Origin: Pseudomonas sp. M30-35
GTDB taxonomy: Bacteria; Pseudomonadota; Gammaproteobacteria; Pseudomonadales; Pseudomonadaceae
Assembly: GCF_002163625.1 (NCBI RefSeq)
Contig: NZ_CP020892.1
Coordinates: forward strand, 310,001-374,000
Length of the DNA: 64,000 nt
Reading direction: 5' to 3'
Part shown: positions 1 to 64,000 of the stretch, one piece after another
Position numbering within the stretch: position 1 is the first letter of the stretch
Layout: each line of letters begins with the position of its first letter
Program-made: the position numbers and the translations under genes
Notes under the pieces: generated by a model
The model's database searches: none
What the model was told of the DNA's origin: nothing
The model's input: only the letters and a program-made list of their open reading frames with translations

Positions 1-967
1 GCGGGTCATCAAAGCTGGGCGCAATAATGCCGCCGTTGACGATCAGGAAATTCACATAGGAACCGGCAAGGCGTGACTCAGGGTGACGGTCCTGTGAACC
101 CTCAACCAAGTCCACACCGGCGCACTCTTCTTCGGTGGCGTACATCGGCCCCGGAATCGGCATCTTATGCACAACCAGTTTGCGGCCTTTGGCGTCTGGG
201 GTGTTTTCTAAAACCCGCATGGCCTTCTGGCAACGTTGGTAGTTTGGGTTCTGTTCATCATCGGTCCAAGCCAGCATGACTTCGCCAGGGCGTACATAGC
301 AGCAAAAGTTGTCGACGTGGCCATCGGTTTCATCGTTGTACAAGCCGTCTGGCAGCCAGATGACTTTATCAATTGCCAAGTGCTGGTTAAGTACGGCCTC
401 GCACTCTTCACGGCTCAGATGCGGATTGCGGTTACGGTTGAGCAGGCACTCTTCAGTGGTGATCAACGTGCCTTCGCCATCAACGTGAATGGAGCCGCCT
501 TCCAGGACAAAACCTTCGGTGCGATAGCGTTTGCAGCTCTCGATCTGCAGGATTTTGCTGGCGACCTGATCGTCACGGTTCCATGGCGAGTACAAACCAC
601 CGTCAAAGCCGCCCCACGCATTGAACTGCCAGTCAACGCCGCGTACTTCGCCCTTGTTGTTAGTGACAAAGGTAGGGCCAGTATCGCGAACCCAGGCATC
701 ATCTGTACTCATCTCAACAATGCGGATATTGCTGTGATCAAGCCGCGCGCAGGCATTTTCATATTGCTGTGCAGATACACAAACAGTCACCGGCTCAAAC
801 TCGGCAATCGCTTTGGCCACCGCGGTGAATGCGTGTTGCGCGGGTTTTCCGCCCAGGCGCCAGTTGTCCGGACGCTGCGGCCAGACCATCCAGGTTTTGC
901 TGTGGGCTTCCCACTCGGCTGGCATGCGAAAGCCATCAGCGCGGGGAGTACTGTTTAAGGTCGTCAT
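1..967 (-). CDS. aguA: Agmatine deiminase AguA (C-terminus beyond window)
   Basis: Hydrolyses agmatine to N-carbamoylputrescine and ammonia in the cytoplasm. The start codon is at 965-967 and the frame stays open to the window edge, giving about 322 residues of an enzyme that is usually near 365. Guanidino-modifying enzyme family signatures are visible: [35 protein letters not shown] and [10 protein letters not shown]. The C-terminal segment with the catalytic Cys is missing only because the window ends. It is downstream of aguB on the same strand, as in the aguRBA operon of P. aeruginosa. Family assignment is very secure. Confidence 0.97.
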
Positions 968-1048
968 CACAAACACCTGCATATAAACGTTAGAAACCGC
1001 CTCTGCAGATCCCCCGAAAGGGGCGCAGCAGAGGGCACTGTGAATAAG

Positions 1049-1927
1049 TTAAGACTCGAGTACACCATCGAGGGTTTTTAGTGGCCCGTACAAATCAGGG
1101 CGACGGTCACGGAATGAGCCCCAGGCGCTGCGCGTGTGTTCAAGCTTGTCGAGATCGAAGCTGTGTACCAGCACACCTTCTTCGGTTTCGTTCAGTTCCT
1201 CAACTTTAGCGCCAAATTGATCTGCAATAAACGATGAGCCGTAGAATGTAATGTCATAGTCGTCTTGTTCTTCGCGACCTATGCGGTTGCTGGCGACCAG
1301 CGGCATCAGGTTGGCGCCAGCATGGCCTTGTTGCACGCGTTGCCAATGATCGCGGGAGCTGATGCTGGGGTCATGTGGCTCGCTACCAATTGCGGTCGGG
1401 TAAAACAGAATTTCGGCGCCAAGCAGCGCCATGCTGCGTGCGCATTCGGGGAACCATTGATCCCAGCAGATACCCACACCGATCTTGGCGTAACGAGTAT
1501 TCCACACTTTAAAACCGCTATCGCCGGGGTTGAAGTAGTACTTCTCGTGATAGCCGGGGCCGTCTGGAATGTGGCTCTTGCGGTAGACACCCAGGTTGCT
1601 ACCGTCGGCATCGATAATCGCAATGCTGTTAAAACGCGCCCGCCCGGCCAGTTCATAAAAGCTGATTGGCAGCACTACTTGCAGCTCTTTGGCAACTTTC
1701 TGGAAATGGGCAATGGCGGCGTTGGCTTCAACGCTGGTCGCCAACTGCAGGTAATCGGGGTTGGGCTTCTGACAGAAGTACGGCGTTTCAAACAGTTCCT
1801 GAATCAGGATGATCTGTGCGCCTTTGGCGGCGGCTTCCCGCACCAACTTTTCAGCGTTAGCGATGTTGGCTGCGCGGTCCCACGAGCAAGTCATTTGCGT
1901 GGCGGCGACGGTAACGGTACGTGACAT
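1049..1927 (-). CDS. aguB: N-carbamoylputrescine amidohydrolase AguB
   Basis: Nitrilase-superfamily enzyme of 292 residues that converts N-carbamoylputrescine to putrescine, CO2 and ammonia, the step after AguA. The Cys of the Glu-Lys-Cys triad lies in GVGICWDQWFPE, with IQELFETPYF and RKSHIPDG supplying the Glu and Lys regions. The frame opens 12 codons further upstream, but the ATG at 1925-1927 is preceded by a good GAGGTG site and gives the family N-terminus MSRTVTVAATQ. The 81-base gap to aguA suggests cotranscription. The AT-rich upstream region carries a large inverted repeat (see 2047-2122). Confidence 0.97.
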   Translation of the reverse strand: MSRTVTVAATQMTCSWDRAANIANAEKLVREAAAKGAQIILIQELFETPYFCQKPNPDYLQLATSVEANAAIAHFQKVAKELQVVLPISFYELAGRARFNSIAIIDADGSNLGVYRKSHIPDGPGYHEKYYFNPGDSGFKVWNTRYAKIGVGICWDQWFPECARSMALLGAEILFYPTAIGSEPHDPSISSRDHWQRVQQGHAGANLMPLVASNRIGREEQDDYDITFYGSSFIADQFGAKVEELNETEEGVLVHSFDLDKLEHTRSAWGSFRDRRPDLYGPLKTLDGVLES

Positions 1928-2046
1928 TGAACACCTCGTGGATAAATTCAGCGCTGGCGCCACAACCTGGGTTGGGGCTTGCTAGGTTGGCAACTTGCGA
2001 GCGGGTTGAAACGACATGGGTTGGCTTGCAATGGCTGTATTTATAG

Positions 2047-2122
2047 TCGATAAAAATCTGCTTTTAAAGCATTTTATTGATGTTAATTATTTATTAAGTG
2101 ATTTTATGCAGATATTTATCGA
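2047..2122. promoter_or_regulatory. Inverted repeat upstream of aguB, candidate AguR operator
   Basis: TCGATAAAAATCTGC at 2047-2061 and GCAGATATTTATCGA at 2108-2122 are reverse complements with one mismatch in 15. Between them is 46 bases of very AT-rich DNA. The right arm runs into a second tandem GATATTTAT unit at 2121-2129. The position, just upstream of aguB and downstream of the TetR gene aguR, fits an operator plus promoter for aguBA. That AguR binds here is inference. Confidence 0.6.
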
Positions 2123-2197
2123 TATTTATTGAGGTGGCGCAACAAGGCAAGCAACTGTCGGGCGGCAGCCGTCAAGAGCTTTAGATGGGAGAGGGCG

Positions 2198-2836
2198 TTA
2201 CAGCGGAGAGGAGCGTTTAGGCAAGCAGCTAGGCAGATACAGACCCAGATAAGCATCGAACACACGCATGCCTTCTTCTGCGAGTCGCGGGCTGATATGG
2301 CCATGCAGCTGGACTGAACGTGCATACACGCGGTCACCTAGTGCCATGGCCAGAGCGAACACATCAATATCATCAGGCAGGGTCGGCAGGGCAAAGTGTT
2401 GTTCGAACAAGGCTTGCATCTGTTGGCCCAGCTCGATGTCGTGTTGGCGGTCGGCGTGGGTAATCTCGCTTAAGCCATGCTGCGCGAGAATCAGTTGGCG
2501 GGCTGCAGCATCATTCGCGTAAATCGCCAGCATGCGCTGCTCGACGATGGCTGAAAGGTCGCGCCAACTGCGTAACTGCTGATGATCAACAGGTTCCTGC
2601 AAACAGGCGCGAAAAGCTGCATGAATATCCGCCGTGAGTGCTTCAAGCAACGCCGGGACGCTGGTGAAGAAGTGATAAACCGAGGACGGCGGGATTTGCG
2701 CACGTTCGGCAACGCTGTAGATCGATAGGCTGGCGGCGCCTTGTTCGGCAAGCAGCTCACGGGCAACCGCAAGAATCGCGGCGATGCGAGCCTGGCTGCT
2801 GGCGCGAGGTTTACGGACAGTTGTAGGGCGCGGCAT
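2198..2836 (-). CDS. aguR: TetR-family regulator AguR
   Basis: TetR-type repressor of 212 residues. The N-terminal helix-turn-helix is seen in ASLSIYSVAERAQIPPSS followed by VYHFFTSVPALLEAL (residues about 35-70). The remainder is the ligand/dimer domain. In P. aeruginosa AguR represses aguBA and responds to agmatine and N-carbamoylputrescine; the gene order aguR-aguB-aguA is the same here, so the ortholog call rests on both family and context. The 270-base gap before aguB holds its probable operator. Confidence 0.9.
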   Translation of the reverse strand: MPRPTTVRKPRASSQARIAAILAVARELLAEQGAASLSIYSVAERAQIPPSSVYHFFTSVPALLEALTADIHAAFRACLQEPVDHQQLRSWRDLSAIVEQRMLAIYANDAAARQLILAQHGLSEITHADRQHDIELGQQMQALFEQHFALPTLPDDIDVFALAMALGDRVYARSVQLHGHISPRLAEEGMRVFDAYLGLYLPSCLPKRSSPL

Positions 2837-2932
2837 GGTTTGCTCGGGTCAAGAAACTTATTGGATGTTAACTCGCCGAGTCGCTAAGCGCGGTGCGACT
2901 CCCCAACTCGACGCTATTTATGCTTGCGCAGA

Positions 2933-3436
2933 TTACAGAATAATCGGTTGGTCGGGCAGCTCATTCGGGTTGCTCACTTGCAGGTTCGCAAGGTATGGCC
3001 TCAGCAAGCCATGCACCTGGTTTATGGCTTCGAGACTGCCTTGGCGCCACAAACCTTGAGCGAAGTGTTTGCACATCCGCGAGCAGATTGCGTCCCACTG
3101 CTCTTGTTCCACGTAGCGCGAGATACCGCGATCTGCGACTATTTCAACGCGATGCTCGGCCAACAGCAGGTAAATCAAAATACCGCTGTTGTGCTCGGTA
3201 TCCCATACGCCTTGCTCGGCAAAAACCTGCTCGGCACGCGAGCGCGACGTTACCCCGGCCAATACATCAACGATGGACAGGCGTGCTTCAATAGCAAAGC
3301 GCACCTCGCCAATATGTTGTGCTTCACCTGTGCCAATGGCTTGGCTGATCTCGTCCAGCAAGGGTGCAGGAAAGCTGCGGCGTAGTTGAAACCAGCCTGA
3401 GAACAGATTGGTGAATATTCGTTTTATCACTGTCAT
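2933..3436 (-). CDS. TPM-domain protein, cytoplasmic type
   Basis: Protein of 167 residues with one TPM domain (Psb32/MOLO-1 fold), seen as FAIEARL, GILIYLLLAEHRVEIVADRGI and the closing G-L-AINQVHGLL region. No signal peptide and no membrane span except a weak hydrophobic N-terminus. The start chosen is the ATG at 3434-3436, which overlaps the stop of the upstream gene as TGATG; an in-frame TTG two codons earlier is less likely. It is the third gene of a lemA-TPM-TPM operon. Exact function of the family is not known; membrane-associated quality control has been proposed for relatives. Confidence 0.85.
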   Translation of the reverse strand: MTVIKRIFTNLFSGWFQLRRSFPAPLLDEISQAIGTGEAQHIGEVRFAIEARLSIVDVLAGVTSRSRAEQVFAEQGVWDTEHNSGILIYLLLAEHRVEIVADRGISRYVEQEQWDAICSRMCKHFAQGLWRQGSLEAINQVHGLLRPYLANLQVSNPNELPDQPIIL

Positions 3437-4296
3437 CACCAACTACCCGACGAACCGCCGCCTCCAAAACTACCGCCGCCGCCGCTAAAGCCGCCGCCCC
3501 CGCCACCAAAACCACCACCGCCAAAGCCGCCTCCACTGCGTCCTGTGCCGCCCCCAAGGCTAATGCCGCCGAAGGGTAGCAACATAATCATTGCGCCGAT
3601 GAATCCGCCGATTAAGGCGGCGCCAAGGGTGCCAATAATAAAAGCACAGAGAATGCCGGTGATGACGCCGCCCAGGCCCATGCGCAGCAATGTCGGGATG
3701 CGTCCGGCCATACCCCGAAAGAACATGGCAATGACCAGACCAAATACACCGACATCCAGCGGGTTTGTGTTTGAGTTGTCGGCCTCGCGAGAGGGTGCAG
3801 GTAAGTCTTCGCCATCAATCAGCAGCGTCAGTGCATTGAGCCCATCGCGAATACCGCCGTAGAAATCGCCCTGCTTAAACCGTGACTCAATGTACTCACG
3901 CTGGATACGCGCGGCCGCAGCATCGGGCACCGCGCCTTCAAGGCCGTACCCGACCTCGATGCGATCGCGTCGGTCATCCTTGGCGACCAGCAGCAACAGG
4001 CCGTCATCTGTGCCTTTGCGGCCAATCTTGTTGGCTTCGGCCACGGCTAATGAGTAACTCTCAATATCTTGTGGCGCGGTGGTCGGCACGATCAGCACGA
4101 CCACTTGCGCGCCTTTGCGTTTCTCTAACGCCACCAACTGCTGGTCGAGTTGATCGATCTGCTCAGCGGTCAGGGTGCCGGTCTGGTCGGTGACATGGCG
4201 CTTGAGCATTGGCACTTCGGCGGCATGGGCCAAAACCGGGGCGATAATCATCAGCGCCAGAACAAGGCGCTGAATCCAGTGGCTAAATGACTGCAT
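3436..4296 (-). CDS. TPM-domain membrane protein, YgcG type
   Basis: Protein of 286 residues: signal peptide (residues about 1-25, ending AHA), TPM domain (about 30-155, including RKGAQVVVLIVPTT, DDGLLLLVAKDDR and EVGYGLEGAVPDA), two or three hydrophobic segments (about 180-240) and a long Gly/Ser-rich tail ending GGSSGSW. This architecture is typical of the YgcG/TPM family paired with LemA. The gene begins one base after the lemA stop and ends overlapping the next TPM gene, so the three are translationally coupled. The tail may be flexible or interact with the cell surface; that is inference. Confidence 0.9.
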   Translation of the reverse strand: MQSFSHWIQRLVLALMIIAPVLAHAAEVPMLKRHVTDQTGTLTAEQIDQLDQQLVALEKRKGAQVVVLIVPTTAPQDIESYSLAVAEANKIGRKGTDDGLLLLVAKDDRRDRIEVGYGLEGAVPDAAAARIQREYIESRFKQGDFYGGIRDGLNALTLLIDGEDLPAPSREADNSNTNPLDVGVFGLVIAMFFRGMAGRIPTLLRMGLGGVITGILCAFIIGTLGAALIGGFIGAMIMLLPFGGISLGGGTGRSGGGFGGGGFGGGGGGFSGGGGSFGGGGSSGSW

Positions 4297-4297
4297 G

Positions 4298-4909
4298 TTA
4301 TTGCGTGGCAGGTTCTGTGCTGCCGCCGAAGTCTACCGTCGGTGCCGTAGAGATTTCTTTCTCGTTTTCGACACTGAAGTTTGGCTTAACCTCATAACTC
4401 AACACCATCGCCGTCAAGTTGTTCGGGAAGGTGCGAATCAAGGTGTTGTATTGCTGAACCGCTTGTACATAGCGGTTGCGCGCAACGGTGACGCGATTTT
4501 CGGTGCCTTCGAGTTGGGCCTGGAGGTTCTGGAACAGACCGTCGGCCTTCAAATCGGGGTAGCGCTCACTGACCACCATCAAGCGCGACAGGGCGCTGGA
4601 TAATTCACCTTGAGCCGCCTGGAATTGCTGCAGCTTTTGTGGGTCGTTGAGCGAGTCAGTATTGATCTGCATGCTGCCAACCTTGGCGCGCGCATTGGTT
4701 ACTTCGACGAATACTTTTTCCTCGTGTTGAGCGTAACCCTTCACGGTATTGACCAGGTTGGGGACCAAGTCTGCACGGCGCTGGTATTGGTTGACGACTT
4801 CAGACCACGCCGCTTTAACCGCTTCGTCCTGACGTTGCATGTCGTTGTAGCCGCAACCCGTAAGCAGGGTCGTCAACAGCACGGTTAATAGTATATGTGC
4901 AGCTTTCAT
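4298..4909 (-). CDS. lemA: LemA family lipoprotein-like protein
   Basis: LemA family protein of 203 residues. Residues 1-19 form a signal with a lipobox, LLTGC, so it is probably a lipoprotein; many LemA proteins instead keep a plain N-terminal membrane anchor. The diagnostic stretch WSEVVNQYQRRADLVPNLV and the following GYAQHEEKVF are present, as is RNRYVQAVQQYN near the C-terminus. It is the first gene of the lemA-TPM-TPM operon. The biological role of LemA in Pseudomonas is unsettled; note that the old name lemA for gacS is a different gene. Confidence 0.92.
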   Translation of the reverse strand: MKAAHILLTVLLTTLLTGCGYNDMQRQDEAVKAAWSEVVNQYQRRADLVPNLVNTVKGYAQHEEKVFVEVTNARAKVGSMQINTDSLNDPQKLQQFQAAQGELSSALSRLMVVSERYPDLKADGLFQNLQAQLEGTENRVTVARNRYVQAVQQYNTLIRTFPNNLTAMVLSYEVKPNFSVENEKEISTAPTVDFGGSTEPATQ

Positions 4910-5038
4910 CGGCGCTCCAGTTCATTCCATTGCGGAGAATATATAGCCGTCAACAATAAGTGAGTCGGTGCAGTTGCGTCAATTTATCACCATTGAGCAG
5001 GCTAAATTGCCGTGGTTGTGCGGGCTCATCTCATGCTG

Positions 5039-5081
5039 ATCTGTCGGGTAGCGTCTTAACATTAGCCGTTACCCGACAGGC
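5039..5081. terminator. Inverted repeat between lemA and the PotF-like gene
   Basis: CTGTCGGGTA and TACCCGACAG form a perfect 10-base stem around a loop of about 19 bases, just downstream of the PotF-like gene on the minus strand. No T-run follows, so it is either a Rho-dependent stop or an RNA-stabilising hairpin. Confidence 0.5.
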
Positions 5082-5101
5082 TTCAAGTGAATGCGAGTCG
5101 A

Positions 5102-6157
5102 CTACTGCGCAGTAAACTGTTGCCAAACCTCGTCGCGCACAGCTTTTTGCTCGTCTGAAAGCGTTTTTAACGTGTACAGGCGGCGTTTGATGTCGATATT
5201 AGGATACAGATCGGGCATCGCCTGCAATGAAGCATCCAGGAACTGTTTGGAGTCGCTGTTAGCGTTCGGATAAAGCGTCTCGGTGGTGATTTTCGCCGCT
5301 ACCTTTGGCTGCATCAGATAATCGATGAAGCGGTGCGCCAGGTCAGCGCGACGTGCAGTGCTTGGAATAACCAGGTTGTCGATAAACAATACCGAGCCTT
5401 CCTCGGGCACGATGAAGTCAACCGGCTGGCCTGCCTGTTTGGCTGCCAGTGCGTCGCCGACCCAGGCCATGGCCATGCACAACGTGCCGTTGTTGAGATC
5501 CTCGATGTACTGCTCGCTGTCGACGTAACGCAGGTTGGGACGAATGTTTTTCAGCAACTCTCCGGCACGGCGAATGCGGCTGGGTGCGCTGCGTGAAAAT
5601 TCGCGGCCTTGATAGTTAAGCACTAACGAGAGTGTTTCATCGGATGCATCCAGAACACTGATGCCGCAGCCGCTAAGGAGTGCACTGCTTTGTGGGTCAA
5701 ACAGCACGCTCCAGCTATCCGGTAATGGACCGCCGTACGCGGCCTCAGCTTGTGGCGTGTTGATTGCCAAGCCGACGGCGCCCCATAAGTAGGGGACGGC
5801 GTAGCGGTTATCGGGGTCGACAGCTGCAAGCTTGCTCAGTAATTGTTTGTCGAGGTGCGTGCGATTAGGCAAACGACTCATATCCAGGGGCAAGATGGCC
5901 TTGGCTTCGATCAATTCGGGAATGGTGTCATTGGATGGCACGGCAACGTCGATGGCTTCACCGCTGGCCATTATCTTGTTCAGCTCTTCCGCTGTGCTGA
6001 AGGTGTGATATTCGACCTTGATACCCGTCTCTGCTTCGAAGTCCTTGAGTACTTGCGGGGCAATGTAATCGTTCCAGTTGTAGACGCGAATCATCTCTTC
6101 AGCGTTGGCCGCGAGTGGAGCCAGTGCGAGTAAAAGTAGAGCGTACAAACGGGGCAT
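5102..6157 (-). CDS. Periplasmic polyamine-binding protein, PotF/SpuD-like (orphan)
   Basis: Extracellular solute-binding protein of about 351 residues, related to SpuD, SpuE and PotF. Signal peptide MPRLYALLLLALAPLAANA; mature start EEMIRVYNWNDYI matches the HVYNWSDYI motif of SpuD/SpuE. Other shared blocks are [22 protein letters not shown] and MAMAWVGDALAA. The frame opens 13 codons earlier but the chosen ATG starts a good signal peptide. In P. aeruginosa an equivalent orphan binding protein (PA0295) lies between aguR and spuI. No transporter partner is adjacent, so it may feed the SpuFGH permease or act as a sensor; both are inference. Confidence 0.88.
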   Translation of the reverse strand: MPRLYALLLLALAPLAANAEEMIRVYNWNDYIAPQVLKDFEAETGIKVEYHTFSTAEELNKIMASGEAIDVAVPSNDTIPELIEAKAILPLDMSRLPNRTHLDKQLLSKLAAVDPDNRYAVPYLWGAVGLAINTPQAEAAYGGPLPDSWSVLFDPQSSALLSGCGISVLDASDETLSLVLNYQGREFSRSAPSRIRRAGELLKNIRPNLRYVDSEQYIEDLNNGTLCMAMAWVGDALAAKQAGQPVDFIVPEEGSVLFIDNLVIPSTARRADLAHRFIDYLMQPKVAAKITTETLYPNANSDSKQFLDASLQAMPDLYPNIDIKRRLYTLKTLSDEQKAVRDEVWQQFTAQ

Positions 6158-6423
6158 AAGTCTGTTCCTGTAAACATAATCAACCGTACCAATCATGACG
6201 GTTGGAAAGTGGGTACTTGGCAGGTCAAACGAAACTACTACGCAATTTATCGCTATGTTGAGACGCTACTCACAGCCTTCAACGGAACATGTTTTATTAG
6301 GCATGGGCATTGCTGAGGCCCGCAGGTCTGGACAATGCCAATCTAGTATTCGGTCAAAACGGCCAATGCCGAGCGCACCTTGTTGTTATTTACGCCTTTG
6401 GCCCGGAACGGCTTTATGCATAC

Positions 6424-6454
6424 ACAAAAAGACGCCGGCTCAATGGCCGGCGTC
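6424..6454 (-). terminator. Rho-independent terminator of spuI
   Basis: On the minus strand the 9-bp stem GACGCCGGC/GCCGGCGTC (6431-6454) is followed by TTTTTGTG. It lies 16 bases after the spuI stop. Confidence 0.9.
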
Positions 6455-6469
6455 GGGTGTTACCTGAGC

Positions 6470-7849
6470 TTATACAGTGTGGAGATACCAGTTGTACTCC
6501 AGGTCTGAAATCGAGTGTTCGAATTCAGCCAGCTCACTTTCTTTGCACGCGACGAAGATGTCGATGTATTCAGGGCTGATGTATTTGGCCATGATTTCAC
6601 TGTCGTCCAACTCACGCAGGGCATCACGCAGGTTGTTTGGCAGGCTCTGTTCTACTTGCTCGTAGGAGTTGCCTTCAATCGGCTCGCCCGGATCAATTTT
6701 GTTAGTCAGGCCATGGTGAATACCGGCCAAAATCGAGGCCATCATCAGGTATGGATTAGCGTCAGCACCGGCAACACGTTGCTCGATACGTACAGAGTCT
6801 GGGCTACCGGTTGGTACGCGGACCGCGACCGTACGGTTATCAAGCCCCCAGCTCGGCGCGTTTGGCACATAAAACTGTGAACCAAAACGACGGTACGAGT
6901 TGACGTTAGGGCAAAGGAAAGCCATTGACGCTGGCATGGTCTCCAAAATGCCGCCAATTGCGTGGCGCAACGCATCGTTTTCCAACGGATCTTCCGAGGT
7001 AAAGATGTTTTCGCCAGTCTTCTTGTCGAGCAAGGAAATATGCACGTGTAGACCATTGCCTGCCTGACCTGGATACGGCTTGGCCATAAAGGTCGAGTCC
7101 ATTTCGTGGTCGTAGGCAATGTTCTTGATCAGGCGCTTAAGCAGCAACGCATAGTCGCAGGCCTTGATCGCGTCTTTGGTATGGTGAAGGTTGACTTCGA
7201 ACTGCGCCGGAGCACTTTCCTTGACGATGGCGTCTGCTGGCAAGTCTTGCTCTTTTGCAGCTTCGAGCATGTCTTGCAGGCAATCAACGTATTCGTCGAG
7301 GTCGTCGATCAGGTAAACCTGAGTCGAGTGCGGGCGTTTACCTGAAATAGGCGAGCGTGGCGGCTGCGGACGGCCGTTCACGTTCTCCTGGTCAATCAGG
7401 TAAAACTCCAATTCGAAAGCGGCGCAAATTGTCAGGCCTAGTTCGTCGAACTTCTGTACTACCTGTCGCAACACTTCTCGTGGGTCGGCAAAGAATGGCT
7501 TGCCATCGAGTTCGTGCATGGTCATCAACAGTTGCGCGGTTGGGCGCTTCTGCCACGGCTCATTACACAGCGTGTCAGGGATAGGAAAACAGATACGGTC
7601 CGCATCGCCAATATCCAGACCCAGACCGGTACTTTCTACCGTTGAGCCATTGATATCGAGTGCGAATAAAGAAGCGGGAAGGTTAATACCTTTCTCGTAC
7701 ACTTTATGGAGACTGGCGCGTTCGATGCGTTTACCACGCACCACGCCATTCATATCTGCAATAAGAAGGTCGACGAACTGGACCTCAGGATGTTCCTTAA
7801 GGAACGCGTTCGCTTCATTAAGCTGAACGGCACGCGGGGGTACCGACAT
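6470..7849 (-). CDS. spuI: Glutamylpolyamine synthetase SpuI (glutamine synthetase family)
   Basis: Protein of 459 residues in the GlnA-like gamma-glutamylpolyamine synthetase family, which ATP-dependently joins glutamate to polyamines as the first step of their catabolism. Glutamine synthetase motifs are clear: FELEFYLID (metal Glu), PAQFEVNLHH, GNGLHVHISL and NRTVAVRVPTG, with the C-terminal RVAGADANPYLMMA. The ATG start follows a recognisable purine-rich site in the spuI-spuA divergent region. Its divergent partner spuA and the downstream terminator match the P. aeruginosa layout. Confidence 0.95.
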   Translation of the reverse strand: MSVPPRAVQLNEANAFLKEHPEVQFVDLLIADMNGVVRGKRIERASLHKVYEKGINLPASLFALDINGSTVESTGLGLDIGDADRICFPIPDTLCNEPWQKRPTAQLLMTMHELDGKPFFADPREVLRQVVQKFDELGLTICAAFELEFYLIDQENVNGRPQPPRSPISGKRPHSTQVYLIDDLDEYVDCLQDMLEAAKEQDLPADAIVKESAPAQFEVNLHHTKDAIKACDYALLLKRLIKNIAYDHEMDSTFMAKPYPGQAGNGLHVHISLLDKKTGENIFTSEDPLENDALRHAIGGILETMPASMAFLCPNVNSYRRFGSQFYVPNAPSWGLDNRTVAVRVPTGSPDSVRIEQRVAGADANPYLMMASILAGIHHGLTNKIDPGEPIEGNSYEQVEQSLPNNLRDALRELDDSEIMAKYISPEYIDIFVACKESELAEFEHSISDLEYNWYLHTV

Positions 7850-7894
7850 GATGCAACACCTTTCTTGTTAAAAATATCAATCATGCGAATGCAC

Positions 7895-8010
7895 AGGTGT
7901 GAGTCAATCTTAAACACCTGGCGCTGTCAAGAGAGGTGTATTTTGCCCCAAAAAGGTGCTGCATGGCCAATTTCAGGGCGTTTCGGGGCTTTTCAGTGAT
8001 CGTGAAAGCC
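7895..8010. promoter_or_regulatory. spuI-spuA divergent promoter region with repeats
   Basis: The 277-base gap between spuI and spuA contains an AGGTGT...ACACCT inverted pair (7895-7900 and 7914-7919), a further AGGTGT at about 7935, and a palindromic segment GGCTTT...AAAGCC at 7987-8010. These are candidate sites for a polyamine-responsive regulator such as PauR; no match to a known consensus was established. Confidence 0.4.
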
Positions 8011-8126
8011 TTTGCCTGTGCGGTGCTCAGTGGTGTGTGTTTAATTTTTTACATGGCTATTGTGAAAAAAAATGAACAAGGCTAAGCTCGGCTCAAACCC
8101 ACTAACAGCAATAAAACGGGTGTCCC

Positions 8127-8879
8127 ATGTCACGCCTGCCGATAATCGGCGTTACCTCTGATACAAAACAGATTGGCCCTCATCCTTACCACGTTACCGG
8201 CGACAAATATGTTCGCGCAGTGGTTTTGGGTGCCGGTGGTCTGCCAGTGATTATTCCATCAATTGGCGAGCTGCTGGATCAGCCTGCTCTGCTCGATAAT
8301 CTGCATGGTTTACTGTTTACCGGCTCACCGTCCAATGTCGAACCTCATCACTATGGTGGCCCGGCCAGCGAGCCAGGCACTCTGCATGATCCTGCGCGTG
8401 ACAGCACTACGTTGCCTCTGTTGAAGGCCGCTATCGCGGCGGGGCTTCCGGTGCTTGGCGTGTGTCGCGGTTTTCAGGAGATGAATGTGGTCTTCGGCGG
8501 TACGCTGCACCAGAAAGTGCACGAAGTTGAAGGCTTTATGGATCATCGCGAGCCTCAAGATGAACCGCTCGAGGTGCAATATGCACCTAGCCACGCGCTG
8601 CATGTGCAGCCCGGTGGCATTCTCGCTGGCATCGGCTTGCCAGCAGAGTTTGAAGTCAATTCTATTCATGGCCAGGGCGTCCAGCGTCTGGCGCCGGGCC
8701 TTCGAGTTGAAGCGCTGGCGCCTGACGGGTTAGTCGAAGCTTTTTCCGTCGAAGGTGCTAAAAGCTTTGCTTTAGGGGTGCAATGGCACCCCGAATGGCA
8801 GGTACGATCTAACCCGAATTATCTCGCCATCTTCCAGGCCTTTGGTGAGGCTTGCAGGAAGAGGGCGGGGCAACGCTGA
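8127..8879 (+). CDS. spuA: Gamma-glutamyl-GABA hydrolase SpuA (class I amidotransferase fold)
   Basis: Protein of 250 residues of the PuuD/SpuA family, which cleaves the gamma-glutamyl group from intermediates such as gamma-glutamyl-GABA in the glutamylated polyamine route. The nucleophile Cys113 lies in GVCRGFQEMNV; the His-Glu pair of the triad is in QWHPEWQ near the C-terminus. The N-terminal PIIGVTSD and LLFTGSPSN blocks are typical. It opens the spuABCDEFGH run, transcribed away from spuI. The 43-base gap to spuB suggests one transcript. Confidence 0.94.
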   Translation: MSRLPIIGVTSDTKQIGPHPYHVTGDKYVRAVVLGAGGLPVIIPSIGELLDQPALLDNLHGLLFTGSPSNVEPHHYGGPASEPGTLHDPARDSTTLPLLKAAIAAGLPVLGVCRGFQEMNVVFGGTLHQKVHEVEGFMDHREPQDEPLEVQYAPSHALHVQPGGILAGIGLPAEFEVNSIHGQGVQRLAPGLRVEALAPDGLVEAFSVEGAKSFALGVQWHPEWQVRSNPNYLAIFQAFGEACRKRAGQR

Positions 8880-8922
8880 GGTCGACTTATTAATAGTCGA
8901 CTCAACCAACCCTGAGGTCTCT

Positions 8923-10281
8923 ATGAGTACCAAAATAGACCAGCTATCTAGCTGGCTGAAAGAACGCAAAATCACCGAAGTTGAGTGTCTGGTCAGCGAC
9001 CTTACCGGCATCGCCCGCGGCAAGATTTCGCCAACCAGCAAGTTCATCGCGGAAAAAGGCATGCGCCTTCCAGAAAGTGTATTGCTGCAAACCGTGACGG
9101 GCGACTATGTCGAAGACGACATCTATTACGACCTGCTTGATCCGGCGGACATCGACATGGTTTGTCGTCCCGACGAGACTGCCGTATTTCTTGTGCCTTG
9201 GGCGATTGAGCCGACCGCGCAGGTGATCCACGACACCTACGACAAGCAAGGCAACCCGATTGAGTTGTCGCCGCGCAACATTCTTAAGAAGGTACTCAAG
9301 CTCTATACCGATAAAGGTTGGCAGCCGATTATGGCGCCGGAAATGGAGTTTTACCTGACCAAGCGTAACGCTGATCCGGATTTCCCGCTGGAAGCCCCGC
9401 TCGGTCGTTCGGGTCGCCCTGAAACCGGACGTCAGTCGTTCTCGATCGATGCCGCGAACGAATTCGACCCGCTGTTTGAAGATATGTACGACTGGTGTGA
9501 AATCCAGGGCCTGGACCTCGATACCTTGATTCATGAGGAAGGTCCGGCGCAGATGGAAATTAACTTCCGTCATGGCGAACCACTGCATTTGGCAGATCAG
9601 GTGTTGGTGTTTAAGCGCACCATGCGTGAAGCGGCGCTCAAGCACGATGTAACGGCTACTTTTATGGCGAAGCCGATTACTGACCAGCCAGGTAGCGCGA
9701 TGCATGTGCACCAAAGCATCATCGACAAGGCGACGGGCAAGAACCTCTTCTCTAATGAAGACGGCACGATGAGTGAGTTGTTTCTGCACCACATTGGCGG
9801 TTTGCAGAAGTTGATTCCTGAGCTGTTGCCGCTGTTTGCGCCGAACGTTAACTCGTTCCGCCGCTTCCTGCCGGATACCTCGGCGCCGGTAAACGTGGAG
9901 TGGGGCGAAGAGAACCGCACCGTAGGTCTGCGTGTGCCTGATGCTGATCCACAAAACCGTCGTGTTGAAAACCGTTTGGCCGGTGCTGACGCCAATCCAT
10001 ATCTCGCGCTGGCAGCTAGTTTGTTATGCGGCTATATCGGTATGGTTGAAGGCATTGAGCCAAGTGCGCCAGTTGTCGGACGTGGTTATGAGCGCCGTAA
10101 CCTGCGTTTGCCACTGACTTTGGAAGCAGCACTGGAACGTATGGAAAGCTGCAAGGTGGCCGAGGAGTATCTGGGCCGCAAGTTCATCAGCGGCTACGTC
10201 GCGGTAAAACGTGCCGAGCATGAGAACTACAAGCGGGTGATCAGCTCATGGGAGCGTGAATTCCTGCTGCTGTCTGTGTAA
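8923..10281 (+). CDS. spuB: Glutamylpolyamine synthetase SpuB (glutamine synthetase family)
   Basis: Second GlnA-like synthetase of the locus, 452 residues. The motifs PEMEFYLTKRN, PAQMEINFRH, GSAMHVHQSI, EENRTVGLRVP and RLAGADANPYLALAAS mark the active site. The frame is open 27 codons upstream, overlapping spuA, but the ATG at 8923 is preceded by GAGG and gives the family N-terminus MSTKIDQLSSW. It differs from SpuI in its N-terminal half, so the two probably prefer different amine substrates, as among the pauA paralogs of P. aeruginosa. Confidence 0.94.
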   Translation: MSTKIDQLSSWLKERKITEVECLVSDLTGIARGKISPTSKFIAEKGMRLPESVLLQTVTGDYVEDDIYYDLLDPADIDMVCRPDETAVFLVPWAIEPTAQVIHDTYDKQGNPIELSPRNILKKVLKLYTDKGWQPIMAPEMEFYLTKRNADPDFPLEAPLGRSGRPETGRQSFSIDAANEFDPLFEDMYDWCEIQGLDLDTLIHEEGPAQMEINFRHGEPLHLADQVLVFKRTMREAALKHDVTATFMAKPITDQPGSAMHVHQSIIDKATGKNLFSNEDGTMSELFLHHIGGLQKLIPELLPLFAPNVNSFRRFLPDTSAPVNVEWGEENRTVGLRVPDADPQNRRVENRLAGADANPYLALAASLLCGYIGMVEGIEPSAPVVGRGYERRNLRLPLTLEAALERMESCKVAEEYLGRKFISGYVAVKRAEHENYKRVISSWEREFLLLSV

Positions 10282-10289
10282 TTGGACGC

Positions 10290-10314
10290 GCGCCGGACAT
10301 CACTTGTCCGGCGC
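10290..10314. other. Hairpin between spuB and spuC
   Basis: Perfect 10-bp stem GCGCCGGACA/TGTCCGGCGC with a 5-base loop, nine bases after the spuB stop and without a T-run. Likely an intercistronic processing or attenuation hairpin and not a full terminator. Confidence 0.6.
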
Positions 10315-10340
10315 TCGCTACATGCATTTTTGAGGTGGAT

Positions 10341-11714
10341 ATGACTAACCAAGCGACTAACCCGAAAACCCGTGAATGGCAGGCGATGAGCCGCGAGCAC
10401 CATCTCGCGCCGTTCAGCGACTTCAAACAGCTGGCGGAAGTAGGGCCGCGCATTATCACCCATGCAGACGGCGTTTATCTGTGGGACAGCGAGGGTAATA
10501 AAATCCTCGATGCCATGGCGGGTCTGTGGTGTGTGGCAGTGGGCTATGGTCGTAAGGAATTAGCCGAAGCTGCTTATAAACAGATGCAAGAGCTGCCGTA
10601 CTACAACATGTTCTTCATGACGGCCACGCCGCCAGCACTCGAACTGGCCAAGGCGATTGCAGAGCTGGCCCCGGAAGGTATGAACCATGTGTTCTTTACC
10701 GGCTCCGGTTCTGAAGGCAATGACACTATGCTGCGTATGGTCCGCCATTACTGGGCGATCAAGGGCAAGCCAAACAAGAAAGTCATCATCAGCCGCCTCA
10801 ACGGTTACCACGGTTCAACCGTGGCCGGTGCGAGCTTGGGTGGTATGACTTATATGCACGAACAAGGCGACTTGCCAATTCCAGGCATCGTCCATATTGC
10901 CCAGCCATACTGGTTTGCCGACGGCGGTGACATGACGCCCGATGAGTTCGGTATCTGGGCCGCTGAAGAGCTGGAAAAGAAAATTCTCGAAGTCGGTGCT
11001 GACAATGTCGGTGCTTTTATTGCTGAGCCAATTCAGGGCGCTGGCGGTGTGATTATTCCGCCAGATACTTACTGGCCGAAAGTGCGTGAGATCCTCGCCA
11101 AGTACGAGATTCTGTTTGTTGCTGACGAAGTAATTTGTGGCTTCGGTCGCACTGGTGAGTGGTTCGGTAGCGACTATTTCGGCAACGCTCCGGACATGAT
11201 GACTATCGCCAAGGGCCTGACCTCTGGGTACATCCCAATGGGCGGTTTAATTGTGCGCGATGAGATTGTTGAAGTGCTCAATCAAGGCGGTGATTTCAAC
11301 CATGGCTTCACCTATTCCGGGCACCCGGTTGCGGCGGCCGTTGGTTTGGAGAACCTGCGCATTCTGCGCGAAGAGAAGATTGTTGAGCGGGTTAAAGAAG
11401 AAACGGCACCGTATTTGCAGAAACGTTTACGAGAGCTGGCTGACCACCCGCTGGTGGGTGAGGTTCGCGGTGTTGGCATGCTCGGCGCCATTGAATTGGT
11501 GAAGAACAAAGCAACGCGTGAGCGTTATCCGAGTGATAAAGGTGTTGGCATGATTTGCCGTACTCACTGCTTCAGCAATGGTTTGATCATGCGTGCCGTG
11601 GGCGACACCATGATTATTTCGCCACCGCTGGTTATCACTAAGGCAGAGATCGACGAACTGGTTACCAAGGCGCGTCAATGTCTCGATCTGACGGCTGAGG
11701 AGGTACTGGGTTAA
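10341..11714 (+). CDS. spuC: Putrescine:pyruvate aminotransferase SpuC
   Basis: Class III PLP aminotransferase, 457 residues. In P. aeruginosa SpuC transfers the amine of putrescine or cadaverine to pyruvate. The PLP lysine is in IAKGLTSGYIPMGG; other family blocks are YYNMFFMTATPPA, GSGSEGNDTMLRMV and ADEVICGFGRTGEWF. The ATG at 10341 follows GAGGTG directly; a GTG two codons earlier is inside this site and is rejected. A paralog with the same motif set lies at 22175-23557. Confidence 0.95.
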   Translation: MTNQATNPKTREWQAMSREHHLAPFSDFKQLAEVGPRIITHADGVYLWDSEGNKILDAMAGLWCVAVGYGRKELAEAAYKQMQELPYYNMFFMTATPPALELAKAIAELAPEGMNHVFFTGSGSEGNDTMLRMVRHYWAIKGKPNKKVIISRLNGYHGSTVAGASLGGMTYMHEQGDLPIPGIVHIAQPYWFADGGDMTPDEFGIWAAEELEKKILEVGADNVGAFIAEPIQGAGGVIIPPDTYWPKVREILAKYEILFVADEVICGFGRTGEWFGSDYFGNAPDMMTIAKGLTSGYIPMGGLIVRDEIVEVLNQGGDFNHGFTYSGHPVAAAVGLENLRILREEKIVERVKEETAPYLQKRLRELADHPLVGEVRGVGMLGAIELVKNKATRERYPSDKGVGMICRTHCFSNGLIMRAVGDTMIISPPLVITKAEIDELVTKARQCLDLTAEEVLG

Positions 11715-11723
11715 AGCATCTGA

Positions 11724-12971
<1,248 letters not shown>

Positions 12972-12996
12972 GCGTTGTTGATTTAAGACTGTAGCT

Positions 12997-13029
12997 CTGC
13001 ATCAGGCGGGAAACCTCCGCCTGATGCAG
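12997..13029 (+). terminator. Strong hairpin after spuD
   Basis: CTGCATCAGGCGG and CCGCCTGATGCAG form a perfect 13-bp stem with a 7-base loop, 25 bases after the spuD stop. No T-run follows. It may attenuate transcription between spuD and the rest of the operon or protect the spuD message. Confidence 0.65.
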
Positions 13030-13082
13030 AAGTTGTAACCCGCTGGTGGTATCAAAAATGGATACAGCTTTCCTGGCATTCA

Positions 13083-13267
13083 GGAGCTTCTGAAAAAGGT
13101 AGTGAGCGACGGGAGTACAAGGCGAAAAGGTGCGAGATAGCGACCGGGGTCGCGCTCGACTTTAGTTGTCCTAAATGTGCATGTTGAGCAGCTTTTCAAC
13201 CCAGCACGGGCTGCCCCAGCATCGGCTGCCGCAGTAATCCCTAGCGCAGTAGTTTTTCAGAGGTTCC
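13083..13267 (+). mobile_element. MITE-like element, copy 1
   Basis: 185-base non-coding element bounded by GGAGCTTCTGAAAAA (13083-13097) and its near reverse complement TTTTTCAGAGGTTCC (13253-13267). Its reverse complement matches the element at 63291-63445 nearly throughout, including the internal GCGACCGGGGTCGCGCTCGA block and GACTTTAGTTG. Copy 1 is longer by an insertion near its right end. The flanks (TTCA, TTAG) do not make a clean target duplication. It carries no transposase and would need one in trans. Confidence 0.85.
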
Positions 13268-13486
13268 TTAGCTGTGCCCGGTCAACTGGAAAAGGGAGCT
13301 TGCATGTATTGTTCAATTCTTCTGTTCGCCGCTATGTGCGTTCAGTTTGAGATCTCGCGATCAGCTACTCGGTCGCCAGGGAGCGCGGTAAATACCGTGT
13401 TGTTCAGCCTGACAAGCAATGGACTACTGAACAGAAGCAATTTTATCCGATACAGTGCCGGCCCTTTTTTGGCCGCTCAATAATAA

Positions 13487-14596
<1,110 letters not shown>

Positions 14597-14649
14597 TTTA
14601 AGCAGCCCGCTGCCAAGTCGGCGGGCGCGATTTCGCGGGAGTTTTGGTA

Positions 14650-15792
14650 ATGGCAGTTGCTTCTAGCACCTATAAAAAGGTCCTTGAGGGTGATCAGCAA
14701 CCGAAAGAGGTGCTGGTTAAAATCGAACGTGTGACCAAGAAATTTGATGAAACGGTTGCCGTTGAAGATGTCTCTCTGACTATCAATAAAGGCGAGATCT
14801 TTGCCTTGCTAGGCGGTTCTGGCTCGGGAAAATCAACGCTATTACGCATGTTGGCAGGTTTTGAACGACCGACCGAGGGGCGCATCTTCCTCGACGGTGA
14901 AGACATCACCGATATGCCGCCATACGAACGACCAATCAACATGATGTTTCAGTCTTACGCATTGTTCCCGCATATGACTGTGGCTGAAAACATCGCTTTC
15001 GGTCTCAAGCAAGACAAAATGCCAAAAGCTGACATTGAGGCGCGTGTTGCCGAGATGCTCAAGTTGGTGCACATGACCGAATATGCCAAGCGCAAGCCGC
15101 ATCAGTTGTCGGGTGGTCAACGTCAGCGTGTGGCACTGGCACGCTCTCTGGCGAAAAGCCCGAAGCTGCTGTTGCTCGATGAGCCAATGGGCGCTCTGGA
15201 TAAAAAACTGCGCTCTGAAATGCAGTTGGAACTGGTTGAGATCATCGAGCGCGTAGGCGTGACCTGCGTAATGGTGACCCACGACCAGGAAGAAGCCATG
15301 ACCATGGCCCAGCGCATTGCCATTATGCACCTGGGTTGGATTGCGCAGATCGGTAGCCCGATTGATATTTATGAAACACCGACCAGTCGCCTGGTTTGCG
15401 AGTTCATTGGTAACGTCAACCTGTTTGAAGGCCAGGTGGTTGAAGATGCTGAAGCGCATGCGCTGATCGACAGCCCAGACCTTGAACGCAATATTTTTGT
15501 GGGCCACGGTGTCAGTACCTCGGTACAAGACAAGAGCATCACCTACGCGATTCGCCCTGAAAAACTGCTGGTCACCACTGAACAGCCAGCATTCGAATAC
15601 AACTGGTCGCGCGGTACTGTGCATGACATCGCCTACCTTGGCGGTCACTCGGTATTCCACGTGCAGCTGCCAAGTGGCAAGATCGTTCAGTCCTTCGTGG
15701 CTAACGCTGAGCGCCGTGGCGCACGACCTACTTGGGACGACCAAGTCTTCGTCTGGTGGGAGGACGATAGCGGGGTGGCATTGCGCTCATGA
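14650..15792 (+). CDS. spuF: Polyamine ABC transporter ATPase SpuF
   Basis: PotA/PotG-type ATPase of 380 residues that powers SpuGH. Walker A GGSGSGKST (about residues 60-68), signature LSGGQRQR, Walker B LLLLDEPMGALD and the H-loop VMVTHDQEE are present, followed by a TOBE domain near the C-terminus (YAIRPEKLLV). The ATG at 14650 is preferred; a TTG two codons upstream is in frame but weaker. It overlaps spuG by four bases (ATGA), giving translational coupling. Confidence 0.95.
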   Translation: MAVASSTYKKVLEGDQQPKEVLVKIERVTKKFDETVAVEDVSLTINKGEIFALLGGSGSGKSTLLRMLAGFERPTEGRIFLDGEDITDMPPYERPINMMFQSYALFPHMTVAENIAFGLKQDKMPKADIEARVAEMLKLVHMTEYAKRKPHQLSGGQRQRVALARSLAKSPKLLLLDEPMGALDKKLRSEMQLELVEIIERVGVTCVMVTHDQEEAMTMAQRIAIMHLGWIAQIGSPIDIYETPTSRLVCEFIGNVNLFEGQVVEDAEAHALIDSPDLERNIFVGHGVSTSVQDKSITYAIRPEKLLVTTEQPAFEYNWSRGTVHDIAYLGGHSVFHVQLPSGKIVQSFVANAERRGARPTWDDQVFVWWEDDSGVALRS

Positions 15793-16700
15793 ACATATCC
15801 CGAAGCATCAGTCGCCGGATGCCCAAGGGCCGGCATGTCGTAATCGGCATTCCGTTCATTTGGCTATTTCTGTTCTTCCTGCTGCCTTTCATCATCGTGA
15901 TGAAAATCAGCTTTGCCGAAGCAGACGTCGCGATTCCGCCATACACCGAGATTTACACCTGGGCTGAAGGTCAGCTGTCGATCATTCTCAATCTGGGTAA
16001 CTACATCTTCCTCACCGAAGATGAACTGTACGTGGCAGCCTATCTGGGCTCGCTGAAGATGGCTTTCATCAGCACGTTGATCTGCCTGTTCATTGGCTAT
16101 CCAATGGCTTACGCGATTGCCCGTGCCAACAAAGAAATGCAGATGGTTTATCTGCTGTTGGTGATGATGCCGACCTGGACTGCGATCCTGATCCGGGTTT
16201 ACGCCTGGATGGGCATCCTCAGTAACAACGGTTTGCTCAATGGTTTCCTGATGTCGATTGGGGTTATCAGTGAGCCGTTACAGATACTCAATACCAACTT
16301 TGCGGTGTACATCGGTATTGTTTATTCGTACTTGCCATTTATGATTCTGCCGCTGTTTGCCAACTTGGTTAAACATGATCAGAGCTTGCTTGAAGCAGCC
16401 TCTGACCTCGGTTCAAGCACCTTTAACAGCTTCTGGAAAATCACTGTTCCGCTGTCTAAAAACGGCATCATTGCGGGCTGCATGTTGGTATTCATTCCAG
16501 CGGTAGGCGAGTTCGTGATTCCTGAACTGTTGGGTGGTCCAGAAACGCTGATGATCGGTAAAGTGCTTTGGCAAGAGTTCTTTAACAACCGTGATTGGCC
16601 GGTTGCTTCGGCACTGGCGGTGGTGATGCTGGCGCTGTTGATCGTGCCAATCATCCTGTTCAACCGTAACCAAGCCAAAGAGATGGAGGGCAGGGCATGA
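15789..16700 (+). CDS. spuG: Polyamine ABC transporter permease SpuG
   Basis: PotH/PotB-type inner-membrane permease of 303 residues. Six hydrophobic segments are visible, beginning with IPFIWLFLFFLLPFIIVM, and the cytoplasmic EAA loop reads LEAASDLGSSTFNSFWKITV. Start and stop both sit in ATGA overlaps with spuF and spuH, so the three are produced together. It forms a heterodimer with SpuH in the family model. Confidence 0.95.
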   Translation: MNISRSISRRMPKGRHVVIGIPFIWLFLFFLLPFIIVMKISFAEADVAIPPYTEIYTWAEGQLSIILNLGNYIFLTEDELYVAAYLGSLKMAFISTLICLFIGYPMAYAIARANKEMQMVYLLLVMMPTWTAILIRVYAWMGILSNNGLLNGFLMSIGVISEPLQILNTNFAVYIGIVYSYLPFMILPLFANLVKHDQSLLEAASDLGSSTFNSFWKITVPLSKNGIIAGCMLVFIPAVGEFVIPELLGGPETLMIGKVLWQEFFNNRDWPVASALAVVMLALLIVPIILFNRNQAKEMEGRA

Positions 16701-17575
16701 ATAAGCGCTTTAGTTTCTCCAACATTATGCTTTGGGTCGGCTTCCTGTTTATCTACCTGCCGATGCTTATCTTGGTCATCTACTCGTTCAACGGTTCCCG
16801 TCTGGTAACCGTTTGGGGTGGCTGGTCGGTTAAGTGGTACGTCGGTTTGCTTGATAACACGCAGTTGATCAGTGCGGTCATGCGCTCGCTGGAAATCGCC
16901 TGCTACACCGCAATTGCTGCGGTGGTGCTGGGTACGATGGCAGCGTTTGTGTTGACTCGTGTGACACGCTTTAAAGGCCGCACCATGTTCGGTGGCTTGG
17001 TCACCGCCCCACTGGTAATGCCAGAGGTCATCACCGGTCTGTCGTTGTTGCTGCTGTTTGTGGCGATGGCGCAGATTTTAGGCTGGCCATCGGAGCGTGG
17101 CATCGTAACCATCTGGATCGCGCACACCACCTTCTGCACCGCCTATGTGGCTGTGGTTGTGTCGTCGCGCTTGCGTGAACTGGACCTGTCGATCGAGGAA
17201 GCGGCGATGGACCTCGGCGCGCGCCCATTGAAGGTGTTCTTCTTGATCACCATTCCAATGATCGCGCCATCGTTGGCAGCCGGTGCAATGATGTCCTTCG
17301 CACTGTCGCTGGATGACCTGGTATTGGCGAGCTTCGTTTCCGGGCCGGGTTCTACGACCTTGCCGATGGAAGTGTTCTCGGCGGTACGTCTTGGGGTTAA
17401 ACCTGAGATCAACGCCATCGCCAGTCTGATCCTGCTCTCGGTATCGCTGGTGACCTTGATGGTCTGGGCGCTGACTCGTCGTGCGGAAAACGCACGCAAG
17501 AAAGCAGTTCAACAGGCGATTGACGAGGGAACAAAATCGACTTGGAAGCAAGCTCCGACGAGCGCCAAAAGCTGA
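16697..17575 (+). CDS. spuH: Polyamine ABC transporter permease SpuH
   Basis: PotI/PotC-type permease of 292 residues, last gene of the spu operon. Six hydrophobic segments; EAA loop IEEAAMDLGARPLKVFFLIT. The C-terminal tail after the last helix is charged (RRAENARKKAVQQ). A strong terminator follows 20 bases later. In P. aeruginosa hacB comes next, but here it is 33 kb away. Confidence 0.95.
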   Translation: MNKRFSFSNIMLWVGFLFIYLPMLILVIYSFNGSRLVTVWGGWSVKWYVGLLDNTQLISAVMRSLEIACYTAIAAVVLGTMAAFVLTRVTRFKGRTMFGGLVTAPLVMPEVITGLSLLLLFVAMAQILGWPSERGIVTIWIAHTTFCTAYVAVVVSSRLRELDLSIEEAAMDLGARPLKVFFLITIPMIAPSLAAGAMMSFALSLDDLVLASFVSGPGSTTLPMEVFSAVRLGVKPEINAIASLILLSVSLVTLMVWALTRRAENARKKAVQQAIDEGTKSTWKQAPTSAKS

Positions 17576-17591
17576 TTGATAAACGGTGAAT

Positions 17592-17620
17592 AAAAACGGG
17601 CCTTATTGGCCCGTTTTTTT
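17592..17620 (+). terminator. Rho-independent terminator of the spu operon
   Basis: AAAACGGGCC TTATT GGCCCGTTTTTTT: a 9-10-bp stem followed by seven T residues, immediately downstream of spuH. Confidence 0.95.
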
Positions 17621-17968
17621 ATACTTTAAATTTAAAGCTTTAACCGTAGTTGTCGATTAATAGTTATGCGCTGTGCAACTGGGATGGCTGATTAATACTA
17701 TTGTACTGATGACGAATGCCAAGCAAAGCTGCATAGTTAAATTGTCAGTAGTGGCTAAATAGTGGCGTGCGGTTGAATCCCACTGATTACGCAGCCTGTA
17801 CAAGTTTCAGTGTAAAGCTTGTAAAGATTTTCGCGTATTAAAAGTTGTGTCGATATAGCGATTAATGGATTAGCTAATAAGTATTAATACATAAGCAATG
17901 TGTATGTGCTTGTGCAATATCAGTGTATGCAGTTTCTAATTGAATACAGGGCCGGCGAGGGTCACTTC
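17621..17968. other. AT-rich leader of the chemoreceptor gene
   Basis: No gene seen. The stretch is clearly more AT-rich than its neighbours and contains the palindrome CTTTAAATTTAAAG near 17623-17636 and several TATTAAT-like candidate promoter elements close to 17830-17895. Confidence 0.5.
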
Positions 17969-19288
17969 ATGTTTAATGCATTGCGTAAAACAGATCGCTT
18001 AGAACAAGAGCGCGCAACGATTGCATTGGCTGCGGTCAGTGAGAAGTTAGCGGCAATCAGTCGTTCAATGGTGATGATTGAATTCCGCCCTGACGGCATC
18101 ATTCTCGATGCTAATCAGAATTTCTGTGAAGCCATGGGGTATGGCGCGGAGGAGATCCGCGGCAAGCATCACCGAATCTTTTGCGAGGAGTCTTATTATC
18201 GCAGCGAGGCGTACACCAAGCTATGGGCCGATCTGGCGCGAGGTGAGCCGATCAGCGACACCTTTATGCGTTTGGATAAGTCAGGGCGCGAACTTTGGCT
18301 TGAAGCCAGCTACATGCCGGTTAGAGACGCTAATAATCAAGTTGTGAGCGTGATCAAAATTGCCTCCGATGTTACTCAGCAGGTGCACCGGGAACGTGAA
18401 GGCAAAAGCATTATGGATGCGCTGAGCCGTTCGATGGCAGTCATTGAGTTTTCCCCGGATGGGCACATCCTAAGTGCCAATGAAAACTTCCTGAAAACGA
18501 CGCATTACTCACTTGATCAAGTGAAAGGCCAACACCATCGTATTTTTTGTGACCGCAGTGAAAGCGAGTCGATGGGATACAAGAACTTTTGGGCCTCGCT
18601 GAACCGTGGTGAATTTCATTCCGGGCGTTTTAAGCGCGTTGACAGTCGCGGCCAGCGAATCTTTCTTGAAGCCTCTTACAACCCGATCTTTGATGCCAAA
18701 GGCCGCTTGTACAAGGTGGTTAAGTTTGCCAGTGATATCACCGAGCAAATGGTTGGCCAGCAAAGCGCTGCAGATGCTGCGCATGCCACCTCATTGCAAA
18801 CCGATACGTGCGCGCAGAAAGGTTCTTCAGTTGTGCAGCAAACGGTCAAGGTGATTGAAGATATCTCCAGCGACTTGAATAATGCGGCGAAGAGTATTGA
18901 TGCGGTGAACAAACAGTCTGAGCTGATCGGCAATATTGTTCAGACTATTCGCGGTATTGCCGACCAGACCAACCTGCTTGCACTCAACGCGGCTATCGAG
19001 GCGGCCCGGGCAGGCGAACATGGCCGTGGCTTTGCTGTCGTTGCCGATGAAGTTCGAAGTCTCGCTGCGCGTACCAGCAAGGCAACACTTGAGATTGTCG
19101 AGGTGGTACGCCAGAACCACGAACTGTCGCTCAGCGCAGTTGAAAGCATGCGTTCGAGTTTGGGCCGAACTGAACAGGGCGTCGAACTGGCCAATGAGGC
19201 CGGTGAGGTGATTCTCGAAATCCAGCAAGGTTCACGGCATGTTGTGGATGCTATCAGTCAGTTCAGCACCACGCTGCGGCTGCAGTAA
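17969..19288 (+). CDS. Soluble PAS-PAS methyl-accepting chemotaxis protein, BdlA/Aer-like
   Basis: Signal transducer of 439 residues without membrane segments. Two tandem PAS domains (about residues 35-140 and 155-265) share [10 protein letters not shown] / [10 protein letters not shown] starts and a common GxHHRIFC element, followed by a short methyl-accepting domain with the kinase-control tip [19 protein letters not shown]. This is the architecture of P. aeruginosa BdlA, a biofilm dispersion regulator that also lacks membrane spans. The ATG at 17969 follows GGCGAGGG; an upstream in-frame ATG lacks such a site. The ligand or cofactor is unknown; haem or FAD is possible for such PAS domains. 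Confidence 0.9.
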
Positions 19289-19295
19289 GAAGCAA

Positions 19296-19350
19296 TCAAT
19301 GGTCGCGGCATCTATCGCCAGTACCGAGCGATAGATGCCGCGACCTTGAT
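19296..19350. terminator. Bidirectional hairpin between chemoreceptor and ABC genes
   Basis: GGTCGCGGCATCTATCG (19301-19317) and CGATAGATGCCGCGACC (19329-19345) form a perfect 17-bp stem with an 11-base loop, extended by ATCAA/TTGAT. It lies between convergent genes and probably stops both transcripts, although T-runs are short. Confidence 0.8.
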
Positions 19351-19354
19351 CTGA

Positions 19355-20191
19355 TTAGTCTGCGTCTTCCAGTTCGTCGTGCAGCAAACCAAGGATCTGG
19401 CGTTTCATGCCGATGAATTGTTGATCCATAACCATATCGAGGTCACGTGGGCGCTGAATTGGCACATCCAGCGTTTGCTGAATATGACCCGGCCGTGCGC
19501 CCATTACATAAATCCGATCACCCAGCAGAACGGCTTCATCAATGTCATGGGTGACAAACACCACGGTCTTCTTGCGGTTTTCCCAGATGCGTAACAACAG
19601 CTTTTGCATTTGCATACGGGTCTGGCTGTCGAGCGCGCCGAATGGCTCATCCATCAACAGAATTTGCGGGTCATTGGCTAATGCGCGAGCAATCGCTACG
19701 CGCTGCATCATGCCGCCAGATAGCTGTTTGGGGTAGTTATCCGCAAAAGACGTCAGGCCAACCTCGTTGAGATAGAAATCCACCACCTCTTTACGCTCAG
19801 CAACCGGCATGCGTTTGCGCTTAAGCCCAAACTCAATATTCTGGCGCACGGTCAACCACGGGAATAGCGTGTAGCTTTGGAACACCATGCCGCGGTCTGC
19901 ACCGGGACCGTCAACCCGTTGCCCGCCCACGTATATCTCGCCATCGCTGGGCTCAGCAAGCCCGGCTGTTAAATAAAGAAGACTGGATTTACCGCATCCG
20001 GAAGGGCCAACTATCACTGCGAACTGTTGGTCAGGAACTTCCAGTGAGACGTTATCCAGCGCAGTGAAAACGCCGCCCGATGGTGTGTCGTAACGCAGAC
20101 TGACGTTGTTCACACGCAGTCGCGCAGGCAGGTCGTTAGGCTCTGTTACAGATGCCTGAATGTCGTGTCGCACCGCAGCTACTGCGCCCAT
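19355..20191 (-). CDS. ABC transporter ATPase, NitT/TauT type
   Basis: ATPase of 278 residues of the SsuB/TauB family. Walker A GPSGCGKSS, signature LSGGMMQR, Walker B ILLMDEPFGALD, H-loop VFVTHDIDEAV. The reading frame is open much further upstream but that part is antisense-like text inside the permease; the ATG at 20189-20191 (MGAVAAVRHD) overlaps the permease stop by 13 bases and is preferred. It is the last gene of a five-gene minus-strand set with a dehydrogenase and an aminotransferase. Confidence 0.92.
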   Translation of the reverse strand: MGAVAAVRHDIQASVTEPNDLPARLRVNNVSLRYDTPSGGVFTALDNVSLEVPDQQFAVIVGPSGCGKSSLLYLTAGLAEPSDGEIYVGGQRVDGPGADRGMVFQSYTLFPWLTVRQNIEFGLKRKRMPVAERKEVVDFYLNEVGLTSFADNYPKQLSGGMMQRVAIARALANDPQILLMDEPFGALDSQTRMQMQKLLLRIWENRKKTVVFVTHDIDEAVLLGDRIYVMGARPGHIQQTLDVPIQRPRDLDMVMDQQFIGMKRQILGLLHDELEDAD

Positions 20192-20982
20192 GAGGCCACC
20201 TTTAAGCGTAAGAGTCGGAACAGTTGATCGGTCATCAAGCCAAGCAGGCCGATGATCGCGATGGCCAGGAAAATCACGTCTACTTGAAAGCCACGCATGG
20301 CTTTCAAGCTCATGTAGCCCAAACCGCTGGAGGCTGCGACCAACTCTGCAACCACAAGATAAGTCCACGCCCAACCCATGGTTACGCGCAAGGTGTCGAG
20401 TATTCCCGGCAGCGAGGCTGGCCCAAGCACATGCATCACCACATCGCGGCGACTGGAGCCAAGGGTGTAGCTGGCATTGATCAGATCCTTGGATATGCCT
20501 TTTGATACGTCGGCGATCATCACCAACTGTTGAAAGAACACGCCAAAGATGATCACCGTGACCCGCTGTTCGAGACCAATTCCAATCCACAAAATAAACA
20601 GCGGTACAAAAGAGGTCACCGGCAAATAGCGGATGAAATTAACCAGCGGTTCAAGCAGTGCCTGAACGATGCGAAAGCTGCCCATCAGCAATCCCAGTGG
20701 TACGGCGACCAATGAAGAAATACCGAAACCGATGACCACAACTTCGACACTGGCCAGCACGTGCTTGCTTAATGTGCCATCGGCGCCGAGGCGCACCGCG
20801 GCGTCCAGTACGGCACCCGGTGTCGGTAAAAACATGGTTGGAACGACGCCGCCATAAGAAAAAAGCGCCCATAAACCTAAGACCAACACCCAGCAGGCGA
20901 TGCTGGCGGTCAGGGTAAGTGTTGCGGGAAGCTCAACTTTGGGCGTCAGGCACCGCTGCAAGGTAGATTTTTGAGTAGCCAT
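20179..20982 (-). CDS. ABC transporter permease, NitT/TauT type
   Basis: Inner-membrane permease of 267 residues with six hydrophobic segments and the EAA loop INASYTLGSSRRDVVMHVLGP typical in position, here seen as LINASYTLGSSRRDV. The chosen ATG (20980-20982) has CGGAG eight bases upstream; an ATG eight codons earlier is in frame but less well placed. Together with the ATPase and the binding protein it makes a complete SsuABC/TauABC-like importer for a small organic solute. Confidence 0.92.
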   Translation of the reverse strand: MATQKSTLQRCLTPKVELPATLTLTASIACWVLVLGLWALFSYGGVVPTMFLPTPGAVLDAAVRLGADGTLSKHVLASVEVVVIGFGISSLVAVPLGLLMGSFRIVQALLEPLVNFIRYLPVTSFVPLFILWIGIGLEQRVTVIIFGVFFQQLVMIADVSKGISKDLINASYTLGSSRRDVVMHVLGPASLPGILDTLRVTMGWAWTYLVVAELVAASSGLGYMSLKAMRGFQVDVIFLAIAIIGLLGLMTDQLFRLLRLKVASWAQ

Positions 20983-21052
20983 ACGGCGTCTCCGAGGCAT
21001 ACGCAAGTGTCAGAAGGCCCGCCGCTGTCGTAACAACCGGCGGGCGGCGAGG

Positions 21053-22036
21053 CTATGGTGTGACGAAGCGGGTATCGACCAGGTCGCTGTAGCTGGCGCT
21101 GTATGTCTTGCCTTGCAGTTTGCTCCAGGTCTCATTGGCCAAGTTGATGATGTTGGCAATGTCGCCTTGCGTTTCAGCTGTGCCGAGCAGTTTTTCACTC
21201 ATGGCTTGGTCGTAGAAACGCACGCCTTTAGCGGCTTCTGCGAGTTCCTTGGGGTCGGAGAGGTAGCCGCCAACGCCCTTCGCCATGATCTTGTAGGCTT
21301 CGGCCGGGTGCTCTTTGGTGTACTCAACCGCTTTGTACAAGCCGCTGACCAGCGCTTTCACGTCTTCAGGTTGTTTGTCGATGACATCGCAACTCAGTGC
21401 CACCACGTCGACAATCACCCCAGGTGTTTGGCTACTGTCGATCAAAACCTTGCCTATCTTCTTGGTGCGAACCAATGATAAATGCGGCTCCCAAGTCACG
21501 GCTGCGGGGATACGCCCGGCAATAAACGCGGTTGCAGCGTCGTCTGCGGTCATGTTCTTGATATCCAGATCAGCCATGCTCATGCCTTTTTGCTTGAGCA
21601 GGTACGACAGCCAGAACTGTGAAACCGAACCTTCGTTCACCGCAATTGACTTGCCCTTCAAGTCACTCAAGCTATTCACATCGTTGCCGACGAGTATGCC
21701 ATCACCACCTGAGCTTTCGTCCAGAGCCGCAACTGCCTTGAAGCAGAACTCCTTGGAGCGATATCTGAGTATTTCATCAATGGTCGAGGCTGAGCCGGAC
21801 AACTGACCAGAAGCCTGCGCCGCCATATACATGGCGGCTTCCTCAACGGTGGTCAGTTCAACGGTCAGGCCTTGTTCCTTGAAATAGCCAAGGTCACGGG
21901 CCAAGTACAGCGTGCCGTAGCCGACCCAGGTGGTGTGCCCAATCGACAAGGTGCCGGCTTGAGCAGTTGCAGTGCCTGCTGCCAGTGCAGCGCAGAGCAG
22001 AGTTGGGGCGAAGTAATTACGTAAGGACTTGTTCAT
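21053..22036 (-). CDS. ABC transporter substrate-binding protein, NMT1/TauA-like
   Basis: Periplasmic binding protein of 327 residues. Signal peptide about residues 1-27 (ends AQAG). The mature start LSIGHTTWVGYGTLYLARDLGYFKE is typical of the NitT/TauT binding-protein family (this family binds taurine, sulfonates, nitrate, amines, thiamine precursors). The middle contains VNEGSVSQFWLSYLLKQ and AAVTWEPHLSLVR. The ligand cannot be read from the sequence. Because an aminotransferase and an aldehyde dehydrogenase lie upstream in the same orientation, an amine or omega-amino acid is the most economical guess. Confidence 0.9.
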   Translation of the reverse strand: MNKSLRNYFAPTLLCAALAAGTATAQAGTLSIGHTTWVGYGTLYLARDLGYFKEQGLTVELTTVEEAAMYMAAQASGQLSGSASTIDEILRYRSKEFCFKAVAALDESSGGDGILVGNDVNSLSDLKGKSIAVNEGSVSQFWLSYLLKQKGMSMADLDIKNMTADDAATAFIAGRIPAAVTWEPHLSLVRTKKIGKVLIDSSQTPGVIVDVVALSCDVIDKQPEDVKALVSGLYKAVEYTKEHPAEAYKIMAKGVGGYLSDPKELAEAAKGVRFYDQAMSEKLLGTAETQGDIANIINLANETWSKLQGKTYSASYSDLVDTRFVTP

Positions 22037-22174
22037 AACGCACTCCCACAGCCTTTCGGCTTGTTATAGGTTTGTAGTGGCAGAGCTGGTCAGTTGACCA
22101 ATAAACGTCCGTTGCGCCGGTCATCGGGGCCGGCACTGGAGTATTTCTTTACCCTCTACGGGGCTTTTTAAGGG

Positions 22175-23557
22175 TTAAAGCAAACCCAGTTGCTGTGCAG
22201 TCCGATCTACTGCTCGGCGGGTTTTCTCGACCAGTTCATCCAGCGTTGCGTGATCGGCAACCAGTGCTGGAGCCATGATCATGCGGCCTAAGGTTGAGCG
22301 AATAATGACCCCTTCCTCAAAGCCAAATGTGCGGCATTGCCAGGTGATATCGCTTTCGTTGGCGAAGCGTTTGCGCGTGGCTTTGTCTTGGCAAAACTGC
22401 AGCGCCGCGACCAAGCCCGTGCCTTGAATTTCACCAATCAGCGGGTGATCCGCAAACACCTCACGCAAAGCTTTATGCAAGTAAGGGCCGGTGTCGTTTT
22501 TGACCTGGCTGACAATCTGTTCATCGCGAAGCGCCTTGAGATTGGCGATGGCTACGGCTGCGGCAACCGGGTGGCCAGAATAGGTCAAGCCGTGGGCGAA
22601 GACGCCGCCTTGCTCGACCAATACTTCAGCCATGCGCTTGCTTAGCACCAAGCCACCCATTGGGATATAACCCGAGGTCAGACCTTTAGCGATGCTCAGC
22701 GTGTCTGGCTCGAAACCGAAGTATTGGTGGGCGAACCACTCACCGGTGCGGCCGAAACCGCCAATCACTTCATCGGCGCACAGCAGCACGTCGTACTTGC
22801 GGCAAATACGTTGGATTTCTGGCCAGTACGATTCAGGCGGGAAGATCATGCCGCCAGCGCCCTGGAACGGCTCGGCAACAAATGCAGCGACGTTTTCAGC
22901 GCCGAGTTCGAGAATCTTGCTCTCCAGTTCGCCCGCCGCTTTCAAGCCAAACTCGGCTGGGCTCAGGTCGCCGCCTTCGGCGTACCAGTAAGGCTCACCA
23001 ATGTGGGCGAAATCAGGCAGCATGCCGCCCATTTCATGCATAAAACCCATGCCGCCCAATGCCGTGCTGGCGAGGGTCGAACCGTGGTAGCCGTTCCAGC
23101 GGCCGATCATGACTTTTTTCTGTGGCTTGCCAAGAATTTGCCAGTAACGGCGCACGGTACGGATCAACACCTCGTTAGCTTCAGAGCCAGAGTTAGTGTA
23201 AATCGCGTGGCTGTAATGAGCGGGCAGCAGACTGAACAACAGCTCGGAAAGCTCGATCACCGCCGGGTGCGTGGTGTGGAAAAACATATTGTAGTAAGGC
23301 AGCTGCTCAAGTTGGCGGGTCGCCGCTGCAACCAAGTCGTTGCGACCGTAGCCAAGATTGGTGCACCACAATCCAGACATGCCGTCGAGGTAGCGGTTGT
23401 CGTCGTTATCCCACAGATTGAGGCCCTGGCCTCGGACCATCACGCGAGCACCTTCTGCGTTGAGCGCCTTCTGGTCGAGGAATGCATGAATGTGGTGAGC
23501 CGCATCCAGTGCTTGATAATCCTCGGTTGTGCGTTTTGGGGTGAAGGGGGCAGTCAT
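22175..23557 (-). CDS. Class III omega-aminotransferase, SpuC paralog
   Basis: PLP-dependent aminotransferase of 460 residues, sharing with SpuC the YYNMFF, GSEANEVL and ADEVIGGFGRTGEWF blocks and the PLP lysine in IAKGLTSGYIPMGG. Likely moves an amino group from a terminal amine or omega-amino acid to pyruvate. It sits 13 bases downstream of an aldehyde dehydrogenase that could oxidise the aldehyde product, and upstream of an ABC importer. Substrate (putrescine, beta-alanine, taurine or other) is not determined by the sequence alone. Confidence 0.92.
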   Translation of the reverse strand: MTAPFTPKRTTEDYQALDAAHHIHAFLDQKALNAEGARVMVRGQGLNLWDNDDNRYLDGMSGLWCTNLGYGRNDLVAAATRQLEQLPYYNMFFHTTHPAVIELSELLFSLLPAHYSHAIYTNSGSEANEVLIRTVRRYWQILGKPQKKVMIGRWNGYHGSTLASTALGGMGFMHEMGGMLPDFAHIGEPYWYAEGGDLSPAEFGLKAAGELESKILELGAENVAAFVAEPFQGAGGMIFPPESYWPEIQRICRKYDVLLCADEVIGGFGRTGEWFAHQYFGFEPDTLSIAKGLTSGYIPMGGLVLSKRMAEVLVEQGGVFAHGLTYSGHPVAAAVAIANLKALRDEQIVSQVKNDTGPYLHKALREVFADHPLIGEIQGTGLVAALQFCQDKATRKRFANESDITWQCRTFGFEEGVIIRSTLGRMIMAPALVADHATLDELVEKTRRAVDRTAQQLGLL

Positions 23558-23570
23558 TACAAAACTCCTC

Positions 23571-25070
23571 TTAGCGCAGCTGAAACCAAGTTGTTTTTAG
23601 TTGGGTGAATTTATCGAATGCATGTAGCGACAAGTCGCGGCCGAAACCTGATTGCTTGCTGCCACCGAAGGGCACGGTGACATCCAGCGCGTCCACGGTA
23701 TTGACTGAAATGGTGCCGGCCTTGAGTTTTTTCGCTACGCGGTGAGCGCGGTTCAGATCATCACTCCACACCGATGCAGCGAGGCCATAAACACTGTCGT
23801 TGGCAAGCTGGATGGCTTGTTCTTCAGTGTCGAATGCGATCACCGCCAACACCGGGCCAAACACTTCCTCGCGGGCGATCTGCATAGTGCTGCTGACGTT
23901 GCACAAAATGGTCGGTTCGATGAAGTTTGTTGAGCCGTTGAACTCACGTTGCTTGGCGCCACAGACGACTTGCGCTCCCTCATTACGCGCTTGCTCGATG
24001 TAGTCGAGAATGCGTTGCGTCTGGCGGGAATCAACAATGGCGCCGGCAGTGCTCGCAGGGTTGAGCGGATCACCCGGCAACCAGGCGCGGGCTTTATCGA
24101 TAAGCAGTTCAACAAACTGATCATGAATCGAACGCTCAACCAATAGTCGTGAATTGGCTGAGCAGACTTCGCCCTGATTGAAGAAGATGCCGAAGGCAGC
24201 TTTCTCAGCGGCCAGTTCAAGGTTCTGGCAATCAGCAAATATCAGGTTGGCGCTCTTGCCGCCGCACTCCAGCCATACCTGCTTGAGGTTGGATTGTGCA
24301 GCGTATTGCATAAAGTATTTGCCCACCTCGGTAGAGCCGGTGAATACCAGACTGTCGACATCTGGGTGTAACCCCAGCGCTTTGCCTGCGGTTTCACCCA
24401 GGCCCGGCACTACGTTGAGTACGCCAGCGGGAAGGCCCGCCTCAAGCGCAAGTTCTGCTAAGCGTAGGGCCGAGAAGGGCGATTGTTCAGCGGGCTTGAG
24501 CACCACGCTGTTACCGGACGCCAATGCGGGTGCAAGTTTCCATGCGGCCATATCCAGCGGAAAGTTCCACGGCACGACGGCGCCAATTACCCCGAGCGGT
24601 TCGCGCGTGATAGTCGCCAGCGTGTTGGCCGCTGTCGGAGCGACCTGGTCATACAGTTTGTCGATGCTCTCGGCATACCAGGCGAACACGTTAGCCGCGC
24701 CTGGCACATCGATATTCCAGGCATCCATCACCGGTTTGCCCATATTCAGGGAATCAAGCAACGCCAGTTCTTGACGATTTTCGAGGATCAATGCGGCCAG
24801 CTTTTGCAGCACGGCTTTACGCTCCACTGGGGCCATGCGCGCCCAAGAACCATTCTCGAATGCTTCACGCGCAGCGCTAACGGCCAGATCAATCTCTGCC
24901 TCGCCGCATGCACTTACCTCGGCAAGCACTTGTTGGGTGGCTGGGTTGATGGCCGCGAAGGTTGTGCCGCAAGCAGGGGTTACCGGTTGGCCTGCAATCA
25001 GCGCGGTGGTGATAAAGCGTTGCTGCTGCGCACGTTGTTGCCAGTCACTGAATTCAAACACCGGACTCAC
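23571..25070 (-). CDS. NAD(P)+ aldehyde dehydrogenase, PuuC/KauB-like
   Basis: Aldehyde dehydrogenase of 499 residues. Catalytic Cys in FNQGEVCSANSRLLV, general-base Glu in WLECGGKSANL, cofactor loop FTGSTEVGKYF and VVPWNFPLDMAAWKLAPAL. The N-terminus SDWQQRAQQQRF resembles gamma-glutamyl-aminobutyraldehyde and aminobutyraldehyde dehydrogenases. First gene of the minus-strand set and divergent from a LysR gene, so it probably oxidises the aldehyde made by the adjacent aminotransferase. Confidence 0.93.
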   Translation of the reverse strand: MSPVFEFSDWQQRAQQQRFITTALIAGQPVTPACGTTFAAINPATQQVLAEVSACGEAEIDLAVSAAREAFENGSWARMAPVERKAVLQKLAALILENRQELALLDSLNMGKPVMDAWNIDVPGAANVFAWYAESIDKLYDQVAPTAANTLATITREPLGVIGAVVPWNFPLDMAAWKLAPALASGNSVVLKPAEQSPFSALRLAELALEAGLPAGVLNVVPGLGETAGKALGLHPDVDSLVFTGSTEVGKYFMQYAAQSNLKQVWLECGGKSANLIFADCQNLELAAEKAAFGIFFNQGEVCSANSRLLVERSIHDQFVELLIDKARAWLPGDPLNPASTAGAIVDSRQTQRILDYIEQARNEGAQVVCGAKQREFNGSTNFIEPTILCNVSSTMQIAREEVFGPVLAVIAFDTEEQAIQLANDSVYGLAASVWSDDLNRAHRVAKKLKAGTISVNTVDALDVTVPFGGSKQSGFGRDLSLHAFDKFTQLKTTWFQLR

Positions 25071-25449
25071 CCTCGCTCACTGCCCAAACTGAATAGGCGT
25101 TGTTGATTGCAGTAGGGTCGATGGTGGCTGATGCGCGCTCTAAGGAAAATTATTAAATATGTCTTCGGGGTATATGAAAAAGCTGGTTAAGCAAGCACCA
25201 ATAAGGAGCGCCATGCAAAGTGATTGTGCAGTAAGGTTAAGCGAAGGCGGTTTTATCCTTGCAGTTGCGCATCTGCGCAGTGTGCGGATAGCTTGGGACG
25301 GCCGACATAATCAATAACAGCAGTGAGTTATTCGAGTTTCAGCGAGGCAAGGCGAGTAATTTGCTTGCAAATGCTGATGCATTAAACCGAATAATTAAAC
25401 ACTGCAATGCCCCATCCTGGTTCGCCGGGATGGCCAGACGAGGTTTATC
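25071..25449. promoter_or_regulatory. Divergent region between aldehyde dehydrogenase and LysR genes
   Basis: No gene seen in 379 bases. It carries dyads such as TTTGCTTGCAAA (about 25360-25371) and TTGCGCATCTGCGCAG (about 25264-25279), reasonable places for LysR-type binding, and TTTATCGTG at the LysR start. Confidence 0.45.
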
Positions 25450-26373
25450 GTGGCGGCTTATACCCTGCGTCAATTGAAGTATTTTGTAACCACCGTCGAA
25501 TGCGGCAGCGTGGCCGAAGCATCGCGCAAGCTTTACATCGCCCAACCGTCGATATCGACCGCGATCAAGGGCTTGGAAGAAAGCTTTGGTGTACAGCTAT
25601 TCATTCGTCATCACGCTCAAGGCGTATCGCTGACACCGAGCGGCGCCCGCTTTTACCGCAAGGCGCAAGAGCTGCTGCGCATGTCCCACGAGTTTGAGCA
25701 GAACGCGCTGGCAGACAACGACGTGGTCTGTGGACAGATCGATATCGGTTGTTTCGAAACCGTTGCGCCCTTGTATTTGCCAGGATTGATTGCAGGCTTT
25801 CGCACGCTGTATCCGGGTGTGGATATCCGCATCTTTGATGGTGAACAGCAAGAGTTGGTGCAGGGTTTAACCGGTGGCCGGTTTGATTTGGCGATTCTGT
25901 ATGAGCACGACCTCGATGCCACCATTGAGGTTGAACCGCTGATGCCGCCGCAGCCGCCTTATGCGCTGCTCCCGGAAAATCATCGCTTTGCGCAGCAGGC
26001 ACAGGTTTCACTGCGCGATTTGGTGCTGGAGCCGATGATCTTGCTCGATGTACAGCCGAGCCGTACCTATTTTGTCAGCCTGTTTGAAGAGCTCGGTCTG
26101 ACCCCGAACATTGGTTTCAGCTCACCCTCAATCGAGATGGTACGTGGCATGGTTGGCCAAGGTTTTGGCTTCTCGGTGCTGGTCACCCGGCCACGCTCGG
26201 AATGCACCTACGACGGTCAAAAAGTGGTGATGGTCGATATCAGTGAAACGGTCACCGGTTCCGGTTTGGTCGCCGCTTGGCTTAAACGTGCACAGCTAAC
26301 CAAACCGGCGCAGTTGTTTGTTGACTACTGCAAAGAACATCTAGCTCCGCCGAGTGAGGCCAATGGCGGATAA
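25450..26373 (+). CDS. LysR-family transcriptional regulator
   Basis: LysR-type regulator of 307 residues. N-terminal winged helix with YTLRQLKYFVTTVECGSV and the recognition helix YIAQPSISTAIKGLEE; substrate domain from about residue 95, containing GCFETVAPLYLPGLI. The start is GTG at 25450 after GAGGTTT. It is divergent from the aldehyde dehydrogenase-aminotransferase-ABC set, so it probably controls that set, and it converges with an M20 deacylase gene with only 11 bases between stops. Confidence 0.92.
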   Translation: MAAYTLRQLKYFVTTVECGSVAEASRKLYIAQPSISTAIKGLEESFGVQLFIRHHAQGVSLTPSGARFYRKAQELLRMSHEFEQNALADNDVVCGQIDIGCFETVAPLYLPGLIAGFRTLYPGVDIRIFDGEQQELVQGLTGGRFDLAILYEHDLDATIEVEPLMPPQPPYALLPENHRFAQQAQVSLRDLVLEPMILLDVQPSRTYFVSLFEELGLTPNIGFSSPSIEMVRGMVGQGFGFSVLVTRPRSECTYDGQKVVMVDISETVTGSGLVAAWLKRAQLTKPAQLFVDYCKEHLAPPSEANGG

Positions 26374-26384
26374 AAAAGCGCTAT

Positions 26385-27545
26385 CTACCTTACGGTTTTG
26401 TTAAACCATTGCGCCAAACGACTGAGCATGGCGTCGCACTGATTGAGTTGTTCAATGCTGATGAACTCGTCTGGCTTGTGCGCTTGTTCAATGCTGCCCG
26501 GACCGCAGACAACGCTGGCAATCCCGGCTTTATCAAATAAACCGCCTTCGGTGCCAAATGCAACGGTGCTGAAATCATCGGATTGGCTGAGCAGTGCAAT
26601 TAACTGAGCAGCTGGGCTTTCGGCATCGGTTGCCAAGCCCGGATACGCGGAGAGTTGGCTGAATTCAATAGCGGTCTGTTTGTTGATCGCGTGCATCTTT
26701 GGCAGTAATTCGCTGTGGGCGAATTGCTCCAGTTGGTCGGCGACTATTTGTGGATTATCCGATGGCAACGCGCGAACTTCGAAATCAAACTGGCATTCAG
26801 CGGGGACAATGTTCAGCGCCCGCCCGCCACTGATAACGCCGGTTTGCACGGTTGAAAAGGGTGGCTCAAAACGGCTGTCGTGCCGTTCGGGGGCACGCAG
26901 GTGCTGGCCGATTTCACCGAGTTTGCCAATCAGCTGTGCTGCATATTCGATGGCATTAACGCCTTGCGGGGCGTAAGCCGAGTGACAAGCCGCGCCCTGA
27001 ATATTGCAACGCATGGCCAACTTGCCTTTGTGCCCCAGCACCGGCTTCATCAAAGTGGGTTCGCCGATGATACACATGCTCGGTTTATGCGGTCGTTGCT
27101 GCAAGTCTGCGAGTAATGAGCGCACGCCAAGGCAACCCACTTCTTCGTCGTATGAGAAAGCAAAATGCACGGGTTGTTTGAGTGGCGCGGCAAGAAACTG
27201 CGGCACTGCGGCCAGTACGCAGGCGATAAAACCCTTCATGTCGGCGCTGCCGCGGCCAAATAAACAGCCGTCACGCTCGGTCATGGAGAAGGGCGGCAGG
27301 GTCCATGCCTGACCATCGACCGGCACCACGTCGGTATGCCCTGAAAGCACCACACCGCCAGCGATATCCGGGCCAATCGTGGCGAACAGATTCGCTTTGC
27401 TGCCCTCGGCGTTGAAGAACAACTGACACGGGATATCGAAGCCTTTGAGGTAGGCGCTGATAAATTCGATCAGCGCCAGATTTGACTCGCGGCTTACGGT
27501 ATTGAACTCAATCAGTTTGCTCAGTAATTGACGGCTGTTTTGCAT
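26385..27545 (-). CDS. M20 peptidase, acetylornithine deacetylase (ArgE)-like
   Basis: Zinc amidohydrolase of 386 residues. Metal and catalytic motifs: SGHTDVVPVDGQ (His, Asp), GRGSADMKGF (bridging Asp), YDEEVGCLGVRSL (Glu-Glu), IGEPT, and a C-terminal His in the GPGSIEQAHKPDEFI block. Classic ArgE releases ornithine from acetylornithine, but pseudomonads make ornithine by ArgJ transacetylation, and this copy lies in an operon with a monooxygenase, RidA and DUF1028. An N-acylated amino compound from that pathway is the likelier substrate (inference). Confidence 0.88.
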   Translation of the reverse strand: MQNSRQLLSKLIEFNTVSRESNLALIEFISAYLKGFDIPCQLFFNAEGSKANLFATIGPDIAGGVVLSGHTDVVPVDGQAWTLPPFSMTERDGCLFGRGSADMKGFIACVLAAVPQFLAAPLKQPVHFAFSYDEEVGCLGVRSLLADLQQRPHKPSMCIIGEPTLMKPVLGHKGKLAMRCNIQGAACHSAYAPQGVNAIEYAAQLIGKLGEIGQHLRAPERHDSRFEPPFSTVQTGVISGGRALNIVPAECQFDFEVRALPSDNPQIVADQLEQFAHSELLPKMHAINKQTAIEFSQLSAYPGLATDAESPAAQLIALLSQSDDFSTVAFGTEGGLFDKAGIASVVCGPGSIEQAHKPDEFISIEQLNQCDAMLSRLAQWFNKTVR

Positions 27546-27569
27546 GACTGATCTCTTCGGGAAATAGCA

Positions 27570-28247
27570 CTATTCGTCGCCAGGCACGCCGTAAGTCGGG
27601 GCTTTGGTCGGGTCGAGTGCGCGGGTCACATAGTCCTGCATCTGTGGGCGATAGGCTTGCCAAAGCTTATTCAAGTGTGCAATTGGATCGTGCTCTGACC
27701 AGTCGACGCGCAGATCAATAATAGGCCATAACAGATCGCTGACGACCGACAGCGCAGCAGAATGCACGGGGCCTGCTTCGCCACCGGCACTCATTGCCGC
27801 GTTCAGCGCATTCAGCAAGCGATCGGCAAGGGCTTCGCCCGCGCTGTCTTCGAAGGCACGGACCATGGCCACGATCACCGCCTTGTTACTCAAAAGATTG
27901 CCTGCCGCAACGCAACTCTCACCTGCGAGAGCATGGTTAATCCCCAGCGCCTGGCTGCCAGTGAAGTGCGCGGTTTCACCATGCATGTCGATCACGGTGA
28001 CTTGGCGGTACTGGCTGTAGCCGTGGCGCGAAAGTGCCTTGTCCAGTGCGCTGGCGGCAGGCTCACCTGCTTCTAGCAAGTCGAGAATCTCCGGGCCAAG
28101 TGCAGGTAAGGTGATGTTCTGGGTTGAAACCGCGCCAACCGAGCCTTTCAGCCACGGGCAACGTGCGCCAACAGCGATGCTTGATGAGCTAATGGCGATA
28201 CCCAGTTGGCCGGTTTCTGGACAGCGGCCGACAATTGAAAAGGTCAT
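27570..28247 (-). CDS. DUF1028 family protein (Ntn-hydrolase-like)
   Basis: Protein of 225 residues of the DUF1028 family. The N-terminal TFSIVGRCPETGQLGIAISS is diagnostic; after the initiator Met the Thr could be an N-terminal nucleophile as in Ntn hydrolases, which has been suggested for the fold but not proven. VDWSEHDPIAHLNKLW and the C-terminal LWQAYRPQMQDYVTRALDP are also typical. Its start overlaps the RidA stop (ATGA), and ArgE-like follows after 24 bases. Confidence 0.88.
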   Translation of the reverse strand: MTFSIVGRCPETGQLGIAISSSSIAVGARCPWLKGSVGAVSTQNITLPALGPEILDLLEAGEPAASALDKALSRHGYSQYRQVTVIDMHGETAHFTGSQALGINHALAGESCVAAGNLLSNKAVIVAMVRAFEDSAGEALADRLLNALNAAMSAGGEAGPVHSAALSVVSDLLWPIIDLRVDWSEHDPIAHLNKLWQAYRPQMQDYVTRALDPTKAPTYGVPGDE

Positions 28248-28663
28248 GCTTGCTCCTCAGGAATTACTGCAATTACATCAATCTCCATCAACCATTGCGG
28301 CTGGCCAAGTGCAGAAACCACCAGCCCGGTTGAGATTGGAAATACACCTTTTAGCCATTTGCCGACTTCCTGATACACCGCCTCACGAAAGCGCGGGTCG
28401 GTCAGGTAAGTGGTGGTTTTGACGATGTGGCTCATGTCACTGCCAGCTTCTTCAAGCAGTTGCTTGACGTTCTTCATTGCCTGCTCAGCCTGTGCTCGCG
28501 GATCGCCCAGCCCCACTAGATTGCCGTCAAAGTCGGTGCCGACTTGACCGCGTACATACACGGTGTTGCCCGCCCGCACAGCCTGGCAAAGGTCGTTATC
28601 CAAAGACTGATTGGGATAGGTGTCTTTGGTGTTGAACATACGGATGCGAGTGTGTGTCGGCAT
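28244..28663 (-). CDS. RidA-family imine deaminase
   Basis: Protein of 139 residues of the RidA/YjgF family, which hydrolyses reactive enamines and imines. Family blocks: VRAGNTVYVRGQVGTDFDG, QAEQAMKNVKQLLEEAG, and the C-terminal WLMEIDVIAVIPEE. The Arg used for carboxylate binding in canonical RidA is not seen at its usual place (TTTYLTDPRFREAV), so substrate preference may differ. The ATG at 28661-28663 overlaps the monooxygenase stop as TGATG. Confidence 0.9.
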   Translation of the reverse strand: MPTHTRIRMFNTKDTYPNQSLDNDLCQAVRAGNTVYVRGQVGTDFDGNLVGLGDPRAQAEQAMKNVKQLLEEAGSDMSHIVKTTTYLTDPRFREAVYQEVGKWLKGVFPISTGLVVSALGQPQWLMEIDVIAVIPEEQA

Positions 28664-29988
28664 CAACTGACTCCCATGATACGAAGGGGTTTCGAGGCGT
28701 CGCTAGCTTCAGCCTGACGCTGCGCGGCATCGCGGTAGTCGCGGTACTTGTGTTGCGTGACGATGTGATCAGCAATGTGTTTGGCGTCGTGCCACACGCC
28801 CCAGATAAAGGTCGAGCCACGACGTGACAACCAAGGCAAACCGAGAAAGTAGATGCCCGGTTCGCTGGAGACACCGCGTTGATGCTGCGGCTTGCCTTGG
28901 GCATCGAAGGCGTCAACCTTGAGCCAACTGAAGTCAACCGCATAACCGGTCGCCCAGATGATTGAAGTAATGCCCGCCGCCGCTAAGTCCAGCTCAAGAA
29001 TCGGCTGGGTGACGCATGCCGGGTCCGGGTATTTTTTGCGCGCCTCGGGCTCTTCTGGCAAGTCGAGCTGATTACGTTCGATATAGGCATCGGCGGCGTC
29101 GAGCAGCGCCAGATAGTTCTCATCGCCCCGCGCCAGGTTCTCGGCAAGGTCCGGCTGAAAGGTTACAACGCCATTGTTGAAGGCTTTGGTCAGGCCAACA
29201 AGGGTCATGCCTTGGCTGGCAAGGTTGCGAAAATCAATTGTCTGTCCGCCCCGCGCGCCACTCACCGCAATGGTGACGTGTTCTTTGCCCGGCTGCGCTG
29301 CTTCTGCATCCCACTGGCCAAGTACGCCCAGCCACCAGCAAAAATCACGATTGCGATAGCTGCGTGGCGGGCGGTCATGGGCGCCAACCGAGAGGTAAAC
29401 CTGTTTGCCTGCACGCATTAATTCATCGGCGATTTGCACCCCGGATGAGCCCGCACCGACCACCAGCACAGCACCCTCGGGCAGCTGCTGTGGGTTGCGA
29501 TATGTCGCTGAGTGCAGTTGGTGGATGTCGCTATCGGTTGGCGCAATTGGTGGGATCACCGGACGCTGGAAAGGGCCCGTGGCGGCAACCACGCGATTGG
29601 CTTCGATGATGCCTTCAGAGGTTTCGATGGTGAAGCCTGGGCGGTCGCTATTGCGCATAACCTGTTTCACTTCCACGCCCGTGCGAATCGGCGCGTTGAA
29701 GGTTTTGGCGTACTCGACGAAGTAATCCGCGACCTGTTCTTTCGGCGCAAAAGCATCGGGGTCAAGGTCGAATTCCAACCCCGGAAAGCGGTCATGCCAA
29801 GCTGGGCCATTGGCAACCAGTGAGTCCCAACGCCCGGTTCGCCAGGCCTCGGCGATGCGGTTGCGCTCCAAGACAAGGTGTTCTACCCCAAGTTTGCTCA
29901 GGTGTTCGCTCATGGCCACACCTGCTTGGCCAGCGCCAACGACAAGCGTATCGATTTGAATGTTTTCAACTGTCATATCTGAGCCCAT
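28663..29988 (-). CDS. Flavin-containing monooxygenase, FMO/TrkA-like
   Basis: Flavoprotein of 441 residues. FAD-binding fold VVGAGQAGVAMSEHL near the N-terminus, NADPH-binding fold VVGAGSSGVQIADEL in the middle, and the linking ATGPFQRP and IIWATGYAVDFSW motifs. Related proteins oxidise amines, sulfides or ketones, or act in indole-acetate synthesis. First gene of a coupled operon FMO-RidA-DUF1028-M20. Amine oxidation to an imine would explain the RidA partner (inference). Start could be either this ATG or the one four codons later. Confidence 0.9.
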   Translation of the reverse strand: MGSDMTVENIQIDTLVVGAGQAGVAMSEHLSKLGVEHLVLERNRIAEAWRTGRWDSLVANGPAWHDRFPGLEFDLDPDAFAPKEQVADYFVEYAKTFNAPIRTGVEVKQVMRNSDRPGFTIETSEGIIEANRVVAATGPFQRPVIPPIAPTDSDIHQLHSATYRNPQQLPEGAVLVVGAGSSGVQIADELMRAGKQVYLSVGAHDRPPRSYRNRDFCWWLGVLGQWDAEAAQPGKEHVTIAVSGARGGQTIDFRNLASQGMTLVGLTKAFNNGVVTFQPDLAENLARGDENYLALLDAADAYIERNQLDLPEEPEARKKYPDPACVTQPILELDLAAAGITSIIWATGYAVDFSWLKVDAFDAQGKPQHQRGVSSEPGIYFLGLPWLSRRGSTFIWGVWHDAKHIADHIVTQHKYRDYRDAAQRQAEASDASKPLRIMGVS

Positions 29989-30680
29989 GTGGAAGGCGGG
30001 ACTGATTCAGGTCGAGACGCGGCCTTTACTGACGGCGCCGAACTGCCTACACCCGCATTCTGTCCACCGGGGCTGATTAGCGAAATTATGTTTTTTGTCG
30101 TTGTTGCCTATCTAAAAGCTGCTTTGCCTTGCAGCTATAGGCCTCTAGGCCACTGCTTGCCGGGTGTGAGAGGTTCAGTTAAACGCAGAGAGTTGCCGCA
30201 AGGTGTGGTTAATAACTGTGCGGATAGCGCCGGTGCCAGCAACAAATACCGGCTAACGAGCTTTAGCCAGGATAGGGTCTGACGAGAAAACCTTCCGGTT
30301 TCCACCATGGCTGTGGAGAGGGACATTAGAACAATCAATGTGAGGGTAAAGATCAAAGCGTCGCTAACGGCCAGAAGCGATTACCCGCGAACGGCTTCTA
30401 ACGACCTCAAACAGTCGTTCAGCGGCATAACAAGTGTGGTCTGCCTCCGACTGTTCGTGTGGGATGCGGGTGTAGGATGTTTCCTATTGTTTACGAAAAA
30501 TGGATGTAGGTCAGTTTCTCATCGCCGATACATGTATCTTCGGTAATCCAAGGAACAACTGGGTATGGAGCTTAGGGCGGCATTCAGCTGTGTTTCCTGA
30601 CTCCTGATTTCTGACTGGAAGATTTGATTCTCAGTCTTGAAATTTGAATTACCACGTTAGTTCATTGCGGAGAAGATCAT
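29989..30680. other. Gene-free stretch before the fimbrial gene
   Basis: About 690 bases without a supported gene. The left part must hold the promoter of the monooxygenase operon. A perfect 12-base palindrome GATACATGTATC lies at 30527-30538 and an AAAACC/GGTTT mini-hairpin at about 30287-30301. Small open frames here show no family features. Looks like degraded or foreign DNA. Confidence 0.55.
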
Positions 30681-31208
30681 ATGAAAACTTCTATCAAGTT
30701 GTTTATTGCTATCTGCAGCGTCCTGATTTCCAGCAGCGCACTCGCTGTCGATGGCACCATCAATATTACCGGTAATATTATCGACGCTTCCTGCACCATC
30801 AGTATTAATGGTGGTGCTGCCAACACCACTGTTGAACTGCCTAAAGTATCGACTACCGCACTGGCTTCTGACGGTGCTGTGGCCGGTTCTATGCCCTTAA
30901 ACTTCAATCTATCAGGATGTCCGCCAAACAGCGTTGTACTCGCCTCCTTCGAATCGAACAATGTCGATCAGAGTACCGGCTTTCTGGCCAACAAATCCGC
31001 TGCGCCCGCTGGCAACGTTGAGGTACAGATTCTTAATCGTAATGGTCATGTCATCGACCTGCGTAACCAGGTCAACAACTTCGGTGGCTTTACCGATGCC
31101 ATCGGTAACACCAATCTGACATTCAACCTGCGGTATGTCGCAGTGGGCGGCGCCGCGACTGCTGGGGGCGTTGATACTCTGCTGGTTTATACCTTGCATT
31201 ATCCCTAA
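30681..31208 (+). CDS. Orphan type 1-like fimbrial subunit
   Basis: Secreted protein of 175 residues with a signal peptide (about 1-22, ending ALA). Chaperone-usher pilin features: DASCTIS near residue 37 and LSGCPPNS near residue 75 for the conserved disulfide, and a C-terminal strand LLVYTLHYP with alternating hydrophobic residues for chaperone contact. GGAGAAGATCAT precedes the ATG. No chaperone or usher gene is nearby, so it is either a remnant or uses an assembly system elsewhere. Confidence 0.85.
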   Translation: MKTSIKLFIAICSVLISSSALAVDGTINITGNIIDASCTISINGGAANTTVELPKVSTTALASDGAVAGSMPLNFNLSGCPPNSVVLASFESNNVDQSTGFLANKSAAPAGNVEVQILNRNGHVIDLRNQVNNFGGFTDAIGNTNLTFNLRYVAVGGAATAGGVDTLLVYTLHYP

Positions 31209-31355
31209 GCAGTTTTACCAAGAAGCAGACCACGATTGCTATGCTACGACGACCAACAATCGTAGCCTGTACCCTAATGCCTATGAGACCTTTGAAGGCA
31301 CTCCCTCCGTGATCGCTGCATAGCGCTGAACGAAAACTGCCAAAAGGAAGCTGGT

Positions 31356-32675
31356 ATGAGTTTTAAACGCAATTCGCTGTTGTTGGCATTAATAGGAGCT
31401 TTACTGGTGAACCAGAATGTCTCTGCTGCTACGGGAGCTGCACCACTGGATGCAAAAGCCAGTGAGCCACAACTGCTGGGCTTGATGCAGGGCACACCAC
31501 CGGCTGCAGAAAAAGTCGTGAATTTTTCCAACTTTCTGCAATTTCCTTTCACTCGCTGGTCGTTCTCCCACATCCGTGAAGTGGTGCCTACGGTGCAGGT
31601 GCCCCGCGGCAGTGGCGCGGTTAGCGCACTGCCCCGCGCTGAACGTGACGATATTGATGGCCTGAGTTTCAAACCCATGGGTAGCGACAACGTCATGACC
31701 TGGAAGCAGTCGCTGGCGGCCAATTACACCGATGGCATTGTGGTGCTGCACCGCGGAAAGCTTGTGTACGAACGTTATTTGGGTGCGCTTAAACCTGAAG
31801 GGCAGCATATTGCCTTTTCCGTGACCAAATCCTTTATCGGCACCCTGGCTGCGATGCTGGTTGCTGATGGGACGCTGGACGAAAACGCGTTGGTTTCACG
31901 TTATGTGCCGGAGCTCAAAGACAGCGCATTTGGCAATGCCACCGTGCGGCAAGTAATGGACATGACCACCAGCATTGATTATTCCGAAGACTATGCCGAC
32001 CCCAAAGCCGGTGTTTGGGAGTACAGTCGCGCCGGCCATCTGATACCGCGTCCTGCCGGCTATACCGGCGCCACCTCCCTCTACGGCTTCTTGCAGAAAC
32101 TTAAAGCCGACGGCGAGCACGGCCAGGAGTTTGCCTACAAAACCGTCAACTCCGATGCACTGGCCTGGGTGGTGCAGCGGGTAACGGGTAAGCCCTTTGC
32201 CGAACTCTTGCAAGAGCGAATTTGGAGCAAGCTGGGCGCAGAACAGGACGCCTACATAATGGTTGATGAGGTCGGCACTGGCTTTGCCGGCGGTGGTTTC
32301 AATGCCAGCCTGCGGGATATGGCCCGCTTTGGCGAAGCCATGCGCCTCAATGGTCGCTTCAACGGACAGCAGATAATTCCCGAAGCGGTGGTTGCCGATA
32401 TCCGCAAGGGTGGGGACCAGAACCAGTTTGCCAAGGCAGGCTACAAAACCTTGCCAGGTTGGAGTTACCGCAATATGTGGTGGGTGACCAACAACGACCA
32501 CCAGGCGTTTACAGCGCGGGGTATCTACGGCCAAACCATTTATGTCGATCCCAAGGCCGAGATGGTGATTGCCCGCTTTGCTTCCTACCCGGTGGCGATG
32601 AACGCCCAGATCGATCCGACTTCACTGCCTGCTTACTCTGCTCTGGCCGACTTCCTGATGGCCAAAGACAAATAG
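31356..32675 (+). CDS. Serine hydrolase of the beta-lactamase/NylB fold
   Basis: Protein of 439 residues with a signal peptide (about 1-24, ending VSA). The Ser-x-x-Lys catalytic pair is Ser155-Val-Thr-Lys158 (AFSVTKSFIG). EYSRAGHL and YKTVNSDALAWVV give the Tyr and Asn regions, and GGGFNASLRDMARFGE is typical of 6-aminohexanoate-dimer hydrolase and esterase EstB relatives. Probably a periplasmic or surface esterase/amidase. RBS AAAGGAAG precedes the ATG. It is alone on its transcript as far as visible. Confidence 0.88.
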   Translation: MSFKRNSLLLALIGALLVNQNVSAATGAAPLDAKASEPQLLGLMQGTPPAAEKVVNFSNFLQFPFTRWSFSHIREVVPTVQVPRGSGAVSALPRAERDDIDGLSFKPMGSDNVMTWKQSLAANYTDGIVVLHRGKLVYERYLGALKPEGQHIAFSVTKSFIGTLAAMLVADGTLDENALVSRYVPELKDSAFGNATVRQVMDMTTSIDYSEDYADPKAGVWEYSRAGHLIPRPAGYTGATSLYGFLQKLKADGEHGQEFAYKTVNSDALAWVVQRVTGKPFAELLQERIWSKLGAEQDAYIMVDEVGTGFAGGGFNASLRDMARFGEAMRLNGRFNGQQIIPEAVVADIRKGGDQNQFAKAGYKTLPGWSYRNMWWVTNNDHQAFTARGIYGQTIYVDPKAEMVIARFASYPVAMNAQIDPTSLPAYSALADFLMAKDK

Positions 32676-32874
32676 GGCATTCAACTCTTGATTGATCAGT
32701 GCTCTTGCCGCCACTGGTCAATCATCTCCCGCCGCCAGTTAGCTGAAAGGCTCTGGAAGTGTCCACTGCGAAGACGAGTTAAGCATTCCTTTCGAGAATG
32801 CATATTATGAAATTAATGAATTTTTATTATTTCATGATGTGGCGTAGCTTGATTCAAGGACATGGAGAATTGCC

Positions 32875-33591
32875 TTGAAATCATCCCCTCTAAATTCGGC
32901 TGAAAAATTCGATACCTCACGCGCCAATGAGTACGCACGGCAGAGCCGTATTGCACTTGCAGGGTATGACGCCTGCCAAGATTTGGCTGCTTGCATGCTG
33001 GCGGCAAGCCTGGGTAATGCGCGTTCCGCGAAAATACTGGTCGTTGGCGCTGGCGGTACGGCGCAAGAGATTATTGCGATGGCAACGTTGGAGCCGGGTT
33101 GGCGCTTCACGGCCGTTGATCCATCCGAGCCGATGCTCGAGGCTGCGGCGGAGCAGTTGAAAGCCAATAATTTGCTCGAAAGAACAAGCCTGTATCTTGG
33201 GCATGTTGAAGACCTTACCGCGGACGAATCATACGACGCAGCCACCTTGATCGGTGTGCTCCATCATCTCGATGGGGATGCTGCGAAGCGACAAATCTTA
33301 CAATCCATTCAGGCTCACCTAAAACCGGGCGCGCCGCTGATCGTCGCAGGCAATCAATATGCTTATGCCAGCCAACCGTTACTGCTTGCCGCTTGGGGGC
33401 AGCGGTGGCGACAGCATGGCGCCAGCGCGGATGAAGTGAAGGCCAAACTCGGGAAAATCCTGCAAGGCGCTGATCCTCCGCAATCCGAGGCAGCAGTTCA
33501 AAAACTCCTGCATGACGCCGGATATGGAGACGCTACGCGTTTCTTCAGTAGCCTTTTCTGGGGGGCGTGGTTGACGTGCAAAGAGGTTTGA
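32875..33591 (+). CDS. Class I SAM-dependent methyltransferase
   Basis: Protein of 238 residues. SAM-binding motif I ILVVGAGGTAQEII, motif II FTAVDPSEPMLEAA, and the catalytic-face block YDAATLIGVLHHL are clear. The start is TTG at 32875, seven bases after GGAG; no in-frame ATG lies nearby. The substrate cannot be deduced. It is the last ordinary gene before the integron remnant. Confidence 0.85.
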   Translation: MKSSPLNSAEKFDTSRANEYARQSRIALAGYDACQDLAACMLAASLGNARSAKILVVGAGGTAQEIIAMATLEPGWRFTAVDPSEPMLEAAAEQLKANNLLERTSLYLGHVEDLTADESYDAATLIGVLHHLDGDAAKRQILQSIQAHLKPGAPLIVAGNQYAYASQPLLLAAWGQRWRQHGASADEVKAKLGKILQGADPPQSEAAVQKLLHDAGYGDATRFFSSLFWGAWLTCKEV

Positions 33592-33950
33592 ACAGGGGCG
33601 TGAATGACTGACTCTGGCTGGCTTCAGTTGCTCGTAATCGGCCGCTAGCGGCCCAGAGTGTGTAAAAACGCGTAGCTCAAATCGAAGTACGTGCGTCTGC
33701 GTGAAATCTAAAATTTGTTGCTATGTCAGCAAACCAAGATTTCGCATAGAAGCGCGATTTTCTGCGCAGCTGTGGGCGCCTAGTGTGCTCAAAAACGGTT
33801 TTACACAGCCAGGGCCAAAAGCGGCCCTTCACGACAGGCCGGGGTCGGCCAAGAGCGGACGTTTACGGATGATTTGAAGCCGTTTGGAAGCAAGGCACTA
33901 TTCAAGAGCCCCTTGCTCCCAGCTCCAAGATGAAACGGGTGAAGACTGAG
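33592..33950. other. Non-coding left flank of the integron, with transposon-end remnant
   Basis: No gene seen. It contains a 155-base element with facing TGTGTAAAA ends (33656-33810) and runs of GGCC-rich text (AGGGCCAAAAGCGGCCC at 33810-33826). The segment from 33951 downward replaces the missing part of the integrase gene. Confidence 0.6.
33656..33810. mobile_element. Degenerate element with terminal inverted repeats
   Basis: GAGTGTGTAAAAACGCG at 33656-33672 faces AAAACGGTTTTACACAGCC at 33792-33810; the shared end is TGTGTAAAA-CG. The interior is non-coding. It resembles the two ends of an insertion sequence brought together, or a MITE. Family not assigned. Confidence 0.55.
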
Positions 33951-34138
33951 GGCCAGCCAGGTAAGAAACTCGCTAACTTCCGCTGGCCCATCTCCAGAGG
34001 GTGACGCATCCGGTGGTAGCGCAGGAAATAGCGTATCCAGTACCAGTAGGTCTTCTCGGTGCGAATGCTGTAGTGATTCACCCTAATGACGTTACGAAAC
34101 TGTTCTCGCAGGCGTGGCTTGGCTGATGTGGTATCCAT
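33951..34138 (-). pseudogene. intI: Integron integrase intI, truncated and frameshifted
   Basis: N-terminal about 63 residues of an integron-type tyrosine recombinase. VNHYSIRTEKTYWYWIRYF and LRYHRMRHPLEMG match the SAM-like N-domain of IntI proteins. After MGQR the reading frame breaks near 33980: a one-base loss puts EVSEFLTWLA, the expected continuation, in the next frame. Beyond WLA (33951) nothing resembles an integrase in any frame, so the catalytic domain (Arg, His, Tyr) is gone. The open frame itself continues to 33902 with unrelated residues. Orientation opposite to the cassettes is the standard integron layout. Confidence 0.88.
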
Positions 34139-34150
34139 ATCGCATCAACG

Positions 34151-34166
34151 CTGTATGTTTGCACAG
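34151..34166 (-). promoter_or_regulatory. LexA-type SOS box upstream of intI
   Basis: CTGTATGTTTGCACAG fits CTG-N10-CAG and ends 12 bases before the intI start codon. SOS control by a LexA box in the integrase promoter is established for several integrons. Extended on the right by TA as in the longer LexA consensus. Confidence 0.75.
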
Positions 34167-34269
34167 TATTATTGGTTGCACAAAAAGAGGAGGCCAAGCG
34201 AATACAGGTTATATGCAACAGTAAGAAGATAACCAACTGTTTTATAAAGAGAATTTACGTATTGAATCG

Positions 34270-34343
34270 ATCGGGTGAGGTGTTGTTATGAAGAAGTCAC
34301 TAATATGCAATCATAAAGCCGTCGGTCCACTCAACTGTTAGAA
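34270..34343 (+). other. Putative attI recombination site
   Basis: The segment between the intI promoter and the first cassette ends in GTTAGAA (34337-34343), a good GTTRRRY core. By the integron rule the strand exchange lies after the G at 34337. The extent of the site to the left is an estimate. Confidence 0.6.
34288..34341 (+). CDS. 17-codon ORF in attI, stop on the core site
   Basis: ATG at 34288 has GAGGTG five bases upstream, an excellent ribosome site. It encodes MKKSLICNHKAVGPLNC and its TAG (34339-34341) is part of the GTTAG core at the attI/cassette junction. The first cassette gene begins 11 bases later. In class 1 integrons a short ORF within attI1 (ORF-11) raises translation of the first cassette; this looks like an independent equivalent. 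Too short for homology evidence, so the call rests on the ribosome site and position. Confidence 0.55.
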   Translation: MKKSLICNHKAVGPLNC

Positions 34344-34352
34344 GGAGGCACT

Positions 34353-34712
34353 ATGAAAACAACAGTCGACCTTGAGATTTTTAGCCCACGATGGGGCAAC
34401 GAAGATACGTATACGGTTCAGCTCAATCGGGATTTCATGGAAATAAAAATGTCCCCGAGAGTTTCGAGGGCCACATGGATAGAAAATCAAGATCCAGAAT
34501 GGAGCGGCGAATCCATTCAGGCAATTATGAATAATGACAATATTTACCCACCAAAAATCACGCAAGATCTTTTCGAGCACGTATGGAAAGAGTGGCGAAA
34601 CGGCGACATAAATGATCAACAAGCCGAGGCCGAACTTCAAGAAATTGCTAAATGGATCAACGCCGTTACTCGCGCGAAGCCAGATACAGAGTTCTGGAAT
34701 AAGTACTTCTAA
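34353..34712 (+). CDS. Cassette 1: hypothetical protein
   Basis: Protein of 119 residues, not recognised beyond its resemblance in style to other integron cassette proteins. It is acidic and Trp-rich (WGNEDTYTVQLNRDF, WIENQDPEW, EHVWKEWRNGDI), without signal peptide or membrane span, and ends FWNKYF. AAGGAGG precedes the ATG. The TAA stop is embedded in the attC inverse core TTCTAAC. As first cassette, it should be the best expressed of the array. Confidence 0.8.
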   Translation: MKTTVDLEIFSPRWGNEDTYTVQLNRDFMEIKMSPRVSRATWIENQDPEWSGESIQAIMNNDNIYPPKITQDLFEHVWKEWRNGDINDQQAEAELQEIAKWINAVTRAKPDTEFWNKYF

Positions 34713-34783
34713 CAAGTGGCTCAAATCGCTCGCTACGCTCACTGGGACGGGCTAAAGCCCGCCCCTTAGCTTAATCGTTAGGT
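34707..34783 (+). repeat. attC site 1
   Basis: 77 bases from TTCTAAC to GTTAGGT. Contains the internal stem GACGGGCTAAAGCCCGCC shared with other sites of the array. Type-A site of this array. Confidence 0.9.
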
Positions 34784-34795
34784 TGCAATGAAAGT

Positions 34796-35275
34796 ATGCA
34801 GATACTGACCTACAAAAGAACACATACTGGCGACCCCGACTCATCAGGTCGATTTGGCATCAATGACTGTATGGGCCGTATCCGCAATTGGAATTTTGAT
34901 GCTGTAATCGGTGTCGGTGGTTATGGCTCGGAACCTAGGAGCTATGGCATTGAGGGGCGTATAAATTGGGTCGGCCTTAATCCAACCCGTACGCCACATC
35001 CACAAGGTTACGGTCAAATCGTAACCTTTGAGTCGTTTGCATTGTTTGAAGAAAAGGGACCACTGCTTTCCGAACTAGCCCCGCTCATAGCACGTCGCAT
35101 GTACGAAAAACGGGCTCGCGTATTGTTCAAGTCATATTCTTCAATGGAAAAAGCCGAAGCAGAAGTTCTATTGCTATCTTTGCTAGGTAATAGCCAATCA
35201 ATAACCCCTACCGTCAAAGCGCGCCGTAAATGCCACAAGTTAAGAGCCGTAAAAAATTGCCGCGTTGCAACTTAA
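34796..35275 (+). CDS. Cassette 2: hypothetical protein
   Basis: Protein of 159 residues of unknown function. Gly-rich central part (VIGVGGYGSEPRSYGIEGR, INWVGLNPTR) and a charged C-terminal half (RRMYEKRARVLFKSYSSMEK). No signal peptide or membrane span. No good ribosome site; a seven-codon ORF starting at 34788 overlaps its start, which could give coupled translation. TAA lies in the ACTTAAC core. Confidence 0.75.
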   Translation: MQILTYKRTHTGDPDSSGRFGINDCMGRIRNWNFDAVIGVGGYGSEPRSYGIEGRINWVGLNPTRTPHPQGYGQIVTFESFALFEEKGPLLSELAPLIARRMYEKRARVLFKSYSSMEKAEAEVLLLSLLGNSQSITPTVKARRKCHKLRAVKNCRVAT

Positions 35276-35345
35276 CAAATGGTTCAAACCGTTCGCTTCG
35301 CTCACTGGGACGGGCTAAAGCCCGCCCCTTAACCAAACGCTAGGC
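35270..35345 (+). repeat. attC site 2
   Basis: 76 bases from ACTTAAC, a perfect RYYYAAC, to GCTAGGC, where the usual GTT is GCT. Type-A site, very close in sequence to attC 1. Confidence 0.88.
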
Positions 35346-35350
35346 GAAAA

Positions 35351-35842
35351 ATGAGCACCAAAGCCAAATTCGAGCTACATGCCCTAAATTTAGGAAAGCT
35401 GGTCGGCAATCTTTTGACAATCGAGATGGCAGCTAGAATGTTTCTAGCTAAGCACGACGAAGACTTTCAATCCAAGATCGCAACTCAGCTACCGCGAGTT
35501 TCGGAAGGGGATCTTGTCGAATCGGATGCGTTCACCAATGCTGACGACTTAAGGCAAACGCTGCAGAAGTACAACAAGCGTGCGCCCAATGCGTTGGCAG
35601 TTCCGATTGATGAGATTGTATCTCTTCGAGACGCGTTGGCGCACGGGCGGACATTCGGATTCGGAGAGATACAGCACCTGAGGCTACTTAAATTTAGCCG
35701 GAAAGCTGCCGAAGGAAAGCATCGTGTCGAGTTGGCGCAAGACATGAGCGAAACCTGGTTTGTGCACAACATCCGCGTGCTCGAATCCGCGTTACAGAGC
35801 CTCACGCAGGCGTTGGACTATGAGCAGCGCGAGTTTGACTAG
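35351..35842 (+). CDS. Cassette 3: putative HEPN-like protein
   Basis: Protein of 163 residues, largely alpha-helical by composition. SLRDALAHGRTFG contains Arg93-Asp-Ala-Leu-Ala-His98, an R-x4-H motif with a polar residue after the Arg, the signature of HEPN RNases and of HEPN-like antitoxin partners. An N-terminal helix region (LGKLVGNLLTIEMAARMF) and a C-terminal helix fit a HEPN bundle. If right, it may be a toxin or antiphage RNase. No antitoxin gene is visible in the cassette. The motif is short, so the assignment is tentative. It starts six bases after the core. Confidence 0.7.
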   Translation: MSTKAKFELHALNLGKLVGNLLTIEMAARMFLAKHDEDFQSKIATQLPRVSEGDLVESDAFTNADDLRQTLQKYNKRAPNALAVPIDEIVSLRDALAHGRTFGFGEIQHLRLLKFSRKAAEGKHRVELAQDMSETWFVHNIRVLESALQSLTQALDYEQREFD

Positions 35843-35848
35843 CCCGGC

Positions 35849-35932
35849 GCCTAACAAGGACAGGCACAGCGACGGCTTTTCCGTTGCGGCTTCGCCTCCA
35901 CTACAAAGCCGCGCGTGCTGGCGGCGTTAGGA
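35849..35932 (+). repeat. attC site 3 (divergent type)
   Basis: 84 bases from GCCTAAC to GTTAGGA. The body (CAAGGACAGGCACAGCGACGG ends aside) differs from the other sites; its arms pair as AAGGACAGGCACAGC against GCGTGCTGGCGGCG only partly. Indicates a cassette captured from another integron. Confidence 0.85.
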
Positions 35933-35941
35933 AAAACTGAA

Positions 35942-36415
35942 ATGCGCGGCTTCATTTACATTCTCCATTCAAATGAGCGCCCCGGCATTGTAAAAATCGG
36001 GAAAACCACCAAGTCACCCAAAATTAGATGCAATGAACACAATCGTGACTGGTATCTATCAATTAACTCTTGGGAAGTAAGATTCTGGCGATGGATCGAG
36101 AACTGCAATATCGCCGAAACTGAAATACACAAGCTATTCGTCAAGCACAATCTAGGCGCCAGAGGACATCGTGAAGCTTTCAGGGTCGACGTGAGAGTTG
36201 CTGAAGAGACAGCTATAAGAGTTTGCGATAAATACCCTGCGAAAGGTGACGAACCGACGGCGCCAATCTTGAGGAAAAAGAAAACCCTTGATCGAATTGC
36301 TTACGCCCACATTGCACGCAACGGAATGCTCACAGAAAAAATCATAGAATACAAAAAACTAATGTCAGAACTCGATTTCTACAAATGGCTTATGGAGATA
36401 AAAGAGTTACTGTAG
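35942..36415 (+). CDS. Cassette 4: T5orf172/GIY-YIG-like protein
   Basis: Protein of 157 residues. N-terminal GFIYILHSNERPGIVKIGKT, then RWIENCNIAETEIHKLF and REAFRVDV, match the order of elements in T5orf172 (GIY-YIG superfamily) domains: a beta-strand pair with Tyr, VKIGxT, an Arg-bearing helix, and the AE-x-H element. The C-terminal 60 residues are Lys-rich and helical. Possibly a DNA nuclease or nucleic-acid binder with a defensive role. The ATG at 35942 is 11 bases after the core; an upstream TTG start in frame would lie in attC 3. Confidence 0.75.
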   Translation: MRGFIYILHSNERPGIVKIGKTTKSPKIRCNEHNRDWYLSINSWEVRFWRWIENCNIAETEIHKLFVKHNLGARGHREAFRVDVRVAEETAIRVCDKYPAKGDEPTAPILRKKKTLDRIAYAHIARNGMLTEKIIEYKKLMSELDFYKWLMEIKELL

Positions 36416-36455
36416 AGCTCCTTCTAACCATCAGTCATTCAGCAGCCGCGCCTAT

Positions 36456-36532
36456 GCCTAACAAATGGTTCAAGTCGCTCGCTTCGCTCACTCGGGCCCG
36501 GCTAAAGCCGGCCCCTTAACCAAACGTTAGAA
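36456..36532 (+). repeat. attC site 4
   Basis: 77 bases from GCCTAAC to GTTAGAA, type A in its body (CAAATGGTTCAAGTCGCTCG). Forty bases of extra sequence with another TTCTAAC (36422-36428) lie between the cassette 4 gene and this site. Confidence 0.9.
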
Positions 36533-36536
36533 GCAC

Positions 36537-37025
36537 ATGAAATATTGCGCCAGCCTTAAAGAAAAAACAGACTTAGTTCACCACCAATTTTCCGAGCTGA
36601 TTGGCAAAGCAGTTGTAGGCTATGAGTTAGCGCAAATTTGGTGTGAGGAAACCGCCGCTTGGAGCGAGTGGAATGACCTTCCAGTATTTTTATCAATTGG
36701 TTCAGGTGAGCTTTCTATCTCATGGCAAAAGTTTGATGAGCTCGCTATAGAGGTTGATCGTGTTCTGCCTTTTTCACTTTGTGGGAGCACAGTGCGCTGG
36801 ATAGATAGCGGAAATATCCATCTTGACGCTGCTATTGGGCGTACCGTTGAGTCAGTTTCTTTAGCACAAGGAGCAATGACAGTGGGTGGCAGCGAAATAG
36901 AAATTTGGACGCGCTTACTAATTCATTTCACAGGCGGTGGTAGCTTGGATATTTTCAATGCGCTTGACGAAAACGGCTTTGAATTTCATACCAAGGCTGT
37001 AGAGGCCGGCGTATCGTGCTTCTAA
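36537..37025 (+). CDS. Cassette 5: hypothetical protein
   Basis: Protein of 162 residues, not recognised. Acidic, soluble, with IWCEETAAWSEWNDLPVFL and VRWIDSGNIHLDAAIGRTV; composition recalls immunity-type proteins but there is no diagnostic motif. Its ATG is only four bases after the cassette core GTTAGAA, so translation depends on bases of the upstream attC or is coupled. Stop TAA is inside the TTCTAAC core. Confidence 0.75.
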   Translation: MKYCASLKEKTDLVHHQFSELIGKAVVGYELAQIWCEETAAWSEWNDLPVFLSIGSGELSISWQKFDELAIEVDRVLPFSLCGSTVRWIDSGNIHLDAAIGRTVESVSLAQGAMTVGGSEIEIWTRLLIHFTGGGSLDIFNALDENGFEFHTKAVEAGVSCF

Positions 37026-37095
37026 CTAGTGGTTCAAATCGCTCACTTCGTTCGCTGGGACCGGCTAAAGCCGGTCCCTTAATCAAACGTTAGAG
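37020..37095 (+). repeat. attC site 5
   Basis: 76 bases from TTCTAAC to GTTAGAG, type A with compensated change in the inner stem (GGGACCGGCTAAAGCCGGTCCC). Confidence 0.9.
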
Positions 37096-37104
37096 ATCAC
37101 GGCA

Positions 37105-37554
37105 GTGGATGTGCTATCACACAAATTCCTGGTGAGACTAGGCACTGATACCGGAGCAACCACTGCGCAAGAGCGGTTATCGGTTGATTTCCTCATTAAC
37201 GGCACATCTCTACTTACAAATATCGTAAAAATTGATGGCGGTCACGATGACTTTATAGGTTGCTTAGTACGCGGTTTCCCGAAGCAAAACGTTCAAGCAG
37301 TGGAGCGGCTCACGTGTGTGACATCTCCAGACTCAGAGTCAGGAAGAGTCCTTTTATACGTTTGTCCAGAGTGCGGGGATATTGGTTGCGGTGCTTACAG
37401 TGCTTTCGTTGAGCGTGCTGGCGGCACCTACGCTTGGCGAGACTTTGCATATGAAAATGGCTATGAAGATCCAAGGCCAATTTCAGGTGTTGGCCCATAT
37501 ACATTCGAAATTAAGCAATATGAGGTAGAGCTATATCGTGCAGGTGCCCTCTAA
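37105..37554 (+). CDS. Cassette 6: hypothetical protein with CPECGDIGC motif
   Basis: Protein of 149 residues with GTG start at 37105. Cys87-x2-Cys90-x4-Cys95 in YVCPECGDIGCGAYSAFVE looks like a metal-binding or structural knuckle in a beta-rich fold, followed by WRDFAYENGYED and GPYTFEIKQYEVEL. Proteins of this style occur as small hypothetical proteins in many bacteria; function unknown to me. Stop TAA is inside the attC core. Confidence 0.75.
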   Translation: MDVLSHKFLVRLGTDTGATTAQERLSVDFLINGTSLLTNIVKIDGGHDDFIGCLVRGFPKQNVQAVERLTCVTSPDSESGRVLLYVCPECGDIGCGAYSAFVERAGGTYAWRDFAYENGYEDPRPISGVGPYTFEIKQYEVELYRAGAL

Positions 37555-37624
37555 CAATGCGCTCAAAGCGCTCTCTTCGTTCGCAGGGACCGGCGAAGCC
37601 GGCCCCTTAGCTTAATCGTTAGCC
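37549..37624 (+). repeat. attC site 6
   Basis: 76 bases from CTCTAAC to GTTAGCC; type A with a variant outer arm (CAATGCGCTCAAAGCGCTCTC) and inner stem GGGACCGGCGAAGCCGGCCCC. Confidence 0.9.
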
Positions 37625-37638
37625 AGTAGGGGCATTCT

Positions 37639-38196
37639 GTGAAATCGGTCGAGACGCCGCTAGGAAGTATCAAATTTGAAGTAGTGGTGCATGGCAGGGC
37701 GCAAATGCGGATACTAGAGCTGCCGTGTACTCTTCAAAACGACATGACGCTTGAGCGGGTCGTTGCATGCGTGCTGATTGTAGAGCCAAGTATCGACGGC
37801 GCTGACCTTACTTTCTCAGCGCAGCTTGATAATGAAAGCCAGACTGGATCTCCTGAGTCTGGCGAGTTTCTCGACTGTGTGTCGTGGGAGGCTTCTGGCT
37901 GGGCTCTATCGCTAGGAACTGAAGATGGCGACGCTCTTTCTCAAAGGCTGAAGTGCCTGAATATCGAATCAAGTCCATATCCGATATCTTACTCCCGGTC
38001 GGGCCTAGAACTCCTCTTAACGGAACTAGAAAGAGGGAAAGCTTTGTCATTTCATTTCATCGTCGCATATAAGAGTCTCCCGGATGATCGGGAGTGTTCC
38101 ACCTGGTTTGCGGTCGATGTTCCGCATGAGGTGGCTAACAAGGCATGCACGCGACAAGCGCGTGATGGCAGCGTTAAATGGCATGGTGAAGCGTGA
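37639..38196 (+). CDS. Cassette 7: hypothetical protein reading through its attC
   Basis: Protein of 185 residues with GTG start at 37639. Acidic, soluble, unrecognised (LPCTLQNDMTLERVVACVLI, FLDCVSWEASGWALSLGTED). The last about 21 codons are the attC 7 site and the six codons beyond, so the C-terminus (NKACTRQARDGSVKWHGEA) is recombination-site sequence. That hints that the original stop was lost or that the gene was joined to a partial attC. Confidence 0.7.
   Translation: MKSVETPLGSIKFEVVVHGRAQMRILELPCTLQNDMTLERVVACVLIVEPSIDGADLTFSAQLDNESQTGSPESGEFLDCVSWEASGWALSLGTEDGDALSQRLKCLNIESSPYPISYSRSGLELLLTELERGKALSFHFIVAYKSLPDDRECSTWFAVDVPHEVANKACTRQARDGSVKWHGEA
38133..38179 (+). repeat. attC site 7 (short, terminal)
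   Basis: 47 bases from GGCTAAC to GTTAAAT with CACGCG/CGCGTG arms. Shorter than the others and of a different type; it ends the array and lies within the cassette 7 reading frame. Confidence 0.7.
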
Positions 38197-38475
38197 ATCG
38201 TCATTGGTGCCGTAGTCACTAGATGACCGCTTTTATCCGGCTGGAGTCATTGGCGACTGGCGGCTATGGGTCGAACCTGTGCTGCTGTAAAGGTCGTCCG
38301 CATACGATGAGGTGCAAAGGGCAGGGCAGTCAGGAGTTCAGCGTTCGCCACTGGCATCGCTTTTTTCGGTACTTTCTTTAGTACTCTGCTCCGTCAGATC
38401 TGCCTTGGTGGGCCAACTGTGCAGCACTTCAGGTGCCAGGAGAGTTGTCATTGCTGACTCTGATTTTTCGGGATC

Positions 38476-38499
38476 ATCTTTTGATAAAAATCAAAAGAT
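38476..38499 (-). terminator. Hairpin downstream of the kinase gene
   Basis: ATCTTTTGAT AAAA ATCAAAAGAT, 10-bp stem. On the minus strand it reads out of the kinase operon and carries an internal T-run; a likely operon end. Confidence 0.65.
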
Positions 38500-38531
38500 C
38501 GCAGCCTTCGGCAGCGCCTACAGATCGATCG
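38497..38531 (-). repeat. Pseudomonas REP element
   Basis: GATCGCAGCCTTCGGCAGCG followed by CCTACAG matches the common REP of the P. fluorescens/P. putida groups. Single copy seen in this window, at the edge of the transporter-kinase cluster. Confidence 0.75.
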
Positions 38532-38535
38532 TATT

Positions 38536-39471
38536 TCAATCTTTTGGAATGAGTGCTCCAGGCACTTGAATCACTCGGCTCGCCAAACGATGTCCCGCTT
38601 CTGCCGCCTCAGCCGGGCTGCCTCCCTTGAGCCGGTTGGCCAAATACGCCGCACTGAACGAGTCCCCTGCCGCCGTGGTGTCCACCACGCATTCGACCAC
38701 CTGCGCCGGGACTTCGAACGACTCTCCATTACAACGAATCAGACATGCTTCAGCGCCACGCTTGAGCACTACTTCGGGCGTGCCAATCTGCTCATAAGCG
38801 GCAAACACCGCCGCACAATCGGAAAAGCTGAACAGCGCTTGCTCGTCCTCAACCGTCAACAACGCTAGGTCGACATAGGGCAGAACGCTGCGATAGGCCG
38901 CTTGCGCTTCCTCGGTCGAGGCCCATAACCGTGGCCGGTAGTTGTTGTCGAAAACGATCCGCGCATCCCGCTGTCGCGCTTCGATCAGGATTTCTAGAAG
39001 TTTTTCCCGTCCTTGTACGCCGAGCACCGCGAGCGTGATGCCGCTGAAATACAACACGTCGTAATCTGGCAACGCCGCCAGAACTGGCGCGGCGGCTGGG
39101 GTGGTGAAGCAATCGCGGACTGCCGCTTCGTTACGCCAGTAGAGAAAACGCCGCTCGCCGGCAGCATCGGTCTGGATGCAATACAGGCCGGGCAAGCGAC
39201 CGGGTAAACGCTGGACCATTTCCAGGCCAATGCCTTCATCGGCCCAGCTCTGGCACATTGCATCGCTGAAACTGTCATCGCCCAGGGCAGTTATGTAATC
39301 CACCGCACCACTATCGCCTAGCTCACGGGTTAGGTAGACCGCAGTGTTCAGGGTATCGCCACCGAAGCTTTGTTGCAGGCTACCGTCGGCGCGCTGCTGC
39401 AATTCGATCATGCATTCGCCGATCAGGGCGATGCGCTGGATGTTGGGGCCTAGGGTGCTGAAGGTGTTCAT
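38536..39471 (-). CDS. kdgK: 2-dehydro-3-deoxygluconokinase-like PfkB sugar kinase
   Basis: PfkB/ribokinase-family kinase of 311 residues. N-terminal IALIGECMIELQQ and FGGDTLNTAVYLTREL are typical of KDG kinases; C-terminal VDTTAAGDSFSAAYLANRL holds the catalytic Asp and anion hole. It would phosphorylate 2-keto-3-deoxygluconate to KDPG for the Entner-Doudoroff aldolase. Last gene of the minus-strand cluster, 54 bases after the PLP lyase gene, consistent with KDG being the lyase product. Confidence 0.88.
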   Translation of the reverse strand: MNTFSTLGPNIQRIALIGECMIELQQRADGSLQQSFGGDTLNTAVYLTRELGDSGAVDYITALGDDSFSDAMCQSWADEGIGLEMVQRLPGRLPGLYCIQTDAAGERRFLYWRNEAAVRDCFTTPAAAPVLAALPDYDVLYFSGITLAVLGVQGREKLLEILIEARQRDARIVFDNNYRPRLWASTEEAQAAYRSVLPYVDLALLTVEDEQALFSFSDCAAVFAAYEQIGTPEVVLKRGAEACLIRCNGESFEVPAQVVECVVDTTAAGDSFSAAYLANRLKGGSPAEAAEAGHRLASRVIQVPGALIPKD

Positions 39472-39525
39472 TGATGGGTCTCTGGTGTATGGATGTTACC
39501 TGGCAGGCAGCTTCGGTCTGGATAC

Positions 39526-40743
39526 TTAGAAGCAGGTTTCCATGGTTTCGATGACATTCAGCTGCTCATCCACCAGGCACCCGATACGCCACTTGTCGAA
39601 GGTCAGGCAGGGGTGCGAAGTACCAAAGGAAATAATATCGCCCACTCGCAATTCAACCTCCGGAGCCACGCTCATGAACGCATGTTGGTCCATCACTGCC
39701 GTCACCTTGCAGGCACTCACATCATCGCCGATGGCCGGCACCACACCGGCCTTGTAACGCAGCAACGGCACCGGCAAACCGGCATCGTAGGCCACGTCGC
39801 GCTTGCCCAGGGCTATCACTGCAAAACCCGGTTCTGGCAACGACTGCACATGAGCCCAAATTTCCAGCGCCGGGCGCAGACCTTCGTGCAGGTCGCTGCG
39901 TCGGTCGAGCACGCAACATTGCGCTTCTTTATAAATACCATGGTCGTGGGTCACGTAACTGCCGGGGCGCAGTACGCTGAGGAAGCGCCCGCTGGCATTC
40001 TGCGTTTCAAAAGATTCGGCGATCAGGTCGAACCAGGCCGAGCCCGACGCAGTGATGATCGGCTTGGCAATAGCGAACGCATCGCTGTTCTGCAACTGCA
40101 CCGCTAGGCGTACCAAGGAGTCGGCAAACTCGCGAATGTCGCTCACGGCCTGATCGCCATGAATCACCCCTTCGTAACCCTCAATACCGGTCAGCGCCAA
40201 CGCCGGTTGAGCGGCGATAGCCTTGGCCAGCGCCAGCACTTCAGCTTCGGTGCGGCAACCGCAGCGACCGCCAACCACGCCGTACTCGATCATCACGTTC
40301 AGGCGCGCGCCGCGCGAGGCGAAATACGCGCCGAGGTCAGCGACGTTATCCGGGTGATCAACCATGCAATGGAACTCGAAGGTCGGGTCTGCCAGCAGAT
40401 CGGCGATCAGCGCCATGTTCGGTGTGCCGACCAACTGGTTGGCCATCAGCACGCGGCGCACACCATGGGCGTAAGCCGCGCGGGTCTGTGTGGCGCTCGC
40501 CAGAGTGATGCCCCAGGCACCAGCGTTCAGTTGCCGGCGAAACAGCGCCGGGGCCATGCTGGTTTTACCGTGGGGCGCCAGTTCTGCGCCGCTGTTGCTG
40601 ACAAAGTCCTGCATCCAGCGAATGTTGTGTTCCAGCGCGTCGCGGTGCAGCACCAGCGCTGGCAGGCTGACGTCGCACACCAGATTGGCACCGGTCTGGG
40701 CGGATCCCTTTTCCACGGAGGCGGTATTGATGGCTGTAGACAT
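39526..40743 (-). CDS. Fold-III PLP lyase, D-threonine aldolase/D-amino acid dehydratase family
   Basis: Protein of 405 residues, often annotated amino acid deaminase in Pseudomonas. Fold-III alanine-racemase-like barrel with the PLP lysine at Lys60 in LAPHGKTSMAP and a C-terminal metal site in FGTSHPCLTFDKW. DLPALVLHRDALEHNI-like start seen as SLPALVLHRDALEHNI. The ATG at 40741-40743 follows GAGGAAATCG; an upstream in-frame start has no ribosome site. With a KDG kinase next door, D-glucosaminate dehydratase activity is the attractive possibility (inference). Confidence 0.85.
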   Translation of the reverse strand: MSTAINTASVEKGSAQTGANLVCDVSLPALVLHRDALEHNIRWMQDFVSNSGAELAPHGKTSMAPALFRRQLNAGAWGITLASATQTRAAYAHGVRRVLMANQLVGTPNMALIADLLADPTFEFHCMVDHPDNVADLGAYFASRGARLNVMIEYGVVGGRCGCRTEAEVLALAKAIAAQPALALTGIEGYEGVIHGDQAVSDIREFADSLVRLAVQLQNSDAFAIAKPIITASGSAWFDLIAESFETQNASGRFLSVLRPGSYVTHDHGIYKEAQCCVLDRRSDLHEGLRPALEIWAHVQSLPEPGFAVIALGKRDVAYDAGLPVPLLRYKAGVVPAIGDDVSACKVTAVMDQHAFMSVAPEVELRVGDIISFGTSHPCLTFDKWRIGCLVDEQLNVIETMETCF

Positions 40744-40782
40744 GGTCGATTTCCTCACCCACGCAGCCGCAGGCAATAATTG

Positions 40783-41547
40783 TTATTCATTGATACGCCG
40801 GGCGAGGTTATTGGCGTTGTCGATCAGCACCCGGCGATAGTCGTTGTAGTTATTTTGCGCATCGGCTCGTGGGGCGACGATGCACAGGGTCGCGATGGCC
40901 ACGCCGTTCGGGTCATTGACCGGGGCGGCGAAGCAATGGGTAAAGGTGTCGGCGACGCTATCGAAGGAAAAGAAGCCATCGATACCAGCCTGGCGGATTT
41001 CCTGGAGAAACCGCTCCAGCGGCAGGCGTTCGCCGTCCGGCAGAATGAAGTCATCGGGATCGATCAAATCGACTATCTCCTGATCGCTCAGGTGGGCCAG
41101 CAGCAGGCGTCCCGAAGCGGTCCAGGGGATTGGCGCGTTCTCACCGATGTCCGAAGAAATGCGGAAATGCCGCTCGCCTTCTTTCATCAGCGCCACGGTG
41201 TATTTGCGTCCGTTGAGCAGACACATCTGCGCGGTTTCGCGGGTCTGACTGACGATATCCTGCAAGGCGTGATCGGCTTCCCGCGCGAGGTCGAAATGGC
41301 GCAAATGCGCCTGCCCGAGGAAGTACAACTGACGGCCGAGATAAACCTGCCCGTCCTTGCCCACAGGTTCAAGGATACGCCGTTCCAACAAGGACGCGAC
41401 CAGCTCGTAGACCGTGGATTTCGGGCTGCCGATGCCGCTGGCGATTTCGTTCGGTCGCAGGGGCTGGCCGGTCTCCTTGAGGAAATCGAGGATATCGAAC
41501 GCCCGGTCCAGACCGCGAGCCCGGCGCTTGATGGTGTCTTCGGTCAT
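40783..41547 (-). CDS. IclR-family transcriptional regulator
   Basis: IclR-type regulator of 254 residues. N-terminal winged helix LDRAFDILDFLKETGQPL with the recognition element SGIGSPKSTVYELVASLLE; C-terminal effector domain with AQMCLLNGRKYTVAL and TASGRLLLAHLSD. It lies inside the cluster it presumably controls, between RidA and the lyase. IclR relatives often sense sugar acids or KDG, which fits the proposed pathway. Confidence 0.92.
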   Translation of the reverse strand: MTEDTIKRRARGLDRAFDILDFLKETGQPLRPNEIASGIGSPKSTVYELVASLLERRILEPVGKDGQVYLGRQLYFLGQAHLRHFDLAREADHALQDIVSQTRETAQMCLLNGRKYTVALMKEGERHFRISSDIGENAPIPWTASGRLLLAHLSDQEIVDLIDPDDFILPDGERLPLERFLQEIRQAGIDGFFSFDSVADTFTHCFAAPVNDPNGVAIATLCIVAPRADAQNNYNDYRRVLIDNANNLARRINE

Positions 41548-41603
41548 GTTTTCAGGTTCCCATTCAAAGTGCCGAGAGTTTACCTAGAGCCAGGCGGCGA
41601 CAG

Positions 41604-41996
41604 TTAGGCTGTCTTTTTCTTGTAGGCGATGCAGTCGATCTCAACCTTGCAGTCCACCATCATGTTCGCCTGCACGCAGGCTCTGGCAGGGGCGTGCTCG
41701 CTTTTGAAGTACTCGGAAAACACTTTGTTGAAACTCCAGAAATCCCGCGGGTCTTCCAGCCACACACCGGTACGCACCACATCTTCCAGCCCATAACCGG
41801 CTTCTTCGAGGATTGCGATCAGGTTTTTCATGGTCTGGTGAGTTTGCTCGACGATGCCGCCCACAATGATTTCACCATTCACCGCCGGCACCTGGCCGGA
41901 CACGTGCAACCAACCATCGGCTTCGACTGCGCGGGCGAAAGGACGGGGCTGGCCTCCACCGGCGGTGCTACCGGTGCCGTAACGAATGATGCTCAT
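41604..41996 (-). CDS. RidA-family protein
   Basis: Protein of 130 residues of the RidA/Rid family: PFARAVEADGWLHVSGQVPA, QTHQTMKNLIAILEEAG and the C-terminal VDCKVEIDCIAYKK. An Arg in PARACVQANM takes the place of the carboxylate-binding Arg of canonical RidA. Expected role is hydrolysis of enamine/imine intermediates released by the adjacent PLP lyase. Confidence 0.92.
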   Translation of the reverse strand: MSIIRYGTGSTAGGGQPRPFARAVEADGWLHVSGQVPAVNGEIIVGGIVEQTHQTMKNLIAILEEAGYGLEDVVRTGVWLEDPRDFWSFNKVFSEYFKSEHAPARACVQANMMVDCKVEIDCIAYKKKTA

Positions 41997-42026
41997 GAGT
42001 GTTTCTCCTGATTGAAAAATGAATGC

Positions 42027-42818
42027 TTAAAAGCGGGTGTTCTTGAGAAATTCCGCAAGCCGTGGCGACTGCGGGCGTTCAAACAATTCCTTGGGCGGCC
42101 CCTGTTCTTCGATCCGCCCCTGATTCATAAAAACGATCTTGTCCGATACCTCGAAGGCAAAACGCATTTCATGGGTCACCAGCAGCATGGTCATGCCTTC
42201 TTCGGCCAAGCCCTTGATCACACTCAGCACTTCACCTACCAGTTCCGGATCGAGGGCCGAGGTGACTTCATCGAACAGCATCAGGCTTGGGTTCATCGCA
42301 ATCGCCCGGGCAATCGCCACGCGTTGTTGCTGGCCGCCGGACAACTGGCCTGGGTAATGATTGCGTCGCTCCAGCAGGCCAACCCGCTCCAGCCATTTTT
42401 CCGCCAGCGCCACCGCCTCATCCATGTCCAGTTTTTTGACTTTGAGCAAACCGAGGGTGATGTTCTGCAACGCGGTTAGGTGCGGGAACAGATTGAATTG
42501 CTGGAACGCCATGCCGGTCATGGCACGATGACGAGCAATGACTTTTTCCGGGTGACGCACGCGCTTGCCGTTGACCTCGTCATAGCCGATGGATTCGCCG
42601 TCGAGCAGAATCTGCCCGCCCTGGAACTCTTCGAGCATGTTCACGCAGCGCAGTAGCGTGGTCTTTCCCGAGCCGCTGGAGCCGATCAGCGTGACCACGT
42701 TGCCACGATGCATGGTCAGGTCAACACCCTTGAGTACTTCGAGCTGGCCGTATTGCTTGTGAAGGCCACGAATGTCCAGCAGAGCTTGATTCTGTGTCGA
42801 AACTTGAGCTTGTGTCAT
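42027..42818 (-). CDS. Polar amino-acid ABC transporter ATPase
   Basis: HisP/GlnQ-type ATPase of 263 residues. Walker [10 protein letters not shown], signature LSGGQQQR, Walker [14 protein letters not shown]-loop [10 protein letters not shown]. Its ATG overlaps the end of the upstream permease gene by four bases (ATGA), so the transporter genes are coupled. It follows the two permeases in transcription order. Confidence 0.94.
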
Positions 42819-43477
42819 GGCAAGGCCACCCGTTTTTCAATGTGCCGGCCGAGTAATTCGATGGCGTAATTGATGATGAAAAAGAGAAAACCGGCGAACA
42901 GGTAAAACTCCAGAGTCATGAACGTCCGAGCGATGACCTGCTGAGTGCTGAGCAGCAACTCGGCGACGCCGATCACCGACAACAGCGTCGACGCCTTGAC
43001 TATCTCGGTGGAGGAGTTGACCCAGGTCGGCAAAATCTGCCGTAACGCCTGAGGCAACAACACGTAACCCAGCGCCTGGTAAAACGTCAGGCCGATGGCC
43101 TTACTCGCTTCCATTTGACCACTGGGTAGCGCTTGCAGCGCACCGCGCACAATCTCCGCGACGTGGGAGCCGCAAAACAACGTCAGCCCCAGAGCGCCAG
43201 CCCCGAACGCGCTGATCTGCCAGCCCAATGCCGGTGCCATGTAAAAGCACGCCAACACCAATACAAATACGGGCGTACCGCGAATGATGTCGACGTAAAG
43301 CCGGAATGGTGCACGCATCCAGAACGTGCCATACGTGAGTACCAGACCCGTGACGATGCCTATCATCGTGCCCAGCAAAATTGCCAGTGCCGAGCACTGA
43401 ATAGTGGTCACAAAGCCCTGCCACAGGACTTCTCGCGCCACCCATAACTCATGCAACCAAGTGGGGGATTCGTACAT
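42815..43477 (-). CDS. Polar amino-acid ABC transporter permease (2)
   Basis: HisM/HisQ-family permease of 220 residues. Hydrophobic segments at both ends, [19 protein letters not shown], and the EAA loop [20 protein letters not shown]. Heterodimer partner of the permease encoded eight bases upstream. Confidence 0.94.
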
Positions 43478-43485
43478 GGGGCCTC

Positions 43486-44148
43486 CTATCGGCGAATCGC
43501 CAGACGCTGCTCGAGGTAACGCAGCATCAAGGCAATGAGGTAGCAGGCCGCAACATAGAGCACTGTAGTCACCAGCCAGGTTTCAATAACCCGATAGCTC
43601 TCGACATTGATCTTGCGCGCGTAATAGGTCAGCTCCGGCACGGCAATCGCCGCCGCCAACGAGGTGTCCTTGAACAGTGAAATGAAGTTGTTCGACAGGG
43701 CCGGCAGCACATTGCGCAGCATCACGGGGACGGTGATGTAAGCCTTGACCTGCCACTCTCCCAACCCGATCGCCAACCCGGCTTCACGTTGTCCCTTGGG
43801 AATGCTCAACAGCCCCCCACGAAACACTTCGGTCAGGTACGCCCCGGCATACAGCGACAGGGTGATGATGAACGAGGGGATCTTGTCCAGGCGAATGCCC
43901 AGGCTTGGCAACGCGAAATAGATCAACAGAATCAACACCAGAATCGGCGTATTACGAATCACCGTCACATACACCGACGCCAGCACCCGCAACACGCGAT
44001 GCTTTGACAGCAAGGCAAACGCCATCAGCAGGCCGATCACGCAGCCGATCGCAATCGACACCAGCGCCAACTGAAGACCCAGACCGAGCCCCGCCAGCAA
44101 GGTGTCGAAGTCGCGCCAGACGGCAGCAAAATTCAACTGATAGTTCAT
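43486..44148 (-). CDS. Polar amino-acid ABC transporter permease (1)
   Basis: HisM/HisQ-family permease of 220 residues with VTVIRNTPILVLILLIYF and the EAA loop EAGLAIGLGEWQVKAYITVP. Both permeases share the RNTP/RGTP motif of polar amino-acid systems. Follows the binding-protein gene by 52 bases. Confidence 0.94.
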   Translation of the reverse strand: MNYQLNFAAVWRDFDTLLAGLGLGLQLALVSIAIGCVIGLLMAFALLSKHRVLRVLASVYVTVIRNTPILVLILLIYFALPSLGIRLDKIPSFIITLSLYAGAYLTEVFRGGLLSIPKGQREAGLAIGLGEWQVKAYITVPVMLRNVLPALSNNFISLFKDTSLAAAIAVPELTYYARKINVESYRVIETWLVTTVLYVAACYLIALMLRYLEQRLAIRR

Positions 44149-44200
44149 AGTCAGCAGTACCTTGAGCGGGGCGATTTATAATCGCCTCGCTCTCACGGGA

Positions 44201-45049
44201 TCATTTGAACTCGACTGGGAAACCGATCGCAGGTGGCGGAAGGTCTACACCGAACCATTGTTTGAACGACGCCGAATAGGTCGGAAACTCAACGCCGGTC
44301 ATGCCTTCATGCAGAACGGTGTTGATGAAGTTCAGCCAGTCCTGATCGCCGCGTTTGACGGCGCACGCATAGGTTTGTGGGCTCCAGGCATAAGCCGGGC
44401 TGCGATAGCGACCGGGGTTCTGTACAATCAGGTATTTCACCGACGACTGATCGGTGGCTGCCGCGTCGGCGCGGCCGGAGTTCACTGCCTGATACATCAG
44501 ATCAACGCTGTCATATTGATCAACCTTGGCCTTGGGCAGCGCCTGATGCACAAGCTCTTCGGCGTATACGTTCTGCAGCACCGCTACGGTAACGTCGTCA
44601 CCGGCAGCTTTCAGGTCGTCGATTTCCTTGTATTTGCTGTTAGCCGGTAACAACAAACCGACACCTTCGCGGTAATACGGCAAGGTGAACGCCACTTGCT
44701 GTGCGCGGCTGGCGGTTACGGTGATGAACTGGCAACTCATGTCGACCTTGTCGGTCAGCAGATTCGGAATCCGCGCATCAGACGACTGCACCACGAATTC
44801 GACTTTGCTCGGGTCGTTGAACAGACCTTTGGCAACCATCCGTGCGATGTCGATATCAAAACCCTGCAATTGGCCATCCGCTCCCTGAAAGTGCCACGGC
44901 GCATTGGTACTGCCCGTGCCCACGATCAGTTTTCCACGGCTCAGCACGCTGTCCAGCTTGCTGTCTGCCGCTTGAGCGACACCCATGACGGAGGCCGAAG
45001 CCGCGAGAAACAAAACACACGCTTTAAATAAAGATGATGGGCGATGCAT
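44201..45049 (-). CDS. Polar amino-acid ABC transporter binding protein
   Basis: Periplasmic binding protein of 282 residues (SBP family 3). Signal peptide about 1-27 (ends AQA). GKLIVGTGSTNAPWHFQGAD, GFDIDIARMVAKGLF and FVVQSSDARIPNLLTDKVD are typical. The ATG at 45047-45049 follows GGAG with eight bases spacing; a GTG three codons upstream is inside that spacing. First gene of the cluster, so its promoter is in 45050-45110. The ligand may be the amino sugar acid used by the downstream enzymes. Confidence 0.92.
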   Translation of the reverse strand: MHRPSSLFKACVLFLAASASVMGVAQAADSKLDSVLSRGKLIVGTGSTNAPWHFQGADGQLQGFDIDIARMVAKGLFNDPSKVEFVVQSSDARIPNLLTDKVDMSCQFITVTASRAQQVAFTLPYYREGVGLLLPANSKYKEIDDLKAAGDDVTVAVLQNVYAEELVHQALPKAKVDQYDSVDLMYQAVNSGRADAAATDQSSVKYLIVQNPGRYRSPAYAWSPQTYACAVKRGDQDWLNFINTVLHEGMTGVEFPTYSASFKQWFGVDLPPPAIGFPVEFK

Positions 45050-45531
45050 AGCAAGCACTCCAAGGTTATGATTGTTCCGCTATAACGGATATAAGTATGT
45101 AACAACGGAATAGACAGCAAGAAGTATGCCGCAGGTTGTGGGCGAAACCCCGTGAGAGATTGAAAAGTGTTTTGAATCAAACGGATGCGTATGAGCGTGA
45201 AGCAGGTGTTACGAAATGGACAGATGGATAAACGCTACCGTTGGCTACAGGTTGTGGGCGGTTGTGTGACATCTCGATGCATTACACGCCAAACGGAGCA
45301 ACAGCATTGCGCAGAGCATCTGTAGTTTTTGGCAGTAGCTCTACCTGCTGGTCTCGTTTAACGTCAGCAGGCCTTCGATAGGCTTTGAAAAGGATATTTC
45401 AGTGAGCTCAAGAGCAGTCATCTCAGTATCAATACCGTGGTCTGTTGGTTTAATTGCTCGGTCGAAGTAGAAAATAACTTACCGGCTAAAACCTGTCGTT
45501 GAGCAGGTTTGTAGCCAGTGTGTTTGGCATA
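45050..45531. other. Intergenic region, promoter of the transporter cluster
   Basis: No gene seen. CAGGTTGTGGGCG occurs twice in direct orientation (45132-45144 and 45248-45260). The palindromic TTGTTCCGCTATAACGGAT area at 45072-45090 (CCGctataaCGG) may be an operator for the transporter cluster. Confidence 0.45.
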
Positions 45532-45539
45532 ATGTTACT

Positions 45540-45567
45540 CACCCTTCACCCTTCACCCTTCACCCTC
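45540..45567 (+). repeat. Heptanucleotide tandem repeat CACCCTT x4
   Basis: Four head-to-tail units, CACCCTT three times then CACCCTC. They lie between an in-frame ATG at 45532 and the probable start at 45607 of the peptidase gene. A 7-base change would shift the frame of any product started upstream. Confidence 0.9.
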
Positions 45568-45606
45568 ATCGTAGCGATGTTATTGATTAAGGAGTTTCCA
45601 GTATTT

Positions 45607-46395
45607 ATGTCTTCTAAACGGAGCCCGGTACTTGCATTTATCATGTCGCTTGCAGTCGCTGGCTGGGGGCAGGTTTACGTCGGTAGAGTCACTCTGGCCC
45701 TGGTTATTGCAGGGATTATGTACGGCGGGATTTTGCTGGCTGGCCTTCTTGGTTTGATCGCGAGCCCAGCAGGAGTTTATGCATTCGCAGGGTTCGTTTT
45801 ACTGATCAAGCTTAGTTCGGCATTTTTAGCTGCTAGCCAGGCTCGTAAAGCAAGCTGTAGCGGGAACTTTCCGAGAATGAGAACTCATGCTCTCTATGTG
45901 GCCGCGCTAATCATAGGTACTCTCACATTAATGTATCCATTGCGATCCAGTTTGCTTGGGTACAAGCTTTACTCCATTCCCTTTGGCTCGATGATTCCTG
46001 CACTGCAACTCGGGGACTACATTGTCACGGATACTAGATACGACACGCCAAACGTCGGAGACATTGTTGTCTATCGGTACAGAGGCACAAGTTCAGTTAA
46101 GCGAATTGCGGCGGTAGGTGGGGATACATTGTCTATCGTGGATGGTGAAGTACTGAACAATGAGCGTAATTTGGGGCTTTTTTTCGCGCCACCTGCTCGA
46201 GTGTCTATGGAATACTCGCTTACCCTCGCTCCGGTTAAAGTCAAACCGAACCATGTATATTTATTGGGTGATAATCGAGACTCCAGCACCGATAGCCGTT
46301 TTATTGGGCAGATTTCGACTGACGATATCAGCGGCAAGGTCACTGGAGTATGGCTGTCAAAAGAGCGGGCTAGGGTTGGTACGACCTTCGATTAA
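45607..46395 (+). CDS. Signal peptidase I-like protein with N-terminal TM2-like segment
   Basis: Protein of 262 residues. Residues 1-75 hold two or three membrane spans starting with LAFIMSLAVAGWGQVYVGR, a GWGQ-Y-G pattern like that of TM2-type small membrane proteins. A further span (95-110) precedes the S26 peptidase domain: Ser128 in SIPFGSMIPALQLGD, Lys165 in SSVKRIAAVGGD, and LLGDNRDSSTDSRFIG. It is not the housekeeping LepB, which has two spans and different context. The ATG at 45607 follows AAGGAG at 12 bases. In-frame upstream starts at 45532 (ATG) or 45499 (TTG) would pass through the heptamer repeat. Confidence 0.85.
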   Translation: MSSKRSPVLAFIMSLAVAGWGQVYVGRVTLALVIAGIMYGGILLAGLLGLIASPAGVYAFAGFVLLIKLSSAFLAASQARKASCSGNFPRMRTHALYVAALIIGTLTLMYPLRSSLLGYKLYSIPFGSMIPALQLGDYIVTDTRYDTPNVGDIVVYRYRGTSSVKRIAAVGGDTLSIVDGEVLNNERNLGLFFAPPARVSMEYSLTLAPVKVKPNHVYLLGDNRDSSTDSRFIGQISTDDISGKVTGVWLSKERARVGTTFD

Positions 46396-46802
46396 TGCCT
46401 GAGGCTGCCACGGTAAAGTGGGGCACAGACAAGACAATATTGTTGCCTCTGGCCTGCTGCAATCTGAGAATCATCTAGCACGCACCCCACCTCACGTAGG
46501 TGGCGCAAAATTCAAGGCGCGACCATTGTCTTTGGTTCTAAGGGGACATTGATGGCATTCTGCGAACAATTAGGAACAGGCCACGATTCTGAAGTAACCA
46601 ATTGTTCACTCTTGGTCAGTTTCTACTTGTCGGGATAGCCACTGAATGACCACAAGTGAACGCTATACGCATCACTCACCCCGCCGAGCATAAAGGCTAC
46701 ACATTTTTGGGTTGGGCGGTCCCATGCAAGTGATGCCGGTGGGCGTTACAATGGGGCCAGCGCCGATTTCCCTGATCGGGCACGCCCGGAGCTAGCTTCT
46801 CG
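46396..46802. other. Intergenic region before the GNAT gene
   Basis: No gene seen in about 400 bases. Contains ACCCCACCTCACGTAGGTGGCGC (dyad CCACCT/AGGTGG near 46487-46503) and the leader of the GNAT gene. Confidence 0.5.
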
Positions 46803-47492
46803 ATGTTCACCCTTGTCCACCTGGAAACATCGCCGCCTGAGTCCCTGAATTCGCAGGTGCTACAAATGGTGGTGGACTACTTCAGCGATATCAGCCCGGT
46901 GTCGTTGACGCCAAGCAATCCGCTCTATCAGTTGTACCAGTACGTGATTGGCTACGAGGTGCATATGTATCTGCAAGCCATGAGCAGTGCTGCGGATAGC
47001 GCCCCGAGATTGATCTTGGCTCTGGATAATGAAGACCCCTCGTTGGTGTTGGGTTTTGCCCTGTATTTGCCGAGCCAGGATGATGCCGAGGCTTGCACGC
47101 TGGCCTACATGGCAGTTCAGGCCAGCCACCGCCGACGTGGTATTGCCAAGGCCATGTTGCAGCAATTGCTTGAGCATCGTCCCCATGCGGAGCTGGCCTG
47201 CGTGGCGAGCAAGGTGCCAACCTTCGAAGCCATGGGGTTTCAGGTCGTGGCAGCGCAGGGGCCACACGTGGTGCTAAGCACTCGAAATTATCGTTCGGGT
47301 GGAATGGTGGCGGTGCAGGATCTGGCCCCGATTTTTCAGTCCAAGGAAGTGCGGCAGATTCACGCTTATCTAGTACAGCAGCATGGCAAGAAAGCCATGA
47401 GCGATGCCGAAAGCAAGCGCGACCGCCTGCTCGACCAGATGACCCATCAGGCTCAGGCATTGGTCAAAGAGCGCTTCCCTACGATTCACTGA
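46803..47492 (+). CDS. GNAT-family N-acetyltransferase
   Basis: Protein of 229 residues. Acetyl-CoA binding motif A is AYMAVQASHRRRGIAKAMLQQLLE (R-R-x-x-G-I-A), followed by FEAMGFQVVAAQGPHVVLS. The C-terminal about 70 residues, Lys/Glu-rich, are outside the GNAT fold and of unknown role. Substrate unknown. Monocistronic; a LysR gene follows after 83 bases. Confidence 0.88.
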   Translation: MFTLVHLETSPPESLNSQVLQMVVDYFSDISPVSLTPSNPLYQLYQYVIGYEVHMYLQAMSSAADSAPRLILALDNEDPSLVLGFALYLPSQDDAEACTLAYMAVQASHRRRGIAKAMLQQLLEHRPHAELACVASKVPTFEAMGFQVVAAQGPHVVLSTRNYRSGGMVAVQDLAPIFQSKEVRQIHAYLVQQHGKKAMSDAESKRDRLLDQMTHQAQALVKERFPTIH

Positions 47493-47575
47493 TGACAGTT
47501 CCGGCAACTACCTGCCGAAAGCCGCCTCCTGTATAAATTCGTGGTCTGCTCCCCCGGTTACCTTAGGAGAAAGCG

Positions 47576-48532
47576 ATGCGCAAAATACCTCCATTGAACT
47601 CCGTGCGTGCATTTGAAGCAGTAGCGCGTCATCAGAGTTTTTCTGCTGCTGCCAACGAGCTTTCTGTGACGGTTGCGGCGGTCAGTCATCAAGTTCGGCA
47701 ACTTGAAGACGGCTTGGGGCAAAAGCTCTTGGAGCGAGGCCGGACGGCAAGTCTCACACCGGCAGGCAAGGCGATTTATCCGTTGTTACGCGACGGCTTT
47801 GATCAGATTGCCCAAGCCTTTGCCTTACTCGTAGCGCCACAAGCCGGTGACGCGATTCAGGTGTCCACCACACGTGCATTTGCGGAGCGCTGGCTTATGC
47901 CGCGTCTGGCGAAGTTCAACGCGCTTTATCCCAACCTTGTGGTGTCTATTCATGCGTCGGAAAAGATCGTGGATGTGCGTGCCGGGACAGCAGACCTGGC
48001 TATTCGCTATGGGCCGGTCGACGCCGATGTGCGGGGCCCCGTGTTGTTTGTGGATAAGTACATCGCTGTAGCGCACAACAGCATCTGTCCTGCCGATCGA
48101 AATGCCCGGATTGACGATTTTCACAACCGTTCGCTGCTGGCGTTCAAATGGAAGAATCAGGCGCTGGATGTGCCGTTGTGGTCGGCTTGGCTGGCTCAAG
48201 TTGAACACGATACCTCGCGAGAGTTGCGCACCTCTTGGTACAGCGAGGAAACGCTGGCATTACACGCTGTCGAGCAGGGATTGGGCCCGTTGCTATGCAG
48301 CGACGTATTGGTTGACGATGGGTTGCGCTCTGGGCAGATGCGTAGAGTGGAAGGGCCGAGCTTGCCGGGCTTCACTTACCACCTGATCGAAGGCACAGGC
48401 TCTGCCCCACACAGCAGTCTTTCATTGTTTAGAGATTGGCTGCTGAGTGAGGCGGCCTCATTCAGGGAGAGCGCTCTGAATGAGGCGCAAGAGCCGAGCG
48501 GCGACACGGGCACTTACGCTGGCGAAAGCTGA
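47576..48532 (+). CDS. LysR-family regulator, GcvA-like
   Basis: Regulator of 318 residues. N-terminal PPLNSVRAFEAVARHQSFSA and the recognition helix SVTVAAVSHQVRQLEDGLG are of the GcvA/AmpR subgroup. Effector domain contains STTRAFAERWLMPRLAKF and DLAIRYGPVDADV. AGGAGAAAGCG precedes the ATG. Its 3' end overlaps the azoR 3' end by 19 bases on the opposite strand. It may control azoR, but sits downstream of it, so this is only suggestive. Confidence 0.92.
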   Translation: MRKIPPLNSVRAFEAVARHQSFSAAANELSVTVAAVSHQVRQLEDGLGQKLLERGRTASLTPAGKAIYPLLRDGFDQIAQAFALLVAPQAGDAIQVSTTRAFAERWLMPRLAKFNALYPNLVVSIHASEKIVDVRAGTADLAIRYGPVDADVRGPVLFVDKYIAVAHNSICPADRNARIDDFHNRSLLAFKWKNQALDVPLWSAWLAQVEHDTSRELRTSWYSEETLALHAVEQGLGPLLCSDVLVDDGLRSGQMRRVEGPSLPGFTYHLIEGTGSAPHSSLSLFRDWLLSEAASFRESALNEAQEPSGDTGTYAGES

Positions 48533-49182
48533 GGTTTTTTCGCACCAGCCAGTTGCTTTACCAGGTTCGGGACGGTGTCGAAAGCATCTGCGATGGAGGC
48601 TTCATGTCGAGCGTCGCCAAACTCTTGATAATCGATGGAAATGGTATGGGTTTCATTCACCCCCAAGTAGTGCGCGCAAGTCTGGATATGAGTATCTAGG
48701 TGATTCATGGATTCGCGAATGCCTCCGGGGCCAAATCCGAATTCACCACGGGAAGACAGAGTGACCAGTTTCTTGCCATCCATAATCGGTTCCAGAGGGT
48801 AATCGCCACGGCCCAAATCAAAGCTGAATGTCTTGCCGATACGAATCACATTGTCGAACCAGGATTTGAGTTGAGCCGGCATGCCGTAGTTGTACATCGG
48901 AGTGCCGAGAACGATGACATCGGCGCGGTTCAGTTCCTCGATCAACTCATCGGAGAGGCGCAGCGCCTCGCGCTTTTCGGCAGTCATATGCGCTTGTGGC
49001 GTAAACACCGCTGCAATCCACTCCTCTGTTATGAATGGCGGTGGGTTGCGTCCAATGTCACGAACAATAACCTTTGTGTTGCCATCCTGTTCAACCCAAG
49101 CATCGACAAAAGCTTGCGAGAGTTTACGGCTTAGGGAGCGTTCGGATCGTACGCTGGCATCAATGTGCAAAAGAGTAGTCAT
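48514..49182 (-). CDS. azoR: FMN-dependent NADH-azoreductase AzoR
   Basis: Flavodoxin-like quinone/azo reductase of 222 residues. LLHIDASVRSERSLSRKLS forms the FMN phosphate loop; VLGTPMYNYGMPAQLKSWFD and SSRGEFGFGPGG contact FMN. Two-electron reduction of quinones and azo compounds protects against thiol and quinone stress. The 472-base region upstream carries a cluster of inverted repeats that look like operators. Confidence 0.93.
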   Translation of the reverse strand: MTTLLHIDASVRSERSLSRKLSQAFVDAWVEQDGNTKVIVRDIGRNPPPFITEEWIAAVFTPQAHMTAEKREALRLSDELIEELNRADVIVLGTPMYNYGMPAQLKSWFDNVIRIGKTFSFDLGRGDYPLEPIMDGKKLVTLSSRGEFGFGPGGIRESMNHLDTHIQTCAHYLGVNETHTISIDYQEFGDARHEASIADAFDTVPNLVKQLAGAKKPQLSPA

Positions 49183-49654
49183 GGGTTAGGTCCTGTTTAG
49201 TCTGAGATTGAATTACCTCAAGGCGTAAACAAGTTGGCCATAACTTTCGGCGGTCTGCCTATTGAGTTTTATTGGAGCTGAGTTAAATAAAACTCAACCG
49301 TTAAGTTTTATCTGTTTCGCTGGATTGAGACCCTTGTTGTTTCAAGTTTTTAGTGGTCTGACTGACGTTTATAGTTTGCCAGGTTGAGTAAAACTTAACG
49401 GACTGTATTTCATAAAGTGTTGTTTGATTTTTATAAGTTCTAGAACGCTGGCTCTTGATTGCCTTAGTGACGTTGAACTCTCTAAAAATAGAGACGGGCC
49501 CGGTGTTTCCAGGAAATTGACCTGGCATGGCGCGGGTTGGTAGGTGGGCGACGTTTGCAGCCAATCGGGGTTTTGTAGGGGTTATAGGATTTTTCATAGC
49601 TAGGACAACCAATTTAACAGCCCTGTCTTAGCCGCTTTGCAGAGGACACAAGCC
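49183..49654. promoter_or_regulatory. azoR/flavin reductase divergent region with nested inverted repeats
   Basis: TTGAGTTTTATT (49262-49273) pairs perfectly with AATAAAACTCAA (49286-49297), and CCGTTAAGTTTTA (49298-49310) with TAAAACTTAACGG (49389-49401). The four arms are variants of one TTRAGTTTTA unit. A good candidate for multi-site operator DNA controlling azoR and perhaps the flavin reductase gene. No gene is seen. Confidence 0.6.
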
Positions 49655-50191
49655 ATGACCCTGAACGCTTTGTCATTCAATGCTGTTGCACCTGAGGCCG
49701 CAGCTGTCGACTTTATTGCTGCGATGGGCAAGTGCGTCAGCGGCGTCACGGTTGTGACAACTGACGGACCCGGCGGACGTTTTGGTTTAACGGTGAGCGC
49801 CATGAGCTCGGTTTCTGCAGAGCCTCCGCTGTTATTGGTGTGCATCAATCGCAATAATCTGGCCTGCTCAGCAATTGATCGTAACGGCTGTTTTGCAGTT
49901 AACGTGCTGACAGGCGCGCAGCAACAAATCGCCCAAGTGTTTGCCGGTCAATTGCCTGTTGCTGGAGGCGATCGCTTTGCCTGCGCAAGCTGGATGGAGC
50001 AACACACTGGTGCTCCCGTTCTGGGTCAGGCTCTAGCCAGTTTTGACTGCTACCTCGAGCAGCAGATCAACCTCGGCAGCCATGCTGTATTTGTCGGGCG
50101 TGTGGCGCAGGCTCAATCTGCCGAAGGCAGTGCTTTGGCCTACTCGCAGCGTATTTTTGGCACCTTGAATGCGGATGCCAATGCCAAGTGA
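49655..50191 (+). CDS. Flavin reductase-like FMN-binding protein
   Basis: Protein of 178 residues of the flavin reductase (HpaC/RutF-like) family: FIAAMGKCVSGVTVVTTDGP, FGLTVSAMSSVSAEPPLLLVC and FAVNVLTGAQQQIAQVFAG. Uses NAD(P)H to supply reduced FMN to a monooxygenase partner. The ATG at 49655 follows AGAGGACA; an upstream TTG in frame is weaker. No oxygenase is adjacent; divergent from azoR. Confidence 0.9.
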   Translation: MTLNALSFNAVAPEAAAVDFIAAMGKCVSGVTVVTTDGPGGRFGLTVSAMSSVSAEPPLLLVCINRNNLACSAIDRNGCFAVNVLTGAQQQIAQVFAGQLPVAGGDRFACASWMEQHTGAPVLGQALASFDCYLEQQINLGSHAVFVGRVAQAQSAEGSALAYSQRIFGTLNADANAK

Positions 50192-50217
50192 GAGCTGATT
50201 AATCATTACCCATAAAT

Positions 50218-50237
50218 AGCCCCGCAGTGGCGGGGCT
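50218..50237. terminator. GC-rich hairpin after the flavin reductase gene
   Basis: GCCCCGC AGTG GCGGGGC, 7-bp stem between convergent genes, no clear T-run on either side. Confidence 0.6.
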
Positions 50238-50296
50238 TGGTAATGAACTTGGCCGTTACGCATCGATGCAACGGCGTTCAATCGCAGGTGACGGCT

Positions 50297-50737
50297 CTAG
50301 TTTTGGGTCACGTACTTAAGCAGTTCAACCACTTGTTCCGGGGTTTGTGCCCAGGCCATTGCGGCGGCGTCGACTTCTTTCAGTGGGTGAATGATGTCGT
50401 CAGCGTGCAGAGTTATATAGGGTTTGCCCAGTGCGGCGCAGAAGCCTGCATCAAAGGCTGCATTCCATTGTTTGTATTTGTCGCCAAAACGGATGATCGC
50501 CACGTCGCACTGCTCAAGCAATGTCTTGGTGCGGATCGCGTTGACCTTGGATGATTTGTGGTCGCGCCAAAAGCTTTCAGCTTCAGCGCCGAGTACATCA
50601 CCCGCAGCGTCGCTGCTTTCATGGTCGGTATTGGCCGAGGTGAATTTAATGTCGAGCTGTGCTTGGGCGGCGCCGTTGATGATGCGCTCACGCCAGTCGG
50701 TATGAATCTCGCCGGATAAGTAGATAGTCCAAGTCAT
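50297..50737 (-). CDS. YtoQ family protein
   Basis: Protein of 146 residues. MTWTIYLSGEIHTDWRERI, SANTDHESSDAAGDVLG and DVAIIRFGDKYKQWNAAFDAG match the YtoQ family, related in fold to nucleoside 2-deoxyribosyltransferases and TIR-like proteins. Activity unknown. No neighbours in the same operon. Confidence 0.88.
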   Translation of the reverse strand: MTWTIYLSGEIHTDWRERIINGAAQAQLDIKFTSANTDHESSDAAGDVLGAEAESFWRDHKSSKVNAIRTKTLLEQCDVAIIRFGDKYKQWNAAFDAGFCAALGKPYITLHADDIIHPLKEVDAAAMAWAQTPEQVVELLKYVTQN

Positions 50738-50810
50738 CAGAACCTCAATGCTTTGTTAAAGACGACCACTATACCAAGCATGGCGCGCCGATGACGGCGC
50801 GCCAGTTGGA

Positions 50811-53192
50811 TCAGCGTGCAGGATTGAAGGTCAGTGTGCTGCGGGTATGCGCTGCAACATCGCTGTCGCTCAGGTGCATGGGCAGGTAAACGCCTTGCAT
50901 ATAGCGCTCGGCTTGGTCGCTGTAATGGCTGTCGAAAGGTGTACCGCTTTGCCCAACCGGGTTGATGCCCAGCGCAGTGCTGGCATCGGCCAGGTCGACC
51001 AAGCGTCGGGTTGACGGCCCATAAACCACTGACCATGGTGCCGGGCTTACACGGTGTGACAGGTTGTTCGGCGTTTCATGGCCGCCTGGCGCTGCAAATG
51101 GGCCGACATTGAAGATGCGATCCAGAGGCTTTTTCTGGCCCAGTAGGTGGTTGTGAGTCAGGGTATGTGCAGTGCCCCATTGCCAGTTTTTCGGGTCGTC
51201 GCCCAAGGTTTGCTTGAGGTGGGCAATACTCGCTTGCCAAGCCACTTTGACTGTTTGCGCACGGTCTTCGACGGCCTCGGTGCTGCGGTTATCCCACCAC
51301 GGTGAGTTAGCGTCAGCAGTCAGGCGGGGCAGCGCCACATCCAGTACGCGGGTGGTGAGCAAGTTGTCGAAAAATGCACCTTGCAACTCATCGCTCATCG
51401 CTTGCTTGGTTAATTCATATACAAGCTGGTTGAACAAAGTTGGCGCGGTTGCGTCGACTGTGTGGTCGCCGTTCCAAGTTACCAATTGTTCAAGCAGTGC
51501 ACGTTCCTGGTCGTCAGTGGCTGCATTGCGCAGATCATCGATGATCGGGGCCAGCAAGCGTGGTGCGTAGCCTGTACCGGGGTCAAGTTGCAGTGCCTGG
51601 CTATTTTCCAGATCCCACTTCACCGAGTTGTCCGCTAAGCGTTGATTTAAACGCTGACCGCGATCCGGCAAGTTGTAGTAACCGGGGATTTCTATACCTG
51701 TGGGGGAAACGGTCTGAAAGTTAGCGGAGATGATATAGCCACGCTGCGGGTTTTCTTCCTGCGGGTTATCGCTGAATGGGTAATAGCCGAGCTTGTCAGC
51801 CTCTTCCGTGGAGCCATCGAGAATAAAGCTCGGGTTGACGCCAGCAGGGCGACGCGGCAGTTTGGCCGCCGCCCACCAGCCGATATCCCCTTTGGCGTTG
51901 GCCCAGATCACGTTAAGGCCCGGTGATTCGATTTTCTCTGATGCTGTGCGTGCTTTCTCAAGCGTGTCGGCGCGGTTGAGCTGGTAAAAGCCTTCGAGAA
52001 TCGGGTTGTCGGTTTCCAGAAACGCCCACCACATGGCGATAGGTGTTTTGCCTGCGGACTCGCCCAATGCGTCGTTGATGATGGGGCCATGCGGGGAGCG
52101 GCGCAGGGTCAGAGTGACCGGCTCGGCATCTTTGACCGCAATGGTTTCGGTGCGGCTTTGTAGGTCTGTCCACTGGCCCTGGTACCAAACCTGATTAGGG
52201 TTTTGCGGGTTAACTTTTTCGGCGATCAGGTCGAGGTCGTCGTTCTGGAACATGGTGATGCTCCAGGCGAAATCCTTGTTGTGGCCCAAGGATGCAACCG
52301 GGTTGAGCGCCTGATGGTGGCCGTATAAGTCAAAACCGGGGTAGCTCAACTGCGCTTCGTACCACACCGCGGGTACTGAGAAGCGAATATGCGGGTCGCC
52401 CGCCAGCAAGGGTTTACCGCTGGCCGTGCGGCTGCCCGATACCGCCCACGCGTTGCTGCCTTCAAATTGTGGCAAACCCGCTTCGGCGAGCGCTTCATGG
52501 CTTAGGCGGGCGATGCTGTTGAGGTCTTTCCAATCATTACTCGCCAGCGGTTGTTGCATAACACCTTGCGGGTGCCAATCGAGATCGAACACCTTGAGGT
52601 AGTCGGCACCCAGTTGGTCACGCACATAGCTCAGCACGGGTTCTGTGCGAAACGCGGCAGCGAAGCTGTAAGCCATGTAACCGGCAACGCTGATAGTGTC
52701 GGCCACAGTGAATGGGCGTTTGTTAATGCCCAGCACATCAAATTCAACCGGCGCCGGATGGTTGTCCTGATACTGGTTGACGCCATCGAGATACGTTTGC
52801 AGCGCTTTGTATGATGCGCTGCTCTGATCCATCGTCTGCACGTATTCATCGGCGTGTTTGCGGATTTCCAGGGTGCGGAACAGACGGTCGGTTTCAACCA
52901 GTTTGCTGCCTAACACCTCTGCCAGCTCTCCGCGCGCCAGGCGGCGCATCAACTCCATCTGAAATAACCGGTCTTGGGCATGAACAAAGCCCAGTGCGCG
53001 GTACATGTCAGTTTCGTTTTCAGCCTTGATATGCGGCACGCCGCGCTCGTCGTAACGCACGCTGACGGGGGCTTTGAGGTGTTGCAGGGCAACGTCCCCC
53101 GTGCGCTGGGGTTGTTTGCTGGTGTAATACCAACCTCCGCCGGCAGCGGCTAGAGCAACAATGACGGCCAGTACAGAGAGCGAGCGCTTCAT
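50811..53192 (-). CDS. hacB: Acyl-homoserine-lactone acylase HacB-like (penicillin acylase family)
   Basis: Ntn hydrolase of 793 residues. Signal/anchor at residues 1-24, small alpha chain, then the beta chain starting at Ser246 in EGSNAWAVSGSR, the autoprocessing site and nucleophile. Later blocks: LAGDPHIRFSVPAVWYE, SLGHNKDFAWSITMFQNDD and the C-terminal HRVSPAPWSVVYGPS. P. aeruginosa HacB (PA0305) has the same length and the same divergent AraC neighbour and degrades long-chain AHL signals; activity here is inferred. Confidence 0.9.
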   Translation of the reverse strand: MKRSLSVLAVIVALAAAGGGWYYTSKQPQRTGDVALQHLKAPVSVRYDERGVPHIKAENETDMYRALGFVHAQDRLFQMELMRRLARGELAEVLGSKLVETDRLFRTLEIRKHADEYVQTMDQSSASYKALQTYLDGVNQYQDNHPAPVEFDVLGINKRPFTVADTISVAGYMAYSFAAAFRTEPVLSYVRDQLGADYLKVFDLDWHPQGVMQQPLASNDWKDLNSIARLSHEALAEAGLPQFEGSNAWAVSGSRTASGKPLLAGDPHIRFSVPAVWYEAQLSYPGFDLYGHHQALNPVASLGHNKDFAWSITMFQNDDLDLIAEKVNPQNPNQVWYQGQWTDLQSRTETIAVKDAEPVTLTLRRSPHGPIINDALGESAGKTPIAMWWAFLETDNPILEGFYQLNRADTLEKARTASEKIESPGLNVIWANAKGDIGWWAAAKLPRRPAGVNPSFILDGSTEEADKLGYYPFSDNPQEENPQRGYIISANFQTVSPTGIEIPGYYNLPDRGQRLNQRLADNSVKWDLENSQALQLDPGTGYAPRLLAPIIDDLRNAATDDQERALLEQLVTWNGDHTVDATAPTLFNQLVYELTKQAMSDELQGAFFDNLLTTRVLDVALPRLTADANSPWWDNRSTEAVEDRAQTVKVAWQASIAHLKQTLGDDPKNWQWGTAHTLTHNHLLGQKKPLDRIFNVGPFAAPGGHETPNNLSHRVSPAPWSVVYGPSTRRLVDLADASTALGINPVGQSGTPFDSHYSDQAERYMQGVYLPMHLSDSDVAAHTRSTLTFNPAR

Positions 53193-53214
53193 TCAATCAT
53201 CCTTATTATTGTCT

Positions 53215-53230
53215 TGCGGTTCAGACCGCA
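53215..53230 (-). other. Small hairpin in the hacB leader
   Basis: TGCGGT TCAG ACCGCA, 6-bp stem in the presumed 5' untranslated region of hacB. Confidence 0.4.
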
Positions 53231-53269
53231 CTTTATGCCTCTATTGTGCGGACTAGGCAGGTCCACGGC

Positions 53270-53308
53270 ATTGACCAAATACGTAATTGCTGAAATTATT
53301 TGGTCAAT
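53270..53308. promoter_or_regulatory. 12-bp inverted repeat in the hacB-araC divergent promoter
   Basis: ATTGACCAAATA (53270-53281) and TATTTGGTCAAT (53297-53308) are perfect reverse complements separated by 15 bases. The left arm includes a TTGACC -35-like hexamer on the plus strand, the right arm the same on the minus strand. Suited to repressor binding or symmetric divergent promoters. Confidence 0.7.
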
Positions 53309-53335
53309 TAATCGTCGTTTATCCACAAGGCGCAT

Positions 53336-54361
53336 ATGACTGTTGAACAGCAGCTGCCAGCCGCCATCAGCCTGACTCATTCGGCGACTATGCGCCGTCT
53401 GTTATATGAGGGTTTGAGCAGCCTTGGCTTCGACCCGACCGATACTTATCGACGCGCCTATGACGGTGCGCGCCTAGCGCCGCCTTTATTCGATAGCCGC
53501 CATGAACATGATCACGCGCCGCGTTTTTGGCAGGCGCTGGAGCAGTTAACCGGCGATGTGGATATCGGTCTGCATTTGGGCGAGGTGATGAAACCGCGAC
53601 CGATGGATGTGGTGGGCTACTTGCTATTGGCCAGTCGCGATTTGCGTCAGGCGTTGGAAAGCTTTGTGCGTTTTCAGCACATTCTCTCGGGCGGATTTGC
53701 TGCGCGGCTTGAAGAGCAGCGCGATAGTGTTCGGCTGATTATCGACCTCAACTATCGAGGTGTCGGCTCGCTGCGTCAGCAAATTGAGTGCTTGGCGCTT
53801 CTTTGGCAAAAGCAGTTGAGTAGCGTGACCGATGATGAATTCAGTCTTAGCGGGGTTGAGTTTCGTCATCCACAGCCGCGCATTATCAGTGAGCATCGGC
53901 GTCTGTTTGGCATTACTCCGCGCTTCGGGCAGCGCCACGACGCGTTGATATTTCCTCAGGCAATGCTTGCACGGCCTTCGCGTAGCGCTAATGCGCGCCT
54001 GTTCGAGTTGCTGAGCAAGCAGGCGACGATAGAACTGGCAGAGTTGAGCGAGAACTTGTTACTCGACCGTGTGCGCAACTGGCTGGAAACCAATCTAGGA
54101 CGGCAGTTGTGTGGTCTGCAGCCATGCGCTTCGGCGTTGAATCTCAAACCGACGGCGTTGCAGCGGGATTTGGCGGCGCAGGGCAGTAGTTTTCGTCAGC
54201 TCCACGATGAGGTGCGCAGGCGGCGTGCGCTGGCGCTGCTTGAGCAAGGCATGGCCACGCGTGATGTTGCGCGTGCGTGCGGCTTTGCCGAGTTATCACC
54301 TTTCTACCGAGCGTTCAGGCGCTGGCAGGGTGGGACGCCCAAACATAAAGGTTTGCGCTGA
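53336..54361 (+). CDS. AraC-family regulator, OruR/ArgR-like type
   Basis: Regulator of 341 residues. N-terminal ligand domain of the Arabinose_bd type (GLSSLGFDPTDTYRRAYDGAR, DVDIGLHLGEVMKPRPMDVVG); C-terminal double helix-turn-helix with LNLKPTALQRDLAAQGSSF and MATRDVARACGFAELSPFYR AFRRW. Divergent from hacB with 143 bases between, as with PA0305-PA0306. Probably controls hacB in response to a fatty or acyl ligand; not known. Confidence 0.9.
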   Translation: MTVEQQLPAAISLTHSATMRRLLYEGLSSLGFDPTDTYRRAYDGARLAPPLFDSRHEHDHAPRFWQALEQLTGDVDIGLHLGEVMKPRPMDVVGYLLLASRDLRQALESFVRFQHILSGGFAARLEEQRDSVRLIIDLNYRGVGSLRQQIECLALLWQKQLSSVTDDEFSLSGVEFRHPQPRIISEHRRLFGITPRFGQRHDALIFPQAMLARPSRSANARLFELLSKQATIELAELSENLLLDRVRNWLETNLGRQLCGLQPCASALNLKPTALQRDLAAQGSSFRQLHDEVRRRRALALLEQGMATRDVARACGFAELSPFYRAFRRWQGGTPKHKGLR

Positions 54362-54388
54362 GCGTATCGCTGACTGGCGCACCGCTAT

Positions 54389-54967
54389 TTATTTAGCGGT
54401 CGCGGTCCAGTCACAGAAACAGCCAACCGCCATGTTATTGCTGGCGCTGACTGAGCGTCCATCAGCCAGAGCATCAAGAATTGGCTCAATAAAGCTATTG
54501 CTGGAATTGCAGGTCAGTCCCGAGCTGTAAGGGCCAAAGTAGGCGAGTTTGCCGGTTCGGTCCCAAATCGCTACCGCCGGGCTTGCGGGGAGCTTTTCGT
54601 TGCCCGGCAGTTGCGGCAAGGGCTTTAATGCGCTGAGTGTTTCCGGCAAATTACCGTTGGTTCCGGGTTTTTGCACCGCGTAAAACTCAACGCCTTGCGG
54701 CGCGAAATGTTCGACCAACTCGGCCAAATGCTGTTGATTGCCGACATTGCACGGGCATGCTGGGTCCCAGAAGTGCACCAGGCGAATAGGGCCCGGACCT
54801 GCGATAGCAGCGGGCAAGCGTATATCTGCACCCGTGAAAATGGCTGTGCGCTCGCTGAATGCACGCAGGTAGCGTGCCTCAAACCACAAGAACGCCGACA
54901 ATAGTGCGATCATCACTGCAACGGCGGCGATACTGACGATGATGGTTTTACGGCGAGCTGCTGGCAT
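54389..54967 (-). CDS. DUF6436 thioredoxin-fold membrane-anchored protein
   Basis: Protein of 192 residues. N-terminal span (about residues 8-28, IIVSIAAVAVMIALLSAFLW) then a thioredoxin-like domain with VHFWDPACPCNVGNQQHL, where the redox motif is C-P-C rather than C-x-x-C. Later FYAVQKPGTN and AVAIWDRTGKLAYFGPYSS. A pair of Cys in LTCNSSNSF and GCFCDW at the end could complete the redox centre. The ATG at 54965-54967 is chosen because it precedes the span; the frame runs 62 codons further upstream into the next gene. Confidence 0.82.
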   Translation of the reverse strand: MPAARRKTIIVSIAAVAVMIALLSAFLWFEARYLRAFSERTAIFTGADIRLPAAIAGPGPIRLVHFWDPACPCNVGNQQHLAELVEHFAPQGVEFYAVQKPGTNGNLPETLSALKPLPQLPGNEKLPASPAVAIWDRTGKLAYFGPYSSGLTCNSSNSFIEPILDALADGRSVSASNNMAVGCFCDWTATAK

Positions 54968-55076
54968 GGGGGCTGTGCTTTCTAATGGTCGTATAGCTTG
55001 CCACGATGCGCCCGGCAGCAAAATATCCGCAGCGTAACCAGTGACGTGAAATAATTGCGCCACACGCCTACTTATC

Positions 55077-56024
55077 ATGGAAAGCCCAATGCCAGAGCGT
55101 TTCAACCCTGACAGCGTGGTCGCTGGTCTGCGACCCATAGCCGCAGCCGCCATGAGTCTGCCGCAGGAGCAAGCGTATCGATCGTTCTATGGGCTCGACA
55201 AGCTAGCGGCGCAGCAGGTGCGGCTCGGTTTCTTTGATGCTGCCGGTTATCGCATTGCCGTTCAGGCCTGGTGGCCGCAAGCACCCAAGGCAACGCTGGT
55301 GTTGCTGCATGGTTATTACGATCACACGGCGCTGTATTGCCACGTGATTGAGTGGGCACTGAGTGAAGGTTTCGCGGTACTGGCATTTGATCTGCCGGGG
55401 CATGGCCTGTCGAGCGGAGCGCGTGCCAGCATTGGTGCCTTTGCTGAGTACCAAGTCGTGCTCAAGGCTGCTTTGACGCAGGCTGCTCAGCTTGATTTGC
55501 CGCAGCCCTGGCATCTGTTCGGCCAGAGTACCGGCGGCGCAATCGTTATCGACTACTTGTTGACGGGCAATCCTGGTGCCGAAATCGGCCAGGCGATTCT
55601 GTTTTCACCCTTGGTGCGGCCTCGGGCCTGGGGCTGGTCGAAGTTGAGTTATCGCGCGCTCAAGCCGTTTGTGCGCAAGATTTCACGACGTTTCACCGAA
55701 AACTCGCACGATGCAGATTTTATCGACTTTCTGCATCACCGTGACCCACTGCAACCGCAGTGTTTACCCACCGCCTGGGTTGGCGCGCTAATCCGCTGGG
55801 TGCCGGATATCGAGGCGACAGTGCGCAGTCCGCGAAGCCCGCTGATTGTTCAAGGTGAGGGTGATATGACTGTCGATTGGCAGCACAACCTGGCGATGTT
55901 GGACGCTAAGTTCAGCGCGCCGAAAGTTCTGCTTTTGCCCGAAGCGCGTCACCACATGGCCAATGAGGCGCAGTCCTACCGAGACCAGTACTTTGCGTTT
56001 CTGACCGAGCAATTGCACAAGTAG
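55077..56024 (+). CDS. Alpha/beta hydrolase, monoacylglycerol lipase-like
   Basis: Hydrolase of 315 residues. Nucleophile elbow GQSTGG, oxyanion region VLLHGYYDHTALY, GHGLSSGARASIGAF, and catalytic His in EARHHMANE. Family Hydrolase_4 (lysophospholipase/monoglyceride lipase). Two in-frame ATGs (55077, 55089) compete; neither has a strong site. Divergent from the thioredoxin-fold gene. Confidence 0.88.
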   Translation: MESPMPERFNPDSVVAGLRPIAAAAMSLPQEQAYRSFYGLDKLAAQQVRLGFFDAAGYRIAVQAWWPQAPKATLVLLHGYYDHTALYCHVIEWALSEGFAVLAFDLPGHGLSSGARASIGAFAEYQVVLKAALTQAAQLDLPQPWHLFGQSTGGAIVIDYLLTGNPGAEIGQAILFSPLVRPRAWGWSKLSYRALKPFVRKISRRFTENSHDADFIDFLHHRDPLQPQCLPTAWVGALIRWVPDIEATVRSPRSPLIVQGEGDMTVDWQHNLAMLDAKFSAPKVLLLPEARHHMANEAQSYRDQYFAFLTEQLHK

Positions 56025-56031
56025 CAGAACT

Positions 56032-56056
56032 GCAAGACGCCACTGGCACGTCTTGC
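56032..56056. terminator. Hairpin after the hydrolase gene
   Basis: GCAAGACG and CGTCTTGC form an 8-bp stem between two convergent genes. Confidence 0.6.
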
Positions 56057-56080
56057 GGTTAGCCGGGAGCAGGCGGCGTG

Positions 56081-56848
56081 TTAAATACCTTGCGGGGCAG
56101 GAGCGAGATCCGCTGTATTTTGGCCGACAGCTAAACCTGCCCGCATCGCTGCCAGTGCCGCTTGGTAATAGGTTTTACCGGCATCCGACTGAGCGAAGCT
56201 TACGAACTCCTCGAGCTCAGCATCGCTCAGGTCGCGATAAACAAACAGCAAGGTGTTATCCAGCTCTGCGCCGATCTGACTCATCAAGTTCTGTCGTTGT
56301 GAGCTGAGTAGCGCTTGCGCCGCGCCGCCGCCGAGCAGGCCTGGAAGCATCTGACTGAGGCTGTCTGCCGCTACCCCAGCCAGCGCCAGGCTAACTTCCG
56401 CACCCGCTTCCTTGGCTGGCAAGGCTTGCGCCAGGTGACCAATCAGCAAACGACGGGTGTCAGAAGCCTCTACTTGTGGCAGACCATTGGCGTAACGCGC
56501 GAGTTGCTCCTTGTTGGTCGCGTGGGTTTCTGCTGCGACTATTTTCTTGCCCAGTGGCGAATTGAAGAAGGTCACTGCTGGCGCTGGGTCTGCCAAGTTG
56601 TCTTGCAAGGCTTTTTGCGCACGCTGATCCATGGCTTGTGGGGCAAACCGTTTGTTGCTGTTGTCGACCAATGCCTGGTAAACCGCAGGCGGCAGTGTGC
56701 TGCGATAACGCGCTTGAGCAGCGCTCAGGGCATCGTTGAAGTGCGCGCGTTGTTCAGGCCAACCCGCAACCTGATAAAGCTCGATTGAAGAAGCTGCCAG
56801 GCTTGGCAGGCTAATAAGCGTAAAAAGTGCAACACATAGGGCGCGCAT
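56081..56848 (-). CDS. DUF2059 periplasmic protein
   Basis: Secreted protein of 255 residues with signal peptide about 1-18 (MRALCVALFTLISLPSLAA). Two copies of the DUF2059 pattern can be seen: AVTFFNSPLGKKIVAAE around residue 105 and EEFVSFAQSDAGKTYYQAA near the C-terminus, each being the F-x-S-x-G-K-x element. Role unknown. The ATG at 56848 is supported by the signal peptide; the frame opens 71 codons upstream over the divergent gene. Confidence 0.85.
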   Translation of the reverse strand: MRALCVALFTLISLPSLAASSIELYQVAGWPEQRAHFNDALSAAQARYRSTLPPAVYQALVDNSNKRFAPQAMDQRAQKALQDNLADPAPAVTFFNSPLGKKIVAAETHATNKEQLARYANGLPQVEASDTRRLLIGHLAQALPAKEAGAEVSLALAGVAADSLSQMLPGLLGGGAAQALLSSQRQNLMSQIGAELDNTLLFVYRDLSDAELEEFVSFAQSDAGKTYYQAALAAMRAGLAVGQNTADLAPAPQGI

Positions 56849-56933
56849 AAAGACTCCTGTCTGGCGTGCGGCTATTTTCATTGGCCAGTCGATGCTTGTC
56901 GAGAAGCAGAAGCGGCGCTGATAGAATATCTGC

Positions 56934-57557
56934 ATGTCTGAATATCCGTCCCCAGAGCAGCTTTCGAGCATAGTCGACGACCTGGCCGAGCAAGGCTGGT
57001 CACTCCAGCCTGATTTTCTCACACAGGCTCTGACCCTCGAACTAGCAGAAGAGTGCCGCAAACGTGCAGCGCAAGGTACATTGCTGCCTGCGAGTATAGG
57101 CCGTGGCCAACGCCAAGCGGTTCAGGAAGGCATCCGTGGTGACCGTATTCAATGGTTAGAGCCGGGGCAATCTCACGCGTGCGACCAGTACTTAGCGAAA
57201 CTCGAGTCGCTGCGCCAGGCGATCAATCAAGGCCTGTATCTGGGCCTTGAGGATTATGAGAGCCATTTTGCCCTGTACCCACCGGGGGCATTCTACAAAA
57301 AGCATGTAGACCGCTTTCGTGACGATGATCGGCGGGCTGTTTCAGTGGTGTTGTACCTCAACCAGCAGTGGCAAGCAGAGCAGGGCGGCGAGTTGCGATT
57401 GCATCTACCTGATGGACAGGTGTGTGATGTGCAGCCGCAAGCCGGGGTGCTGGTGATCTTTCTCTCTGCCGGTATGCCTCACGAGGTTTTACCCGCTCAG
57501 CGCGAGCGGTTGTCGTTAACCGGTTGGTTTCGTCGGCGTGGCAGCTCGTCTCTTTAG
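56934..57557 (+). CDS. 2-oxoglutarate/Fe(II) dioxygenase, prolyl-4-hydroxylase-like
   Basis: Oxygenase of 207 residues. Iron ligands in YKKHVDRF (His-x-Asp) and GMPHEVLPAQRERLSLTGWF (distal His and the Arg that binds 2-oxoglutarate). Family P4Hc/SM-20. Substrate unknown; PHD-like enzymes in Pseudomonas hydroxylate EF-Tu, and this protein is similar in size to that enzyme, so EF-Tu prolyl hydroxylase is a candidate (inference). Confidence 0.88.
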   Translation: MSEYPSPEQLSSIVDDLAEQGWSLQPDFLTQALTLELAEECRKRAAQGTLLPASIGRGQRQAVQEGIRGDRIQWLEPGQSHACDQYLAKLESLRQAINQGLYLGLEDYESHFALYPPGAFYKKHVDRFRDDDRRAVSVVLYLNQQWQAEQGGELRLHLPDGQVCDVQPQAGVLVIFLSAGMPHEVLPAQRERLSLTGWFRRRGSSSL

Positions 57558-57596
57558 GGCAAGCGGCTTGCGATACATCAATGCTGGAGGTCAGCC

Positions 57597-58088
57597 ATGC
57601 ACAAAATCCTAGTCAGTCGTTGTTTGTTGGGCCATCGGGTGCGCTATGACGGCGGTGCGCATGGGCCTTATGACGTTCTGGCGCGCTGGCAGGCTGAAGG
57701 CCGTGTTGTTGCCCTGTGTCCAGAGGTTGCGGGTGGCTTGCCGACGCCGCGCCCGGCTGCAGAAATTCCCAGTGGCCAAGGTGGACAAGTGCTCGACGGC
57801 TTGTTGCCGGTGATCAGTGTTGACGGCCAAGACTTCACCGCTCAATTCGTTTCAGGTGCCGAGCAGGCACTGGCTTTGGTAAAGCAGCACGGTATTCGAA
57901 TGGCGCTGCTAAAAGCGCGCAGCCCGTCGTGCGGAAATATTGAGAATTATGATGGTAGCTTTAGCGGTACCAAGGTCGCCGGTGAAGGTGTGACGGCCGC
58001 TCAGCTACGGCGTGCGGGAGTTACAGTGTTTAACGAAGAACAGTTAGGCGCGGCAATGCAGATGCTTGCTGAGCTTGAACTAAACTAG
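57597..58088 (+). CDS. DUF523 family protein
   Basis: Cys-containing protein of 163 residues. KILVSRCLLGHRVRYDGG at the start, CPEVAGGLPTPRPAAEI, and LLKARSPSCGN are the family signatures. Close homologs are fused to DUF1722 in other bacteria. Function not established; possible metal or sulfur chemistry is guesswork. Follows the dioxygenase gene by 39 bases and may share its transcript. Confidence 0.88.
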   Translation: MHKILVSRCLLGHRVRYDGGAHGPYDVLARWQAEGRVVALCPEVAGGLPTPRPAAEIPSGQGGQVLDGLLPVISVDGQDFTAQFVSGAEQALALVKQHGIRMALLKARSPSCGNIENYDGSFSGTKVAGEGVTAAQLRRAGVTVFNEEQLGAAMQMLAELELN

Positions 58089-58161
58089 AGCTGCTGTTTG
58101 CAGGGAACAAACCTGTCTCAAGCAGCGTCAATCGCATGAATCAATCCACAAGGTGTTCATG

Positions 58162-58596
58162 ATGAATAAGTTACTGCCTGCTTTCGCTCTAAGTGCTGCC
58201 ATGCTCGGGGCCAGTTTCGCAGCTATCGCTGAAGTGCCACGTACAGCCGCTCCGGAAAATGCCTCGGTGTATATTATTGAGCCGAAGGATGGTGCCACGG
58301 TCGATAAAACCTTCACCGTACGTTTTGGTTTGAAAGGCATGGGTGTGGCTCCAGCCGGTGTTGATGCGCCAGAAACCGGCCATCATCATTTGTTGATTGA
58401 CCTCGATAAGCTGCCCGCAATGAATGCACCGCTACCGGCTACCGAAAACCTGGTTCACTTTGGTAAAGGCCAAACCGAAACCGAGCTGACCCTCGCACCG
58501 GGCAAGCACACCTTGCAATTGCTGGTGGGCGATAAAAACCACGTGCCACTGGATCCACCAGTGCTGTCGGAAAAGATCACCGTTACGGTTAAGTAG
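58162..58596 (+). CDS. DUF4399 periplasmic protein
   Basis: Secreted protein of about 144 residues. Signal peptide about 1-23 (ends AIA). Mature part: VYIIEPKDGATVDKTFTVRF, GMGVAPAGVDAPETGHHHLLID and LAPGKHTLQLLVGDKNHVP; the GHHHLLID stretch may bind metal. Start: ATG at 58162 is six bases after AGGTG; the ATG just before it is possible. Ends before a symmetric terminator shared with serA. Confidence 0.87.
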   Translation: MNKLLPAFALSAAMLGASFAAIAEVPRTAAPENASVYIIEPKDGATVDKTFTVRFGLKGMGVAPAGVDAPETGHHHLLIDLDKLPAMNAPLPATENLVHFGKGQTETELTLAPGKHTLQLLVGDKNHVPLDPPVLSEKITVTVK

Positions 58597-58629
58597 ATTG
58601 CCCGGATTGCAATCCGCGCAGTAAGCCAT

Positions 58630-58657
58630 AAAAAGGGAGGCCGAGGCCTCCCTTTTT
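58630..58657. terminator. Bidirectional terminator between DUF4399 gene and serA
   Basis: AAAAAGGGAGGCC GA GGCCTCCCTTTTT: 12-13-bp stem with A-run and T-run on its two sides, working for both convergent genes. Confidence 0.95.
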
Positions 58658-58676
58658 AGTGCGCTTTAGCGCGTTC

Positions 58677-59906
58677 TTAGAACAGAACGCGGCTGCGGAT
58701 CGTGCCGTTTACGTGCTGCAGTTTTTCCAATGCGAGATCGGAATAATCTGCGTCGACGTCGATGACCACGTAACCAACCTTCTCATTGGTCTGCAGGAAC
58801 TGACCGGAGATGTTGATGCCGTTTTCGGCGAATACGCGGTTGATTTCGCTCATCACACCCGGAATGTTCTCGTGGATGTGCAGCAAACGGTGCTTGCCTG
58901 GATGTGAAGGCAAGGCCACTTCTGGGAAGTTGACCGACGAAACCGAGGTGCCGTTGTCGCTGTACTTAACCAGCTTCTCAGCCACTTCCAGACCAATGTT
59001 GGCTTGCGCTTCGGCGGTCGAACCACCGATGTGCGGCGTCAGGATCACGCGATCCAGACCGCGTAGCGGGCTTTCGAACTCTTCAGTATTCGAGCGTGGC
59101 TCAACCGGGAACACGTCGATGGCAGCGCCAATCAAGCGTTCTTCCTTGATTGCTGTCGCCAAGTGATCCAGCTCAACCACCGTGCCGCGTGCTGCGTTGA
59201 TCAAGATGCCGCCGTGCTTGATTGCGCGGATTTCTTCTTCGCCAATCATCCACTGCGTTGATGGCAACTCAGGAACATGCAGCGAGATGATGTCGCACAT
59301 GCCCAGCAAGTCATGCAGCTTGCCAATTTGGGTTGCATTACCCAACGGCAGCTTGGTCACTACGTCGTAGAAGAACACTTGCATGCCCAGTGCTTCTGCA
59401 AGCACCGACAGCTGTGTACCAATCGAACCGTAGCCGACGATACCCAGTTTCTTGCCACGGATTTCAAACGAGTTGGCTGCACTTTTGATCCAGCCGCCAC
59501 GGTGGCAAGAGGCGTTCTTCTCTGGAATACCGCGCAGCAACAGAATTGCTTGCGCCAACACCAACTCGGCAACCGAGCGGGTGTTCGAGAACGGTGCGTT
59601 GAACACGGCGATACCGCGTTCACGCGCAGCGTCGAGATCAACCTGGTTGGTACCGATGCAGAAACAGCCGACTGCAACCAGTTTGTTTGCGCAATCAAAC
59701 ACATCTGCGGTCAGTTGGGTGCGTGAGCGGATGCCGATAAAATGGGCCTCGGCGATCTTTTCCTTCAGTTCGGCTTCAGGCAACGAGCCGGTGAGGTACT
59801 CGATATTGCTGTAGCCGGCAGCCTTCAGAGTGTCCACGGCATTTTGGTGGACGCCTTCGAGAAGAAGGAACTTGATCTTGCTCTTGTCGAGAGAGGTCTT
59901 GCTCAT
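58677..59906 (-). CDS. serA: D-3-phosphoglycerate dehydrogenase SerA
   Basis: Protein of 409 residues that commits 3-phosphoglycerate to serine synthesis. NAD-binding GYGSIGTQLSVLAEAL, catalytic-domain signatures RGTVVELD and LTPHIGGSTAEAQANI, and a C-terminal ACT domain (IHENIPGVMSEINRVFAENG). SerA of pseudomonads also reduces 2-oxoglutarate to D-2-hydroxyglutarate, which helps pull the reaction. The ATG at 59904-59906 is chosen for its ribosome site; the frame opens 28 codons upstream. Divergent from the gene that re-oxidises D-2-hydroxyglutarate. Confidence 0.96.
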   Translation of the reverse strand: MSKTSLDKSKIKFLLLEGVHQNAVDTLKAAGYSNIEYLTGSLPEAELKEKIAEAHFIGIRSRTQLTADVFDCANKLVAVGCFCIGTNQVDLDAARERGIAVFNAPFSNTRSVAELVLAQAILLLRGIPEKNASCHRGGWIKSAANSFEIRGKKLGIVGYGSIGTQLSVLAEALGMQVFFYDVVTKLPLGNATQIGKLHDLLGMCDIISLHVPELPSTQWMIGEEEIRAIKHGGILINAARGTVVELDHLATAIKEERLIGAAIDVFPVEPRSNTEEFESPLRGLDRVILTPHIGGSTAEAQANIGLEVAEKLVKYSDNGTSVSSVNFPEVALPSHPGKHRLLHIHENIPGVMSEINRVFAENGINISGQFLQTNEKVGYVVIDVDADYSDLALEKLQHVNGTIRSRVLF

Positions 59907-59998
59907 CGGAGTACCTGTTGTCCCACAATAGAGTGTCAGGAAAATTCTCAGCAGTGACTGCTGATAGGCCCGCAGGTTAGTGCTGGGCACTGGTTAAC

Positions 59999-60026
59999 GG
60001 GGTGCGTATGCTAGCATACGTACCCC
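59999..60026. promoter_or_regulatory. 28-base palindrome in the serA-D2HGDH divergent promoter
   Basis: GGGGTGCGTATGCT and AGCATACGTACCCC are adjacent reverse complements with one mismatch, centred on CTAG. It lies midway between the serA start and the D-2-hydroxyglutarate dehydrogenase start. Candidate operator for joint control; a transcription-blocking hairpin is the alternative. Confidence 0.65.
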
Positions 60027-60093
60027 GCGAAACACCTACCTTGGCAGATGAAGCGTGCTCAGGGTGACCATGAATCGTTTGAGAGTTCTGTAG

Positions 60094-61485
60094 ATGACCA
60101 GTCCTGTCCTAATTGATGAGTTGAAATCCTTAGTTGAAGCCGGAAAAGTCCTGACGGACGCCGATTCCCTTGAAGCGTTTGGCAAGGACTGGACCAAGCA
60201 TTTTGCCCCGGCGCCACTGGCTATCGTCTTTCCCAAGAGTATCGAACAGGTGCAGGCCATCGTCCGTTGGGCGAACCAGAACAACGTTGCGTTGGTGCCA
60301 TCTGGCGGCCGCACCGGTTTATCTGCTGCTGCCGTCGCAGCCAATGGCGAAGTTGTGGTTTCGTTTGACTACATGAATCAAATTCTGGGGTTCAACCAAT
60401 TTGACCGCACCGTGGTCTGTCAGCCAGGCGTTGTCACCGAACAACTGCAGAACTTCGCAGAAGAGCAGGGTTTGTACTATCCAGTCGACTTCGCCTCTGC
60501 CGGATCGAGCCAGATTGGCGGCAATATCGGCACCAATGCCGGTGGTATCAAGGTTATTCGCTACGGCATGACCCGCAACTGGGTCGCAGGACTCAAGGTT
60601 GTGACCGGCACCGGCGAATTGCTTGAGCTGAACAAAGACCTGATCAAAAACGCCACGGGTTACGACCTGCGCCAGCTGTTTATCGGTGCCGAAGGTACGC
60701 TGGGCTTTGTTGTCGAAGCGACCATGCGTCTTGACCGCGCCCCGCAGAACCTGACTGCGATGGTGCTTGGTGCGGCTGATTTTGATTCGATAATGCCGGT
60801 GCTGCACGCTTTCCAGAACAAGCTCGACCTGACCGCGTTTGAATTCTTTTCGGATAAAGCCCTGGCCAAAGTCATGGCGCGCGGTGATGTGCCGGCAGCC
60901 TTTGAAACCGATTGCCCGTTCTATGCGTTGCTCGAATTTGAAGCCAGCACCGAAGAAGTTGCCAATGCCGCGCTTGAGACGTTCGAGCATTGCGTTGAGC
61001 AAGGCTGGGTGCTCGATGGGGTGATGAGCCAGAGTGAGCAGCAACTGCAGAACCTGTGGAAGCTACGCGAATATATCTCCGAGACTATTTCCCACTGGAC
61101 GCCATACAAAAACGATATTTCGGTGACTGTCTCGAAAGTCCCGGCGTTTTTGCATGATATCGATGAAATCGTCGGTGAACATTACCCTGACTTTGAAATC
61201 GTCTGGTTCGGCCACATCGGTGACGGCAACCTGCACTTGAACATCCTCAAGCCGGAGAATTTGACTAAAGACGAATTTTTCGCCAAGTGCGCAACTGTTA
61301 ATAAGTGGGTGTTCGAGATCGTGCAGAAGTACAACGGCTCGATTTCCGCTGAGCACGGCGTCGGTATGACCAAGCGTGACTATTTGGGATACAGCCGTTC
61401 CGAAGCTGAAATTGCTTACATGAAAGCCATCAAAGCGGTGTTTGACCCGAATGGCATCATGAATCCCGGTAAGATTTTCGCCTGA
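60094..61485 (+). CDS. D-2-hydroxyglutarate dehydrogenase (FAD-linked)
   Basis: FAD-binding oxidoreductase of 463 residues (PCMH-type N-domain, FAD-linked oxidase C-domain). VPSGGRTGLSAAAVA and SQIGGNIGTNAGGIKVIRYG bind FAD; WFGHIGDGNLHLN and EHGVGMTKRDYL are C-terminal metal/active-site elements. In P. stutzeri and P. aeruginosa the homolog next to serA oxidises D-2-hydroxyglutarate back to 2-oxoglutarate and is needed for efficient serine synthesis. Divergent arrangement is conserved here. Confidence 0.93.
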   Translation: MTSPVLIDELKSLVEAGKVLTDADSLEAFGKDWTKHFAPAPLAIVFPKSIEQVQAIVRWANQNNVALVPSGGRTGLSAAAVAANGEVVVSFDYMNQILGFNQFDRTVVCQPGVVTEQLQNFAEEQGLYYPVDFASAGSSQIGGNIGTNAGGIKVIRYGMTRNWVAGLKVVTGTGELLELNKDLIKNATGYDLRQLFIGAEGTLGFVVEATMRLDRAPQNLTAMVLGAADFDSIMPVLHAFQNKLDLTAFEFFSDKALAKVMARGDVPAAFETDCPFYALLEFEASTEEVANAALETFEHCVEQGWVLDGVMSQSEQQLQNLWKLREYISETISHWTPYKNDISVTVSKVPAFLHDIDEIVGEHYPDFEIVWFGHIGDGNLHLNILKPENLTKDEFFAKCATVNKWVFEIVQKYNGSISAEHGVGMTKRDYLGYSRSEAEIAYMKAIKAVFDPNGIMNPGKIFA

Positions 61486-61591
61486 GTGACTGTTTAGCCA
61501 ACGCTGAACAGCGCTCACTATTGCCAGGTGCTGTTGGTCAGCATTGCTTGCAACAGACTCGCTGGACTGTATTGCCTTTTAAGGAGTGTTC

Positions 61592-62257
61592 ATGAGCTAC
61601 CAGCATCAATATATCGACGGCACCACTATTCATTTTCCAATGGGTAAGGTGGTGTGTATCGGCCGTAACTACGCCGAGCATGCCAAAGAGCTGAATAACC
61701 CCGTTCCCACCGAGCCGCTGCTGTTTATCAAGCCGGGCAGTTGCGTGGTGCCACTCAACAGTGGCTTCAACATTCCGGATGACCGTGGTGCGGTGCACTA
61801 CGAAGCCGAGATTGCAGTGTTAATTGGCAAGCCGCTGTCACGTTCGCCGAACAGCGAAGAAGTACGTGATGCTATTTCAGGCTTCGCTCCGGCTTTGGAC
61901 CTGACCCTGCGTGAAGTGCAGGCCAAACTCAAAGAAAAGGGCTATCCGTGGGAAATCGCCAAGTCATTTGATGGCGCCTGCGTATTAGCACCTTTTGTCA
62001 GCGGCGATGCGATTACTGATCTGACCGACATTGGGATTCGCTTGAGCATCAATGGCGAAGTCTGCCAAGACGGCAACAGCAGCGACATGCTCAATCCGAT
62101 CGTGCCAATGATCCAGAACATGGCCGGTCACTTTAATCTGCAACCTGGCGATGTCATCCTCACCGGAACTCCTGTCGGCGTAGGCCCTCTGAATAAGGGC
62201 GATGACCTGCAGCTTGAACTGGTTGGCCTGAGCAGTTTTAACAGCCAAGTCCTCTAA
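61592..62257 (+). CDS. Fumarylacetoacetate hydrolase (FAH) family protein
   Basis: Protein of 221 residues. CIGRNYAEHAKELNNPVP, metal ligands in HYEAEIAVLIGKPL and the Asp/Glu of FAPALDLTLREVQ; also the TPVGVGPLNKGDD ending. FAH relatives act as oxaloacetate decarboxylase or acylpyruvate hydrolase; this subfamily is usually the small, single-domain acylpyruvase type. AAGGAG lies eight bases before the ATG. Follows D2HGDH by 106 bases, as in PAO1. Confidence 0.9.
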   Translation: MSYQHQYIDGTTIHFPMGKVVCIGRNYAEHAKELNNPVPTEPLLFIKPGSCVVPLNSGFNIPDDRGAVHYEAEIAVLIGKPLSRSPNSEEVRDAISGFAPALDLTLREVQAKLKEKGYPWEIAKSFDGACVLAPFVSGDAITDLTDIGIRLSINGEVCQDGNSSDMLNPIVPMIQNMAGHFNLQPGDVILTGTPVGVGPLNKGDDLQLELVGLSSFNSQVL

Positions 62258-62367
62258 TGCTTGGCCCTGAACACCTTTCTTAATATGTGCAGGGATGCGC
62301 GTTGAGCGGTATTTGAACTTTAGGATACGCCTAGATTGAGCGGTATCGTTTTTATTGAGTAATTGCG

Positions 62368-63285
62368 GTGCCCCAAAGCTCAAAGATGTTCAGCACTGTC
62401 TGTCGCAGCCTGCTGTTTTTAATGCTTGTGGTGTTTGTCAGTGTGGGGCTCTATCAACGCTGGGATGAACGAGCGTTGTTCTATATCAAAGAGCTGCAAG
62501 CCAATGCCGAGGTGCAAGCGTCGAGCATTTGGTTACCCAGCTATCGCGTAACCCTATCCGATAAAGCGATTGATGGGCTTGAAGAGGGCGAGGTTTCCGG
62601 CCTGACTTACCGGCCCAGTAGCAACACCTTATTTACCATATTGGGTAAGCATACCGAGTTGGTGGAGTTGTCGCTGACAGGTGATGTGCTGCGGCGTATC
62701 CCGGTGACAGGGCTTGAAAACCCGGAAGGTGTCGAAGTGCTTTCTGGTGACTTGATGGCAATTGTCGATGAGCGTCAGCGTACGCTAACGATTTTCTCAT
62801 TAACGGCAAGCACCACCCAGGTTGATGCTCGGCAGCAGATTCAGGTTGACTTGGGATTCCCTGATGCCGGTAACAAAGGCTTCGAAGGGTTGGGTTGGGA
62901 CAGTCGTCAACAACGTTTGCTGCTCGCTAAAGAGCGAGACCCCCGTGGCCTTTTCAGCATGCCACTGCCGAGTAAAAGCGGTCCTGCGCAGGGCATGCAA
63001 GAACTGAACATTGATGATGTTTTTGTCCGCGATATTTCTTCGGTGAGTTTTGATCCGCGTACCGGACATTCGTTGATGCTGTCTGACGAATCGCGCGTGT
63101 TGGTTGAGCTGGATGCCAACTTCAGGCCGCGTAGTTTTATTAGTTTTGCCACCGGGCTCAATGGCTTGGGTTGGGGGATCAAGCAACCCGAGGGTGTGGC
63201 TATTGGTGCTGATGGCGACATTTATGTAATCAGTGAGCCCAATCTGTTTTATGTGCTGAGTAAGTCTGATGCTGGCGACGATTAA
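62368..63285 (+). CDS. SdiA-regulated domain protein
   Basis: Protein of 305 residues with an N-terminal anchor (about residues 9-24, SLLFLMLVVFVSVGLY) and a beta-propeller domain of the SdiA-regulated family: EVSGLTYRPSSNTLFTI, LENPEGVEVLSGDLMAI, GFEGLGWDSRQQRLLLAKE and KQPEGVAIGADGDIYVISE. Periplasmic; binding role presumed from the propeller. GTG start at 62368 or ATG at 62386 are both possible. Confidence 0.88.
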   Translation: MPQSSKMFSTVCRSLLFLMLVVFVSVGLYQRWDERALFYIKELQANAEVQASSIWLPSYRVTLSDKAIDGLEEGEVSGLTYRPSSNTLFTILGKHTELVELSLTGDVLRRIPVTGLENPEGVEVLSGDLMAIVDERQRTLTIFSLTASTTQVDARQQIQVDLGFPDAGNKGFEGLGWDSRQQRLLLAKERDPRGLFSMPLPSKSGPAQGMQELNIDDVFVRDISSVSFDPRTGHSLMLSDESRVLVELDANFRPRSFISFATGLNGLGWGIKQPEGVAIGADGDIYVISEPNLFYVLSKSDAGDD

Positions 63286-63290
63286 TTTAA

Positions 63291-63445
63291 GGAACCTCTG
63301 AAAAACTACTGCGCTAGATATTACTGTGTTAAAAAACTGCTCAAAATACTCATTTAGGCCAACTAAAGTCGAGCGCGACCCCGGTCGCTTTTTCGCACTT
63401 TTTTGCCTTGTACTATCGTCGCTCGCTACCTTTTTCAGAGGCTCC
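63291..63445 (-). mobile_element. MITE-like element, copy 2
   Basis: 155 bases bounded by GGAACCTCTGAAAAA (63291-63305) and TTTTTCAGAGGCTCC (63431-63445), inverted relative to the copy at 13083-13267. Directly flanked by TTAA on both sides (63287-63290 and 63446-63449), a likely 4-base target duplication. Non-coding. Confidence 0.88.
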
Positions 63446-63532
63446 TTAAGTTTGGCTTAAGCCAAAATTCAGCAAGGCTTCAGCTACGCTGGTTAATCTG
63501 ACCCTGTCATTCACTGATTAGAGATTCAGACT

Positions 63533-63880
63533 ATGAAACGCACTACTCTTGCACTGCTTATTGCACCCCTGTTTTCCACTGCCGTTATGGCTCAGAGCTA
63601 CAACGGTCCTAGCGCCAATGTTCAAGTGACCACCGTCGCCGAAGCAGTGAAGGCTGCTGATGACACTCAGGTTGTGTTGCAAGGTCAGATTGTCGAACGT
63701 CTGCGTGGCGAGCACTACACCTTTAAAGATTCGACCGGCACTGTCGAAGTTGAAATCGACGATGAAGACTGGCCAAGCCAAAGCGTTGACGACAAAGCCA
63801 CCGTCAAGCTAGTCGGTGAAGTTGATCAGGGTCGTAGCGGCGTTGAAATTGAAGTCGACCGCGTCGAACTGGTTAAGTAA
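63533..63880 (+). CDS. YgiW-type periplasmic OB-fold protein
   Basis: Secreted BOF-family protein of 115 residues. Signal peptide about 1-20 (ends VMA); mature part VVLQGQIVERLRGEHYTFKD, STGTVEVEIDDEDWP and VKLVGEVDQGR forms the OB fold. Relatives (YgiW, YdeI) help tolerate oxidative and antimicrobial stress. Located after the MITE, whose insertion separates it from the upstream gene. Confidence 0.92.
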   Translation: MKRTTLALLIAPLFSTAVMAQSYNGPSANVQVTTVAEAVKAADDTQVVLQGQIVERLRGEHYTFKDSTGTVEVEIDDEDWPSQSVDDKATVKLVGEVDQGRSGVEIEVDRVELVK

Positions 63881-64000
63881 GCCAAGCTAGTTTTTTGTGA
63901 TTGGCGTTCCGGGTGTACTTGATTAAGTGCACTCGGAGTCAGCCTGAAAGTAGATGTACGCTGCTGCAAGAGAAATTTGGGCGGCGTTTTTGATGTGCAA
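63881..64000. other. End of window
   Basis: 120 bases without a recognised feature before the window ends. Confidence 0.5.

Follow-up and report, generated by a model that had tools for sequence, protein, structure and literature searches.

According to the usual picture, an integron consists of one integrase gene, one attI site and one cassette array. The DNA analyzed here (the window, 64,000 nucleotides from Pseudomonas sp. M30-35) contains at position 34342–38179 an integron cassette array which is adjoined on its left side by attI and by a 5′ remnant of intI. This raises the question how such an array has been supplied with cassettes. We suggest that attI platforms lacking intI ("satellites") may be loaded in trans by an integrase made elsewhere and that the window would be a derived case of such a platform; we regard this explanation as likely.

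Organization of the cassette array

The array comprises seven one-ORF cassettes, all with their reading frames on the plus strand, and an attC site follows each frame, except that the frame of cassette 7 overlaps attC7. The array described in the earlier note is thus real, as each ORF has a site bearing TAAC and GTTA-type cores; the right core of attC2 (GCTAG) is unlike the GTTA-type cores of the other sites. Five sites are near-identical and two are divergent. The five, already described before as almost alike, form one family (E-values between 5e-23 and 1e-19 over 130 kb) with a covariance model that was built from these very sites, so that their high scores follow by construction: attC1 (34705–34783, 93.4 bits), attC2 (35268–35345, 94.5 bits), attC4 (36454–36532, 95.2 bits), attC5 (37018–37095, 96.3 bits), and attC6 (37547–37624, 83.9 bits). 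All seven sites are assigned to the minus strand, the bottom strand being the modelled strand. The remaining two were recognized by their cores and by folding: attC3 (35848–35932, 85 nt), whose bottom strand forms a fold in which the ends are paired (z −1.9), and the short and weak attC7 (38132–38182, 51 nt, z −1.3), which is the right end of the array and is not listed by the model in the 130-kb search. In four other loci 37–43 bases of attC7 recur with 83–91% identity (5 matches). As the z-scores of bottom-strand folding range from −1.3 to −5.0 for the seven sites, folding alone would not prove each of them. Rfam at gathering thresholds yielded no attC-type family in the window.

The same covariance model detects five more strong attC sites at two other places of the genome and many in loci of other Pseudomonas with an open intI of 321 aa. 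With these strong matches the proposal of an integron remnant with attC sites of the resident type is borne out. A covariance search without attC matches, together with an identical locus in distant species, had been named as observations that would speak against it; we found strong attC matches, and among the 298 genomes sampled the platform described below was found at full length in this genome alone.

The integrase gene remnant and attI

The left flank of the integron unit (33846–33945, plus strand) starts with CGGCCAAGAGCGG and is joined by a deletion directly to the intI remnant (33946–34138, minus strand). The remnant comprises codons 1 to ~63 with a frameshift near its end, whereas the intI genes of relatives have 321 codons; the remainder beyond codon ~63 is deleted in the window. 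Its matches to PRK15417 (E 1.7e-11) and TIGR02249 (E 1.1e-9) are both far below the curated whole-protein cut-offs. The earlier note had reported a degraded intI facing away from the cassettes: the 5′ remnant indeed lies on the opposite strand, but "degraded" is better put as one internal deletion. In the intI promoter region a LexA-box-like sequence, CTGTATGTTTGCACAG, is located at 34151–34166, which is the sole match in the window to CTGTATN6ACAG without mismatch.

The attI-like segment that had been noticed between intI and the cassettes could be confirmed as attI (34273–34341, plus strand) by a profile as well as by the end of the alignment with the second platform copy discussed below. 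The E-value of 2e-22 was obtained with a profile of 17 sites, among them the window attI itself. The core at the end of attI is CTGTTAG. Compared with a functional integron, the window thus has the attI beside the first cassette and the attC array but, with codons 1 to ~63 only, no intact intI in cis. It also falls under the definition of a CALIN (at least two attC sites, no integrase gene nearby), though an intI remnant is present.

All 17 group-1 attI sites contain an ATG with a 17-codon frame (alignment A3), which stops at the core in 12 sites and reads through (TAT) in five. The substitutions are spread evenly over the codon positions (33, 30, and 29), and therefore we do not claim a coding leader. 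Promoter function of the platform may be presumed; a sigma-70 scan yielded a single promoter-like site (minus strand; 0.7 expected), and thus no cassette promoter is claimed.

A second platform in the same genome

Elsewhere in the genome of Pseudomonas sp. M30-35 there is a second copy of the platform with 94% identity over 497 bp, and the alignment stops at the attI core. This twin has the same internal intI deletion and the same flanks as the copy in the window, including the right flank (38172–38239, plus strand; 86% over 63 bp). In H. oceani the DNA matching the left flank of the unit sits about 170 bp beyond the 3′ end of intI, and thus both copies share one internal deletion. Of the 298 genomes sampled from the genus, 16 have some match to the platform (496 bp), and it was found at full length in this genome alone. 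A search of relatives with the right-flank gene matched 41 of 95 genomes, which shows only that conserved synteny starts near window position 38483.

A third array adjoins selC, at which we found no attI. None of the 13 cassette proteins compared across the three arrays resemble each other, and window and twin share no cassette. As no intact intI was found anywhere in this genome, the window array is probably frozen today.

The simplest history would be that one deletion inside the intI of a Halopseudomonas-type integron gave rise to the window platform with attI, its upstream region and the seven cassettes, and that the deleted platform multiplied, or was acquired twice, after this deletion. 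An IntI acting in trans from elsewhere, which has since been lost or was never resident, would then have exchanged cassettes at the two attI sites, both by insertion and by removal. For this genome we infer trans action from the two copies of the platform.

Two other histories have to be weighed. By ordinary decay, two related integrons would have been acquired separately with intact intI genes and different cassettes, and the truncated intI–attI segment would have been spread by gene conversion. Such a course requires no trans action in Pseudomonas sp. M30-35. Two homologous copies within one genome can recombine, and intI is often broken: this is true of the cognate gene in 7 of the 16 Halopseudomonas-type genomes, and 43% of 1,135 integrases were predicted to be inactive in a published survey (PMC3108266). 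However, the segment differs by about 6% between window and twin, and none of four stretches compared (97, 93, 88, and 88% identity) is identical; therefore any gene conversion would be old. We consider ordinary decay unlikely.

Alternatively, the truncated integron could be a non-autonomous mobile element between inverted repeats that was multiplied by a transposase in trans, like the integron mobilization units. Each of the two units carries the motif CGRCCAAKAGCGGWCRTYTA at its two ends, one copy being inverted relative to the other (0, 0, 0, and 3 mismatches), the exact matches being due to the fact that the motif was composed from those ends. Elsewhere in the genome it never occurs with fewer than three mismatches (7 other matches at three; backward control 15). 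In addition, the ends of the twin resemble inverted repeats further outward, as judged by eye, and H. oceani has the same left end with a different flank. On the other hand, at the right end of the unit in the window the left-end motif recurs inverted and with three mismatches, which is at the background level, and no target-site duplication was seen by eye in the flanks. Moreover, similar repeats of the AGCGGAC type frequently occur in intergenic regions of gammaproteobacteria. An origin as a mobile element is therefore conceivable but rather doubtful, and we continue to favor loading in trans.

Platforms without intI in related genomes

Apart from Pseudomonas sp. M30-35, attI and its upstream region recur without intI within one genome in Halopseudomonas-type genomes and in the P. 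mendocina group, partly at orthologous positions. We count 18 intI-less attI sites in 12 of the 16 Halopseudomonas-type genomes; eight of them (group 2) match the group-1 profile weakly (E 5e-5 to 0.13) and were accepted on their alignments, and further weak or partial profile matches were excluded. No IntI match at E ≤ 1e-3 was found across the loci of all 18 sites (224 kb). Intact or remnant intI goes along with the LexA-box-like sequence, which is present in 13 of 15 platforms having either, the two others lacking it, versus a single one of the 18 intI-less platforms.

The intI-less and intI-linked attI sites of the same genome are 75–95% identical over 60 bp (12 pairs from nine genomes), compared with 35–52% for controls, except two spoilt by N. 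A second shared block is located 120–180 bp upstream of attI (46–74% identity). These similarities bear on the suggestion that the intI-less arrays are CALINs which arose by off-target cassette insertion, the attI-like sequence being merely an attractive native target. Three proposals have been published for the origin of CALINs, off-target insertion being one of them (PMC8618304). But the conserved 60 bp of attI together with the upstream block far exceed a core, and satellites at non-orthologous positions have mostly about 50–240 bp in common, in one pair 353 bp, as measured on sequences cut at the attI core. We regard this origin as very improbable.

For orthologous pairs uncut DNA was aligned (14 pairs, 11 of the Halopseudomonas type and three of the P. 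mendocina group). In all 14 the alignment stops 0–2 bp past the GTTA of the attI core, with 82–100% identity in the 60 bp before GTTA versus 42–54% in the 60 bp after; downstream synteny resumes in two. The DNA downstream of 17 intI-less sites (about 79 kb) contains 30 attC-like sites versus two in about 44 kb upstream, as determined with a finder that recovers three of the seven window sites and was loosened after the result of a stricter one was known. This stricter finder (one of the seven window sites found) gave 14 sites downstream of the 17 platforms and none upstream. The looser finder misses four of the seven window sites, and four of the 17 platforms are without an attC-like site downstream, two of these with less than 2 kb of sequence.

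Ordinary decay leaves these orthologous intI-less sites with their differing cassettes in other species unexplained. There the intI-less attI sites at conserved chromosomal positions hold species-specific cassettes. The sequence comparisons suggest that several separate docking sites can be supplied by a single integrase, and in the Halopseudomonas-type genomes as well as in the P. mendocina group this appears to be an established mode. Five of the 12 genomes that harbor intI-less sites (G334, G336, G340, G345, and G349) have a cognate intI that is broken today, and therefore a resident supply in trans would there belong to the past. In G345 an IntI-like frame with 47% identity is also present on a small contig.

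In more general terms, we lean towards the view that the Pseudomonadaceae have chromosomal integrons of a distributed kind in which one SOS-controlled intI serves several intI-less attI platforms, and that these platforms can outlive intI, multiply and be reloaded in trans, Pseudomonas sp. M30-35 being an example. The platforms would stay at fixed, vertically inherited chromosomal positions, and every platform would load and express an array of its own.

Comparison with known systems

CALINs are attC arrays without an adjoining integrase gene which are said to be mobilizable in trans by a functional IntI (PMC12444791). The arrays described here likewise have no integrase gene beside them; in contrast, they are attached to an attI whose upstream block is conserved, whereas CALINs are defined by attC alone. 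For Xanthomonas the same source describes CALINs which occupy seven distinct loci of the chromosome, apart from ilvD. These are also integrase-less arrays at recurring positions, with intI, where kept, elsewhere; the section on these loci reports no attI for them, whereas the arrays described here have an attI whose core marks the array boundary. Chromosomal integrons of other Pseudomonas (P. borbori, P. benzenivorans, S. urumqiensis, and others) have the same attC family and an open intI of 321 aa; however, this known type keeps intI, attI and array together in one place. Integron mobilization units, or MITE-bounded integrons, have short inverted repeats around the integron and no transposase of their own. 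The unit in the window may be of this kind, but its putative repeats are not matched to a known element and no target duplication was visible by eye.

If our explanation is true, several attI platforms per chromosome would provide more first-position slots, which are the best expressed, and cassette use would be separated from integrase control. In addition, part of the CALINs would gain a concrete origin that is testable by a site profile; tools relying on attC and intI only would class such loci as debris. Among the open-licence papers listed, no title or abstract opening mentions several attI sites per genome, which is weak evidence of novelty.

Cassette genes

The earlier note had regarded the array as a possible store of phage-defence and toxin genes. 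Integron-borne phage-defence systems have been reported for Vibrio. In our analysis only cassette 4 (35942–36415) gave a significant PADLOC hit, to the candidate defence family PDC-S57 (E 9e-10) via its T5orf172 domain; cassette 7 (37639–38196), without a family at E ≤ 0.01, reached E 0.019 and the other five had no PADLOC hit at E ≤ 1. In five of the seven cassettes no Pfam, NCBIfam or PHROGs family was found at E ≤ 0.01. Cassette 2 (34796–35275) has no family at E ≤ 1, and the same holds for cassette 5 (36537–37025) in Pfam, NCBIfam, PADLOC and PHROGs. Maintenance of the cassettes by selection as a defence store is improbable; phage defence is only a lead for these genes.

The second point in favor of defence is found in cassette 3 (35351–35842, 163 aa). 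Residues R93, D94, and H98 are invariant in all 47 aligned sequences, query included, forming an R-x4-H motif that agrees with the R-x4-6-H motif of HEPN RNases. Nevertheless, the predicted model has no confident match to a PDB fold, and we have not retained cassette 3 as a HEPN toxin. The relatives of this cassette number 132 proteins at E ≤ 0.001 (own entry included), many on short contigs. Cassette 1 (34353–34712) encodes an M1E1E6-like integron cassette protein (Pfam PF21648; solved relative 3fy6). The product of cassette 6 (37105–37554) has 163 relatives at E ≤ 0.001 and a conserved CPECGDIGCG motif.

The window array and its attC sites

A chromosomal integron remnant with seven cassettes and a degraded intI had been claimed at 33951..38179 of the window by the earlier note, and its coordinates were borne out: 34342–38196 contains seven ORFs and as many attC-like sites. 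The integron locus is real and correctly placed, and it is of more interest than a lone remnant. An attC site is composed of R', L', L'' and R'' with one unpaired G, and this anatomy underlies the structure of the covariance model R1. The model was trained on attC1, 2, 4, 5 and 6 of the window, so that its matches to these five are by construction. R1 found ten strong matches in the source genome, a single contig of 4,926,954 bases (E 2e-21 to 2e-17; next match E 0.0065), and five of these sites lie beyond the training five, at two other places. The same model gave 66 matches at E <= 0.01 (1e-23 to 0.0076) in 25 loci of relatives, mostly in loci carrying an open 321-aa intI. attC3 and attC7 are of types that differ from the other five window sites, and the integron claim is weakest at attC7.

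The intI remnant and the twin platform

The opposite-strand frame at 33962–34138 matches the N-terminus of integron integrases. Searching named genomes with this 63-residue remnant yielded 106 confirmed relatives, of which 80 were taken further; the top matches include Halopseudomonas aestusnigri (97%), UBA836, H. oceani and P. neustonica. An open frame of 315–321 aa is present in 20 of the 31 loci of these 80 relatives that were translated. The intI of H. oceani is itself interrupted; there, the DNA abutting the remnant in the window sits ∼170 bp past the 3' end of intI, and therefore the window intI was lost by one internal deletion. The deletion joint in the window is GAC, and the LexA-box-like sequence of the remnant is retained.

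The integron-integrase family had 12 matches in the own genome, none of them above the curated cut-off: two N-terminal intI remnants and other tyrosine-recombinase frames or fragments, which we take as putative Xer- and phage-type. A full-length Halopseudomonas-type IntI query matched just the two remnants at E <= 1e-15, and no intact IntI was found. As no resident integrase was found in its genome, the window array is probably fixed today. A locus of another Pseudomonas (L266, G041 C9 ∼59.4–59.8 kb) keeps IntI residues 65–169 and a degenerate attI core CTGTAAG; its decay path differs from that of the window.

The second remnant belongs to a second platform (L015, at 4.87 Mb of the genome), which matches the window at 94% over 497 bp from the left flank across the common deletion to the attI core; similarity returns 3' of the last attC for 63 bp at 86%. 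A third array, L026:8040-11600 (4.068–4.072 Mb), adjoins selC (tRNA-Sec) and has three R1 sites and one degenerate site (E 0.029), with no attI detected by the attI profile R2. By eye, a stretch near 11580 of L026 repeats the 5' portion of the selC tRNA, as left by selC-integrating islands. Across the three arrays, the cassette proteins compared (7, 3 and 3 ORFs, one ORF beside the degenerate site of L026 being left out) have no mutual similarity at E <= 1e-3. To account for the exact switch at the attI core and the differing first cassettes, an integrase must have acted after the deletion, or else gene conversion carried the deleted segment between the copies. A RecA-type deletion between attC sites would be unable to alter the first cassette.

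The truncated unit may have been mobilised via inverted repeats. Both own-genome units have an inverted motif at both ends, but the motif was composed from those very ends and is otherwise met in the genome only at three mismatches, which is background, and the window's right end is likewise. Some match to the platform was obtained in 16 of 298 sampled genomes of the genus, at full length in the own genome only; the truncated platform is thus rare among the sampled genomes, and unsampled near relatives may carry copies.

attI sites without an adjoining intI

R2 was built from 17 sites and run on 22 genomes. Leaving further weak or partial matches uncounted, we find 18 attI sites without adjoining intI in 12 of the 16 Halopseudomonas-type genomes (G334–G349), and none were counted in G337, G338, G342 and G346. 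Ten sites reach R2 E-values of 6e-22 to 7e-8, but eight of these ten are themselves members of R2, originally picked up with platform DNA in a blastn-type search; the other eight (group 2; E 5e-5 to 0.13) were accepted on their alignments. Two IntI queries had no match at E <= 1e-3 in the 18 loci (224 kb, with flank length varying by site and two sites near a contig end). Within a genome, intI-less and intI-linked attI are 75–95% identical over 60 bp (12 pairs, 9 genomes) as compared to 35–52% in controls, two N-spoilt controls aside. A further block 120–180 bp upstream is at 46–74%, and the intervening stretch at 44–65%.

Downstream of 17 of the sites a simple finder, which detects three of the seven window sites, located 30 attC-like sites in ∼79 kb, with at least one at 13 of the 17; upstream it located two in ∼44 kb, and in the remaining window three in ∼58 kb on both strands. 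Among the 15 platforms that have intI or its remnant, 13 have a LexA-box-like sequence (<= 1 mismatch) in their upstream part, versus 1 of 18 intI-less ones, a pattern to be expected if LexA control is needed for the integrase alone. Seven of the satellite-bearing genomes (G335, G339, G341, G343, G344, G347, G348) encode a cognate IntI of intact length, and five (G334, G336, G340, G345, G349) only a broken one. We infer that the intI-less platforms are served in trans by IntI. In G345, whose cognate intI is broken, a 4.3 kb contig also has an IntI-like frame (L249, G345:C2:6-881) that is open over 309 aa and 47% identical to the Halopseudomonas-type IntI.

In the P. mendocina group the P. alcaliphila intI–attI spacer was used as query; 17 genomes were searched, 11 of them assigned to the group. 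At least eight spacer matches, in 8 of the 11 genomes (that at L308 weak and split), have no IntI match within the ∼1.5 kb retrieved on either side.

Two minor features were noted. The motif GGGCGGTAGCGTG was seen by eye ∼200 bp upstream of intI-less attI at seven differing loci (L268, L271, L269, L267, L275, L277, L280), hairpin-like at some; it could represent the left boundary of a satellite module. In the alignment of the 17 group-1 attI sites an ATG opens a 17-codon frame up to the core in 17/17 (window ∼34288–34341); its substitution pattern is not coding-like.

Cassette turnover at orthologous sites

Comparison of 2.6 kb of upstream DNA revealed four orthologous sets, where a and b denote separate sites of one genome: G334b/G335a/G340a, G335b/G340b/G341a (the match of G341a being broken into pieces), G344a/G345/G347b/G349 and G347a/G348. 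G336a has displaced pieces in common with the first set. Non-orthologous sites mostly have ∼50–240 bp in common beside the core, and one pair has 353 bp. Three of the eight P. mendocina group sites are also orthologous (92–94% over ∼1.65 kb), their alignments ending 0–1 bp past GTTA. In uncut DNA the alignment ends 0–2 bp past GTTA in all 14 orthologous pairs (11 Halopseudomonas-type and 3 P. mendocina group; G340b, whose contig ends 10 bp past the core, was excluded). The alignments of G334b–G340a and G335b–G341a are fragments only 59 and 67 bp long. Over 60 bp, identity in the 14 pairs is 82–100% ahead of GTTA and 42–54% past it, the latter being what unrelated DNA gives by this measure. Further downstream, orthologous sites have only short attC-like matches in common. 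Synteny returns 3740 and 3015 bp downstream in G335a and G340a, and 6348 and 4855 bp downstream in G347a and G348; the other sets have no return within the sequence compared.

For CALINs, off-target insertion, intI loss and rearrangement have been proposed as origins (PMC8618304). In Xanthomonas, CALINs are found at seven loci away from intI, and the portion of that paper drawn on here does not mention attI there (PMC12444791). Integrase inactivation has been linked to loss of LexA control (PMC3108266), and the attI-type cassettes of mobile integrons (PMC12901181) are a separate matter from intI-less platforms. In titles and abstract beginnings of the open-licence literature, no description of several integrase-less attI platforms per chromosome was found among the matches listed.

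Cassette products and flanking elements

At E <= 1e-10 the window cassettes had no match in the loci retrieved from other genomes, and cassettes 2, 5 and 7 had no family at E <= 0.01. Cassette 1 encodes an M1E1E6-like integron cassette protein (solved relative 3fy6), and cassette 4 a T5orf172 domain protein that matches the candidate defence family PDC-S57. R93, D94 and H98 of the cassette 3 family are invariant in all 47 aligned sequences (47 of 120 matches listed, the query's own entry included); its predicted structure is confident (pLDDT 90.6), and among PDB entries none is convincingly related to it. A CPECGDIGCG motif is conserved in cassette 6, with C90 and C95 the same throughout an alignment of the query and 39 of the 120 matches listed.

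Just left of the integron, 33632–33834 holds paired 39-base inverted arms, 74% complementary and 125 nt apart, which are MITE-like. A short REP-like repeat at 38476–38546, between the integron and a putative PfkB-type kinase gene, has many 30–60 bp matches in relatives' genomes in both orientations. The only Rfam match of the window at gathering threshold is the Pseudomonas sRNA P1 (RF00623, 123 bits) at 7943–8123.
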